From: Phycisphaerae bacterium
GTDB lineage: Bacteria; Planctomycetota; Phycisphaerae; Phycisphaerales; UBA1924
Assembly: GCA_030426395.1 (NCBI GenBank)
Contig: JAUHYE010000031.1
Coordinates: 1 to 32,276, forward strand
Direction of reading: 5' to 3'
DNA: 32,276 nucleotides
Under the pieces are notes generated by a model. The model saw nothing but the letters and a program-made list of their open reading frames with translations. It had not been told where the DNA came from and made no database searches. The first letter of the stretch is position 1. Each line of letters starts with the position of its first letter. The position numbers and the translations under genes are program-made. Shown here in pieces: positions 1-32,276 of this stretch.

Positions 1-166
1 CCTCGCCCCGCAGCAGCTTGAGCATCATGCCCACAAAGCCGAACGTCATGTTCGTCGGCTCCTTGGTCACAGGGCTGGTCATCGGCGTGCGGATGGCGTG
101 GTATGCCCGGAAGAACTGGGCGTAGCCGTCGATGAGGTAGAGGGTCTTGAGGTGGTTGCTGGCCAT
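1..166 (-). CDS. polA: DNA polymerase I, N-terminal fragment (cut by window start)
   Basis: The reverse strand from the ATG at 166 reads 55 residues to the window edge. It matches the start of the 5'-3' exonuclease domain of bacterial DNA polymerase I. The stretch LYLIDGYAQFFRAYHAI holds the first metal-binding aspartate (LIDG) and the conserved FRAYHAI helix start, followed by T-N-M-T-F-G-F and a Met-Met-Leu-Lys-Leu helix. PolA removes RNA primers and fills gaps in replication and repair in the cytoplasm. Only the N-terminus is visible, so the polymerase domain and any proofreading domain cannot be judged. It is divergent from the DEAD-box helicase, with about 300 bp between them. The family call is firm; a stand-alone 5'-exonuclease is the only real alternative. 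Confidence 0.88.
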   Translation of the reverse strand, partial: MASNHLKTLYLIDGYAQFFRAYHAIRTPMTSPVTKEPTNMTFGFVGMMLKLLRGE

Positions 167-468
167 GATCGGCGATGCTATCGGGCCACGGATGCCGATG
201 AGGGGGTCGGGCCGGCCTGTCGGTTGGCCTATACTCGTGCCTCAGCGGACGCTTCCGACACCAACGGACCGACGACCGCACCCGAAGCTCTGGGCATGGC
301 TTGACCGCCGGGATCCAACTTCGGTACGAGTCAGTTGGCCTTTCTCAGTGTGTCGCCAAACGTGAGGCGTCAGCGGGGCCATTGATCACTCGACCTCCCC
401 AGGTTGGCAGCCATGCCAGCCGCGATGCCCGTATTGGGCCGAAAGCAGAGCATTTGTCCAACAGTTCC
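167..468. other. Intergenic region between polA and the helicase
   Basis: About 300 bases without a supported gene. The base composition is less GC-rich than the flanking genes. A TATACT hexamer at 230-235 on the + strand could be a -10 element for the helicase, but no matching -35 is evident. An open frame from 301 continues into the helicase; its first 56 codons show no family resemblance and are treated as upstream sequence. Confidence 0.4.
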
Positions 469-1869
469 GTGATCGATTCCCCCGTTCTCTCTCAGACCGA
501 CACCCCAACCTTCGACGACCTCGGCCTGGCCGAGCCCATCGCCCAGGTGCTGGCCAAGCGTGGATACGAGACGCCCAGCCCCATCCAGGCCCTCGCGATC
601 CCGGAAGTCCTGGCCGGCCGCGACGTCTTCGGCACCGCCCAGACGGGCACGGGCAAGACCGCGGCCTTCGCGCTGCCGATCCTGCACGACCTCTTCGAGG
701 CCGGCCATCGCGGCGGCAAGGGCCGCGGCAAGTTCGGTCGGGCGCCGCGCGCGCTCGTCCTGTGCCCCACGCGTGAGCTGGCGGTGCAGATCTTCGACTC
801 CTTCGTCGCCTACGGCCGCAACGTGCCGCTGCGCCACGCCGCGGTCTACGGCGGGGTCAGCCAGTTCCGGCAAGAGAAGGCCCTCAAGACGGGCATCGAC
901 GTGCTCGTCGCCACGCCCGGCCGCCTGATGGACCTGCACGAGCAGGGCCTGGTCGACCTGGGCTCCATCGAGGTGCTGGTGCTCGACGAGGCCGATCGGA
1001 TGCTGGACATGGGCTTCCTGCCCGACATGAAGCGCATCGCGGCCCTGACGCCCGACGCCCGGCAGACGCTGCTGTTCAGCGCCACGGCCAGCAAGCCCAT
1101 CAAGGCCCTGGCGGGCTCGCTCCTGAAGGATCCGGTGCACGTCGAGACGGCCCCCGAGTCGACCACCGTCGAGCGGGTACGCCAGCAGGCCTACGTCGTC
1201 GCCAAGGAGAACAAGACCGCCCTTCTCAACACCGTGATGATCGCGGCGGCAAGCGGTGGTGACGTGGGCAGAACCCTGGTCTTCACCAAGACCAAGCACG
1301 GGGCCGACCGGCTCGTGAAGCAACTCGCCAAGGACGGCGTCGAAGCGAGCGCCATCCACGGCAACAAGACCCAGAACGCCCGCACCCGCGCGCTGGACGC
1401 CTTCAAGAAGGATCCGCATGGCGTGCTCGTCGCCACCGACGTCGCCAGCCGAGGCATCGACGTCTCCGGCATCACCCACGTCGTGAACTACGACATGCCC
1501 GTCGACGCCGAGACCTACGTGCACCGCGTGGGCCGCACGGCCCGGGCCGGGGCCTCGGGCGTGGCGATCACCTTCTGCCAGCCCGACGAGGTCCGCGATC
1601 TCGCGAGCATCGAGCACCGAACCAAGGCGGTCATCGAGCCGGGCGAGTTCGGCAGCGATCTCGCGAGCGGCTACGTCAAGCCCGAGCGTGCGCCCAAGCC
1701 GGCGTATGGCGGTGGGGGTGGGGGCTATCGCGGCAAGCGGCCGAGTGGGAACCGCGGCGGCAAGCCCGGTGGGTACCGCGGCCAGGGTGGCAAGGGCGGT
1801 CGGGGTGGCGGTGGGCGATCGGGCGGGCCCGGCGGGCGTCGCCAGAGCAACACGAAGAGCCGCGCTTAG
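469..1869 (+). CDS. DEAD-box ATP-dependent RNA helicase, RhlE-like
   Basis: A full two-domain DEAD-box helicase of about 466 residues. From the N-terminus it shows the Q-motif (FDDLGL...G-Y-E-T-P-S-P-I-Q), motif I AQTGTGKT, PTRELAVQI, TPGR, motif II DEAD, motif III SAT, then ATDVASRGID and HRVGRTARAG of the C-terminal RecA domain. The last ~60 residues are a Gly/Arg-rich tail (Y-G-G-G-G..., R-G-G-K), as in RhlE-type enzymes that unwind short RNA duplexes in ribosome assembly, RNA decay or cold adaptation. The GTG at 469 (V-I-D-S-P) is preferred because the frame upstream to 301 has no family similarity; the SD signal is weak, so the start is uncertain. Its TAG stop interlocks with the stop of the convergent gene at 1866. 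Confidence 0.9.
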   Translation: MIDSPVLSQTDTPTFDDLGLAEPIAQVLAKRGYETPSPIQALAIPEVLAGRDVFGTAQTGTGKTAAFALPILHDLFEAGHRGGKGRGKFGRAPRALVLCPTRELAVQIFDSFVAYGRNVPLRHAAVYGGVSQFRQEKALKTGIDVLVATPGRLMDLHEQGLVDLGSIEVLVLDEADRMLDMGFLPDMKRIAALTPDARQTLLFSATASKPIKALAGSLLKDPVHVETAPESTTVERVRQQAYVVAKENKTALLNTVMIAAASGGDVGRTLVFTKTKHGADRLVKQLAKDGVEASAIHGNKTQNARTRALDAFKKDPHGVLVATDVASRGIDVSGITHVVNYDMPVDAETYVHRVGRTARAGASGVAITFCQPDEVRDLASIEHRTKAVIEPGEFGSDLASGYVKPERAPKPAYGGGGGGYRGKRPSGNRGGKPGGYRGQGGKGGRGGGGRSGGPGGRRQSNTKSRA

Positions 1870-2567
1870 CCGGCGATCTTCGTTGTGTCCGCGCCCGCGG
1901 GCGCCGACGCCGAGCCCAGACGCATCAGCGTCGCCGGCCCCTCCACCGCGTGCGGGCCATGCTTGGCGACCACCCGGTACGCGACCGACGCCGTGCCGAT
2001 GGGCACGGTGCGGTCGGTGAAGGCCTTGTCGTGCGTGTCGCCCAGGATGGTCCACGCGTTCGCACCCGCTCCATCGCACCCCAGATCGCGCATCACGGTG
2101 TAGCGCGTGCCCGATGGGCCCCGCCCCATCCACGCCAGCACCACCGCACCGCCGCTGTCCATGTGGGCGCGAGGCAGGCCAGGGGCGTCCGGCGCGGGGG
2201 CCCTGCCGGGCTTGCCCGGGTAGCTCAGCCAGGCGGTGGTGTAGATCGCCCGCTCGGCCGGCTCGCCCCCGCCGCTGGGCGCGCGGGCCTCGAGGGCCGC
2301 GGTCGTCTTGATGAGCGATACCGAGGCCGATACGTCGGCCTTCATCGCGTCGGCCAGGCGGTGCCAGGTGGCGGTGGCCGCGCGGGCCCGGTTCCGGGCG
2401 ATCTCGGCCTCGATCAGGGCCTCGCGGGCCGCCTGGGCGGCCTGCCGCATCGAGTGCACGCGGGTTTCATCCAGGCCGATCTCGCCGGCCTTGGCCTCCC
2501 AGCGGTCCAGGTGCGAGAGGGTCCACTCGAGGGCGTCGGTGCGGTTGTATGGCAGGTTGCGTCCCAT
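1866..2567 (-). CDS. Helical/fibronectin type III-like protein, function unknown
   Basis: A 233-residue protein with two parts. Residues ~1-100 are Ala/Arg/Glu-rich and helical (tyrosine- and tryptophan-containing start, then AAQAAREALIEAEIARNRA). Residues ~130-225 form a beta-rich domain resembling fibronectin III: G-G-A-V-V-L-A-W, then R-Y-T-V-M-R, a W-T-I-L-G strand, F-T-D-R-T-V and A-Y-R-V-V-A. The same layout and several matching positions (G-x-V, the Y-R-V strand, a final L-G) recur in the gene at 13724-14506, so the two look like paralogues. Neither a signal peptide nor a membrane segment is visible. The ATG at 2567 is the first that fits the helical start. Stop codons overlap convergently with the helicase (TTAG at 1866-1869). 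The role is not known; a structural or surface protein is a guess. Confidence 0.7.
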   Translation of the reverse strand: MGRNLPYNRTDALEWTLSHLDRWEAKAGEIGLDETRVHSMRQAAQAAREALIEAEIARNRARAATATWHRLADAMKADVSASVSLIKTTAALEARAPSGGGEPAERAIYTTAWLSYPGKPGRAPAPDAPGLPRAHMDSGGAVVLAWMGRGPSGTRYTVMRDLGCDGAGANAWTILGDTHDKAFTDRTVPIGTASVAYRVVAKHGPHAVEGPATLMRLGSASAPAGADTTKIAG

Positions 2568-2587
2568 GACGCTGGTCTTCGGCACGA

Positions 2588-2835
2588 TCGCGGGGCCACT
2601 TGATCGGAATCTTCGGGGGCCGGGGCACGCGCCTCTGGCCCCGCTGGCCGCGCCCCGGGCCCGGTGGGCCGCGCCCACGTGCCGGGAGATCGCGCCACCG
2701 GGCCAGTGGCGCGATCATCGGCCCCGGTGGCGCGCCCACCGGGCCCGATGGCGATCGCCCCGGCCCCGCGAGCGCGGCCACGGACGGCGGCGGCACGGTG
2801 GTGCCGGGGCGATCGCGGGGCGGGCCGTATCGTTC
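2588..2835. repeat. Very GC-rich cluster of hairpins between divergent genes
   Basis: This stretch is far richer in G+C than its neighbours and is packed with dyads. The clearest is a perfect 11-bp stem, 2688-2698 pairing with 2706-2716, around a 7-base loop. Next to it CCCGGTGG pairs with CCACCGGG across a short CGCGC loop at about 2722-2743, and GGCGATCGCC palindromes follow. Variants of GGTGGCGCG and CCACCGGGC recur on both strands. It lies between two divergent starts (2567 and 2841), where promoters would be expected. Confidence 0.55.
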
Positions 2836-2840
2836 GTGCG

Positions 2841-3518
2841 ATGGCCCGAAGCGAACGCAAGCCCGCGAAGCACCGCATCGTGACGGTTCGCATGGTGGTG
2901 GTGAGCCTTGTCGTTGGCGTGGTGCTGGCGGTGGGCAGCGTGCCGGTGGCGGCGTTCGTGTCGCAGAGGGTGCTGCGGGCCTGGAAGTCGCCGGCGTCCC
3001 AGAAGCAGTACTGGCTGGACAAGGGCGACCACCAGATCTACATCTTCCACCGCGATACGCCTTGCTATGCGCATTGGGAATCGAGCATCGTGCCCGACGG
3101 CATGTATGACTCGCCAGGGCCCGACTTTCAGCGCCCGAGGCGCGACCCGCGCCCGCCATATGCGCGCCGGGCGTACACCGGGCACGTGCAATCGATCGTC
3201 TCGAGCTCGGCGGGATGGCCATGCTTGGCCGCCAGCGGTCGGGCCCTGATGGATGGCACGCCGGCGCGATTCTGGGACGAATGGTTTCCATCGGTCACGC
3301 TCGGCCCGCTGGCATGGCGCGTGCCTGTGCGCCCCATCTGGCCCGGCCTCATCGGCAACACCGCGTTCTACACCGCCATCACGCTCGGCCTGCTCGTGGG
3401 CGTCCGCGTGCTTCGCACGCGTCGCCGCCGCGCCCGCGGCCGATGCGTGGCGTGCAACTACGAGTTCGGTGAGGGCGTGAGCGCGTGCCCCGAGTGCGGG
3501 CTTGCGGCGACGGCCTAG
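2841..3518 (+). CDS. Membrane protein with C-terminal zinc ribbon
   Basis: 225 residues starting at MARSERKPAKHR. A basic N-terminus leads into one transmembrane helix (residues ~16-36, V-V-V-S-L-V-V-G-V-V-L-A-V-G). An extracytoplasmic segment rich in Trp, Tyr and Pro follows, then a second helix (~170-190) and an Arg-rich stretch. It ends in a short zinc ribbon, C-V-A-C...C-P-E-C-G. Two-helix proteins with such a cytoplasmic C-terminal ribbon are common and uncharacterised in planctomycetes. The ATG at 2841 is chosen because it begins the basic/transmembrane N-terminus; upstream codons fall in the GC hairpin cluster. The TAG stop overlaps the stop of the convergent acetyltransferase gene (CTAG, 3515-3518). 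The function is unknown. Confidence 0.72.
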   Translation: MARSERKPAKHRIVTVRMVVVSLVVGVVLAVGSVPVAAFVSQRVLRAWKSPASQKQYWLDKGDHQIYIFHRDTPCYAHWESSIVPDGMYDSPGPDFQRPRRDPRPPYARRAYTGHVQSIVSSSAGWPCLAASGRALMDGTPARFWDEWFPSVTLGPLAWRVPVRPIWPGLIGNTAFYTAITLGLLVGVRVLRTRRRRARGRCVACNYEFGEGVSACPECGLAATA

Positions 3519-4075
3519 ACCCCATTCTCGTACATCGGGTCGCTCTCGAACACGCCCGCGCTCTCGCCGGTGGGCTGGGGCGGCGCGTCGACGACCATCT
3601 TGCGGTGGCCGATGCCGGCCTCGGTGAAGGGCTCGCCCTCGGGACGCCAGCCGAGCGCTTCGTAAAAACCAACGGCGGGGTCCTGCGAGTGGCAGTAGAG
3701 GCGGTCGAGACCGAGCTCGCCGAAGGCCCTCGCCTCGGCGGCGACGACAAGGCGACGGCCGAGCCCCTCGCCCTGGCGTTGCGGGTCGACGGCCATCTGC
3801 ATCACTTTGGCCCCCTCCGGGGGGGGGTGTTGGGCCCCGGCGCCATCGGGGCCACGCGGCTCATCGACGAGCAGCAGCAGGCAGCCGACGACCCTGGTCC
3901 CGGTCGGGTGGTCCATCACGGCCACGAAGTGCTCGGCCCGCTCGTCGACTTTTGGGTACTCGGCGGTGAATTTCGCGTGGTCGTAGCCGATGGGGTTGAG
4001 CAGGACGCTCTCCCGAAGCGCGACGGCGCTGGGGTACAGCGGGCTCTCTGGCGTGATGCGCTGGATCGTGATCAC
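3515..4075 (-). CDS. GNAT family N-acetyltransferase
   Basis: A 186-residue acetyl-CoA-dependent acetyltransferase. The central segment V-M-Q-M-A-V-D-P-Q-R-Q-G-E-G-L-G-R-R-L carries the GNAT motif A pattern (Q/R-x-x-G-x-G/A) that binds the CoA pyrophosphate. It is followed by a helix (A-E-A-R-A-F-G-E-L-G) and the motif B-like D-P-A-V-G-F-Y-E-A-L-G-W. The substrate cannot be read from sequence. The start is a GTG at 4075 (V-I-T-I-Q-R-I); upstream codons belong to the divergent promoter space before 4160. A loop rich in Pro and Gly (D-E-P-R-G-P-D-G-A-G) sits between the beta strands before motif A and looks like a lineage-specific insert. The stop interlocks with the gene at 2841-3518. Confidence 0.85.
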   Translation of the reverse strand: MITIQRITPESPLYPSAVALRESVLLNPIGYDHAKFTAEYPKVDERAEHFVAVMDHPTGTRVVGCLLLLVDEPRGPDGAGAQHPPPEGAKVMQMAVDPQRQGEGLGRRLVVAAEARAFGELGLDRLYCHSQDPAVGFYEALGWRPEGEPFTEAGIGHRKMVVDAPPQPTGESAGVFESDPMYENGV

Positions 4076-4159
4076 GGGGGCAGGATAGGCAAGGTTTGGG
4101 AGCCGTTGTGATGCAACGATCGGCCGCCGGGAGCGTACAACGCCTTGAAAGGGGGCCAC

Positions 4160-4567
4160 ATGCCCGCGATGCTGACGATCCGTGACGAGGGGCTTGGGGC
4201 CAAGGAGCAGGACGGGAGCTACGAGCTGACCGTGCCCGGCGAGCGGCTGACCATCCGCGAGCTGATCCGCGAGCGCGTGTACCAGGAGGTCGACGACTTC
4301 AACCGCAAGGTCCGCGAGGGCAACGACGCGCGGTTCAAGGGCCTCGTCCGGCCGGCGCACGTCGAGGCCGTGCTGAACGCGACGAAGTCCGACCGCCGCG
4401 AGGTCGACTGGAAGGCCCAGTTCGAGCTGGCGATCACGGCCTTCGAGGACCGCGGCGTGCTGGTGCTGGTGGGCGAGAAGCAGGCGACGGACCTGGACGA
4501 GGCGTTCGAGGTGACGCCGGGGCTGGAGGTGACGTTCTTGAGGCTGGTGCCGTTGGTGGGTGGGTGA
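4160..4567 (+). CDS. Small beta-grasp-like protein ending in Gly-Gly, coupled to DUF4132 gene
   Basis: 135 residues. Seen: an opening beta hairpin (LTIRDE at 5-10, then Y-E-L-T-V), a helix (TIRELIRERVYQEV, 31-44), an inserted middle segment, a second helix (W-K-A-Q-F-E-L-A-I-T-A-F, 84-95), a strand V-L-V-L-V, and a last strand G-L-E-V-T-F-L-R-L-V followed by P-L-V-G-G at the extreme C-terminus. Hairpin-helix-strand order and a final 'G-x-E-V-x-F...G-G' resemble MoaD/ThiS and ubiquitin-like beta-grasp proteins, whose terminal glycine is adenylated or conjugated. That analogy is inference. The ATG at 4160 has a clear SD (AAAGGGGG, 4148-4155). The stop overlaps the next start (GTGA at 4564), so the two products are probably made together. 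No E1-like or protease gene is adjacent. Confidence 0.75.
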   Translation: MPAMLTIRDEGLGAKEQDGSYELTVPGERLTIRELIRERVYQEVDDFNRKVREGNDARFKGLVRPAHVEAVLNATKSDRREVDWKAQFELAITAFEDRGVLVLVGEKQATDLDEAFEVTPGLEVTFLRLVPLVGG

Positions 4568-7122
4568 GAGTGGTCCCAAGCGAAGAGGCACAGGCCGTCA
4601 TCCCGCGGCTCCACGAGACGGCACTCCAGTACGAGTCACAGCCGTTTCGCGGGCCGATGGCGGCGTTCAACGCAATTGAAGCGGACGCGAAAGCGCTTTC
4701 CAGGCCGAACCAGGCGTGGCTCGTTCGTAGGGCATTCGATGAGTCGGTAGAGTTGTGGTCACGATTGGGAGGCCAGCCTGCTCGGTGCACAGAAGACCAT
4801 ATCGTCGACACCACCGCGTGGCGATTCCTCTTTCTGGCCGGCGCCCTGCTGAAGCGACAGTTACCGCTGACGTTCGAGGAACTTCTGGAGCTCACCGAAC
4901 GTTCGCTCCACATGACGGAGCGGTACACGATCTACCTTCCGCACATGCCGGGGCTGATCCGCCAGATCGAGAAGGGGTACGCCAAGCGGGCGCGCGAGCC
5001 CAGAGCCCGTGAGATCCTCACGAGACTGGCCGATCGCATCGATGAGCAGGGCTGCGAGCGGCACTTCGCCAGGCGTCTGCGCAAACTGATGCCCGACTTC
5101 TTGGAAATGCCGCTGAACAAGGGTGAGGCGTGGGGCGATGCGGCTGCCGATGCGTTGCTTGCCCTGCCAGACGAGCAAAGGCGCATCTGGATCGAGCTGA
5201 TCCACCACTGTGGAAAGGCGAGCAGCGGCTCGCCGAGCAAGAAGTGGCTCGCCGACGCCACACATCTGCGCGAGCGGATCGGGCGCGATTACGTCACCTG
5301 TTGCATGCTGGAGTGGTTCCCACTCGTCGACAAGCCGCGCACGATCCCACTCGGCCACAACCAGGTCTTCCAGGATCACAACCACCACCTCATCCTCGAC
5401 CACCACGCCACCATCCTGAAGGGCCTCTGCTGGCTGGCCGCGACCGAAGAATCCGACGAGATGGCCCGCACGCTCGGGGCGCTCGCGATCTCGTGCTATC
5501 GCAAGGTGCCGGGCATCGGGGCTCGGGCGGTGAAGGTTGGCAATGCGGCGGTGTACGCGCTCGGCGCGATGCCCGGCACGGCATCGCTGGGGCAGCTCTC
5601 GCGGCTGCGCATCAAGGTCAAGTTCGGCACGGCCCAGGCGATGATCGCCAAGGCGCTCGACCGGGCGGCCGAGCGCGAGGGGTTGCCGCGGGCGGAGATC
5701 GAGGAGATGGCCGTGCCCGCGTACGGGCTCGAGCAGGTCGGCTTCCTGCGCGAGCAACTCGGCGACTGTGCGGCGGAGGTCCGCGTGGGCGAAACGCTCG
5801 CGGCCGCGTTGCATTGGTTCAACGACAAGGGCAAGCCCGTCAAGGCCATGCCCGCGGCGGTGAAGCGGGACAACGCCGAGGAGGTCAAGGATCTGAAGGG
5901 TGCGCTCAAGGACATCCAGGCGATGCTGCCGGCCCAGCGGGACCGCGTCGATGGATTGTTCCTCGAGCGTAAGCGGTGGCCGCTTGAGGTGTGGCGCGAG
6001 CGGTACCTCGACCATCCGCTGGTGGGGGCCGTGGCGCGGCGGTTGATCTGGGTCTTCGAGCATGGAAACACCGCGACCGCCGCGGCGTGGCTTCGCGACG
6101 ACGCCGAAGCGCCGCCCCACGCCGAGGGACAACTGGTGCGTGTCGATGGCACCGCGTTCGAGCCCAAGGCCGGGAGCACGGTCACGCTGTGGCACCCCAT
6201 CAACGATGGTGACAAGGCCGGCGACGAGGCTTTGCGCGACGACGTGGCCGCGTGGCGCGCCTTCTACGAGGACCACCGCATCCGCCAGCCCTTCAAGCAG
6301 GCCCACCGCGAGGTGTACCTGCTGACCGACGCCGAGAGGAACACGGGAACGTACTCCAACCGCTTCGCCGCCCACATCGTACGGCAGCACCAGTTCAACG
6401 CCCTGATGCGAGAGCGGTACTGGAAGACGCAGACGCGGCTGATGGTCGACGCCGAGTACGGCCCCGCATACCGGCAGTTTTCCGCGTGGGACCTGCGCGT
6501 GGAGTTCTGGATCACTGGCGTAGGTGACGACTACAACGACGATTTCGTCCTGGACTCGGGCGCGTTCCGCTACCTCGCGACGGACCAGGTACGCTTCTAC
6601 CGGTCCGCGCAGCGCATCCAGGACGACAACGCGATCCCGCTCGACCAGATCCCGCACATCGTGCTCAGCGAGTGCCTGCGCGACGCCGACCTGTTCGTGG
6701 GCGTCGCGAGCGTGGGCAACAACCCCGAGTGGGCCGACGGCGGGCCGGAAGGCCGATTCCAGACCTACTGGCACGACTTCAGCTTCGGCACGCTCGGCGA
6801 GAGCGCCCAGACGCGCCGCGACATCCTGTCTCGCCTCATTCCGAGGCTGGCCATCGCCGACGTGTGCACGATCAGCGACCGCTTCCTGGTCGTTCGCGGC
6901 ACGAAGCGGACGTACAAGATCCACCTCGGGAGCGGCAACATTCTGATGGAGCCCAACGACCAGTACCTGTGCATCGTGCAGGGACGCTCGGAGAACGACC
7001 GCAGCGTGTTCCTGCCCTTCGAGGGCGACCGCACGCTGGCGATCATCCTGAGCAAAGCGTTCATGTTGGCCGAGGATAACACGATAAAGGACCGCACCAT
7101 CCTGAGCCAGATCGAGCGTTAG
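4564..7122 (+). CDS. DUF4132 (MolR-like) domain protein
   Basis: A large, mostly helical soluble protein of 852 residues without signal peptide. The family is recognised from the conserved core at ~280-390 (H-A-T-I-L-K-G-L-C-W-L, then K-V-P-G-I-G-A-R-A-V-K-V-G-N-A, A-L-G-A-M-P, R-L-R-I-K-V-K-F). DUF4132 proper lies at ~470-660 (R-Y-L-D-H-P-L-V-G-A-V-A-R-R-L-I-W, L-W-H-P-I, F-K-Q-A-H-R-E-V-Y, Y-S-N-R-F-A-A-H). A C-terminal module (~745-852) contains V-R-G-T-K-R-T-Y-K-I-H-L-G-S-G-N-I and A-I-I-L-S-K-A-F-M-L-A. E. coli MolR/YehI belongs to the same broad family, but its activity is not established; no WGR domain is seen here. The GTG start at 4564 overlaps the upstream stop. Its stop interlocks with the convergent prepilin-like gene (TTAG, 7119-7122). 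Confidence 0.8.
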   Translation: MRVVPSEEAQAVIPRLHETALQYESQPFRGPMAAFNAIEADAKALSRPNQAWLVRRAFDESVELWSRLGGQPARCTEDHIVDTTAWRFLFLAGALLKRQLPLTFEELLELTERSLHMTERYTIYLPHMPGLIRQIEKGYAKRAREPRAREILTRLADRIDEQGCERHFARRLRKLMPDFLEMPLNKGEAWGDAAADALLALPDEQRRIWIELIHHCGKASSGSPSKKWLADATHLRERIGRDYVTCCMLEWFPLVDKPRTIPLGHNQVFQDHNHHLILDHHATILKGLCWLAATEESDEMARTLGALAISCYRKVPGIGARAVKVGNAAVYALGAMPGTASLGQLSRLRIKVKFGTAQAMIAKALDRAAEREGLPRAEIEEMAVPAYGLEQVGFLREQLGDCAAEVRVGETLAAALHWFNDKGKPVKAMPAAVKRDNAEEVKDLKGALKDIQAMLPAQRDRVDGLFLERKRWPLEVWRERYLDHPLVGAVARRLIWVFEHGNTATAAAWLRDDAEAPPHAEGQLVRVDGTAFEPKAGSTVTLWHPINDGDKAGDEALRDDVAAWRAFYEDHRIRQPFKQAHREVYLLTDAERNTGTYSNRFAAHIVRQHQFNALMRERYWKTQTRLMVDAEYGPAYRQFSAWDLRVEFWITGVGDDYNDDFVLDSGAFRYLATDQVRFYRSAQRIQDDNAIPLDQIPHIVLSECLRDADLFVGVASVGNNPEWADGGPEGRFQTYWHDFSFGTLGESAQTRRDILSRLIPRLAIADVCTISDRFLVVRGTKRTYKIHLGSGNILMEPNDQYLCIVQGRSENDRSVFLPFEGDRTLAIILSKAFMLAEDNTIKDRTILSQIER

Positions 7123-7991
7123 CGCACGCCCTGGCCGCCGGTGATGCTATGGAACGCCTCGCCCCAGATACGCTGCTCGACGCTCTCACGCGGCGTGGCC
7201 AGGCGGGCCGAGCCGTCGAGCATGATGATCGCGGCCTTGCCATTCGCGTGGCTGCGGCCCATGGCGTTGATAGGGGTCGGGCCGTGGCTGGTGAGAGCTT
7301 CGCGGAAGTCGGCGTTGTTGCCGAAGAGGTCGGAGGCCTGGGGATAGGCAAACGGCGCATCGCTCGCGCCGGCGACGGGCTCGCGCTCGGGGCTGCGGCC
7401 GGCGGACGTACCCAGGAACGGCACGATGGGCCGGTGGCTCATGATGGTCCGGCCCTGGGCGAGGGCGCCCCAGTCTTCGCTGGCGTACCACTCGGTGAGC
7501 AGAGCCGTGGTGGCCGGGGCGATCGATTCGCTCTGGCGCGTGAGCCACGAGCCAGACTGCGGCACGGCTCCGGCGTGCGAGACCGGGCGGTAGTGGCGGT
7601 CGGTGCCCGAGTACGTTAGCGGTTCTGGCGGCATGATGGCGCCGTTCACCGTGAAGGCGGTGCGCTGTGCTTGTGCGACATGCGCACCCGCGGTGGGCGC
7701 GCCGCCATCGGGGGCCAGGGGGCTGGTGAAGTCTTGCTCGGTTGCATAGCCGCCGGTAAGGAGGACGGCCGAGTGATGGGTAATGGTGCCGTCGGGCGCG
7801 GTGCGGTAGGCGGGAGCGTAGACACCGGTGTCGGTGGCCAGGGCCTCGATGCCGATGGCGACCGAACGGGCGTGCAGCATGGCGGTGTGGCTCGCGGTGT
7901 TGGATCGTGCGAAGCCCAGCATGGGCAGGGCGACGATGCCGGCGATAGTGAGCGTGGCGGCGGCGGCCAGGGTATTAATCAGGTTGGGCAT
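7119..7991 (-). CDS. Prepilin-like (type II secretion pseudopilin-style) protein
   Basis: 290 residues. A single hydrophobic N-terminal helix (residues ~5-30, L-A-A-A-A-T-L-T-I-A-G-I-V-A-L-P-M-L) precedes an extracytoplasmic domain. The domain ends with K-A-A-I-I-M-L-D-G-S-A-R and W-G-E-A-F-H-S-I-T-G, the C-terminal signature of a large planctomycete family of prepilin-type proteins with an 'H-x9-DG'-like end. The usual cleavage motif (G-F-T-L-I/V-E) is absent, so processing by the prepilin peptidase is doubtful. The ATG at 7991 is used because it directly precedes the hydrophobic helix; upstream codons read as non-coding. Such proteins may join cell-surface pseudopili, but this one has no secretion genes nearby. 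Confidence 0.68.
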   Translation of the reverse strand: MPNLINTLAAAATLTIAGIVALPMLGFARSNTASHTAMLHARSVAIGIEALATDTGVYAPAYRTAPDGTITHHSAVLLTGGYATEQDFTSPLAPDGGAPTAGAHVAQAQRTAFTVNGAIMPPEPLTYSGTDRHYRPVSHAGAVPQSGSWLTRQSESIAPATTALLTEWYASEDWGALAQGRTIMSHRPIVPFLGTSAGRSPEREPVAGASDAPFAYPQASDLFGNNADFREALTSHGPTPINAMGRSHANGKAAIIMLDGSARLATPRESVEQRIWGEAFHSITGGQGVR

Positions 7992-8094
7992 GGCGTGCGC
8001 TCCTGCGTTCGCGCGCCCGGCGGGCACTGGGAATTGCTGTCGCCGGGCGGATAGGGTTCTCGTGAGGGGGGACGAAGCGGACTGGAGGTTCGCG

Positions 8095-8550
8095 ATGTCC
8101 CAGCAGAGTCACGGTTCGGATATGCCCCACGGTAGCAACGGCGTGGCGGACGCGGCCGGCGTTCGCATCGCCGAACTCGAGGCCAACGTCGCCGCGCTCG
8201 AGGCGAGGATCGCCCGGGCGATCGAAACCCGATCACTCCGGTTAGTCGATGCCGATGGTGTCGAGCGGGCGGTGGTCGAGGCCGGCCGCGATGGCCCGTC
8301 GCTCATCTTCCACGACGACGCCGGCGCGGTGCGGCTGAAGGTCGCGCTGTCGGCGTCCGGCCCGGGGCTCACCCTGGCCGATGAGGACGGCAAGACCCGT
8401 GCGTGGTTGGGCTTTACGAAGGAGGCTTTGCGCATTGGCTTCGCCGACGAGAACGGCAATAGCAGGGCGTTCTTCGGCGTGATGCGTTCGGGCCAGCCGG
8501 TGGCGAAGTTCTACGACGCTGATGGCAACGTGGTATGGAGCGCGGAGTAG
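8095..8550 (+). CDS. Coiled-coil plus beta-repeat protein, function unknown
   Basis: 151 residues with a strong SD (GGAGG at 8084-8088) before the ATG at 8095. Residues ~24-48 form a heptad-like helix (V-R-I-A-E-L-E-A-N-V-A-A-L-E-A-R-I). The rest, ~50-151, is five imperfect repeats of about 22 residues, each with hydrophobic strand, D-x-x-G-x-x-R/V turn, then hydrophobic strand: L-R-L-V-D-A-D-G-V-E-R; L-I-F-H-D-D-A-G-A-V-R; L-T-L-A-D-E-D-G-K-T-R; I-G-F-A-D-E-N-G-N-S-R; A-K-F-Y-D-A-D-G-N-V-V. A coiled coil followed by regular beta repeats suggests a fibre-like or trimeric stalk. No signal peptide is seen, so a surface role is not supported. It ends 10 bp before the convergent dehydrogenase gene. 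Confidence 0.72.
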   Translation: MSQQSHGSDMPHGSNGVADAAGVRIAELEANVAALEARIARAIETRSLRLVDADGVERAVVEAGRDGPSLIFHDDAGAVRLKVALSASGPGLTLADEDGKTRAWLGFTKEALRIGFADENGNSRAFFGVMRSGQPVAKFYDADGNVVWSAE

Positions 8551-8560
8551 CTCGGCCGAC

Positions 8561-9517
8561 TCAGCGCGGCGCGGGATGCTCGGCCGTGCGACCTTCCAGA
8601 ACCGCCACCACATCGCGCACCACCCAGCTCATGTTCAGCCGCGCCGGCGCGGTGGCGGCCGCGATGTGCGGGGCCAGGTGGGCGTTGGGCAGGCCGAGAA
8701 GCGGGTAGCCCGGGTCGAGGGGCTCGTGGGGGTCGTGCACGTCGAGCAGGGCTCGTGCCCTGGGGTTGGCCTTGAGCCAATCGGCGAGCGCTTGCGGGTC
8801 GATCGCCAGGCCGCGGCTCGTGTTGACGATGATGCAGTCGTCGCGCAGCGTGCCCAGGAAGCCGGCGTTGATTAGGTGGTGGTTGCCGGCGTTCCAGTCG
8901 ACATGGATGGTCAGCACCTGCGAGGTCTTCTTGAGTTCTTCGAGCGAGACCGATTCGCAGCCGTGGCGCTGGTCTTCGGGCACATGCTTGATGTCGTGGA
9001 AGCGGACGGTGCAGCCCAGCGCGGTCAGAACCTTGCCCACGCGGCTGCCGATGCGGCCGAAGCCCAGGACACCGACGGCCAGGTCGCTCAGGTGACAATC
9101 GCCCTGGAGTTCGTTGCGCGCGTCGTGCCAGGCCTGGCCATCGAGCGGGCCGTCGAGGAACACGCGCGGGCGGAGCGCGTCGAGCAGCAGGCACAGCACG
9201 AACTCGACCACCGCCTGGGTGTTGGCGGCCGGTGTGTGGACGACCTCGACGTCGCGGGATCGGCAGGCGGGAATGTCGATGTTCTCGAGCGCCACGCCCG
9301 CTCGCCCCACGACCTTGAGGTTCGGGGCCTTATCAAGCATGTCCTGGTTCACGCGGGTGTAGGTGCGAACCACCAGGGCATCGGCTTGTGACAGCAAGTC
9401 GAGGAACTCGGGGTCTTCATGGGAGCACACCCGAAGGTCGACGCGATCGCGCAACCACGCCTGGGCGGTGGGGTCGAGGGTCTCGGTCTGGATGACCAGC
9501 GGCCGATTCTGGCTCAC
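8561..9517 (-). CDS. D-isomer-specific 2-hydroxyacid dehydrogenase (3-phosphoglycerate dehydrogenase-like)
   Basis: 318 residues, NAD-dependent oxidoreductase of the SerA/GyaR type without an ACT domain. The N-terminal substrate half contains N-L-K-V-V-G-R-A-G-V-A-L-E-N-I-D-I, a form of the family signature. The Rossmann motif is V-G-V-L-G-F-G-R-I-G. The catalytic residues are visible: Arg in N-T-S-R-G, Glu in D-P-H-E-P and His in A-P-H-I-A-A. Its substrate cannot be fixed; phosphoglycerate, glyoxylate or hydroxypyruvate are candidates. At 318 residues it is the compact form of the family. The start is a GTG at 9517 (V-S-Q-N-R-P) with AGGA a few bases upstream. It stands alone, between a convergent gene and the HU gene it diverges from. 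Confidence 0.87.
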   Translation of the reverse strand: MSQNRPLVIQTETLDPTAQAWLRDRVDLRVCSHEDPEFLDLLSQADALVVRTYTRVNQDMLDKAPNLKVVGRAGVALENIDIPACRSRDVEVVHTPAANTQAVVEFVLCLLLDALRPRVFLDGPLDGQAWHDARNELQGDCHLSDLAVGVLGFGRIGSRVGKVLTALGCTVRFHDIKHVPEDQRHGCESVSLEELKKTSQVLTIHVDWNAGNHHLINAGFLGTLRDDCIIVNTSRGLAIDPQALADWLKANPRARALLDVHDPHEPLDPGYPLLGLPNAHLAPHIAAATAPARLNMSWVVRDVVAVLEGRTAEHPAPR

Positions 9518-9631
9518 GGTTACGTCCTGTTTCCTGGGTACCGGTTGCGATGGGGGGCAGTTCTATGCCCGCAGGGCCCTTGTGTGGGAATTGCTGGAAG
9601 CATTCTAAGTTGTGCCGCGAGACCAAAGTTC

Positions 9632-9661
9632 TTGATGCGTTCGGTCGGTTGCGCCGATAAC
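9632..9661 (+). promoter_or_regulatory. Possible sigma-70-type promoter of the HU gene
   Basis: TTGATG at 9632-9637 and GATAAC at 9656-9661 are separated by 18 bp and precede the HU start by about 80 bp. The fit to -35/-10 consensus is moderate; no experimental support. Confidence 0.3.
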
Positions 9662-9741
9662 CGAGGCAATGTGAGCGGATGTTCATGAATGGCGAGGGCC
9701 TGTGCGTTTTCCGGGCAGCGCGAGAGAGCGGAGCCTGCGCA

Positions 9742-10077
9742 GTGAATAAGAGCAATCTGGTCGATAGGGTCGCCTCCAACCTCGGAGCCACACGCAACGA
9801 GGCGGCACAATACCTCGATGCCGTGCTGGAAGGAATCACCCAGGGCCTGATCGAAGACGGGCGCGTGAAGATCACCGGCTTCGGGGGCTTCGTTCGCCGG
9901 CATCGTGCCGAGCGGAACGGCACTAAGCCAACCACGGGCGAGCCCATCCGCATCCCCGCAAGCGAGACCTGCGGCTTCAAGGCGGCCCCGCACCTACGCG
10001 AGCGGCTGACCGAGGCCACGCGTCCGCCGGGCCAGATCGAGCCAAAGCCGGTTAGCCGCCAACAGACCGCTCGCTGA
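9742..10077 (+). CDS. HU/IHF family DNA-binding protein
   Basis: A histone-like protein of 111 residues from the GTG at 9742 (V-N-K-S-N-L-V-D-R-V). The family core is intact: N-terminal helices with N-E-A-A-Q-Y-L-D-A-V-L-E-G-I, then K-I-T-G-F-G-G-F, the G-F-G-x-F hallmark, and the DNA-binding arm with R-R-H-R-A-E-R-N-G...T-G-E-P-I-R-I-P. HU dimers bend and compact DNA. After the core, a short Pro/Arg/Gln-rich tail (P-P-G-Q-I-E-P-K-P) adds extra positive charge. ATG codons at 9679 and 9685 lie in frame upstream, but the added residues do not look like the family. The stop lies 6 bp before the end of the convergent ispF. Confidence 0.88.
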   Translation: MNKSNLVDRVASNLGATRNEAAQYLDAVLEGITQGLIEDGRVKITGFGGFVRRHRAERNGTKPTTGEPIRIPASETCGFKAAPHLRERLTEATRPPGQIEPKPVSRQQTAR

Positions 10078-10083
10078 CTAGGC

Positions 10084-10644
10084 TCAACGCTCCCGAATCA
10101 GCAACACCACGGCATGGGTCTCGATGGCCCTGCCCTCGCCGACCGGGCCGACGTGTTCGCCGGTTTTTCCTTTGAGATTGACGCGGGCCGCAGGGAGGTC
10201 GAGCAGCTTGCCGATGCGTTCGCGGATAGCTGGCTTGTGCGGGCCGAGCTTTGGAGTCTGGAGCAGCACGGTGAGGTCGACGTTGGCAAACCGCCAGCCG
10301 GCGCCTCGCATCAGGCGGACGGCCTCGGCCAGGATGTCCGCCGAATCGCGGTCTGTGTTGGCCGGGTCGTCGTTGGGAAAGAGCTGGCCGATGTCGGGCA
10401 GTGCCGCGGCCCCCAGGATGGCGTCGGTCAGGGCGTGCAGCAGGGCGTCGCCGTCGGAGTGGGCGACCGGACCCTTCGGTGGATCGTTGGGATCGGGTCC
10501 TTCCCAGGAGATGCGGACGCCGCCGACAACCAGGGGCTTGCCCGGGCCGTGGGGGGTGACGGGCTCCAGGCGGTGGAGGTCGTAGCCGTGGCCGATGCGT
10601 AGGGGCGGGTCATCGGATTGAAAGCCGGGTATTGTTTGGGTCAT
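10084..10644 (-). CDS. ispF: 2-C-methyl-D-erythritol 2,4-cyclodiphosphate synthase
   Basis: 186 residues, catalysing the cyclisation step of the non-mevalonate isoprenoid pathway. The zinc site is visible as Asp22 and His24 (G-H-G-Y-D-L-H-R) and His70 in A-H-S-D-G-D-A-L-L-H-A-L-T-D. The family block G-A-A-A-L-P-D-I-G-Q-L-F-P-N-D-D follows, and the C-terminus has N-L-K-G-K-T-G-E-H-V-G and the G-E-G-R-A-I-E motif. A ~15-residue insert (E-G-P-D-P-N-D-P-P-K-G-P) precedes the A-H-S-D-G-D block. ispD is not adjacent, so the usual ispDF pairing is absent. It is divergent from the lipoprotein gene at 10833, with ~190 bp of shared upstream region holding no obvious operator. Confidence 0.94.
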   Translation of the reverse strand: MTQTIPGFQSDDPPLRIGHGYDLHRLEPVTPHGPGKPLVVGGVRISWEGPDPNDPPKGPVAHSDGDALLHALTDAILGAAALPDIGQLFPNDDPANTDRDSADILAEAVRLMRGAGWRFANVDLTVLLQTPKLGPHKPAIRERIGKLLDLPAARVNLKGKTGEHVGPVGEGRAIETHAVVLLIRER

Positions 10645-10832
10645 GGGAGGGCCTTGGTCGATCCTTGTGCGATCACGGGTCCGTTGGTGTCAGGCCGGCG
10701 GGCTGTCCTGACGATAGTGGTGAGATACGGTTAGGGGCCAGTGGGGCCTCTCGAACCCCTCGGAATGCCCGTCGTACCTCGATCGGGTCGCGTGCCCAGA
10801 GATCGTCCCTTGCCATTGCTGCGGAGCCCTCG

Positions 10833-11291
10833 ATGAAGACAAGCCCCCGTCACTCGCGTCCCGCCCTCGTTTCCGCCCTGGCGCTGGCCGGCAGTGCCGC
10901 CATGCTCGGCGGATGCTTCGGCAACTCCACGGGCAGCTACCCCTACGTCAGCCGGACGTATAGCCCCAAGACCCTGGTGCTGGTGGACACACGCACGGGC
11001 GAGGAACTGTGGCGCTACGACCTGGGCGTTGGCAATTCGATGAAGGTCAGCTTCCACTCGGGCGACGAGGACAACGTCGTGATGCCCGACGAGATGCGGT
11101 GGGAGGTCAAGTCGGGCCAGAGCGGCGACGTCATCGCCCAGGATGCGATCCCCTGCCCGCCCGAGGGTGTGCGCCGCATCGACTGGTACGAGCGCAAGAC
11201 GCCCGAGTATCCCCGGCCCGAGGCGCCCGAGGGCGAGCCGAAGCCGCTGCCGGATCCGGTTGAGACGCCGGACGAGGGTGGCGAGGGCTGA
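10833..11291 (+). CDS. Predicted lipoprotein, function unknown
   Basis: 152 residues. The N-terminus is a lipoprotein signal peptide: basic start (K-T-S-P-R-H-S-R), hydrophobic stretch (L-V-S-A-L-A-L-A-G-S-A-A-M) and lipobox L-G-G-C, with the lipidated Cys near residue 28. The mature part has T-L-V-L-V-D-T-R-T-G-E-E-L-W-R-Y-D, like a single beta-propeller/PQQ-type strand pair, then a segment R-W-E-V-K-S-G and a Pro/Glu-rich tail. It is too short to be a propeller. A weak SD (GGAG, 10822-10825) precedes the ATG. An intrinsic terminator follows at 11318-11340. It is expected to sit at a membrane, facing outward; nothing indicates a partner. Confidence 0.78.
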   Translation: MKTSPRHSRPALVSALALAGSAAMLGGCFGNSTGSYPYVSRTYSPKTLVLVDTRTGEELWRYDLGVGNSMKVSFHSGDEDNVVMPDEMRWEVKSGQSGDVIAQDAIPCPPEGVRRIDWYERKTPEYPRPEAPEGEPKPLPDPVETPDEGGEG

Positions 11292-11317
11292 GCTCATTTG
11301 TATCAATGGAACGAGAC

Positions 11318-11338
11318 CCGGGCGCGAGCCCGGTTTTT

Positions 11339-11340
<2 letters not shown>
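11318..11340 (+). terminator. Intrinsic terminator of the lipoprotein gene
   Basis: CCGGGC (11318-11323) pairs perfectly with GCCCGG (11328-11333) around a GCGA tetraloop, directly followed by seven T. The T tract contains the reverse-strand TAA stop of thrS, so the two convergent transcripts end almost on top of each other. Confidence 0.85.
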
Positions 11341-13429
<2,089 letters not shown>

Positions 13430-13483
13430 GATCGGGCTTCCGTGGGCTGGTGTCGGGTGGACGGGGAACAAGCGTAGGGGGGC

Positions 13484-13511
13484 CAAACAAAAACCCGGCC
13501 GTGCGGCCGGG
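13484..13511 (-). terminator. Hairpin with U-tract upstream of thrS
   Basis: Read on the reverse strand, CCCGGCC (13511-13505) pairs with GGCCGGG (13500-13494) across a 4-base loop, followed by TTTTTGTTTG. It may end transcription from the gene at 13724-14410, or act as an attenuator in the thrS leader if the promoter lies further upstream. No T-box features are recognisable. Confidence 0.6.
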
Positions 13512-13639
13512 CTCGGTCAATCGTGTGTGGGCACGCCGAGACTAGCCGCGGGGGCGGGTGTGGGTAGTCGTAGTCGTCGTGGTGATGGAGGTGGGGCGTG
13601 CCATTATCGAAGTATATCGGCTCGGTGGCGGGGGGAAGC

Positions 13640-13715
13640 AAATGAGCAAAGCGATAGATGGGCAAACGAGCAAATCCGGATTTGCCCATCTGCCCATCTA
13701 TCCCTTTGCCAATTT
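13640..13715. repeat. Long imperfect inverted repeat built from short units
   Basis: Two 38-base arms meet at 13677/13678 with about six mismatches. The centre is the perfect palindrome GCAAATCCGGATTTGC. Each arm contains several variants of GCAAA(T/C)GA or GATGGGCAAA, and the other arm has their complements (TTTGCCCATC, TGCCCATC). It lies just outside the stop of the gene ending at 13724, upstream of thrS. No coding potential is claimed. Confidence 0.7.
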
Positions 13716-13723
13716 ATCCAGCC

Positions 13724-14410
13724 TCAGCCGGCCTGGCCCTTGCCCTTGGCGGTCTGGGCGTCCTTGAGCTGCTGGGCGTCCTCGATGGTGATCGACTCGC
13801 CGCCATCGGGATCGGGTGCGGTCGCCTTGGCCGTCGTGGTTGCCGAAGCGCTCGCACCCGCTCCGCCACCGGTCCCCAGATAGAACGGCACCGGAAAACT
13901 CCACGGGCTGAGCACGCCGTTGGTGGTCTGGGCCCTGACGCGGTAGTTCACCAACCGCAGGCCGCTGGGCACGTTCTCGTCGAGGTACAGCTTCTCGCTG
14001 AGCGTGGCCAGCTCGCTCCAGTCGCCGATGGTCCCGCCCTCGCTGACGAGCTGGCGTTGCAGCAGGAACACCGTGCCCGGGCCCTTGTTGGCGTCGAAGG
14101 TCACCAGCACCGAGCCGTCGGTCTGGCTCTGGGTCGCCAGGTTCGTGGGCGTGTCGGCCTCGCTGCGGGGGGTCTTGGGGGCCGGCTCGGGGATCTCGGC
14201 CCGCACGTACACGGTCTCGTCCTTGGTGGCCTTGGCGAAGCCGTCGACCTGGGTGACCAGGCCGCCCAGTGTGCCGCGGAGCGCGTCGACCTTCTGGTCT
14301 TTATCCTGGGTTTTCGCCAGGCTCTGGGCGCGGATCTGGACCGCCGTTGCCCTCGCCGCCTCGACCGCGTCGAGTTCGAGTTGCGCCGCCGCCACTTGTT
14401 CGGGTGTCAT
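13724..14410 (-). CDS. Fibronectin type III-like protein, main part of a gene interrupted by TGA
   Basis: 228 residues from the ATG at 14410. The N-terminal ~65 residues are helical and Ala/Gln-rich (V-A-A-A-Q-L-E-L-D-A-V-E-A-A-R), followed by E-I-P-E-P-A-P-K-T-P and a beta domain resembling fibronectin III (D-G-S-V-L-V-T-F-D, F-L-L-Q-R-Q-L, W-S-E-L-A-T-L, Y-L-D-E-N-V, N-Y-R-V-R-A-Q). It ends in a Gly/Ala/Thr-rich tail. In the same frame, ten codons upstream, lies a TGA at 14441-14443, preceded by a start with an SD (see 14441-14506). So this reading frame probably represents the rest of a longer gene, either dead or expressed by re-initiation or readthrough. It resembles the protein at 1866-2567. 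The function is unknown. Confidence 0.62.
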   Translation of the reverse strand: MTPEQVAAAQLELDAVEAARATAVQIRAQSLAKTQDKDQKVDALRGTLGGLVTQVDGFAKATKDETVYVRAEIPEPAPKTPRSEADTPTNLATQSQTDGSVLVTFDANKGPGTVFLLQRQLVSEGGTIGDWSELATLSEKLYLDENVPSGLRLVNYRVRAQTTNGVLSPWSFPVPFYLGTGGGAGASASATTTAKATAPDPDGGESITIEDAQQLKDAQTAKGKGQAG

Positions 14411-14440
14411 GCCGATGGTCGGGGCGGTGCCCTGCGCGGC

Positions 14441-14506
14441 TCAGATGGGCAGGTGGTACGCGGCCCAGGCGATCATCCCGGCTTCGTCGTTCGGAATCCG
14501 CGGCAT
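14441..14506 (-). pseudogene. N-terminal stub of the fibronectin III-like gene, ended by in-frame TGA
   Basis: The reverse strand from the ATG at 14506 encodes 21 residues, MPRIPNDEAGMIAWAAYHLP plus Ile, then TGA, then continues without a frame change into the 228-residue frame at 14410. An AAAGGG sequence sits about 7 bases before this ATG, whereas the ATG at 14410 has no SD. From recollection of related planctomycete proteins that begin M-P-x-I-P...W...H-L/I...W, the TGA stands where a Trp (TGG) would be expected. A single G-to-A change would explain it. Confidence 0.5.
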
Positions 14507-14689
14507 CGGTATGCCCTTTCGTTGCGGCGACGCGCCCTCGCCCGCCCCCATGTCCGTGCTCGGTCGGCCGCTCGATTCGTTCGAGCAAATGCCGCCGGGC
14601 TCGGAGGGGTCATCGTCGGGTTCGGGGAGCCACTTCAGTGGCGTGCAAGATTTTTTTCGTGGGATTCGGGCGCGGCGGTCTTGATATCC

Positions 14690-15070
14690 GCCCGAACCGG
14701 CCTGGGAGGCCGTGGGGGGCATCGCGTGGCGGGTTACGGGGGGCGGGCTGGTCCCTGGAATGGGGGGCGCTGGCGGGCGGGCCGCGTGGAAGGCTCGGCC
14801 CGCTCCCCGCTCCCCGCTCCCAGCGGGGCACTCCGTGCGGGGTGGGTCGAGGTCTTTAAAGGCTGAGGGGGTCCGGCTCGTGCTCCCTCTCCTCGGGCTT
14901 GTCTGGGCTCGAAGGGGGAGCGGGCTGGGGTGAGGGGTCTTCTCTTCGACGACTCGAGGCGCCACGGCTTGCCCGTGTTCGGCAAGCCGTGCCCGGCATC
15001 CCAGACCGTTGGCGAGAGCGCCGCGGTGAGAGCGGGCACTCCGTGCGGGGTAGGGTCGCGGTCTCTCGAG
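14690..15070. repeat. Mosaic of dispersed-type intergenic repeats
   Basis: No gene is supported in 14507-15265. The left part contains a tandem CGCTCCCC run (about 14799-14822). At 14862-14940 there is an element whose reverse strand reads like the widespread 'CTCACCCCAGCCC...GAGGAGAGGGAGC' intergenic repeat. Near-identical direct copies of GCGGG(G)CACTCCGTGCGGGGT followed by GGGTCG occur at about 14823-14848 and 15032-15057. Both are followed by a GGTCT box. The remainder to 15265 is AT-richer and belongs to the island. Confidence 0.5.
14963..14991. repeat. Perfect 11-bp hairpin (REP-like)
   Basis: CACGGCTTGCC (14963-14973) pairs with GGCAAGCCGTG (14981-14991) around a 7-base loop. It has no T-tract and no adjacent coding gene, so it looks like a repetitive extragenic palindrome rather than a terminator. 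Confidence 0.5.
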
Positions 15071-15265
15071 GATAAAAGCTTGGGTTCCTCCTCTATGCTA
15101 CATCTGACTAAACTCGACAAACCAATGTGCCGGGACAAATGCAGCGCCCTCGGCTACGATTCCACAAAAAGAAATACTCGACGAGTTGCTAATTCCAATT
15201 GAGTTCTAAAATCGGAAGCCAGTGGCCCCGCGGCGTGTTTTAGTTGATTTGGCAGGAAATTAGTT

Positions 15266-15985
15266 TTATTCGACTTCAGTTTCGGGCAGGGTGTTCCGGG
15301 GGGAGAGGGGGCTCGAAAGCCCTAGGTGACTTCTAACCCATGCCCTGACGAAATCAATCAGGTACCTTCCCTGTACAGACATGCCAGTACATCTGATGCG
15401 TCTGATAAGACTGGGGCTGTCACCCACGGCGCCCATGCGATGGCCAAAATACAAGACCCTATTGTCTAGTAGGACCGCTTGAAGCTCGAAGTGGCATATC
15501 ACGATGCTGATATTGATTTCGCCCGCCATCTCATCTCTCAGTGCATGCCATCGTTTTACCCAGGCTTCCTGATGCTGTGTGAATTCGCGCGACTCATCAG
15601 GCCGATGAGTTAATACTATGTGAACATCTAGCTGCCGCTTATTCAAAAACGCGTCACGCAATGCGTAGTAGAAAGTCTCTCCGGTCCGGGCTACAAGTAG
15701 AACTCTTTTGGTGTTGCTGACATCGGCGTTCATAAGTGGGACGGCAGCCTGCCAGTCCAGTTCGATGCTCTCGTCCTTTAGTCTCATGAGCCGACGTGTC
15801 TCTGACAGGAAGAGTTGTCCAAACACAAAAAGAGCACTTAGCAGAAAGAAGAGGGCTGTCTTTGTAGATATACTGAGTAAGCCCAGTGCATCAAGAGGGA
15901 GCGCGAGCATGCCCGCCAAAAGGGTGATTCTGAATACCCAAACCGCTCCATCGCCGCTCAGCCACGATCCAACTCGATCTAGCAT
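15266..15985 (-). CDS. Membrane-anchored protein with cytosolic alpha/beta domain, function unknown
   Basis: 239 residues. Two transmembrane helices lie at ~14-60 (W-V-F-R-I-T-L-L-A-G-M-L-A-L and A-L-F-F-L-L-S-A-L-F-V-F-G). The rest, ~85-220, is soluble: R-V-L-L-V-A-R-T-G-E-T-F-Y-Y-A-L, then V-H-I-V-L-T-H-R-P-D-E, a charged helix, I-N-I-S-I-V-I-C-H-F, and V-L-L-D-N-R-V-L-Y-F-G-H-R. Alternating strands and helices with 'H-F...D-N-R-V-L-Y-F-G' recall phospholipase D-fold regulatory domains that lack the HKD catalytic motif. That is an impression, not a firm match. The gene overlaps the end of the upstream glycosyltransferase-like gene by 7 bases (ATGCTAG), implying coupled translation. The codons are AT-richer than most genes in the window. 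Confidence 0.7.
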   Translation of the reverse strand: MLDRVGSWLSGDGAVWVFRITLLAGMLALPLDALGLLSISTKTALFFLLSALFVFGQLFLSETRRLMRLKDESIELDWQAAVPLMNADVSNTKRVLLVARTGETFYYALRDAFLNKRQLDVHIVLTHRPDESREFTQHQEAWVKRWHALRDEMAGEINISIVICHFELQAVLLDNRVLYFGHRMGAVGDSPSLIRRIRCTGMSVQGRYLIDFVRAWVRSHLGLSSPLSPRNTLPETEVE

Positions 15986-17109
15986 TCCAAACTCCCCTCT
16001 GGCCTAACGCCACGCAACCTATCTGCCAGGTGACTAATGATCTGGACTGCACCGTCGAGCCCAACATGACACTCGATGAAGCGTTGTTGACGCTTGGCGA
16101 TGGCTGACCTTACTGATGAGTCGGAGGCAACATGGGTGTACATGTTTAAGTTATCTAGTGCTCCAAGCGCTGCCCTAAAGTGACCAAATGCTGATACAAT
16201 TGCCCGAAGCCCGACGTCCTCCGGAACACCCCGAAGCAAGTGCTCCAATCCGGCAAGGCGAACCCAGTCAAGGGTAGGTACGATAGTTTTTAAAGTATCG
16301 CTAATCAGAAGCTGGCTGTAGTTTTGTGGCGGAAGAAACATCACCGGGGTTGCGGCAGCGAAGGCCTCGTATGTCGCTGTAAGTCCTGGCGAGGTAACTA
16401 GCAAATCTGATGTGGCAATTGCATTGGTGAACTCATCATGGCCCATCAATGTTGTTTTAATGCCAAGTCGCATCCCAATGTCTTGCACGATATCGAACGC
16501 CGGAGCATTTGCCGCAATGAGAATGTCATAACCGCCAAGCGCGCCTTTGAGAGTTGAAAGACACTCGCTAACAACTAACATGTATTTACGCGCGAATTGA
16601 GGCTGGGCAATCGGATTGTGCATCCCCCCCAGATGCACAAGAATTTGCCGCTTTCGGGGCACGGGCGGGCTTCTAAATACGATCGCACCGATGGGAATTG
16701 GATTGTAGGGTTTAATCCGAGATAGATTCTGTTCCCATCCAGGGAATCGTTGAATGAAGTACATGTCGGCATCGGGACAGGTCTCTCTGGCTGAATTCCA
16801 CATCCAGAACAGGCTGTCAATCAGTGCTACTGGACGTCCGAGTGTCATCGCGTATCGCGCGAGCAAGGGGTTCATAACAGTAATAACTAGGTCCGCGCTG
16901 GCAACGATAGATCGGCAGTCATGGAGTCCAAGGGGCGACGTTGTATCGCAGCGGACAAGGCGGTTTGCACGACTGCGCTGTGCTAGAACTTGAGTTGTGC
17001 CGCTACACAGGAATGTCGTCTCCCAATCCGGCGGGAACCTATCAAGAAGAGTTAGCAACTTTCCAGCAGGGCCGAATCCAAAGGGCACGGCATCGCAGAC
17101 AATCTTCAA
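15979..17109 (-). CDS. GT-B fold glycosyltransferase-like protein
   Basis: 376 residues. The N-terminus, K-I-V-C-D-A-V-P-F-G-F-G-P-A-G-K, has a strand plus Gly-rich loop of a GT-B Rossmann domain. The C-terminal half carries I-L-I-A-A-N-A-P-A-F, T-L-M-G-H-D-E-F, then D-L-L-V-T-S-P-G-L-T-A-T-Y-E-A-F-A-A-A-T-P-V-M-F-L-P, the sugar-nucleotide-binding pattern of MurG/UGT-type enzymes (S-P-G...E-A...P). Proteins with this kind of N-terminus are sometimes annotated as cytosylglucuronate synthase-like, but acceptor and donor are unknown here. It begins with TTG at 17109, supported by a strong SD (GGAGG, 5 bases upstream); no better ATG exists. It is the first gene of the low-GC pair and overlaps the next by 7 bases. 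Confidence 0.75.
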   Translation of the reverse strand: MKIVCDAVPFGFGPAGKLLTLLDRFPPDWETTFLCSGTTQVLAQRSRANRLVRCDTTSPLGLHDCRSIVASADLVITVMNPLLARYAMTLGRPVALIDSLFWMWNSARETCPDADMYFIQRFPGWEQNLSRIKPYNPIPIGAIVFRSPPVPRKRQILVHLGGMHNPIAQPQFARKYMLVVSECLSTLKGALGGYDILIAANAPAFDIVQDIGMRLGIKTTLMGHDEFTNAIATSDLLVTSPGLTATYEAFAAATPVMFLPPQNYSQLLISDTLKTIVPTLDWVRLAGLEHLLRGVPEDVGLRAIVSAFGHFRAALGALDNLNMYTHVASDSSVRSAIAKRQQRFIECHVGLDGAVQIISHLADRLRGVRPEGSLEC

Positions 17110-17166
17110 GCCACCCTCCGTTCCGCAAGTTGATTGAACGGGAGACCATATTCCTAAGACAATGAA

Positions 17167-17564
17167 CTATTCTATACGAAGCGTCAACGTGTCCAAGCAG
17201 TTGCTGTTTTCAACAGAAGCGAGGCTTCCTCTGTCCTTGAGAGTCAGGCCGCCGGCGAACAGACGCGTGATCTCGATCCCGTCGAGGAAGCCTGGGCCGG
17301 CGAGGTGCTCGGCCCCTTGGTTCGTTCGCGTGATAATTCGCTCCGCGTCGGCGTGCGCGACGGACAAGAGGGCTTCTGTGTCCGCGCGTATCTGTTTAGC
17401 CCTAGCTTTGTCATCCGCCGATTCGCGGCGGGCTGGGACGTGTGCCCACCGGCCGGCGTGCTCGGGGTCGCGGGTGTGGCCTGGGTGGTCTGGCCGGTAT
17501 TGGTGCTGTCCGAGCACCCGAGCGCGAGCGCGCAGAGCGTCAAGAGCAGTGGCAGGCGGAGCAT
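17167..17564 (-). pseudogene. Frameshifted lipoprotein gene
   Basis: From the ATG at 17564 (SD GGGAGG just upstream), one frame encodes a lipoprotein signal: M-L-R-L-P-L-L-L-T-L-C-A-L-A-L-G-C, with the lipobox Cys at residue 17, then a Thr/Pro-rich linker. After about 50 residues that frame turns into Arg/Ser-rich, non-protein-like sequence. A neighbouring frame takes over with a natural composition (A-D-D-K-A-R-A-K-Q-I-R-A-D-T-E-A-L, A-H-A-D-A-E-R-I-I) and runs to a stop at 17167. The switch lies near 17415-17425. The total length, 398 bases, fits loss of one base. It may be a true mutation or a sequencing error. The last ~25 residues lie in the AT-richer island and may replace the original end. 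Confidence 0.6.
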
Positions 17565-17730
17565 GCGGTCCCTCCCGAAAGCAACACGGTTACTCGCACG
17601 AGCGGTGGTGCGCCATGGCTGTGGGCCATGCTACGCGGAATTCGGAATCGCCGGAGAATCTCGCTGCTGGATGGAACGTTGCGCCGCCGCACTGGGCCTT
17701 CCCCACGCCCGCATCCGCCCTCCCGCACCT

Positions 17731-17919
17731 GCATCCATCGCCCTGGCACCAGCGTCCGACTTCCAAGCACCAGCATCCGCCCTCGCGGCAGCTGCGTCCG
17801 CCCTGGACGCAGCTGCATCGGTCTTCGAGGCACCTGCATCGGCCTTCCAGGCAGCTGCATCTGCCTTCGAGGCACCAGCATCGGCCCTGGAAGCAGCTGC
17901 ATCGGCCTCCGACGCTGGT
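17731..17919. repeat. 21-bp tandem repeat, nine units
   Basis: Nine consecutive 21-bp units, each starting GCATC or GCGTC and ending GCACCA/T or GCAGCT, with a degenerate 20-bp unit before them (17711-17730). The unit length is a multiple of three, so several frames stay open. The reverse strand from an ATG at 17984 encodes a 117-residue Ala/Asp-rich protein with heptads like A-S-K-A-D-A-G and A-A-W-K-A-D-A. No SD or signal peptide supports it, so it is not called as a gene. Units alternate between an A/G and an A/A version, suggesting a 42-bp higher-order period in places. Confidence 0.75.
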
Positions 17920-17998
17920 GCATCGAGGGCCGATGAGGGACGGTTGTACGGTTCCGGTTCAACGCTGGGTTGGGCGATGTTCATGTTCGGGGATGCCC

Positions 17999-18114
17999 GA
18001 AGACGGCAATCGGGGAGGGCGGCAATCGGGGCTCGGCATCCGGCAATCGGGAAGAGGCCAGGGTCCGGCGTCCGCTCGGCCGATTGCCGACTGCCGAACC
18101 CCGACTGCCGTCTT
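17999..18114. repeat. Dyad array of CGGCAATCGGGG-type units
   Basis: Three copies of CGGCAATCGGG(G/A) lie at about 18004, 18020 and 18041. Complementary copies (CCGATTGCCGA, CTGCCGAACC, CCCGACTGCCG) lie at 18080-18110. The outer edges, AAGACGGCAATCGGGG and CCCCGACTGCCGTCTT, pair with one mismatch. The design, short direct units in one arm and their complements in the other, is the same as at 13640-13715. It sits at the 3' end of the MtfA-like gene. Confidence 0.65.
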
Positions 18115-18139
18115 ACTCCAGGTGCGCCCAGGCAGGGGC

Positions 18140-18934
18140 TCAGGACGCAGGGTCCGGTGCACGGACCCCATCCCCCGCGGGATCTCGCCGGTAGAAGGTG
18201 GCGAGCTGCTCATAGAGCTCGGCGTGGTGCTTGCGCATCGCGCGGGGGCGCTCGAAGAACAGCTCGGTGACCACGGCGAAGAACTCGGCGGGGTTGGTCG
18301 CGCCGTAGGGATCGATGACCGTGCGGTGGCCCTTGTGCAGGTCCTCGGCGAGCTCGGCGAACTCGTGGCCGAGCACGCGTGCCCAGTCGCGGTAGCGCGC
18401 GGGCGAGGCCAGCACCGGGGCGCCGTTCATGCCGCCCGAGTCGCCGTCGAGCTGGTGGGCGAACTCGTGCAGCGTGACGTTGCGGCCGTCGTGGTCGTTG
18501 GCGGCCCCGCGGACGACGTCGTCCCAGCTCAGCACGAGCGAGCCGCGGAACCACGACTCGCCAAGCCGGCCCTGGGGGCCCTCGGTGATCGTGCCGTCGG
18601 GGTTCTGCCGAGCGGTGTTGGCGAAGTAGGCGCTCGGGTACACGAGGATGGAGCGGAGCGTGGGGTAGTACCGCGTGCCGGGGCGGTGCAGCAGCAGCAC
18701 GGCGGCCTGGGCGGCGATGGTGACGCGGACCTCGTCGGTCATCTCGAGCCCGCCGCAGCCCTCGAAGCGTTTCTCGTCGAGCAGGATCCGGATGATCCGC
18801 CCCAGCTCGCGCCGGTCGTCTTCGTTCATGGCGGCGATCATCGGCACGCGGCGGTCGATGATGGCCCACCAGGCTTCGGGGAGGGGCTGGGCGCCGATGC
18901 GCTCGCGCCGGCGGCGTCGGAGGAAGCCGAGCAT
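18140..18934 (-). CDS. M90-family zinc metallopeptidase, MtfA-like
   Basis: 264 residues from the ATG at 18934 (M-L-G-F-L-R-R-R-R-R). The zinc motif HEFAH is at 156-160 (L-H-E-F-A-H-Q-L-D), with a downstream acidic helix (N-P-A-E-F-F-A-V-V-T-E-L-F-F-E) that supplies the third ligand region. Other family marks are I-L-V-Y-P-S-A-Y-F near 96-104 and G-x-V/L-V-L-S-W-D-D-V. E. coli MtfA binds the glucose repressor Mlc and has peptidase activity; no Mlc partner is seen here. No signal peptide is seen, so it is probably cytoplasmic. It lies 48 bp downstream of the zinc-ribbon membrane protein gene on the same strand and may be co-transcribed. A TTG three codons upstream is a less likely start. Confidence 0.88.
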   Translation of the reverse strand: MLGFLRRRRRERIGAQPLPEAWWAIIDRRVPMIAAMNEDDRRELGRIIRILLDEKRFEGCGGLEMTDEVRVTIAAQAAVLLLHRPGTRYYPTLRSILVYPSAYFANTARQNPDGTITEGPQGRLGESWFRGSLVLSWDDVVRGAANDHDGRNVTLHEFAHQLDGDSGGMNGAPVLASPARYRDWARVLGHEFAELAEDLHKGHRTVIDPYGATNPAEFFAVVTELFFERPRAMRKHHAELYEQLATFYRRDPAGDGVRAPDPAS

Positions 18935-18982
18935 CAGCGGCAAACTCGTTCTTGTTGGGGTCGCGAAGCCATGCGAGCGATG

Positions 18983-19978
18983 CTACGGCGGCGAGGGCAG
19001 TGCCGCACTTGGGATGGCCTTGACGCCCGCGGCGGCGCGGTCGGTGTTGAACTTCTGGACCTGTGCCGCCCAGCCGCTCCACGAGTAGTACTCTACGTGC
19101 AAGTCAGCGAAGCCAACCGACGTTCCCATGAATCGCTGCGAGGGCGCCATGAAGATGACCGGGGTCACCCCGCCGTGCGGGCCGTTCCACGCGCCCCATG
19201 AAGGTTCGTTCCAGTCGATGCGGAACATGCCGATCTCGATCCAGCCACCGGGGAGTTGGGTCCAGGTGAGTTGCTGGGGAACGCCCGCCCCATGCTCATA
19301 GAACAACTCGATGGGCATGAAGCCCTGATCGACCAACTCCTGCGGGTTGCTCGGAAAGGAACCATTCTGCTGGCGATGGAGGTCGACGGCCTGGATGACG
19401 GCGCGGGCCACGGTGGAATACTTGATCGAGAGCATTCCCTGGTGCCGCCGCCTGTTGCCGACTGAGATGGCGGCGATCGACCCGACCACCATGAAGACCA
19501 AGAGCGAGAACACGAGTAGGACACGGCGGCGCTCGCCCGTCGGCCAGACGCCTGCGAAGCCTGCCATCGTGCCGATGATTGCAAAGAACATCAGGATTTC
19601 CACGCCGTGGCCGCCACTCCCGGCAGCGGTGAGGACGACGAGCACTCCGAAGCACACCGACAACGCCATCAAACTTGTACAGACCAAGCCGCCAATACGT
19701 GTCACCCGATCAGGATCCCCAGCCCGTGGAACGTCCTTGCCCGACGCCCCGGCCCCCACGCTCACCGACCGCGCGTCGATCGCCACCCCACACGCCGGGC
19801 ACACCGTCGGCAGTTCCTTCGGCGTCGCACCCACCAGCCGCTCACCACATGACGTACACGCGAAGGCCGCATCACTGCCTGAAAAGTCCCACTCGCCCAG
19901 TTCGAACCCACGCCCGCACTCGGGGCACGTGGACTCCTTGAGGTTCCACAGGGCGTACTGGCAATCGGGGCACCGCAT
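18983..19978 (-). CDS. Double zinc-ribbon membrane protein with pseudopilin-like C-terminus
   Basis: 331 residues starting M-R-C-P-D-C-Q-Y. There are two zinc ribbons: C-P-D-C...C-P-E-C-G (3-25) and C-T-S-C-G...C-P-A-C-G (~40-65). After a Gly/Ala linker come at least three transmembrane helices (~95-170: L-V-C-T-S-L-M-A-L-S-V-C-F, I-L-M-F-F-A-I-I-G, V-L-L-V-F-S-L-L-V-F-M-V-V). The C-terminal third resembles a pseudopilin globular domain: Y-S-T-V-A-R-A-V-I-Q-A-V-D-L-H-R-Q-Q-N-G-S-F-P-S, then W-I-E-I-G and G-F-A-D-L-H-V-E-Y. The ATG at 19978 opens the first ribbon. Divergent from the DUF5946 gene. The function is unknown; ribbon plus pilin-like domain suggests a planctomycete-specific envelope protein. 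Confidence 0.72.
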   Translation of the reverse strand: MRCPDCQYALWNLKESTCPECGRGFELGEWDFSGSDAAFACTSCGERLVGATPKELPTVCPACGVAIDARSVSVGAGASGKDVPRAGDPDRVTRIGGLVCTSLMALSVCFGVLVVLTAAGSGGHGVEILMFFAIIGTMAGFAGVWPTGERRRVLLVFSLLVFMVVGSIAAISVGNRRRHQGMLSIKYSTVARAVIQAVDLHRQQNGSFPSNPQELVDQGFMPIELFYEHGAGVPQQLTWTQLPGGWIEIGMFRIDWNEPSWGAWNGPHGGVTPVIFMAPSQRFMGTSVGFADLHVEYYSWSGWAAQVQKFNTDRAAAGVKAIPSAALPSPP

Positions 19979-20039
19979 GCTGGCCGGTACGATGGCGATC
20001 GGCGGCGGGTTTCGTCGGGTGCGGTGGATACGCTCGGTC

Positions 20040-20543
20040 GTGCGAGAGCAACCATCCATCACATGCCCCGGCTGCGGTGCCCTCGTGCCGGACATCAATG
20101 CGCCCACCCACGCCTACATCGGCGCCGCCCCAGGATGCTGGCGCGTGTACGGCAAGATTCTCGCGCGCGAGTACGGTGAGCTTGGCAACCCGCACTGGCA
20201 CCGGCTGACTGTCGACGCCTATGCGGCCCAGCACCCGGGGACCGATTCCCGCCGGGCCCGGCAGTCGGTGGCCGGCCACCTGATCGCGTTGTGCCTGGTG
20301 TTCGAGCACGATCTCGACCTCGCGTACGTCACACGACTGATGCCGCGAGCGGTTGGCATCGCGGCGGATGCGCCGTGGCTCGACCCACCAGACTTTGCTG
20401 GCGCACCGACCGTGCTCGGCATCGCGGAGGCACAGAGTCCGAGCGACCACGAGCGTGCGGTTCTCGCGTGGGCGCGGGGCGTGTGGCTCGCCTGGTCGCC
20501 GCACCATGCGATTGTGCGAAGCTGGGCCTCAACGCTCCTCTGA
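20040..20543 (+). CDS. DUF5946 family protein
   Basis: 167 residues. An N-terminal CxxC (C-P-G-C-G-A) is followed by P-T-H-A-Y-I-G-A-A-P-G-C-W and the family-like core H-W-H-R-L-T-V-D-A-Y-A-A-Q-H-P-G, then S-V-A-G-H-L-I-A-L-C-L-V-F-E-H. The Cys pair and His cluster suggest a metal site. The family has no assigned role. Start choice is uncertain: the GTG at 20040 places the CxxC near the N-terminus as in relatives; GTG at 20019 and ATG at 19992 or 19977 lie in frame, the last within the divergent gene. No SD stands out. It ends about 30 bp before the LtrA-like gene, so the two may be co-transcribed. Confidence 0.75.
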   Translation: MREQPSITCPGCGALVPDINAPTHAYIGAAPGCWRVYGKILAREYGELGNPHWHRLTVDAYAAQHPGTDSRRARQSVAGHLIALCLVFEHDLDLAYVTRLMPRAVGIAADAPWLDPPDFAGAPTVLGIAEAQSPSDHERAVLAWARGVWLAWSPHHAIVRSWASTLL

Positions 20544-20574
20544 CGGATACGCTCCGCCCGTGACCACACTCGCC

Positions 20575-21711
20575 ATGAAACCCCGTGACCCCACCGAACC
20601 CCACCGCGCCGCGACACCGCTGGAACTGCTCTACGACCTGTGCTTTGTCGTCGCCATCGCGATGGCCGCGACGAGCCTGCACCACGCCATCGGCCATGGG
20701 CATGCTCTTGATGGCGTGATCGGTTTCGCGATGGCGTTCTTCGCGATCTGGTGGGCGTGGATGAACTTCACTTGGTTCGCCTCGGCCTTCGACACCGACG
20801 ACCCACCCTATCGCGTCAGCGTGCTCGTGCAGATGTGCGGCGTGCTGGTGCTGGCCGCCGGCGTGCCACGGGCGATGGACCACTTGGACTATGGGCTGAT
20901 CACCGCGGGCTATGTCATCATGCGCGTTGGTCTCATTGCCAACTGGCTGCGGGCAGCCGCGGGCTCCGCTACGCATCGGCGCACGGCGCTGCGATACGCC
21001 ATCGGTGTCGCGCTCTGCCAGGTCGGATGGATCGTGATCGTGTTCCTGCCCAACGAGAAGTGGTTCTACGGCTGCCTCGTGCTCGCACCACTCGAGTTGC
21101 TCGTTCCAGTGTGGGCAGAGAGCGCACGCCCTACTCCTTGGCACCCCCACCACATTGCCGAGCGATATGGGCTGATGACCATCATCGTCATCGGCGAGTC
21201 GGTGCTGGCGGCAACGCTGGCGATCCAGTCGGCCCTCGACGCGGGCCACCCAAGCTGGGAGCTATGGGCCACCATCGCCGGCTGCCCGCTGATCTTCTTC
21301 TCGATGTGGTGGCTCTACTTCGCCCGCGCCCACGCCGAAGGCCTGACGCGGCCGCGCAACGCGTTCGTCTGGGGGTACTTCCACTACTTCATCTTCGCTT
21401 CTGCGGCGGCGGCTGGCGCGGGGCTTGCATTGGTAGTCGATGTGCTCGCGCACGCTAATGGCGACCACGAGCCAGCGAATACTCTCTCGCTTGGGCTCTC
21501 GGTCTCGATACCATTGGCAATCTACCTCGGATGCCTCGCGCTGCTCCGCATCCGTGAGCCCAGGGCGACATTGTTCATCGCCGCGCACGTTTGTGGCATC
21601 ATACTGATTTTGCTCGCTTCGCCCTTGCCGGGCGCGCCATTGTGGCAAGGGGTAGCGATGGCCGCTCTCACAGGCGTGGTCGTGATGTTCTCACGCTCAC
21701 GGCCAACCTAG
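20575..21711 (+). CDS. Low temperature requirement protein A (LtrA)-like membrane protein
   Basis: 378 residues and about ten to twelve transmembrane helices. The N-terminus has the family hallmark E-L-L-Y-D-L-C-F-V-V-A-I-A (usually ELFFDLVFV), followed by W-W-A-W-M-N-F-T-W-F-A-S-A-F-D and, in the middle, H-I-A-E-R-Y-G-L-M-T-I-I-V-I-G-E-S-V-L-A, the most conserved LtrA block. In Listeria the gene was linked to growth at low temperature; the biochemical activity is unknown. The ATG at 20575 is used; a GTG five codons earlier (20560) is equally possible. The TAG stop overlaps that of the convergent DinB-type gene (CTAG, 21708-21711). Confidence 0.88.
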   Translation: MKPRDPTEPHRAATPLELLYDLCFVVAIAMAATSLHHAIGHGHALDGVIGFAMAFFAIWWAWMNFTWFASAFDTDDPPYRVSVLVQMCGVLVLAAGVPRAMDHLDYGLITAGYVIMRVGLIANWLRAAAGSATHRRTALRYAIGVALCQVGWIVIVFLPNEKWFYGCLVLAPLELLVPVWAESARPTPWHPHHIAERYGLMTIIVIGESVLAATLAIQSALDAGHPSWELWATIAGCPLIFFSMWWLYFARAHAEGLTRPRNAFVWGYFHYFIFASAAAAGAGLALVVDVLAHANGDHEPANTLSLGLSVSIPLAIYLGCLALLRIREPRATLFIAAHVCGIILILLASPLPGAPLWQGVAMAALTGVVVMFSRSRPT

Positions 21712-22241
21712 AGATCCTCGAACCGATACATCATCGCGTTGTAGTCCAGGTCCTCGGCTTCCACGCCAAGGTGCTTCAGGATGTTCATAGACTGGGCCCG
21801 GTGGTGCATCTCGTGCAGGACGAGCTGCGTCACCATGTCGGCCTTAGACGCGATCACGCGGCGTGGCTTGTCGCCCCAGGTCACGTCGTACCGCACCTCG
21901 GCCTGACAGTCATCGATGGCCTCGATCGCCCCGCGCGTTTTGGGCGCCTGTTCGTGCCAGAGCGACTCGATGACCGGGAGCGCCGGCGGCTTCTCATTGT
22001 CGATCGGCCACTGATCCATCGGCGGAAGTTCGGCCCCGGTCAACCGCTGGATGTAGTACCACTCGGCCCCCAGGATGTGAGCGAACGTGCGCAGCAGCGA
22101 GCCCAGACCGATCGGGAACACCTTGGCGTGCTGGCGCGGCGTGAGCGTGCGGGCCTGCGTGAACAAACGTTCGCGGGCGGTAGTGAGGTAGCCGTAGGTC
22201 TTCAGGGCGTGCTCGGTTGTCGGGTGCATGGTGAATCCCAT
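21708..22241 (-). CDS. DinB/YfiT-like four-helix protein
   Basis: 177 residues, all-helical. Family features are the N-terminal H-A-L-K-T-Y-G-Y-L-T-T-A-R-E-R-L, the L-R-T-F-A-H-I-L-G-A-E-W-Y-Y-I-Q-R-L block with the first His ligand, and the later V-L-H-E-M-H-H-R-A-Q-S-M-N motif that completes a metal site. DinB-fold proteins include thiol-dependent transferases and damage-inducible proteins; no substrate can be named. The ATG at 22241 overlaps the SCO stop (TAATG), so coupling is likely; an ATG four codons later (22229) is the alternative. It is the last gene of the leftward operon and converges on LtrA with a 4-base stop overlap. Confidence 0.85.
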   Translation of the reverse strand: MGFTMHPTTEHALKTYGYLTTARERLFTQARTLTPRQHAKVFPIGLGSLLRTFAHILGAEWYYIQRLTGAELPPMDQWPIDNEKPPALPVIESLWHEQAPKTRGAIEAIDDCQAEVRYDVTWGDKPRRVIASKADMVTQLVLHEMHHRAQSMNILKHLGVEAEDLDYNAMMYRFEDL

Positions 22242-22918
22242 TAATGGATTGCGCGTGCGGCCGCGCGTGCACGACTTCGCAGCTCGACCATCTTTTCCTC
22301 GTCGGTGTACATAAAGATTCCGAGGATCTGTCGTTCGGGTCCGACGAGGATCAGGTGCGACGGATGGCTGATGTTGGCCATCGTGCCGCCATCCTCGAGC
22401 ACGACCTGGCGGCTGGTATCCTCGCCCACGTGGAAGTTCAGGCTGTCGCGCACGATCGAGCGCACCTGCTCGAACGGCCCGACAAGCATCGACCAACGCT
22501 CGAAGTCCACACCGCGGCTGTCGCCGTACTCGCGCAGCACCTCGGACGTGTCGTTGATTGGATCCACGCTGATGCTCAGGAACCGCACGCCCGTGCCCTT
22601 GAGCGCGCTCTGCAACCCGAGCATCTCGGCGGTCATGCCAGGGCAAGCGAACGGGCAGTTCGTGAAGATGAAGTCGAGCACCGTGATCTCGCCGTCGAGG
22701 ATCGACTGGTCGACCGGCCGCCCGTCCTGGTCTGTTAGCTCGAATTCGGGGATTGAGTAGCCTACGAGCATCTCGTCGGGCTGGAGGGGATCGCCGGCGG
22801 GCTCGACCATCTCGGCCTGCGTTGCCAGCCGCGGTTTCATCATGATCAGGGTACCGACGAGGCCTAAGAAAACCAACGCGACGACGACGATCGCCATGAA
22901 CAACCTACGTGTGGACAC
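22241..22918 (-). CDS. SCO1/SenC family copper chaperone
   Basis: 225 residues, anchored by one N-terminal helix (M-A-I-V-V-V-A-L-V-F-L-G-L-V-G-T-L). The thioredoxin-like domain has F-E-L-T-D-Q-D-G-R-P, then the copper-binding C-P-F-A-C motif (CxxxC, in F-T-N-C-P-F-A-C-P-G-M) and S-I-S-V-D-P. The conserved third ligand His is in I-S-H-P-S-H-L-I-L-V. SCO proteins load copper into the Cu-A centre of cytochrome c oxidase outside the cytoplasmic membrane. The GTG at 22918 is chosen because GGGAGGA lies about 8 bases upstream; the internal ATG at the helix is weaker. The SD overlaps the end of the permease gene. Together with the heme o synthase in this operon it indicates oxidase assembly. Confidence 0.92.
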   Translation of the reverse strand: MSTRRLFMAIVVVALVFLGLVGTLIMMKPRLATQAEMVEPAGDPLQPDEMLVGYSIPEFELTDQDGRPVDQSILDGEITVLDFIFTNCPFACPGMTAEMLGLQSALKGTGVRFLSISVDPINDTSEVLREYGDSRGVDFERWSMLVGPFEQVRSIVRDSLNFHVGEDTSRQVVLEDGGTMANISHPSHLILVGPERQILGIFMYTDEEKMVELRSRARAAARAIH

Positions 22919-22932
22919 GGCCAGCTTCCTCC

Positions 22933-23688
22933 CTACGCCGGGCGGCGAAACCCCATGGCCCCCACTGCGAGCACGACTCCCACCAACGCAAACAATGCCG
23001 ACAAGCCTAGCGATACCGTATCGATCCGGCCGACCAACCCCGCCCCCACCGCCGACTGGCACCACGCCAGCGGATTGATCGCTACGAGCGCCCGCAGCCA
23101 GCCGCTCGCACCCTCGACTGGGAAGATCGCCCCGCTCAGCAGCCACATCGGCATGAACACGAGGTTCATCACGCCGTGGAAGCCGGACGCTGAGTCGACC
23201 TTCCAAGCGGCTGCAAGACCAAGGCCCGTGATGCCCAGCGACAAGCACGCCAACGCGATCGCGGCGGCGAGCATTCCAAGGGGTTGGACTTGCGCTCCCA
23301 CAAATGGCGAGAACGCGAGCAGGACCAATCCTTGAGCAAAGCCCAACACGCCACCGCCGAGCAACTTGCCCGCCACCATCGACCAACGCGGCGCGGGGCT
23401 CACCAGCACGGCCTGCAGGAATCCCTGGTGGCGATCCTCGACCAGCGAGATGGAAGCGAAGATGGCGTTGAACAACACGACCAGCGAGGCCATGCCGGGC
23501 AGCACATAGAGGGCGAGCGAGCCGCGCTCGCTCAGCGACTCGGGGCGGATGCTGCTCGCGAAGCCACTGGCGATGAACAGCCACATCATCGCGGGCGTGG
23601 CGATCGCGACGGCGATGCGCATGGGCTGGCGCACAAGCCGGCGCACTTCACGTCCGGCAAGCGCGGTTGCCGCGCACACACCGTTCAC
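22933..23688 (-). CDS. ABC-2 type transporter permease
   Basis: 251 residues with six predicted transmembrane helices. The family signature for ABC-2 permeases is visible in the fourth-fifth helix region (F-M-P-M-W-L-L-S-G-A-I-F-P-V-E) and after the first helix (Y-V-L-P-G-M-A-S-L-V-V-L-F-N-A-I-F), with E-D-R-H-Q-G-F-L-Q-A-V-L-V-S-P-A-P as the conserved cytoplasmic loop. It starts with GTG at 23688 and overlaps the ATPase stop (GTGA). It pairs with the ATPase at 23685-24590. Placed between ctaB and sco, the transporter probably serves oxidase maturation, for example heme, copper or a lipid-linked substrate, but that is inference. Confidence 0.88.
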   Translation of the reverse strand: MNGVCAATALAGREVRRLVRQPMRIAVAIATPAMMWLFIASGFASSIRPESLSERGSLALYVLPGMASLVVLFNAIFASISLVEDRHQGFLQAVLVSPAPRWSMVAGKLLGGGVLGFAQGLVLLAFSPFVGAQVQPLGMLAAAIALACLSLGITGLGLAAAWKVDSASGFHGVMNLVFMPMWLLSGAIFPVEGASGWLRALVAINPLAWCQSAVGAGLVGRIDTVSLGLSALFALVGVVLAVGAMGFRRPA

Positions 23689-24590
23689 GCGGGCACCCCG
23701 GCTTCCAGTGGCGCCTCGGCCCAGTGCAGATACGCATCGGCCAATGTGGGCTTGCGCACGAAGAACGGCACGCCCACACCGGCCAACTGGGCCGACCAAC
23801 TGGCAAGTTGGGCATCGTCGGCGGGCCGTGCGATCCGGGTGCCATCGGCCTGCAACTCCCATGGCACATCGATCGCACCCACCGAGGCGCCCGCGGGCAC
23901 GCCAAGCAATTGTGATCCGAGTTGGGCTATCAACTCAGTTGGAGAACCCTCGCGGACGAATTTGCCGCCTGACATCATCACCACTTGCTCGAATCGCTCG
24001 GCGTCGGTCATCAAATGCGTGCTCATCACGACGGCAACCTCTGGGCGCTGGCCGCGAAGCACGTCGATGGCGCCGAGCAACGCCGCTCGCGAGGGTAGAT
24101 CGAGCCCCACGGTTGGCTCGTCGAGCAGCAATAAGTCGGGCTCGGACAGGATGGCGCGGACAAACTCCACCCGTCGGGCGAGCCCACCCGAGAGCGACCG
24201 CACGCGATCACCAAGCCTGCCGTCGATCGCCTGCTCGGCACAGAATCGCTCGATGCGTTCGTTGGGTCGGTCGATGCCGAAGAGGGCGGCTTGCAACCGC
24301 AGGTTCTCGTGCACAGTCAGGAGCGGGTCGAGGGCCGGGCTCTGGAAGACGACGCCGAGACGAAGATCGTGCGAGCGCTTAATGGAACCAGAGGTCAGCC
24401 GTTGTAATCCCGCGATCGCACGCAGCAAGGTGGATTTGCCCGACCCATTCGGCCCAAGAAGCGCGACGCAATCGCCCGGCGATATGGCGAAGTCGACGCC
24501 GCTCAGGGCTTTGGTTGGCTCCGTACGACGGGCGCGGTGCTCGACCACGGCGGCCTGGATGCGTACGAGCGATTCGTGGCCGCCGGTCAC
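23685..24590 (-). CDS. ABC transporter ATP-binding protein
   Basis: 301 residues. Walker A G-P-N-G-S-G-K-S-T, Q-loop V-F-Q-S-P-A-L, signature L-S-G-G-L-A-R-R, Walker B L-L-L-L-D-E-P-T-V-G-L-D and the switch His in S-T-H-L are all intact, so it should hydrolyse ATP. About 90 residues follow the nucleotide-binding domain, ending with V-R-K-P-T-L-A-D-A-Y-L, as in drug/NodI-type ABC-2 ATPases. GTG start at 24590 (V-T-G-G-H-E-S-L-V) overlaps the ctaB stop by 4 bases; its own stop overlaps the permease start in the same way. Works with the permease downstream. Confidence 0.92.
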   Translation of the reverse strand: MTGGHESLVRIQAAVVEHRARRTEPTKALSGVDFAISPGDCVALLGPNGSGKSTLLRAIAGLQRLTSGSIKRSHDLRLGVVFQSPALDPLLTVHENLRLQAALFGIDRPNERIERFCAEQAIDGRLGDRVRSLSGGLARRVEFVRAILSEPDLLLLDEPTVGLDLPSRAALLGAIDVLRGQRPEVAVVMSTHLMTDAERFEQVVMMSGGKFVREGSPTELIAQLGSQLLGVPAGASVGAIDVPWELQADGTRIARPADDAQLASWSAQLAGVGVPFFVRKPTLADAYLHWAEAPLEAGVPA

Positions 24591-25639
24591 CCCAGCAGTG
24601 CCCCGATGCCCGCGTCGACGACCAGCGCCATGAGCACGATCGGCAGGTAGATCACCGAACCGATGAGCACCTTGCGTGCGTCGGCCCGCGTGCGCGAGCG
24701 TGTGACGCGGATCGTCGACCACAGGAACCATGCGCCGGCCACGACCGCCACCGGCACGGCCACGAACCCCGGCGTCACGTCCATCACCAGCGGCGGCAGC
24801 ACGGTAACGGGCAGCAGGATCGCCGCCCATAGCACCATCATGGACCATGTCCAGCGGCCCGTGCGATCCACGACGGGAAGCACGCGGTACCCGCCGGCGG
24901 CGTAATCGTCTTTGTACATCCACGCGATTGCCAGAAAGTGCGGGATCTGCCACACGAACATGATCGTGAACAGCGCCCAAGGCCCGACCTCGGCCAGCGA
25001 CGACCAGGTGCCCGTAACGCACCCCCAGCCGATCACAGGCGGCAACGCGCCCGGCACGGCGCCGATCCACGTGCTGCTCCACAGCCCGGGCTTGCTGGGC
25101 GTGTACAAAAGCAGATAGCTCAGCACCGTCGCGGCGATAATTGCTGCGGGCACGATGCCAACGAGCGCCCACGCCAGCGCGACACCCAAGAGGCATAATT
25201 CAACACCAAGCATCAGCACCGCTATCGGCGTGACCCGGCCCGTCGGCAGAGGGCGCGTCATCGTGCGCGGCATGCGTGCATCGCGGGAGCGTTCCATCCA
25301 CTGGTTGAGCGTGTTGGCGCCCGCCGCGGCCAGCCCCGAGCCGAGGATCGCCGCGATGAACCCGGCGACGAGATCAACCATTGCCGGTCGGTATGACAGC
25401 GCCGCAAGCCCGAACCCCATCGCGCTGGTGATGGTCACCAGCCGCGTGATGCGGGGCTTGGTGGTCTCATAGAGCGCGGCAAAGCTGATCCCGCGCGCCT
25501 CGGGCACAGCCATCGCCGCCGATGCGGCCGCCGATTCGATGCGGGAAATCTGCAACTCGGGCTCCGAAGGGGACACTTCGCGGGATTCTGTGCTACAGGA
25601 ATCTTTGCGGCGTGACCGCAAAGATTCCACCGCGCTCAC
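24587..25639 (-). CDS. ctaB: Protoheme IX farnesyltransferase (heme o synthase)
   Basis: 350 residues, UbiA-superfamily prenyltransferase that adds a farnesyl chain to heme b for the terminal oxidase. The first Asp-type motif region is N-T-L-N-Q-W-M-E-R-S-R-D-A-R-M-P-R-T, ending R-P-L-P-T-G-R. Then Y-T-P-S-K-P, G-A-V-P-G-A-L-P-P-V-I-G-W and F-V-W-Q-I-P-H-F-L-A-I-A-W-M-Y-K-D-D-Y, with the second motif and G-G-Y-R-V-L-P. Eight to nine membrane helices. The first aspartate of the consensus N-x3-D motif is replaced by Glu/Trp-containing sequence but the rest is intact. GTG at 25639 is chosen because it overlaps the upstream stop as elsewhere in this operon (GTGA); an ATG at 25513 would start directly at the core. 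Also known as cyoE. Confidence 0.93.
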   Translation of the reverse strand: MSAVESLRSRRKDSCSTESREVSPSEPELQISRIESAAASAAMAVPEARGISFAALYETTKPRITRLVTITSAMGFGLAALSYRPAMVDLVAGFIAAILGSGLAAAGANTLNQWMERSRDARMPRTMTRPLPTGRVTPIAVLMLGVELCLLGVALAWALVGIVPAAIIAATVLSYLLLYTPSKPGLWSSTWIGAVPGALPPVIGWGCVTGTWSSLAEVGPWALFTIMFVWQIPHFLAIAWMYKDDYAAGGYRVLPVVDRTGRWTWSMMVLWAAILLPVTVLPPLVMDVTPGFVAVPVAVVAGAWFLWSTIRVTRSRTRADARKVLIGSVIYLPIVLMALVVDAGIGALLG

Positions 25640-26886
25640 CGGCCGGGCACCGACAACTCGGCCCACACCGGGAAATGATCGCTTGGGAACCCCTCGCTCC
25701 CGCCGCGGGCCGCCGGCTTGAGGGTCCAGATCCCGGTCCGGAGGAGTTCCAGCCCCTTGCTGGGAAGCACATAATCGACGCGGAGGCCGAATCGGGCGGT
25801 GTCGGTAGGGTCGAGGCCTTCGGCGGACGGCTCTTGCCTGGGTGCTTCGGTGCGCAAGAGGCGCGGGTGCTTCATGAGGCGGCCGATCGGGTCGCCGACG
25901 TCGCTGCCCTTGCCCGGATCAGCGTTGAGGTCGCCCAGGATGACGAACTGCTCGCCGCGCTGGAGGCCGCCCACATTACCGTTGTCGTCGGCAATCCAGC
26001 CACGCTCATCGAGGTAGTCGTCCCAAAATCGGATCTCGTCGTGGTTGCGGGCCTTGTTTCGGCCCTCTGGGCCGTCGAACGCCGGCGGCGTGGGGTGGCT
26101 GCACAGGAAGTGGACGACCGCTCCATTGGGGAGCTTGACTGGGATGTCCCAGTGGCTCTTGGAACTCAGCCGCATGGCGGCCCATTCCTCGTCGTCGTAC
26201 CAGGGCGTGCCGTCCTCATTCATGGGTCGGCGGGCGTCGGGCATACCGCTCCAAGGCAGCAACCTGAACGACCGGATCTCGTCGTCGATCACGTCCAGCC
26301 GTACGTCTACCAGGAGGGCCATGCCGTACTGCCCGGGATAGGTCCCGAAGCCCCAGCAATCGTTGCCGAAGGCCCGGCCCTCGTCGGTCTGCGCGGGGGG
26401 TTGGCCGTTGAGGCTCGAGCGGGTTGGCTTGGGATAGGTCGTGACCGCCTCGTCGCTGTTATCAAGGTCGAAGCCACTGGCCCGGCCGGTGTTCGTTGGC
26501 AGCATGATGGCCCGATAGCGGATGGGCTCGAGCCCGTCGCCCTGGCTGACCTCAAGATAGTGGTCGGCGAACCGCTGGCCGTTGGAACCCTCGGGCTCGT
26601 CGGTGGGCACGCCTGGCACGCCGTGCTGGTCGTAGGCGATCTCATTGATCAGCACGACGGTGGGTCGCAGCCGCTGGATGACCTCTGCAAGCCGCTGAAC
26701 ACGGGGCTGGTCGTTGACGAGCAGGTCGGTCGTCGAGACGTCTTCGATGTTGAAGGTGGCCACGCGAATCGGCATGGCGTCCGGCCTGGCTTCGGGAGAG
26801 CCGTCGGCCTCCTGGGCCCAAGCGTGGGCCGGCCCGAACACCACCAGGGTCAGGATCACGATGAGGATGGATCCCGCTCGCTTCAT
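25636..26886 (-). CDS. Secreted endonuclease/exonuclease/phosphatase family protein
   Basis: 416 residues. An N-terminal signal peptide (M-K-R-A-G-S-I-L-I-V-I-L-T-L-V-V-F, cleavage likely after A-W-A) is followed by the family fold: V-A-T-F-N-I-E-D with catalytic Asn, L-I-N-E-I-A-Y-D with the metal-binding Glu, S-H-P-T-P, L-G-D-L-N-A-D-P and F-P-S-D-H-F-P-V-W, the terminal Asp-His pair. Members cleave phosphodiester or phosphomonoester bonds; the substrate here is unknown but acts outside the cytoplasm. Its stop overlaps the ctaB start (GTGA). A nuclease/phosphatase is unusual as first gene of an oxidase-assembly operon and may simply share the transcript. Confidence 0.88.
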   Translation of the reverse strand: MKRAGSILIVILTLVVFGPAHAWAQEADGSPEARPDAMPIRVATFNIEDVSTTDLLVNDQPRVQRLAEVIQRLRPTVVLINEIAYDQHGVPGVPTDEPEGSNGQRFADHYLEVSQGDGLEPIRYRAIMLPTNTGRASGFDLDNSDEAVTTYPKPTRSSLNGQPPAQTDEGRAFGNDCWGFGTYPGQYGMALLVDVRLDVIDDEIRSFRLLPWSGMPDARRPMNEDGTPWYDDEEWAAMRLSSKSHWDIPVKLPNGAVVHFLCSHPTPPAFDGPEGRNKARNHDEIRFWDDYLDERGWIADDNGNVGGLQRGEQFVILGDLNADPGKGSDVGDPIGRLMKHPRLLRTEAPRQEPSAEGLDPTDTARFGLRVDYVLPSKGLELLRTGIWTLKPAARGGSEGFPSDHFPVWAELSVPGR

Positions 26887-27232
26887 AGGCCTCAGGATAG
26901 AACCGATCTGGAGCGGTGTCGGCTTGGGGTGCTATCATCCCCCTCGTTCAGCGGCAGGACGGGAGCCGGCTGCGATGAGCCAAAGGGTTCGCCCCGCGGC
27001 GAGGCGCAGGCAGGGGTTGCCGGCGGGCTTCGGCCTCGATCGGTGATCCAGCTCTAAGAGCCAGCGTGCGAGCGGGGCGGTATCGGCCATTGCCGGATGC
27101 GGTCCCATTGCCACGCCCCGTGCCACCGCCGCGTCGGGAAGGTCCCGGCGTGAGACCGGCATGGGTCGAGTGCGATTCGCACGTTTTGGATCAGGAGCCC
27201 GCAGGCCGCAGGCGCACCGAGCAGACTTCCAC
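26887..27232 (+). other. Intergenic region before tRNA-Gln; possible transcribed leader
   Basis: About 350 bases with no supported protein. An extended -10 sequence TGCTATCAT (TATCAT at 26933-26938) faces right. Downstream is a GC-rich stretch with several pairing segments, and GTGCG-ATT-CGCAC followed by GTTTT at 27170-27187. A short structured RNA or a long tRNA precursor leader would fit. No consensus of RNase P, SRP, tmRNA or 6S RNA is recognised. Confidence 0.3.
26930..26938 (+). promoter_or_regulatory. Extended -10 promoter candidate
   Basis: TGCTATCAT matches the TGnTATAAT type of promoter that needs no good -35 element. It would start transcription near 26945 toward tRNA-Gln and the glmU-prs run. 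Confidence 0.35.
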
Positions 27233-27303
27233 TGCCCGATGGTGTAATGGTAGCACTTCAGTTTTTGGTACTGAAAGTCCAGGTTCGAATCCTGGTCGGG
27301 TAG
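27233..27303 (+). tRNA. tRNA-Gln (anticodon TTG)
   Basis: A complete 71-base cloverleaf. The acceptor stem is TGCCCGA with TCGGGTA (one G-T pair), discriminator G. The D-arm contains GTAATGGTAGCAC. The anticodon stem is TCAGT/ACTGA with loop TTTTGGT, giving anticodon TTG for glutamine. The T-arm is CCAGG-TTCGAAT-CCTGG. The 3' CCA is not encoded. It lies 53 bp upstream of the glmU-like gene. Confidence 0.95.
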
Positions 27304-27356
27304 TTTCCCGGTTCACCGCCTGCCGTCCCGCTCGTTCCTCCCGTCCCTGGAGCAGC

Positions 27357-28154
27357 GTGAACGACACCACCCCGAGTTTGGAGCCCAGGCCCTGCGCGAT
27401 CATCCTTGCCGCGGGCAAGGGCACGCGCATGGGCAGCGACCTGCCCAAGGTCGTGCACCCGGTGGGCGGTCGGCCGATGGTGTCGATCGTTGCAGAGGCC
27501 TGCGCGTCGGTCGGCTGCTCGCCGATCGTGGCGGTCGTGGGTCATGGGCGTGAGCATGTCGAGCGGGCCCTCGAGGGTTCGTCGGGAGACGTGAGATTCG
27601 CGCTCCAGGCAGAACAACTCGGCACCGGGCACGCCGTGCTGGCGGCCGAGGCGGAGTTGGGCGACGTCTCGCCCGACGCCGACGTGCTGGTGCTGTGTGG
27701 TGATGGGCCGCTGATCCGCGAAGAGACCATCGTCAAGTTGCTCGACACGCACCGCTCTTCGAACGCTGCCGCCACGCTGGCGACCGCGGTCGTCGACGAC
27801 CCTGCCGGATATGGCCGCGTGGTTCGGGACGATCAGGGACGTTTCGCTCGCATCGTCGAGCAGAAGAACGCCACGCCCGACGAGCTTGCAATCCGCGAGA
27901 TTAATCCGAGCTACTACTGCTTCAAGCTTGGCCCGCTGATGGATGCTTTGCGGCACGTCGAGCGGAACCCCAAGACTGGCGAGTATTACCTGACCGACGT
28001 GCCGGCGCTCCTGCTCGCCGGCGGTGCTCGTGTGGAGGTCGTCGACGCCGTCCCGGCCGAAGACGTGCTGAGCATCAACACGCCCGAGCAACTGGCCGTG
28101 GTCGACCGGATCTATCGCCAGCGGCACGCAGCCGCGGAAGGGACACGCGCATGA
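27357..28154 (+). CDS. NTP transferase, GlmU-type N-terminal (UDP-GlcNAc pyrophosphorylase) protein
   Basis: 265 residues. The nucleotidyltransferase signature is clear: A-I-I-L-A-A-G-K-G-T-R-M-G-S-D-L-P-K-V with the catalytic Arg and Lys, then Q-A-E-Q-L-G-T-G-H-A-V, V-L-C-G-D-G-P-L-I with the metal-binding Asp, G-Y-G-R-V-V and K-T-G-E-Y-Y-L-T-D-V. These are the GlmU uridylyltransferase residues that make UDP-GlcNAc from GlcNAc-1-phosphate and UTP. The left-handed beta-helix acetyltransferase half of bifunctional GlmU is missing, so acetylation must be done elsewhere or the substrate differs. GTG start at 27357 with GGAG 4 bases upstream. The stop overlaps the prs start (ATGA). Confidence 0.87.
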   Translation: MNDTTPSLEPRPCAIILAAGKGTRMGSDLPKVVHPVGGRPMVSIVAEACASVGCSPIVAVVGHGREHVERALEGSSGDVRFALQAEQLGTGHAVLAAEAELGDVSPDADVLVLCGDGPLIREETIVKLLDTHRSSNAAATLATAVVDDPAGYGRVVRDDQGRFARIVEQKNATPDELAIREINPSYYCFKLGPLMDALRHVERNPKTGEYYLTDVPALLLAGGARVEVVDAVPAEDVLSINTPEQLAVVDRIYRQRHAAAEGTRA

Positions 28155-29131
28155 AGATCGACCCCAACCAGCTGAAGATCTTCAGCGGCCGCTACAGCAA
28201 GGATCTGGCCGAGCGCGTGTGCACGCATCTGGACCTGCCGCTTGGCAAGGCCAGGACCATGGCGTTCCCCGACGACGAGTTGCTCGTCAAACTCGACGAG
28301 GACGTGCGGGGTCGAGATTGCTTCGTTATTTTGTCGACGTGCCACCCGGTGAACGACAACATGATGGAGCTGTTCATCTTCATCGACTGTCTGCGCCGGG
28401 CTTCGGCCAAGCGGATCACCCTGGTGATTCCGTACTTCGGATACGGCCGGCAAGACCGCAAGGACGAGGGCCGCGTGCCCATCACCGCCAAGCTGGTCGC
28501 GAACCTCATCACCGCCGCCGGCGCCGACCGCGTGCTGGCGATCGACCTGCACGCGGCACAGATCCAGGGCTTCTTCGACCTGCCGACCGACCACCTGTCG
28601 GCCACGCCGGTGTTCCTGGACCACTTCCGTGCGAGTCGCGAAGAACTGGGCGACCTGTGCCTGGTGAGCCCGGACGTGGGCAACGTGAAGATGGCCGAGG
28701 CGATGCAGAACCTGCTCGAGGCCGACCTGGCGATCATCAACAAAAAACGCGTCAGCGGCAGCGAGGTGGTGACCGACACGCTCATCGGCAACGTCAAGAA
28801 CAAGACGGTGCTGATGTTTGATGACATGATCTCGACGGCCGGCACGGTGTGCGAGGCGGCGAGGTTCGTGATGGACCAGGGCGCTACCGAGGTGCGGGTC
28901 GCGGCAACGCACCCGGTGCTCGTCGGCCCGGCCATCGATCGCCTCATCGAGAGCCCCATCAGCCAGGTCATCGTCACCAACACGATCCCGCTGAGTGATC
29001 GCGCCAAGCGGCTGGACGGCAAGCTCGTGGAGCTGTGCCTGGGCGAACTGCTGGGCGACGCGATCCACAACATCCACCACGACCAATCCGTCAGCGCGCT
29101 GCTGCGCGACGCCGCCGGCGCGAAGCGATAA
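28151..29131 (+). CDS. prs: Ribose-phosphate diphosphokinase (PRPP synthetase)
   Basis: 326 residues, making phosphoribosyl pyrophosphate from ribose 5-phosphate and ATP for nucleotide, His and Trp synthesis. Seen: F-S-G-R-Y-S-K-D-L-A-E-R-V at the start, the ATP-binding F-G-Y-G-R-Q-D-R-K, the metal-binding A-I-D-L-H-A-A-Q-I-Q-G-F-F-D loop, S-P-D-V-G, and the PRPP motif V-L-M-F-D-D-M-I-S-T-A-G-T. Near the end is N-T-I-P-L, followed by L-L-G-D-A-I-H-N-I-H. SD GGAAGGG is present upstream. The glmU-prs pairing is common in bacteria, reflecting shared sugar-phosphate and nucleotide supply. Confidence 0.95.
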   Translation: MKIDPNQLKIFSGRYSKDLAERVCTHLDLPLGKARTMAFPDDELLVKLDEDVRGRDCFVILSTCHPVNDNMMELFIFIDCLRRASAKRITLVIPYFGYGRQDRKDEGRVPITAKLVANLITAAGADRVLAIDLHAAQIQGFFDLPTDHLSATPVFLDHFRASREELGDLCLVSPDVGNVKMAEAMQNLLEADLAIINKKRVSGSEVVTDTLIGNVKNKTVLMFDDMISTAGTVCEAARFVMDQGATEVRVAATHPVLVGPAIDRLIESPISQVIVTNTIPLSDRAKRLDGKLVELCLGELLGDAIHNIHHDQSVSALLRDAAGAKR

Positions 29132-29176
29132 CCGAGAAACGAAGGCGATGCGACGCATCGCGTAGGAGAGTCTGCC

Positions 29177-29827
29177 ATGCATGAGGATTCACCAACCCTG
29201 ACCGCCCGCGCCCGCGACCGCGTGGGCTCGCGATACGCCAAGCGTTCGCGCGACGCCGGCTACCTGCCCGCCATCGTCTACGGCCACGGCCAGGATCCGC
29301 TGTCGGTCGAGTTCAACGCGCACGAGGCCAACCTGCACTTCGCCAAGGGCGAGCGTGTGTTCGTGATGGCCGTCGAGGGCGCCAAGGACGAGCTCGTGCT
29401 ACTCCAGGACCTCCAGTTCGACCACCTGGGCACCGAGATCATCCACGCCGACTTCCGCCGCGTGGACCTGTCCGAGCGTGTCGAGGTGACGGTGCCGCTG
29501 GAGTTCGTGGGCAACGCCAAGGGCCTCAAGGCCGCCGGCGCCGTGCTGACCCACCCTGTGACCGAGTTGCACCTCGAGTGCGCGGTGACGAACCTGCCCG
29601 ACGTGCTGGAGGTGGACATCACCGACCTGGGCGTCGACGAGATGATCACCGCGGGCCAGATTAAGCTGCCCAAGGAGACCATGAAGCTGCTGACGCCCGC
29701 CGACACCCGCGTGGTGAGCATCTTCATCAAGGCCGAAGTCGAGGACTCCGCCGAGGGCGGCGAGGTCGATTCCGCCGCCTCGCCCGAGGTCATCACCGAG
29801 AAGAAGGAAGAGAAGGAAGGGGACTGA
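29177..29827 (+). CDS. rplY: 50S ribosomal protein L25/Ctc family
   Basis: 216 residues, the long (CTC/TL5) form of the 5S rRNA-binding protein. The N-terminal domain has G-S-R-Y-A-K-R-S-R-D-A-G-Y-L-P-A-I-V-Y-G-H-G and L-L-Q-D-L-Q-F-D-H-L...H-A-D-F-R-R-V-D. The C-terminal beta domain runs V-P-L-E-F-V-G-N-A-K-G, then L-E-V-D-I-T-D-L. A Glu/Lys tail ends the protein. SD GGAGAG lies 7 bases before the ATG. Part of the prs-rplY-pth run common in bacteria. Confidence 0.93.
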   Translation: MHEDSPTLTARARDRVGSRYAKRSRDAGYLPAIVYGHGQDPLSVEFNAHEANLHFAKGERVFVMAVEGAKDELVLLQDLQFDHLGTEIIHADFRRVDLSERVEVTVPLEFVGNAKGLKAAGAVLTHPVTELHLECAVTNLPDVLEVDITDLGVDEMITAGQIKLPKETMKLLTPADTRVVSIFIKAEVEDSAEGGEVDSAASPEVITEKKEEKEGD

Positions 29828-29856
29828 GCCCCGATCCTTCGGGCGTTGCACGCATC

Positions 29857-30603
29857 ATGAAGCTGATCGTTGGATTAGGCAATCCTGGGAGCGAGTACGA
29901 GAACACCCGCCACAACGCGGGGTTCATGGTGCTCGACGAACTCGCCCGGCGGCACGCCGGGGGGGCGGTGGCGCGCGGGCGTTTCCACGCGGCCACCCTG
30001 GAATGCATGATCGGCAACGAGAAGGTGCTGCTGGCCAAGCCCACGACGTACATGAACAAGAGCGGGCTGAGCGTCGGAGAGGCCTTACGCTTCTACAAGC
30101 TCGAACCGGCCGAGGACATGCTCGTCGTTGTCGATGACCTGTACCTGCCGCTCGGCGCCATCCGTATGAAACCCAAGGGCGGCGACGGCGGGCACAACGG
30201 CCTGGCCGACGTGGCCAGGGCGGCTGGCGGCGACGCGTACGCGCGTTTGCGTCTTGGCGTCGACAGCAAGCCCCAAGGCGCGAGCCAGGCGGGCTACGTG
30301 CTGGGCCGGTTCACGCAGGAGCAGAGCGACGCGCTCCAGCCCGCGCTCAAGAACGCCGCCGACGCGGCAGAGTGCTGGGTGAAGAGCGGCCTGGCCGAAG
30401 CGATGAACCGCTTCAACACGCCCGAAGAGAAGAAGGCCAGGGGCAGGAAGCCCAAGGCCGACCAGAGCATCGAAACTCAATCTGAGACCACGAATCGTCC
30501 CGGGGATGCCTCACGCGAGGCCCCCAGTGATCAACCCCATGGCCCGGGCCAGACCGCCCCGGCCGGTCACCAACAGCCGAACGCATCGGCAAAGGACAGC
30601 TGA
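29857..30603 (+). CDS. pth: Peptidyl-tRNA hydrolase with disordered C-terminal extension
   Basis: 248 residues; it releases peptidyl-tRNAs dropped by ribosomes. Catalytic and binding residues are present: G-L-G-N-P-G-S-E-Y with Asn, N-T-R-H-N-A-G-F with the catalytic His20, T-Y-M-N-K-S-G, V-V-V-D-D-L with the paired Asp, and G-G-H-N-G-L. The enzyme core ends near residue 190; the remaining ~55 residues are Lys, Pro, Gln and Ser-rich and look unstructured, which is unusual (typical length is ~190). rpsF follows after 2 bases, so the two are on one transcript. Confidence 0.94.
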   Translation: MKLIVGLGNPGSEYENTRHNAGFMVLDELARRHAGGAVARGRFHAATLECMIGNEKVLLAKPTTYMNKSGLSVGEALRFYKLEPAEDMLVVVDDLYLPLGAIRMKPKGGDGGHNGLADVARAAGGDAYARLRLGVDSKPQGASQAGYVLGRFTQEQSDALQPALKNAADAAECWVKSGLAEAMNRFNTPEEKKARGRKPKADQSIETQSETTNRPGDASREAPSDQPHGPGQTAPAGHQQPNASAKDS

Positions 30604-30605
30604 CC

Positions 30606-31154
30606 ATGCCCCCAGAGCGCACTTTCAACTACGAAGCCATGTTCCTTATCGGCCAGTCGACCGCGGCCGACCTTGGCGCCGTGATCACCCACATCGACGA
30701 GTTGCTGGCCCGCGCTGGCGCGAAGCTCATCGCGATGGCCAAGTGGGACGAGCGTCGCCTGGCGTACGAGATCGACAAGCAGAAGCGCGGCCTGTACATC
30801 ATCGCGTACATCGAGGCCCCCGCCCAGAAGATCTCCCAACTCGATCGCGATTGCCAACTCAGCGAGACCATCATGCGTCTGCTGCTGACCCGGGCCGACC
30901 ACCTGACCCTCGAGGAGATGCAGGCCGCCGACGGCCGCGAGGCCCTTCTGAGCGAGGCCAAGCTCCGCGCCGACAAGGCCAACGAGGCCGAAGAGGAGGG
31001 CAAGGACACTGGCGTCCGCATGGGCCGCCCGGTCGAGGACACGCCCTCGGACCACTCCCACAACCCCTCAGCGGACGGCGACGGGAGCGACGACGACTCG
31101 GAAGATGGCGACACCTCCGATACCGACAGCTCGACCGAGCCCGCCAACGCCTGA
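30606..31154 (+). CDS. rpsF: 30S ribosomal protein S6 with long acidic tail
   Basis: 182 residues. The ferredoxin-like core is recognisable from N-Y-E-A-M-F-L-I-G, then K-W-D-E-R-R-L-A-Y-E-I-D-K-Q-K-R-G-L-Y and Y-I-I-A-Y-I-E-A, with I-M-R-L-L-L-T-R after. S6 pairs with S18 on the 30S platform. From about residue 120 the sequence becomes a low-complexity acidic tail rich in Asp, Ser and Glu (D-D-D-S-E-D-G-D-T-S), longer than usual. It begins the rpsF-ssb-rplI block. rpsR, normally between ssb and rplI, is not here. Confidence 0.92.
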   Translation: MPPERTFNYEAMFLIGQSTAADLGAVITHIDELLARAGAKLIAMAKWDERRLAYEIDKQKRGLYIIAYIEAPAQKISQLDRDCQLSETIMRLLLTRADHLTLEEMQAADGREALLSEAKLRADKANEAEEEGKDTGVRMGRPVEDTPSDHSHNPSADGDGSDDDSEDGDTSDTDSSTEPANA

Positions 31155-31205
31155 GGGCCCTAGCCTCGCCCGCATCCAAATCCGCTTTCAACCGGGAGAC
31201 CCGCC

Positions 31206-31655
31206 ATGGCCGGCAGCTTCAACCGTGTGTTCCTGATGGGCAACCTGACGCGTGACCCCGAGGTTCGCCACACCTCCCAGAATATGGCCATCGCCAAGAT
31301 GGGGCTGGCGGTCAACCGCAAGTTCAAGACCCAGAGTGGTGAAAACCGCGAAGAGGTCACCTTCGTGGATTGCGACGCCTTCGGCCGCACGGCCGAAGTC
31401 ATGTCCCAATACCTTCGCAAGGGCAGCCCGGTATTCATCGAGGGCCGCCTGAAACTGGACCAATGGCAGGATCAGCAGGGCAACAAGCGGAACAAGCTCT
31501 TCGTCGTCGTCGAGAGCTTCCAGTTCGTCGACAGCGGCCAGGGCGGTGGCGGCGGCCAAGGTGGCGGAGGAGGGGGCGGCGGTGGCTACTCCTCGGGCGG
31601 CGGGGGCGGCTATGACAGCGATCCCGTGCCGCCGGATGATGACATCCCGTTCTGA
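31206..31655 (+). CDS. ssb: Single-stranded DNA-binding protein
   Basis: 149 residues. The OB-fold opens F-N-R-V-F-L-M-G-N-L-T-R-D-P-E-V-R and continues with V-N-R-K-F-K, F-V-D-C-D-A-F-G-R-T-A-E and G-S-P-V-F-I-E-G-R-L-K-L-D-Q-W. A Gly-rich linker of about 30 residues precedes the acidic protein-interaction tip, D-D-D-I-P-F, which recruits replication and repair partners. SD GGGAGA is 6 bases before the ATG. Position between rpsF and rplI is conserved across many bacteria. Confidence 0.95.
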   Translation: MAGSFNRVFLMGNLTRDPEVRHTSQNMAIAKMGLAVNRKFKTQSGENREEVTFVDCDAFGRTAEVMSQYLRKGSPVFIEGRLKLDQWQDQQGNKRNKLFVVVESFQFVDSGQGGGGGQGGGGGGGGGYSSGGGGGYDSDPVPPDDDIPF

Positions 31656-31751
31656 ATCCGCCGCCTAAACTTGTCTTCTCCCCAGAAACCCTGGGACCAC
31701 ATACGTTGGGGCCGACCGTTCACGCGGAACAGCCGGCTCCTCAACTCTCCG

Positions 31752-31765
31752 GCCCATCCGTGGGC
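31752..31765 (+). promoter_or_regulatory. Small hairpin in the rplI leader
   Basis: GCCCA (31752-31756) pairs with TGGGC (31761-31765) around TCCG, just before the rplI SD (GGAAAGGA). It may influence rplI translation. The stem is short, so the call is weak. Confidence 0.25.
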
Positions 31766-31781
31766 GGAAAGGACAGCGACC

Positions 31782-32276
31782 ATGGCTCGAAACATCACAC
31801 TGCTCTTGCTCGAGAACGTCGACAGCCTCGGCATCGTCGGCGATGTCGTCAAGGTCCGGGCCGGCTATGCCCGCAACTACCTGCTCCCTCGTGAGCTGGC
31901 GACGGCGCCCGACGACGAGCTCATCAAGCAACTCGCTTCCAAGCGTGCCCAGGCCGAGAAGGACGTGGCCGCCCACCGCGCCGAGCGCGAGGAGATGGCC
32001 AAGAAGCTCGACGGCCAGGAGATCACCATGGTGCGCGCCTGCAACGACCAGGGCGTGCTCTATGGCGCCGTGACGCAGCAGGACATCGCCAGCGCGTTGC
32101 AGACCCTCGGCTTCCAGGTCAAGCCCCGCGAGGTGCGCCTGCCATACGCCATGAAGCGCATCGATAACTACGAGGTGCTGCTGAAGTTCGCCAACGACCT
32201 GGAGAGCCACATCCGCGTGTACGTGGAAGCCGACCGCTCGATCGATGACGACGAGCGCGAGGAGATGGAATTCGAC
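31782..32276 (+). CDS. rplI: 50S ribosomal protein L9 (cut by window end)
   Basis: 165 residues are visible and the frame remains open at the window edge. The N-terminal signature I-T-L-L-L-L-E-N-V-D-S-L-G followed by V-G-D-V-V-K-V-R-A-G-Y-A-R-N-Y-L-L-P is nearly canonical. A charged connecting helix follows, then the C-terminal domain with G-V-L-Y-G-A-V-T and V-K-P-R-E-V-R-L. L9 binds 23S rRNA near the L1 stalk base. An SD-like GGAAAGGA precedes the ATG at 31782. The visible part already exceeds the usual ~150 residues, so a C-terminal extension is present, apparently Asp/Glu-rich. Confidence 0.95.
   Translation, partial: MARNITLLLLENVDSLGIVGDVVKVRAGYARNYLLPRELATAPDDELIKQLASKRAQAEKDVAAHRAEREEMAKKLDGQEITMVRACNDQGVLYGAVTQQDIASALQTLGFQVKPREVRLPYAMKRIDNYEVLLKFANDLESHIRVYVEADRSIDDDEREEMEFD

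Follow-up and report, generated by a model that had tools for sequence, protein, structure and literature searches.

Several described systems come close to the locus analysed in this study. MoaD, ThiS and URM1 (PF02597), together with MoeB/ThiF/Uba4, resemble it in small size, in the beta-grasp fold and in a free C-terminal Gly-Gly, the tail having the form F-x-x-P-x-x-G-G. The small protein reported here is longer, however, has a helical insert and does not match the ThiS family in sequence, and its module has an obligate DUF4132-DUF7737 partner and no linked E1 or cofactor genes. Bil/Bub systems and the E1-E2-JAB clusters (Genome Biol 2006 7:R60) likewise combine a small Gly-Gly beta-grasp protein with a cysteine protein possibly taking the modifier, whereas the module has no conserved adjacent E1-like, E2-like or JAB gene. 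In Deinococcus radiodurans, DR_A0165 / SEP068184 and DRA0166 represent the same pair as a distant member, with a DUF5724-DUF4132-DUF7737 partner that carries the cysteine; passages of two papers on them (PMC9650054, PMC8533742) do not mention the Gly-Gly end, the pairing across phyla or the cysteine. MolR / YehI of Escherichia coli has DUF4132 in common with the partner, but lacks both DUF7737 and the small gene. No such pairing is described in the passages on DUF4132 of PMC8533742 and of another paper.

The window, i.e. the whole stretch of 32,276 nucleotides that was analysed, comes from a Phycisphaerae bacterium and includes a gene for a small Gly-Gly-ended protein followed by a gene for a DUF4132 protein. 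Many bacteria have an undescribed module of these two genes, one for a Gly-Gly ubiquitin-like protein and the other for a large partner with one cysteine that is retained or lost together with the Gly-Gly end; this suggests an unreported chemistry of covalent protein tagging or sulfur transfer. The module offers a testable chemistry for domains of unknown function that are found across many bacterial phyla.

Results

Organization of the locus

Features of the locus are listed in Table 1. The small gene extends from an ATG at 4160 to a TGA at 4565-4567, and its product has the tail FLRLVPLVGG followed directly by the stop (C-terminal end of the 135 residues, VTFLRLVPLVGG). Since the 852-residue frame starts with a GTG at 4564, the two genes overlap by 4 nt (GTGA). 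This arrangement, a Gly-Gly-ended small gene whose stop overlaps the GTG of a DUF4132 frame, had been read from the DNA by the first-pass annotation, and both the sequence and Pfam agree with it. The accompanying claim, that the two proteins are translated in a fixed ratio, finds no support as a general rule: spacing varies among loci, the GTGA overlap is not general, and the order is reversed in six loci (Planctomycetales and relatives), where the DUF4132 gene precedes the small one. Therefore, tight coupling is a local feature, while pairing is the general one. The genome (an assembly of 186 contigs) has one copy of each gene. Ordinary neighbours in the window are a DEAD-box helicase (301-1869, + strand), a GNAT acetyltransferase (3515-4072, - strand) and a 2-hydroxyacid dehydrogenase (8561-9517, - strand).

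Table 1. Positions of the features of the two-gene locus, numbered from the first letter of the window.
Feature	Position	Strand	Basis
A/G-rich ribosome-binding-like stretch AAAGGGGG, just 5' of the small-gene ATG	4148..4155	+	Sequence
Small beta-grasp (ubiquitin/MoaD-like) protein, 135 aa	4160..4567	+	ORF, 30-member alignment, AlphaFold model, fold search
Codons for the terminal Gly-Gly	4559..4564	+	Kept in all core members, third bases vary freely
GTGA overlap of DUF4132-gene start and small-gene stop	4564..4567	+	Sequence
Partner, 852 aa: helical repeat N-terminal part, DUF4132, DUF7737	4564..7122	+	ORF, Pfam, AlphaFold model of the L009 read-through fusion
HEAT-like helical repeat region, approximate extent mapped from L009	4651..5763	+	Structural matches; weak, common arrangement
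DUF4132 domain, aa 423-620	5830..6423	+	Pfam, E 8e-50
DUF7737 domain, aa 748-850	6805..7113	+	Pfam, E 1.5e-42
His787 of motif YKIHLGSxNI, kept in partners of Gly-Gly and non-Gly-Gly proteins	6922..6924	+	Column statistics
Cys803 of motif YLCIV, covarying with the Gly-Gly tail of the small protein	6970..6972	+	Covariation tests
Lys831, candidate contact to the small protein	7054..7056	+	Column statistics

Fold of the small protein

The AlphaFold model of the small protein (pLDDT 74.8) shows a hairpin, a helix, a short helical insert and strands in this order, with the strand-strand-helix-strand-strand order of a beta-grasp. The best match in VIA was human MOCS2A, a homologue of MoaD, with Z 9.3 and an rmsd of 2.9 for 80 aligned residues; the alignment runs to residue 133, within two residues of the end. 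Ubiquitins and ISG15 came next with Z of about 7.6. A published prediction for the Deinococcus relative DRA0165 names the same MOCS2A structure (PMC9650054). Because the Foldseek E-values of the model are weak (best 0.025), the verdict on the fold relies on the order of the elements, on the scores in VIA and on this published prediction, with which the model agrees. A beta-grasp-like fold had also been proposed from the hairpin-helix-strand pattern in the first-pass annotation, and the model and the MOCS2A score are in accord with it.

By sequence, the small protein has no family above cut-off in Pfam, NCBIfam or PADLOC. Up to an E-value of 1, none of the 30 aligned members matches the ThiS/MoaD or ubiquitin families of Pfam, the hhalign probability for two ThiS sequences is 0.45%, and sequence searches of the PDB returned no convincing relative. 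A weak match to DUF4194 in 5 of the 30 members (E 0.015 to 0.025) was taken as chance. The single ThiS-family match in the genome of the window is a true ThiS by sequence.

Distribution of the family and its Gly-Gly tail

A single protein query returned 29 homologues in named genomes, mostly from Planctomycetota. Single records are named Gemmatimonas, Chthonomonas (Armatimonadota), Omnitrophota and Chloroflexota, although a few of the bins could be wrongly assigned. Additional members come from Nonomuraea, Chloroflexota, Deinococcus, Bacteroides and Novosphingobium, so that the homologues span at least seven phyla. Searches of viral contigs gave no copy of the small gene and searches of phages no relative of the DUF4132 protein, and a phage-borne origin is therefore unsupported. 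In PADLOC-DB the pair of the window matches no known anti-phage defence system, and the Deinococcus and Bacteroides pairs give one weak HEAT-repeat match and nothing else.

All 30 aligned small proteins end in Gly-Gly directly before the stop, and both the helix segment IRERVYQEV and these last two glycines are invariant in the alignment. When fragments were included, 66 of the 75 collected ORFs ended in Gly-Gly; the core set (a score of 139 bits or more, n = 52) did so without exception (52/52), exactly at the stop. At both glycine codons all four third bases occur in the wider set, so that selection acts on the amino acids rather than on the DNA. Invariance of the terminal Gly-Gly, which the first-pass annotation had proposed to check, thus holds for the whole core and breaks down in distant members, some of which have other tails. 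A few small proteins have one or two residues beyond the Gly-Gly (GGA, GGSA, GGCR), and their partners keep the cysteine described below.

Tails such as PSIGG, PLKGG, PLQGG and PLIGG (L121, L257-L266) indicate that what seems to be fixed is the final Gly-Gly and the leucine-rich pattern before it. The first of them belongs to a reduced small protein of about 75 residues without the helical insert (L121, 8397-8620, - strand, genome G645), whose gene still precedes a DUF4132 gene with the cysteine.

Pairing with the DUF4132-DUF7737 gene

The pair is real and widespread. Across 30 small-gene loci, the DUF4132 gene is the only widely conserved neighbour; beyond it and frames that overlap, any other neighbour recurs in a few loci at most. 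A DUF4132-DUF7737 gene adjoins the small gene wherever the contig reaches far enough. In the opposite direction, the small gene adjoins all 23 testable DUF7737 loci from 343 Planctomycetota genomes (in one of them in the reduced 75-residue form), while it lies beside none of the 16 Planctomycetota DUF4132 loci without DUF7737, a few of which are on short contigs. The survey of DUF4132 neighbourhoods that had been suggested beforehand reveals a lasting pairing of the small protein with a DUF4132 protein. In a tree of the DUF4132 region all partners of small genes lie on one side of a branch; this side also includes four rows without a detected small gene, one of which has the reduced form and another of which is cut by a contig end.

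No E1-like, E2-like or JAB gene is conserved beside the pair in the 30 loci, in line with the earlier remark that an E1-like gene is not adjacent in the window. Genes for cofactor synthesis, thiolation, cysteine desulfurase or rhodanese are likewise not conserved near the pair in the sampled loci. In one locus (L244, 4358-7913, reverse strand, genome G807) the beta-grasp protein and the DUF4132-DUF7737 protein are naturally fused in a single frame.

Architecture of the partner protein

Structural information on the partner comes from the AlphaFold model of a read-through fusion (L009), in which the small protein, its stop read as Trp, continues into the partner. HEAT/alpha-solenoid structures matched residues 173-507 of this model; the N-terminal part of the partner thus looks like a HEAT-type helical repeat, a weak assignment to a common arrangement. 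Foldseek and VIA searches with the whole fused model returned only HEAT-like repeats and the beta-grasp part, with no match to the DUF4132-DUF7737 part. In the model, where the tether is artificial, the tail is disordered (residues 129-153, pLDDT <50), and no docking of it was observed.

The cysteine lies in the DUF7737 motif YKIHLGSxNIxMxPxDxYLCIV. DUF7737 is modelled as a helix, strands, a loop and two helices, with the cysteine directly after the last strand, an order that is reminiscent of E2 enzymes and may serve only as a lead. Kinship with E2 enzymes was not significant by hhalign (three E2 sequences, probability 0.4%), there is no E2 family among the Pfam matches of DUF7737, and the domain has no match in the PDB by sequence. 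Lys831 is kept in the partners of Gly-Gly and of non-Gly-Gly proteins, and is lost where the small gene is absent.

Covariation of Cys803 with the Gly-Gly tail

Every partner of a Gly-Gly protein has Cys803 (69/69), also where one or two residues follow the Gly-Gly. The cysteine is absent from all seven partners of proteins with other tails (AGA four times, SG, SGRLW and one degenerate tail), and from all twelve DUF7737 proteins without a small gene (11 from Armatimonadota, one from Acetobacter). The Armatimonadota proteins (L273-L283) form a DUF7737 subfamily without the small gene, in which Pro, Asp, Ala, Val or Gln replaces the cysteine and Lys831 is lost. Among 430 columns, Cys803 separates the partners best (p 4.6e-10, next column 7.8e-5, p-values that ignore relatedness), and the other columns conserved in Gly-Gly partners are still 57-100% conserved in non-Gly-Gly partners. 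With relatedness taken into account, independent pairs on the tree agree 6:0 (p 0.031), or 8:0 (p 0.0078) when absent genes are counted as non-Gly-Gly. L067 and L068 provide the closest contrast: their small proteins are 63% identical and end in AGG and AGA, while their partners are 73% identical and have VCII and LFIV at the cysteine site.

The pattern was noticed in an initial set and retested after 51 more regions from Chloroflexota and Armatimonadota had been fetched. In the new loci alone, all 24 intact Gly-Gly proteins have a partner with the cysteine, which is missing for both AGA proteins and in the 11 Armatimonadota loci without the gene. In L239 an internal TAG interrupts the Gly-Gly gene, and its C-terminal piece was used for the score; L133, L241, L245, L263, L267, L270 and L272 were left out because of a contig end or an unclear assignment. 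Two kinds of exception were found. The fusion L244 keeps the cysteine, and its beta-grasp part passes into DUF4132 through the tail IGDKLMN, which has GD instead of GG. In addition, three loci have the cysteine without a small gene of their own, in genomes that hold another Gly-Gly copy.

Homologues without Gly-Gly, named in advance as a refuting case, do exist among the distant members. Their partners have lost Cys803 as well, which adds weight to the view that in the other members the Gly-Gly end is chemically active. As far as the searched literature shows, this covariation is new, and what was a guess about the tail can now be put to a specific test at the bench.

Two loci show variant arrangements. 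One of three copies in genome G578 (L075, 7794-8195, - strand) has the degenerate tail PICLWIKLTD and a partner with LPM for LCI, which looks like joint decay of both members of the pair. In genome G1037 (L268), two tandem DUF7737 genes, both without the cysteine, accompany one small gene that ends in AGA.

Discussion

Proposed mechanism and alternatives

The module is defined here by the fold of the small protein, the conservation of its tail, the obligate pairing and the Gly-Gly/Cys covariation. A residue that is kept only while the Gly-Gly of the other protein is kept is best explained by chemistry between both, and most likely the Gly-Gly carboxyl reacts with Cys803. One proposal, to which we give just under an even chance, is a two-component ubiquitin-like module in which Cys803 takes the activated glycine. 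The small protein, its Gly-Gly free at the C-terminus, would act as a beta-grasp modifier or carrier; the partner would bind it, and Cys803 of DUF7737 would serve as nucleophile or acceptor for the activated glycine carboxyl, giving a thioester-like intermediate. The modifier would then be passed to a target or released, so that the partner would have an E2-like or a combined E1/E2-like role. We infer the covalent bond, its direction (transfer and not removal), the source of activation and the targets. The natural fusion of the two proteins, the reduced small protein that retains IGG along with the cysteine of its partner, and the Deinococcus stress data given below also speak for this proposal; the missing sequence kinship of DUF7737 with E2 enzymes, the exceptions to the covariation and the DRA0165 pull-downs speak against it. 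Activation by ATP would be the task either of the partner or of an unlinked ThiF/MoeB-type enzyme. The genome of the window encodes a ThiF homologue, and one was found in 23 of 23 genomes carrying the module or a relative; ThiF is nearly universal, however, and the co-occurrence is therefore uninformative. Should the glycine-cysteine bond prove real, the module would be a further bacterial ubiquitin-like route without linked E1, E2 or JAB genes. A stricter form, in which the DUF4132-DUF7737 protein is a self-contained enzyme that activates its own Gly-Gly protein, holds it as a thioester on Cys803 and tags stress targets, with only two genes and without E2 sequence kinship, is rather doubtful.

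The same covariation trace would also be expected from a peptidase or a sulfur relay, although a thioester-like step is favoured. Cys803 might be a peptidase-like nucleophile that strips the small protein off targets or trims it, with the Gly-Gly as recognition site and an unlinked conjugating enzyme. The conserved His787 near the cysteine and the tails GGA, GGSA and GGCR with cysteine-bearing partners, as expected if trimming is needed, fit such a role. However, trimming would be superfluous for most members, which have nothing after the Gly-Gly, His787 stays where the cysteine is lost, and a linked conjugating enzyme was not found in the 30 loci; we consider a peptidase unlikely. The sulfur relay, which we consider improbable, would use the small protein as a MoaD/ThiS-like carrier whose glycine becomes a thiocarboxylate; in a sulfuration reaction linked to stress, Cys803 would donate or accept the sulfur as a persulfide. 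MOCS2A as the nearest solved fold, the MoaD- and ThiS-like tail and a genomic ThiF homologue that could activate the small protein are consistent with a carrier, whereas no sulfur- or cofactor-related gene is conserved near the pair in the sampled loci, and the small protein matches neither the ThiS/MoaD Pfam family nor, by hhalign, a ThiS profile.

The pair could finally be non-covalent: the small protein would regulate the DUF4132 protein as a subunit, and its tail would only insert into a pocket lined by Cys803. Some partners function with an AGA, SG or SGRLW tail and retain every other conserved residue; this, the natural fusion L244, and the many proteins bound by tagged DRA0165 at either tag position are in line with such a pair. 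A pocket, however, leaves unexplained why at each loss of Gly-Gly the cysteine and almost nothing else is lost, and a purely regulatory pair seems quite improbable.

The Deinococcus pair and a link to stress

DRA0165, with the tail LTALAGG, is a distant member of the family that adjoins DRA0166. According to PMC8533742, DdrO targets the drA0165-drA0166 operon, which has a motif at -83, and mitomycin C raises the DRA0166 protein in an IrrE-dependent manner; PMC9650054, at odds with this, states that no DdrO motif is present. The latter paper reports that resistance to H2O2 goes up on loss of DRA0165 and down on its overexpression, calls the protein a negative regulator of oxidative resistance, and describes its binding to the thioredoxin Trx1. 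These reports describe the module as induced by DNA damage and oxidative stress, and the stress role suggested in the first-pass annotation gains a link through this orthologue. Pull-downs with N- and C-terminal tags shared 157 proteins (PMC9650054), and since both tag positions gave these proteins alike, the contacts need no free Gly-Gly end. The statement in PMC9650054 that DRA0165 is confined to Deinococcus fails, because relatives were found in other phyla. The chemistry can also be tested for a stress-induced operon of D. radiodurans whose small protein was thought to be restricted to the genus.

Other DUF4132 proteins

A molybdate role, as the name MolR would imply, finds no support for the module, since MolR-type proteins have neither DUF7737 nor the small gene and the one ThiS-family match in the genome of the window is a true ThiS. 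On plasmids of E. coli (L085) and Iodobacter (L084), YehI-type DUF4132 genes stand in a block with genes for a MoxR ATPase, DUF5682, VWA and SWIM. These genes are found beside YehI but are not conserved beside the module, and the YehI block is a different DUF4132 system.
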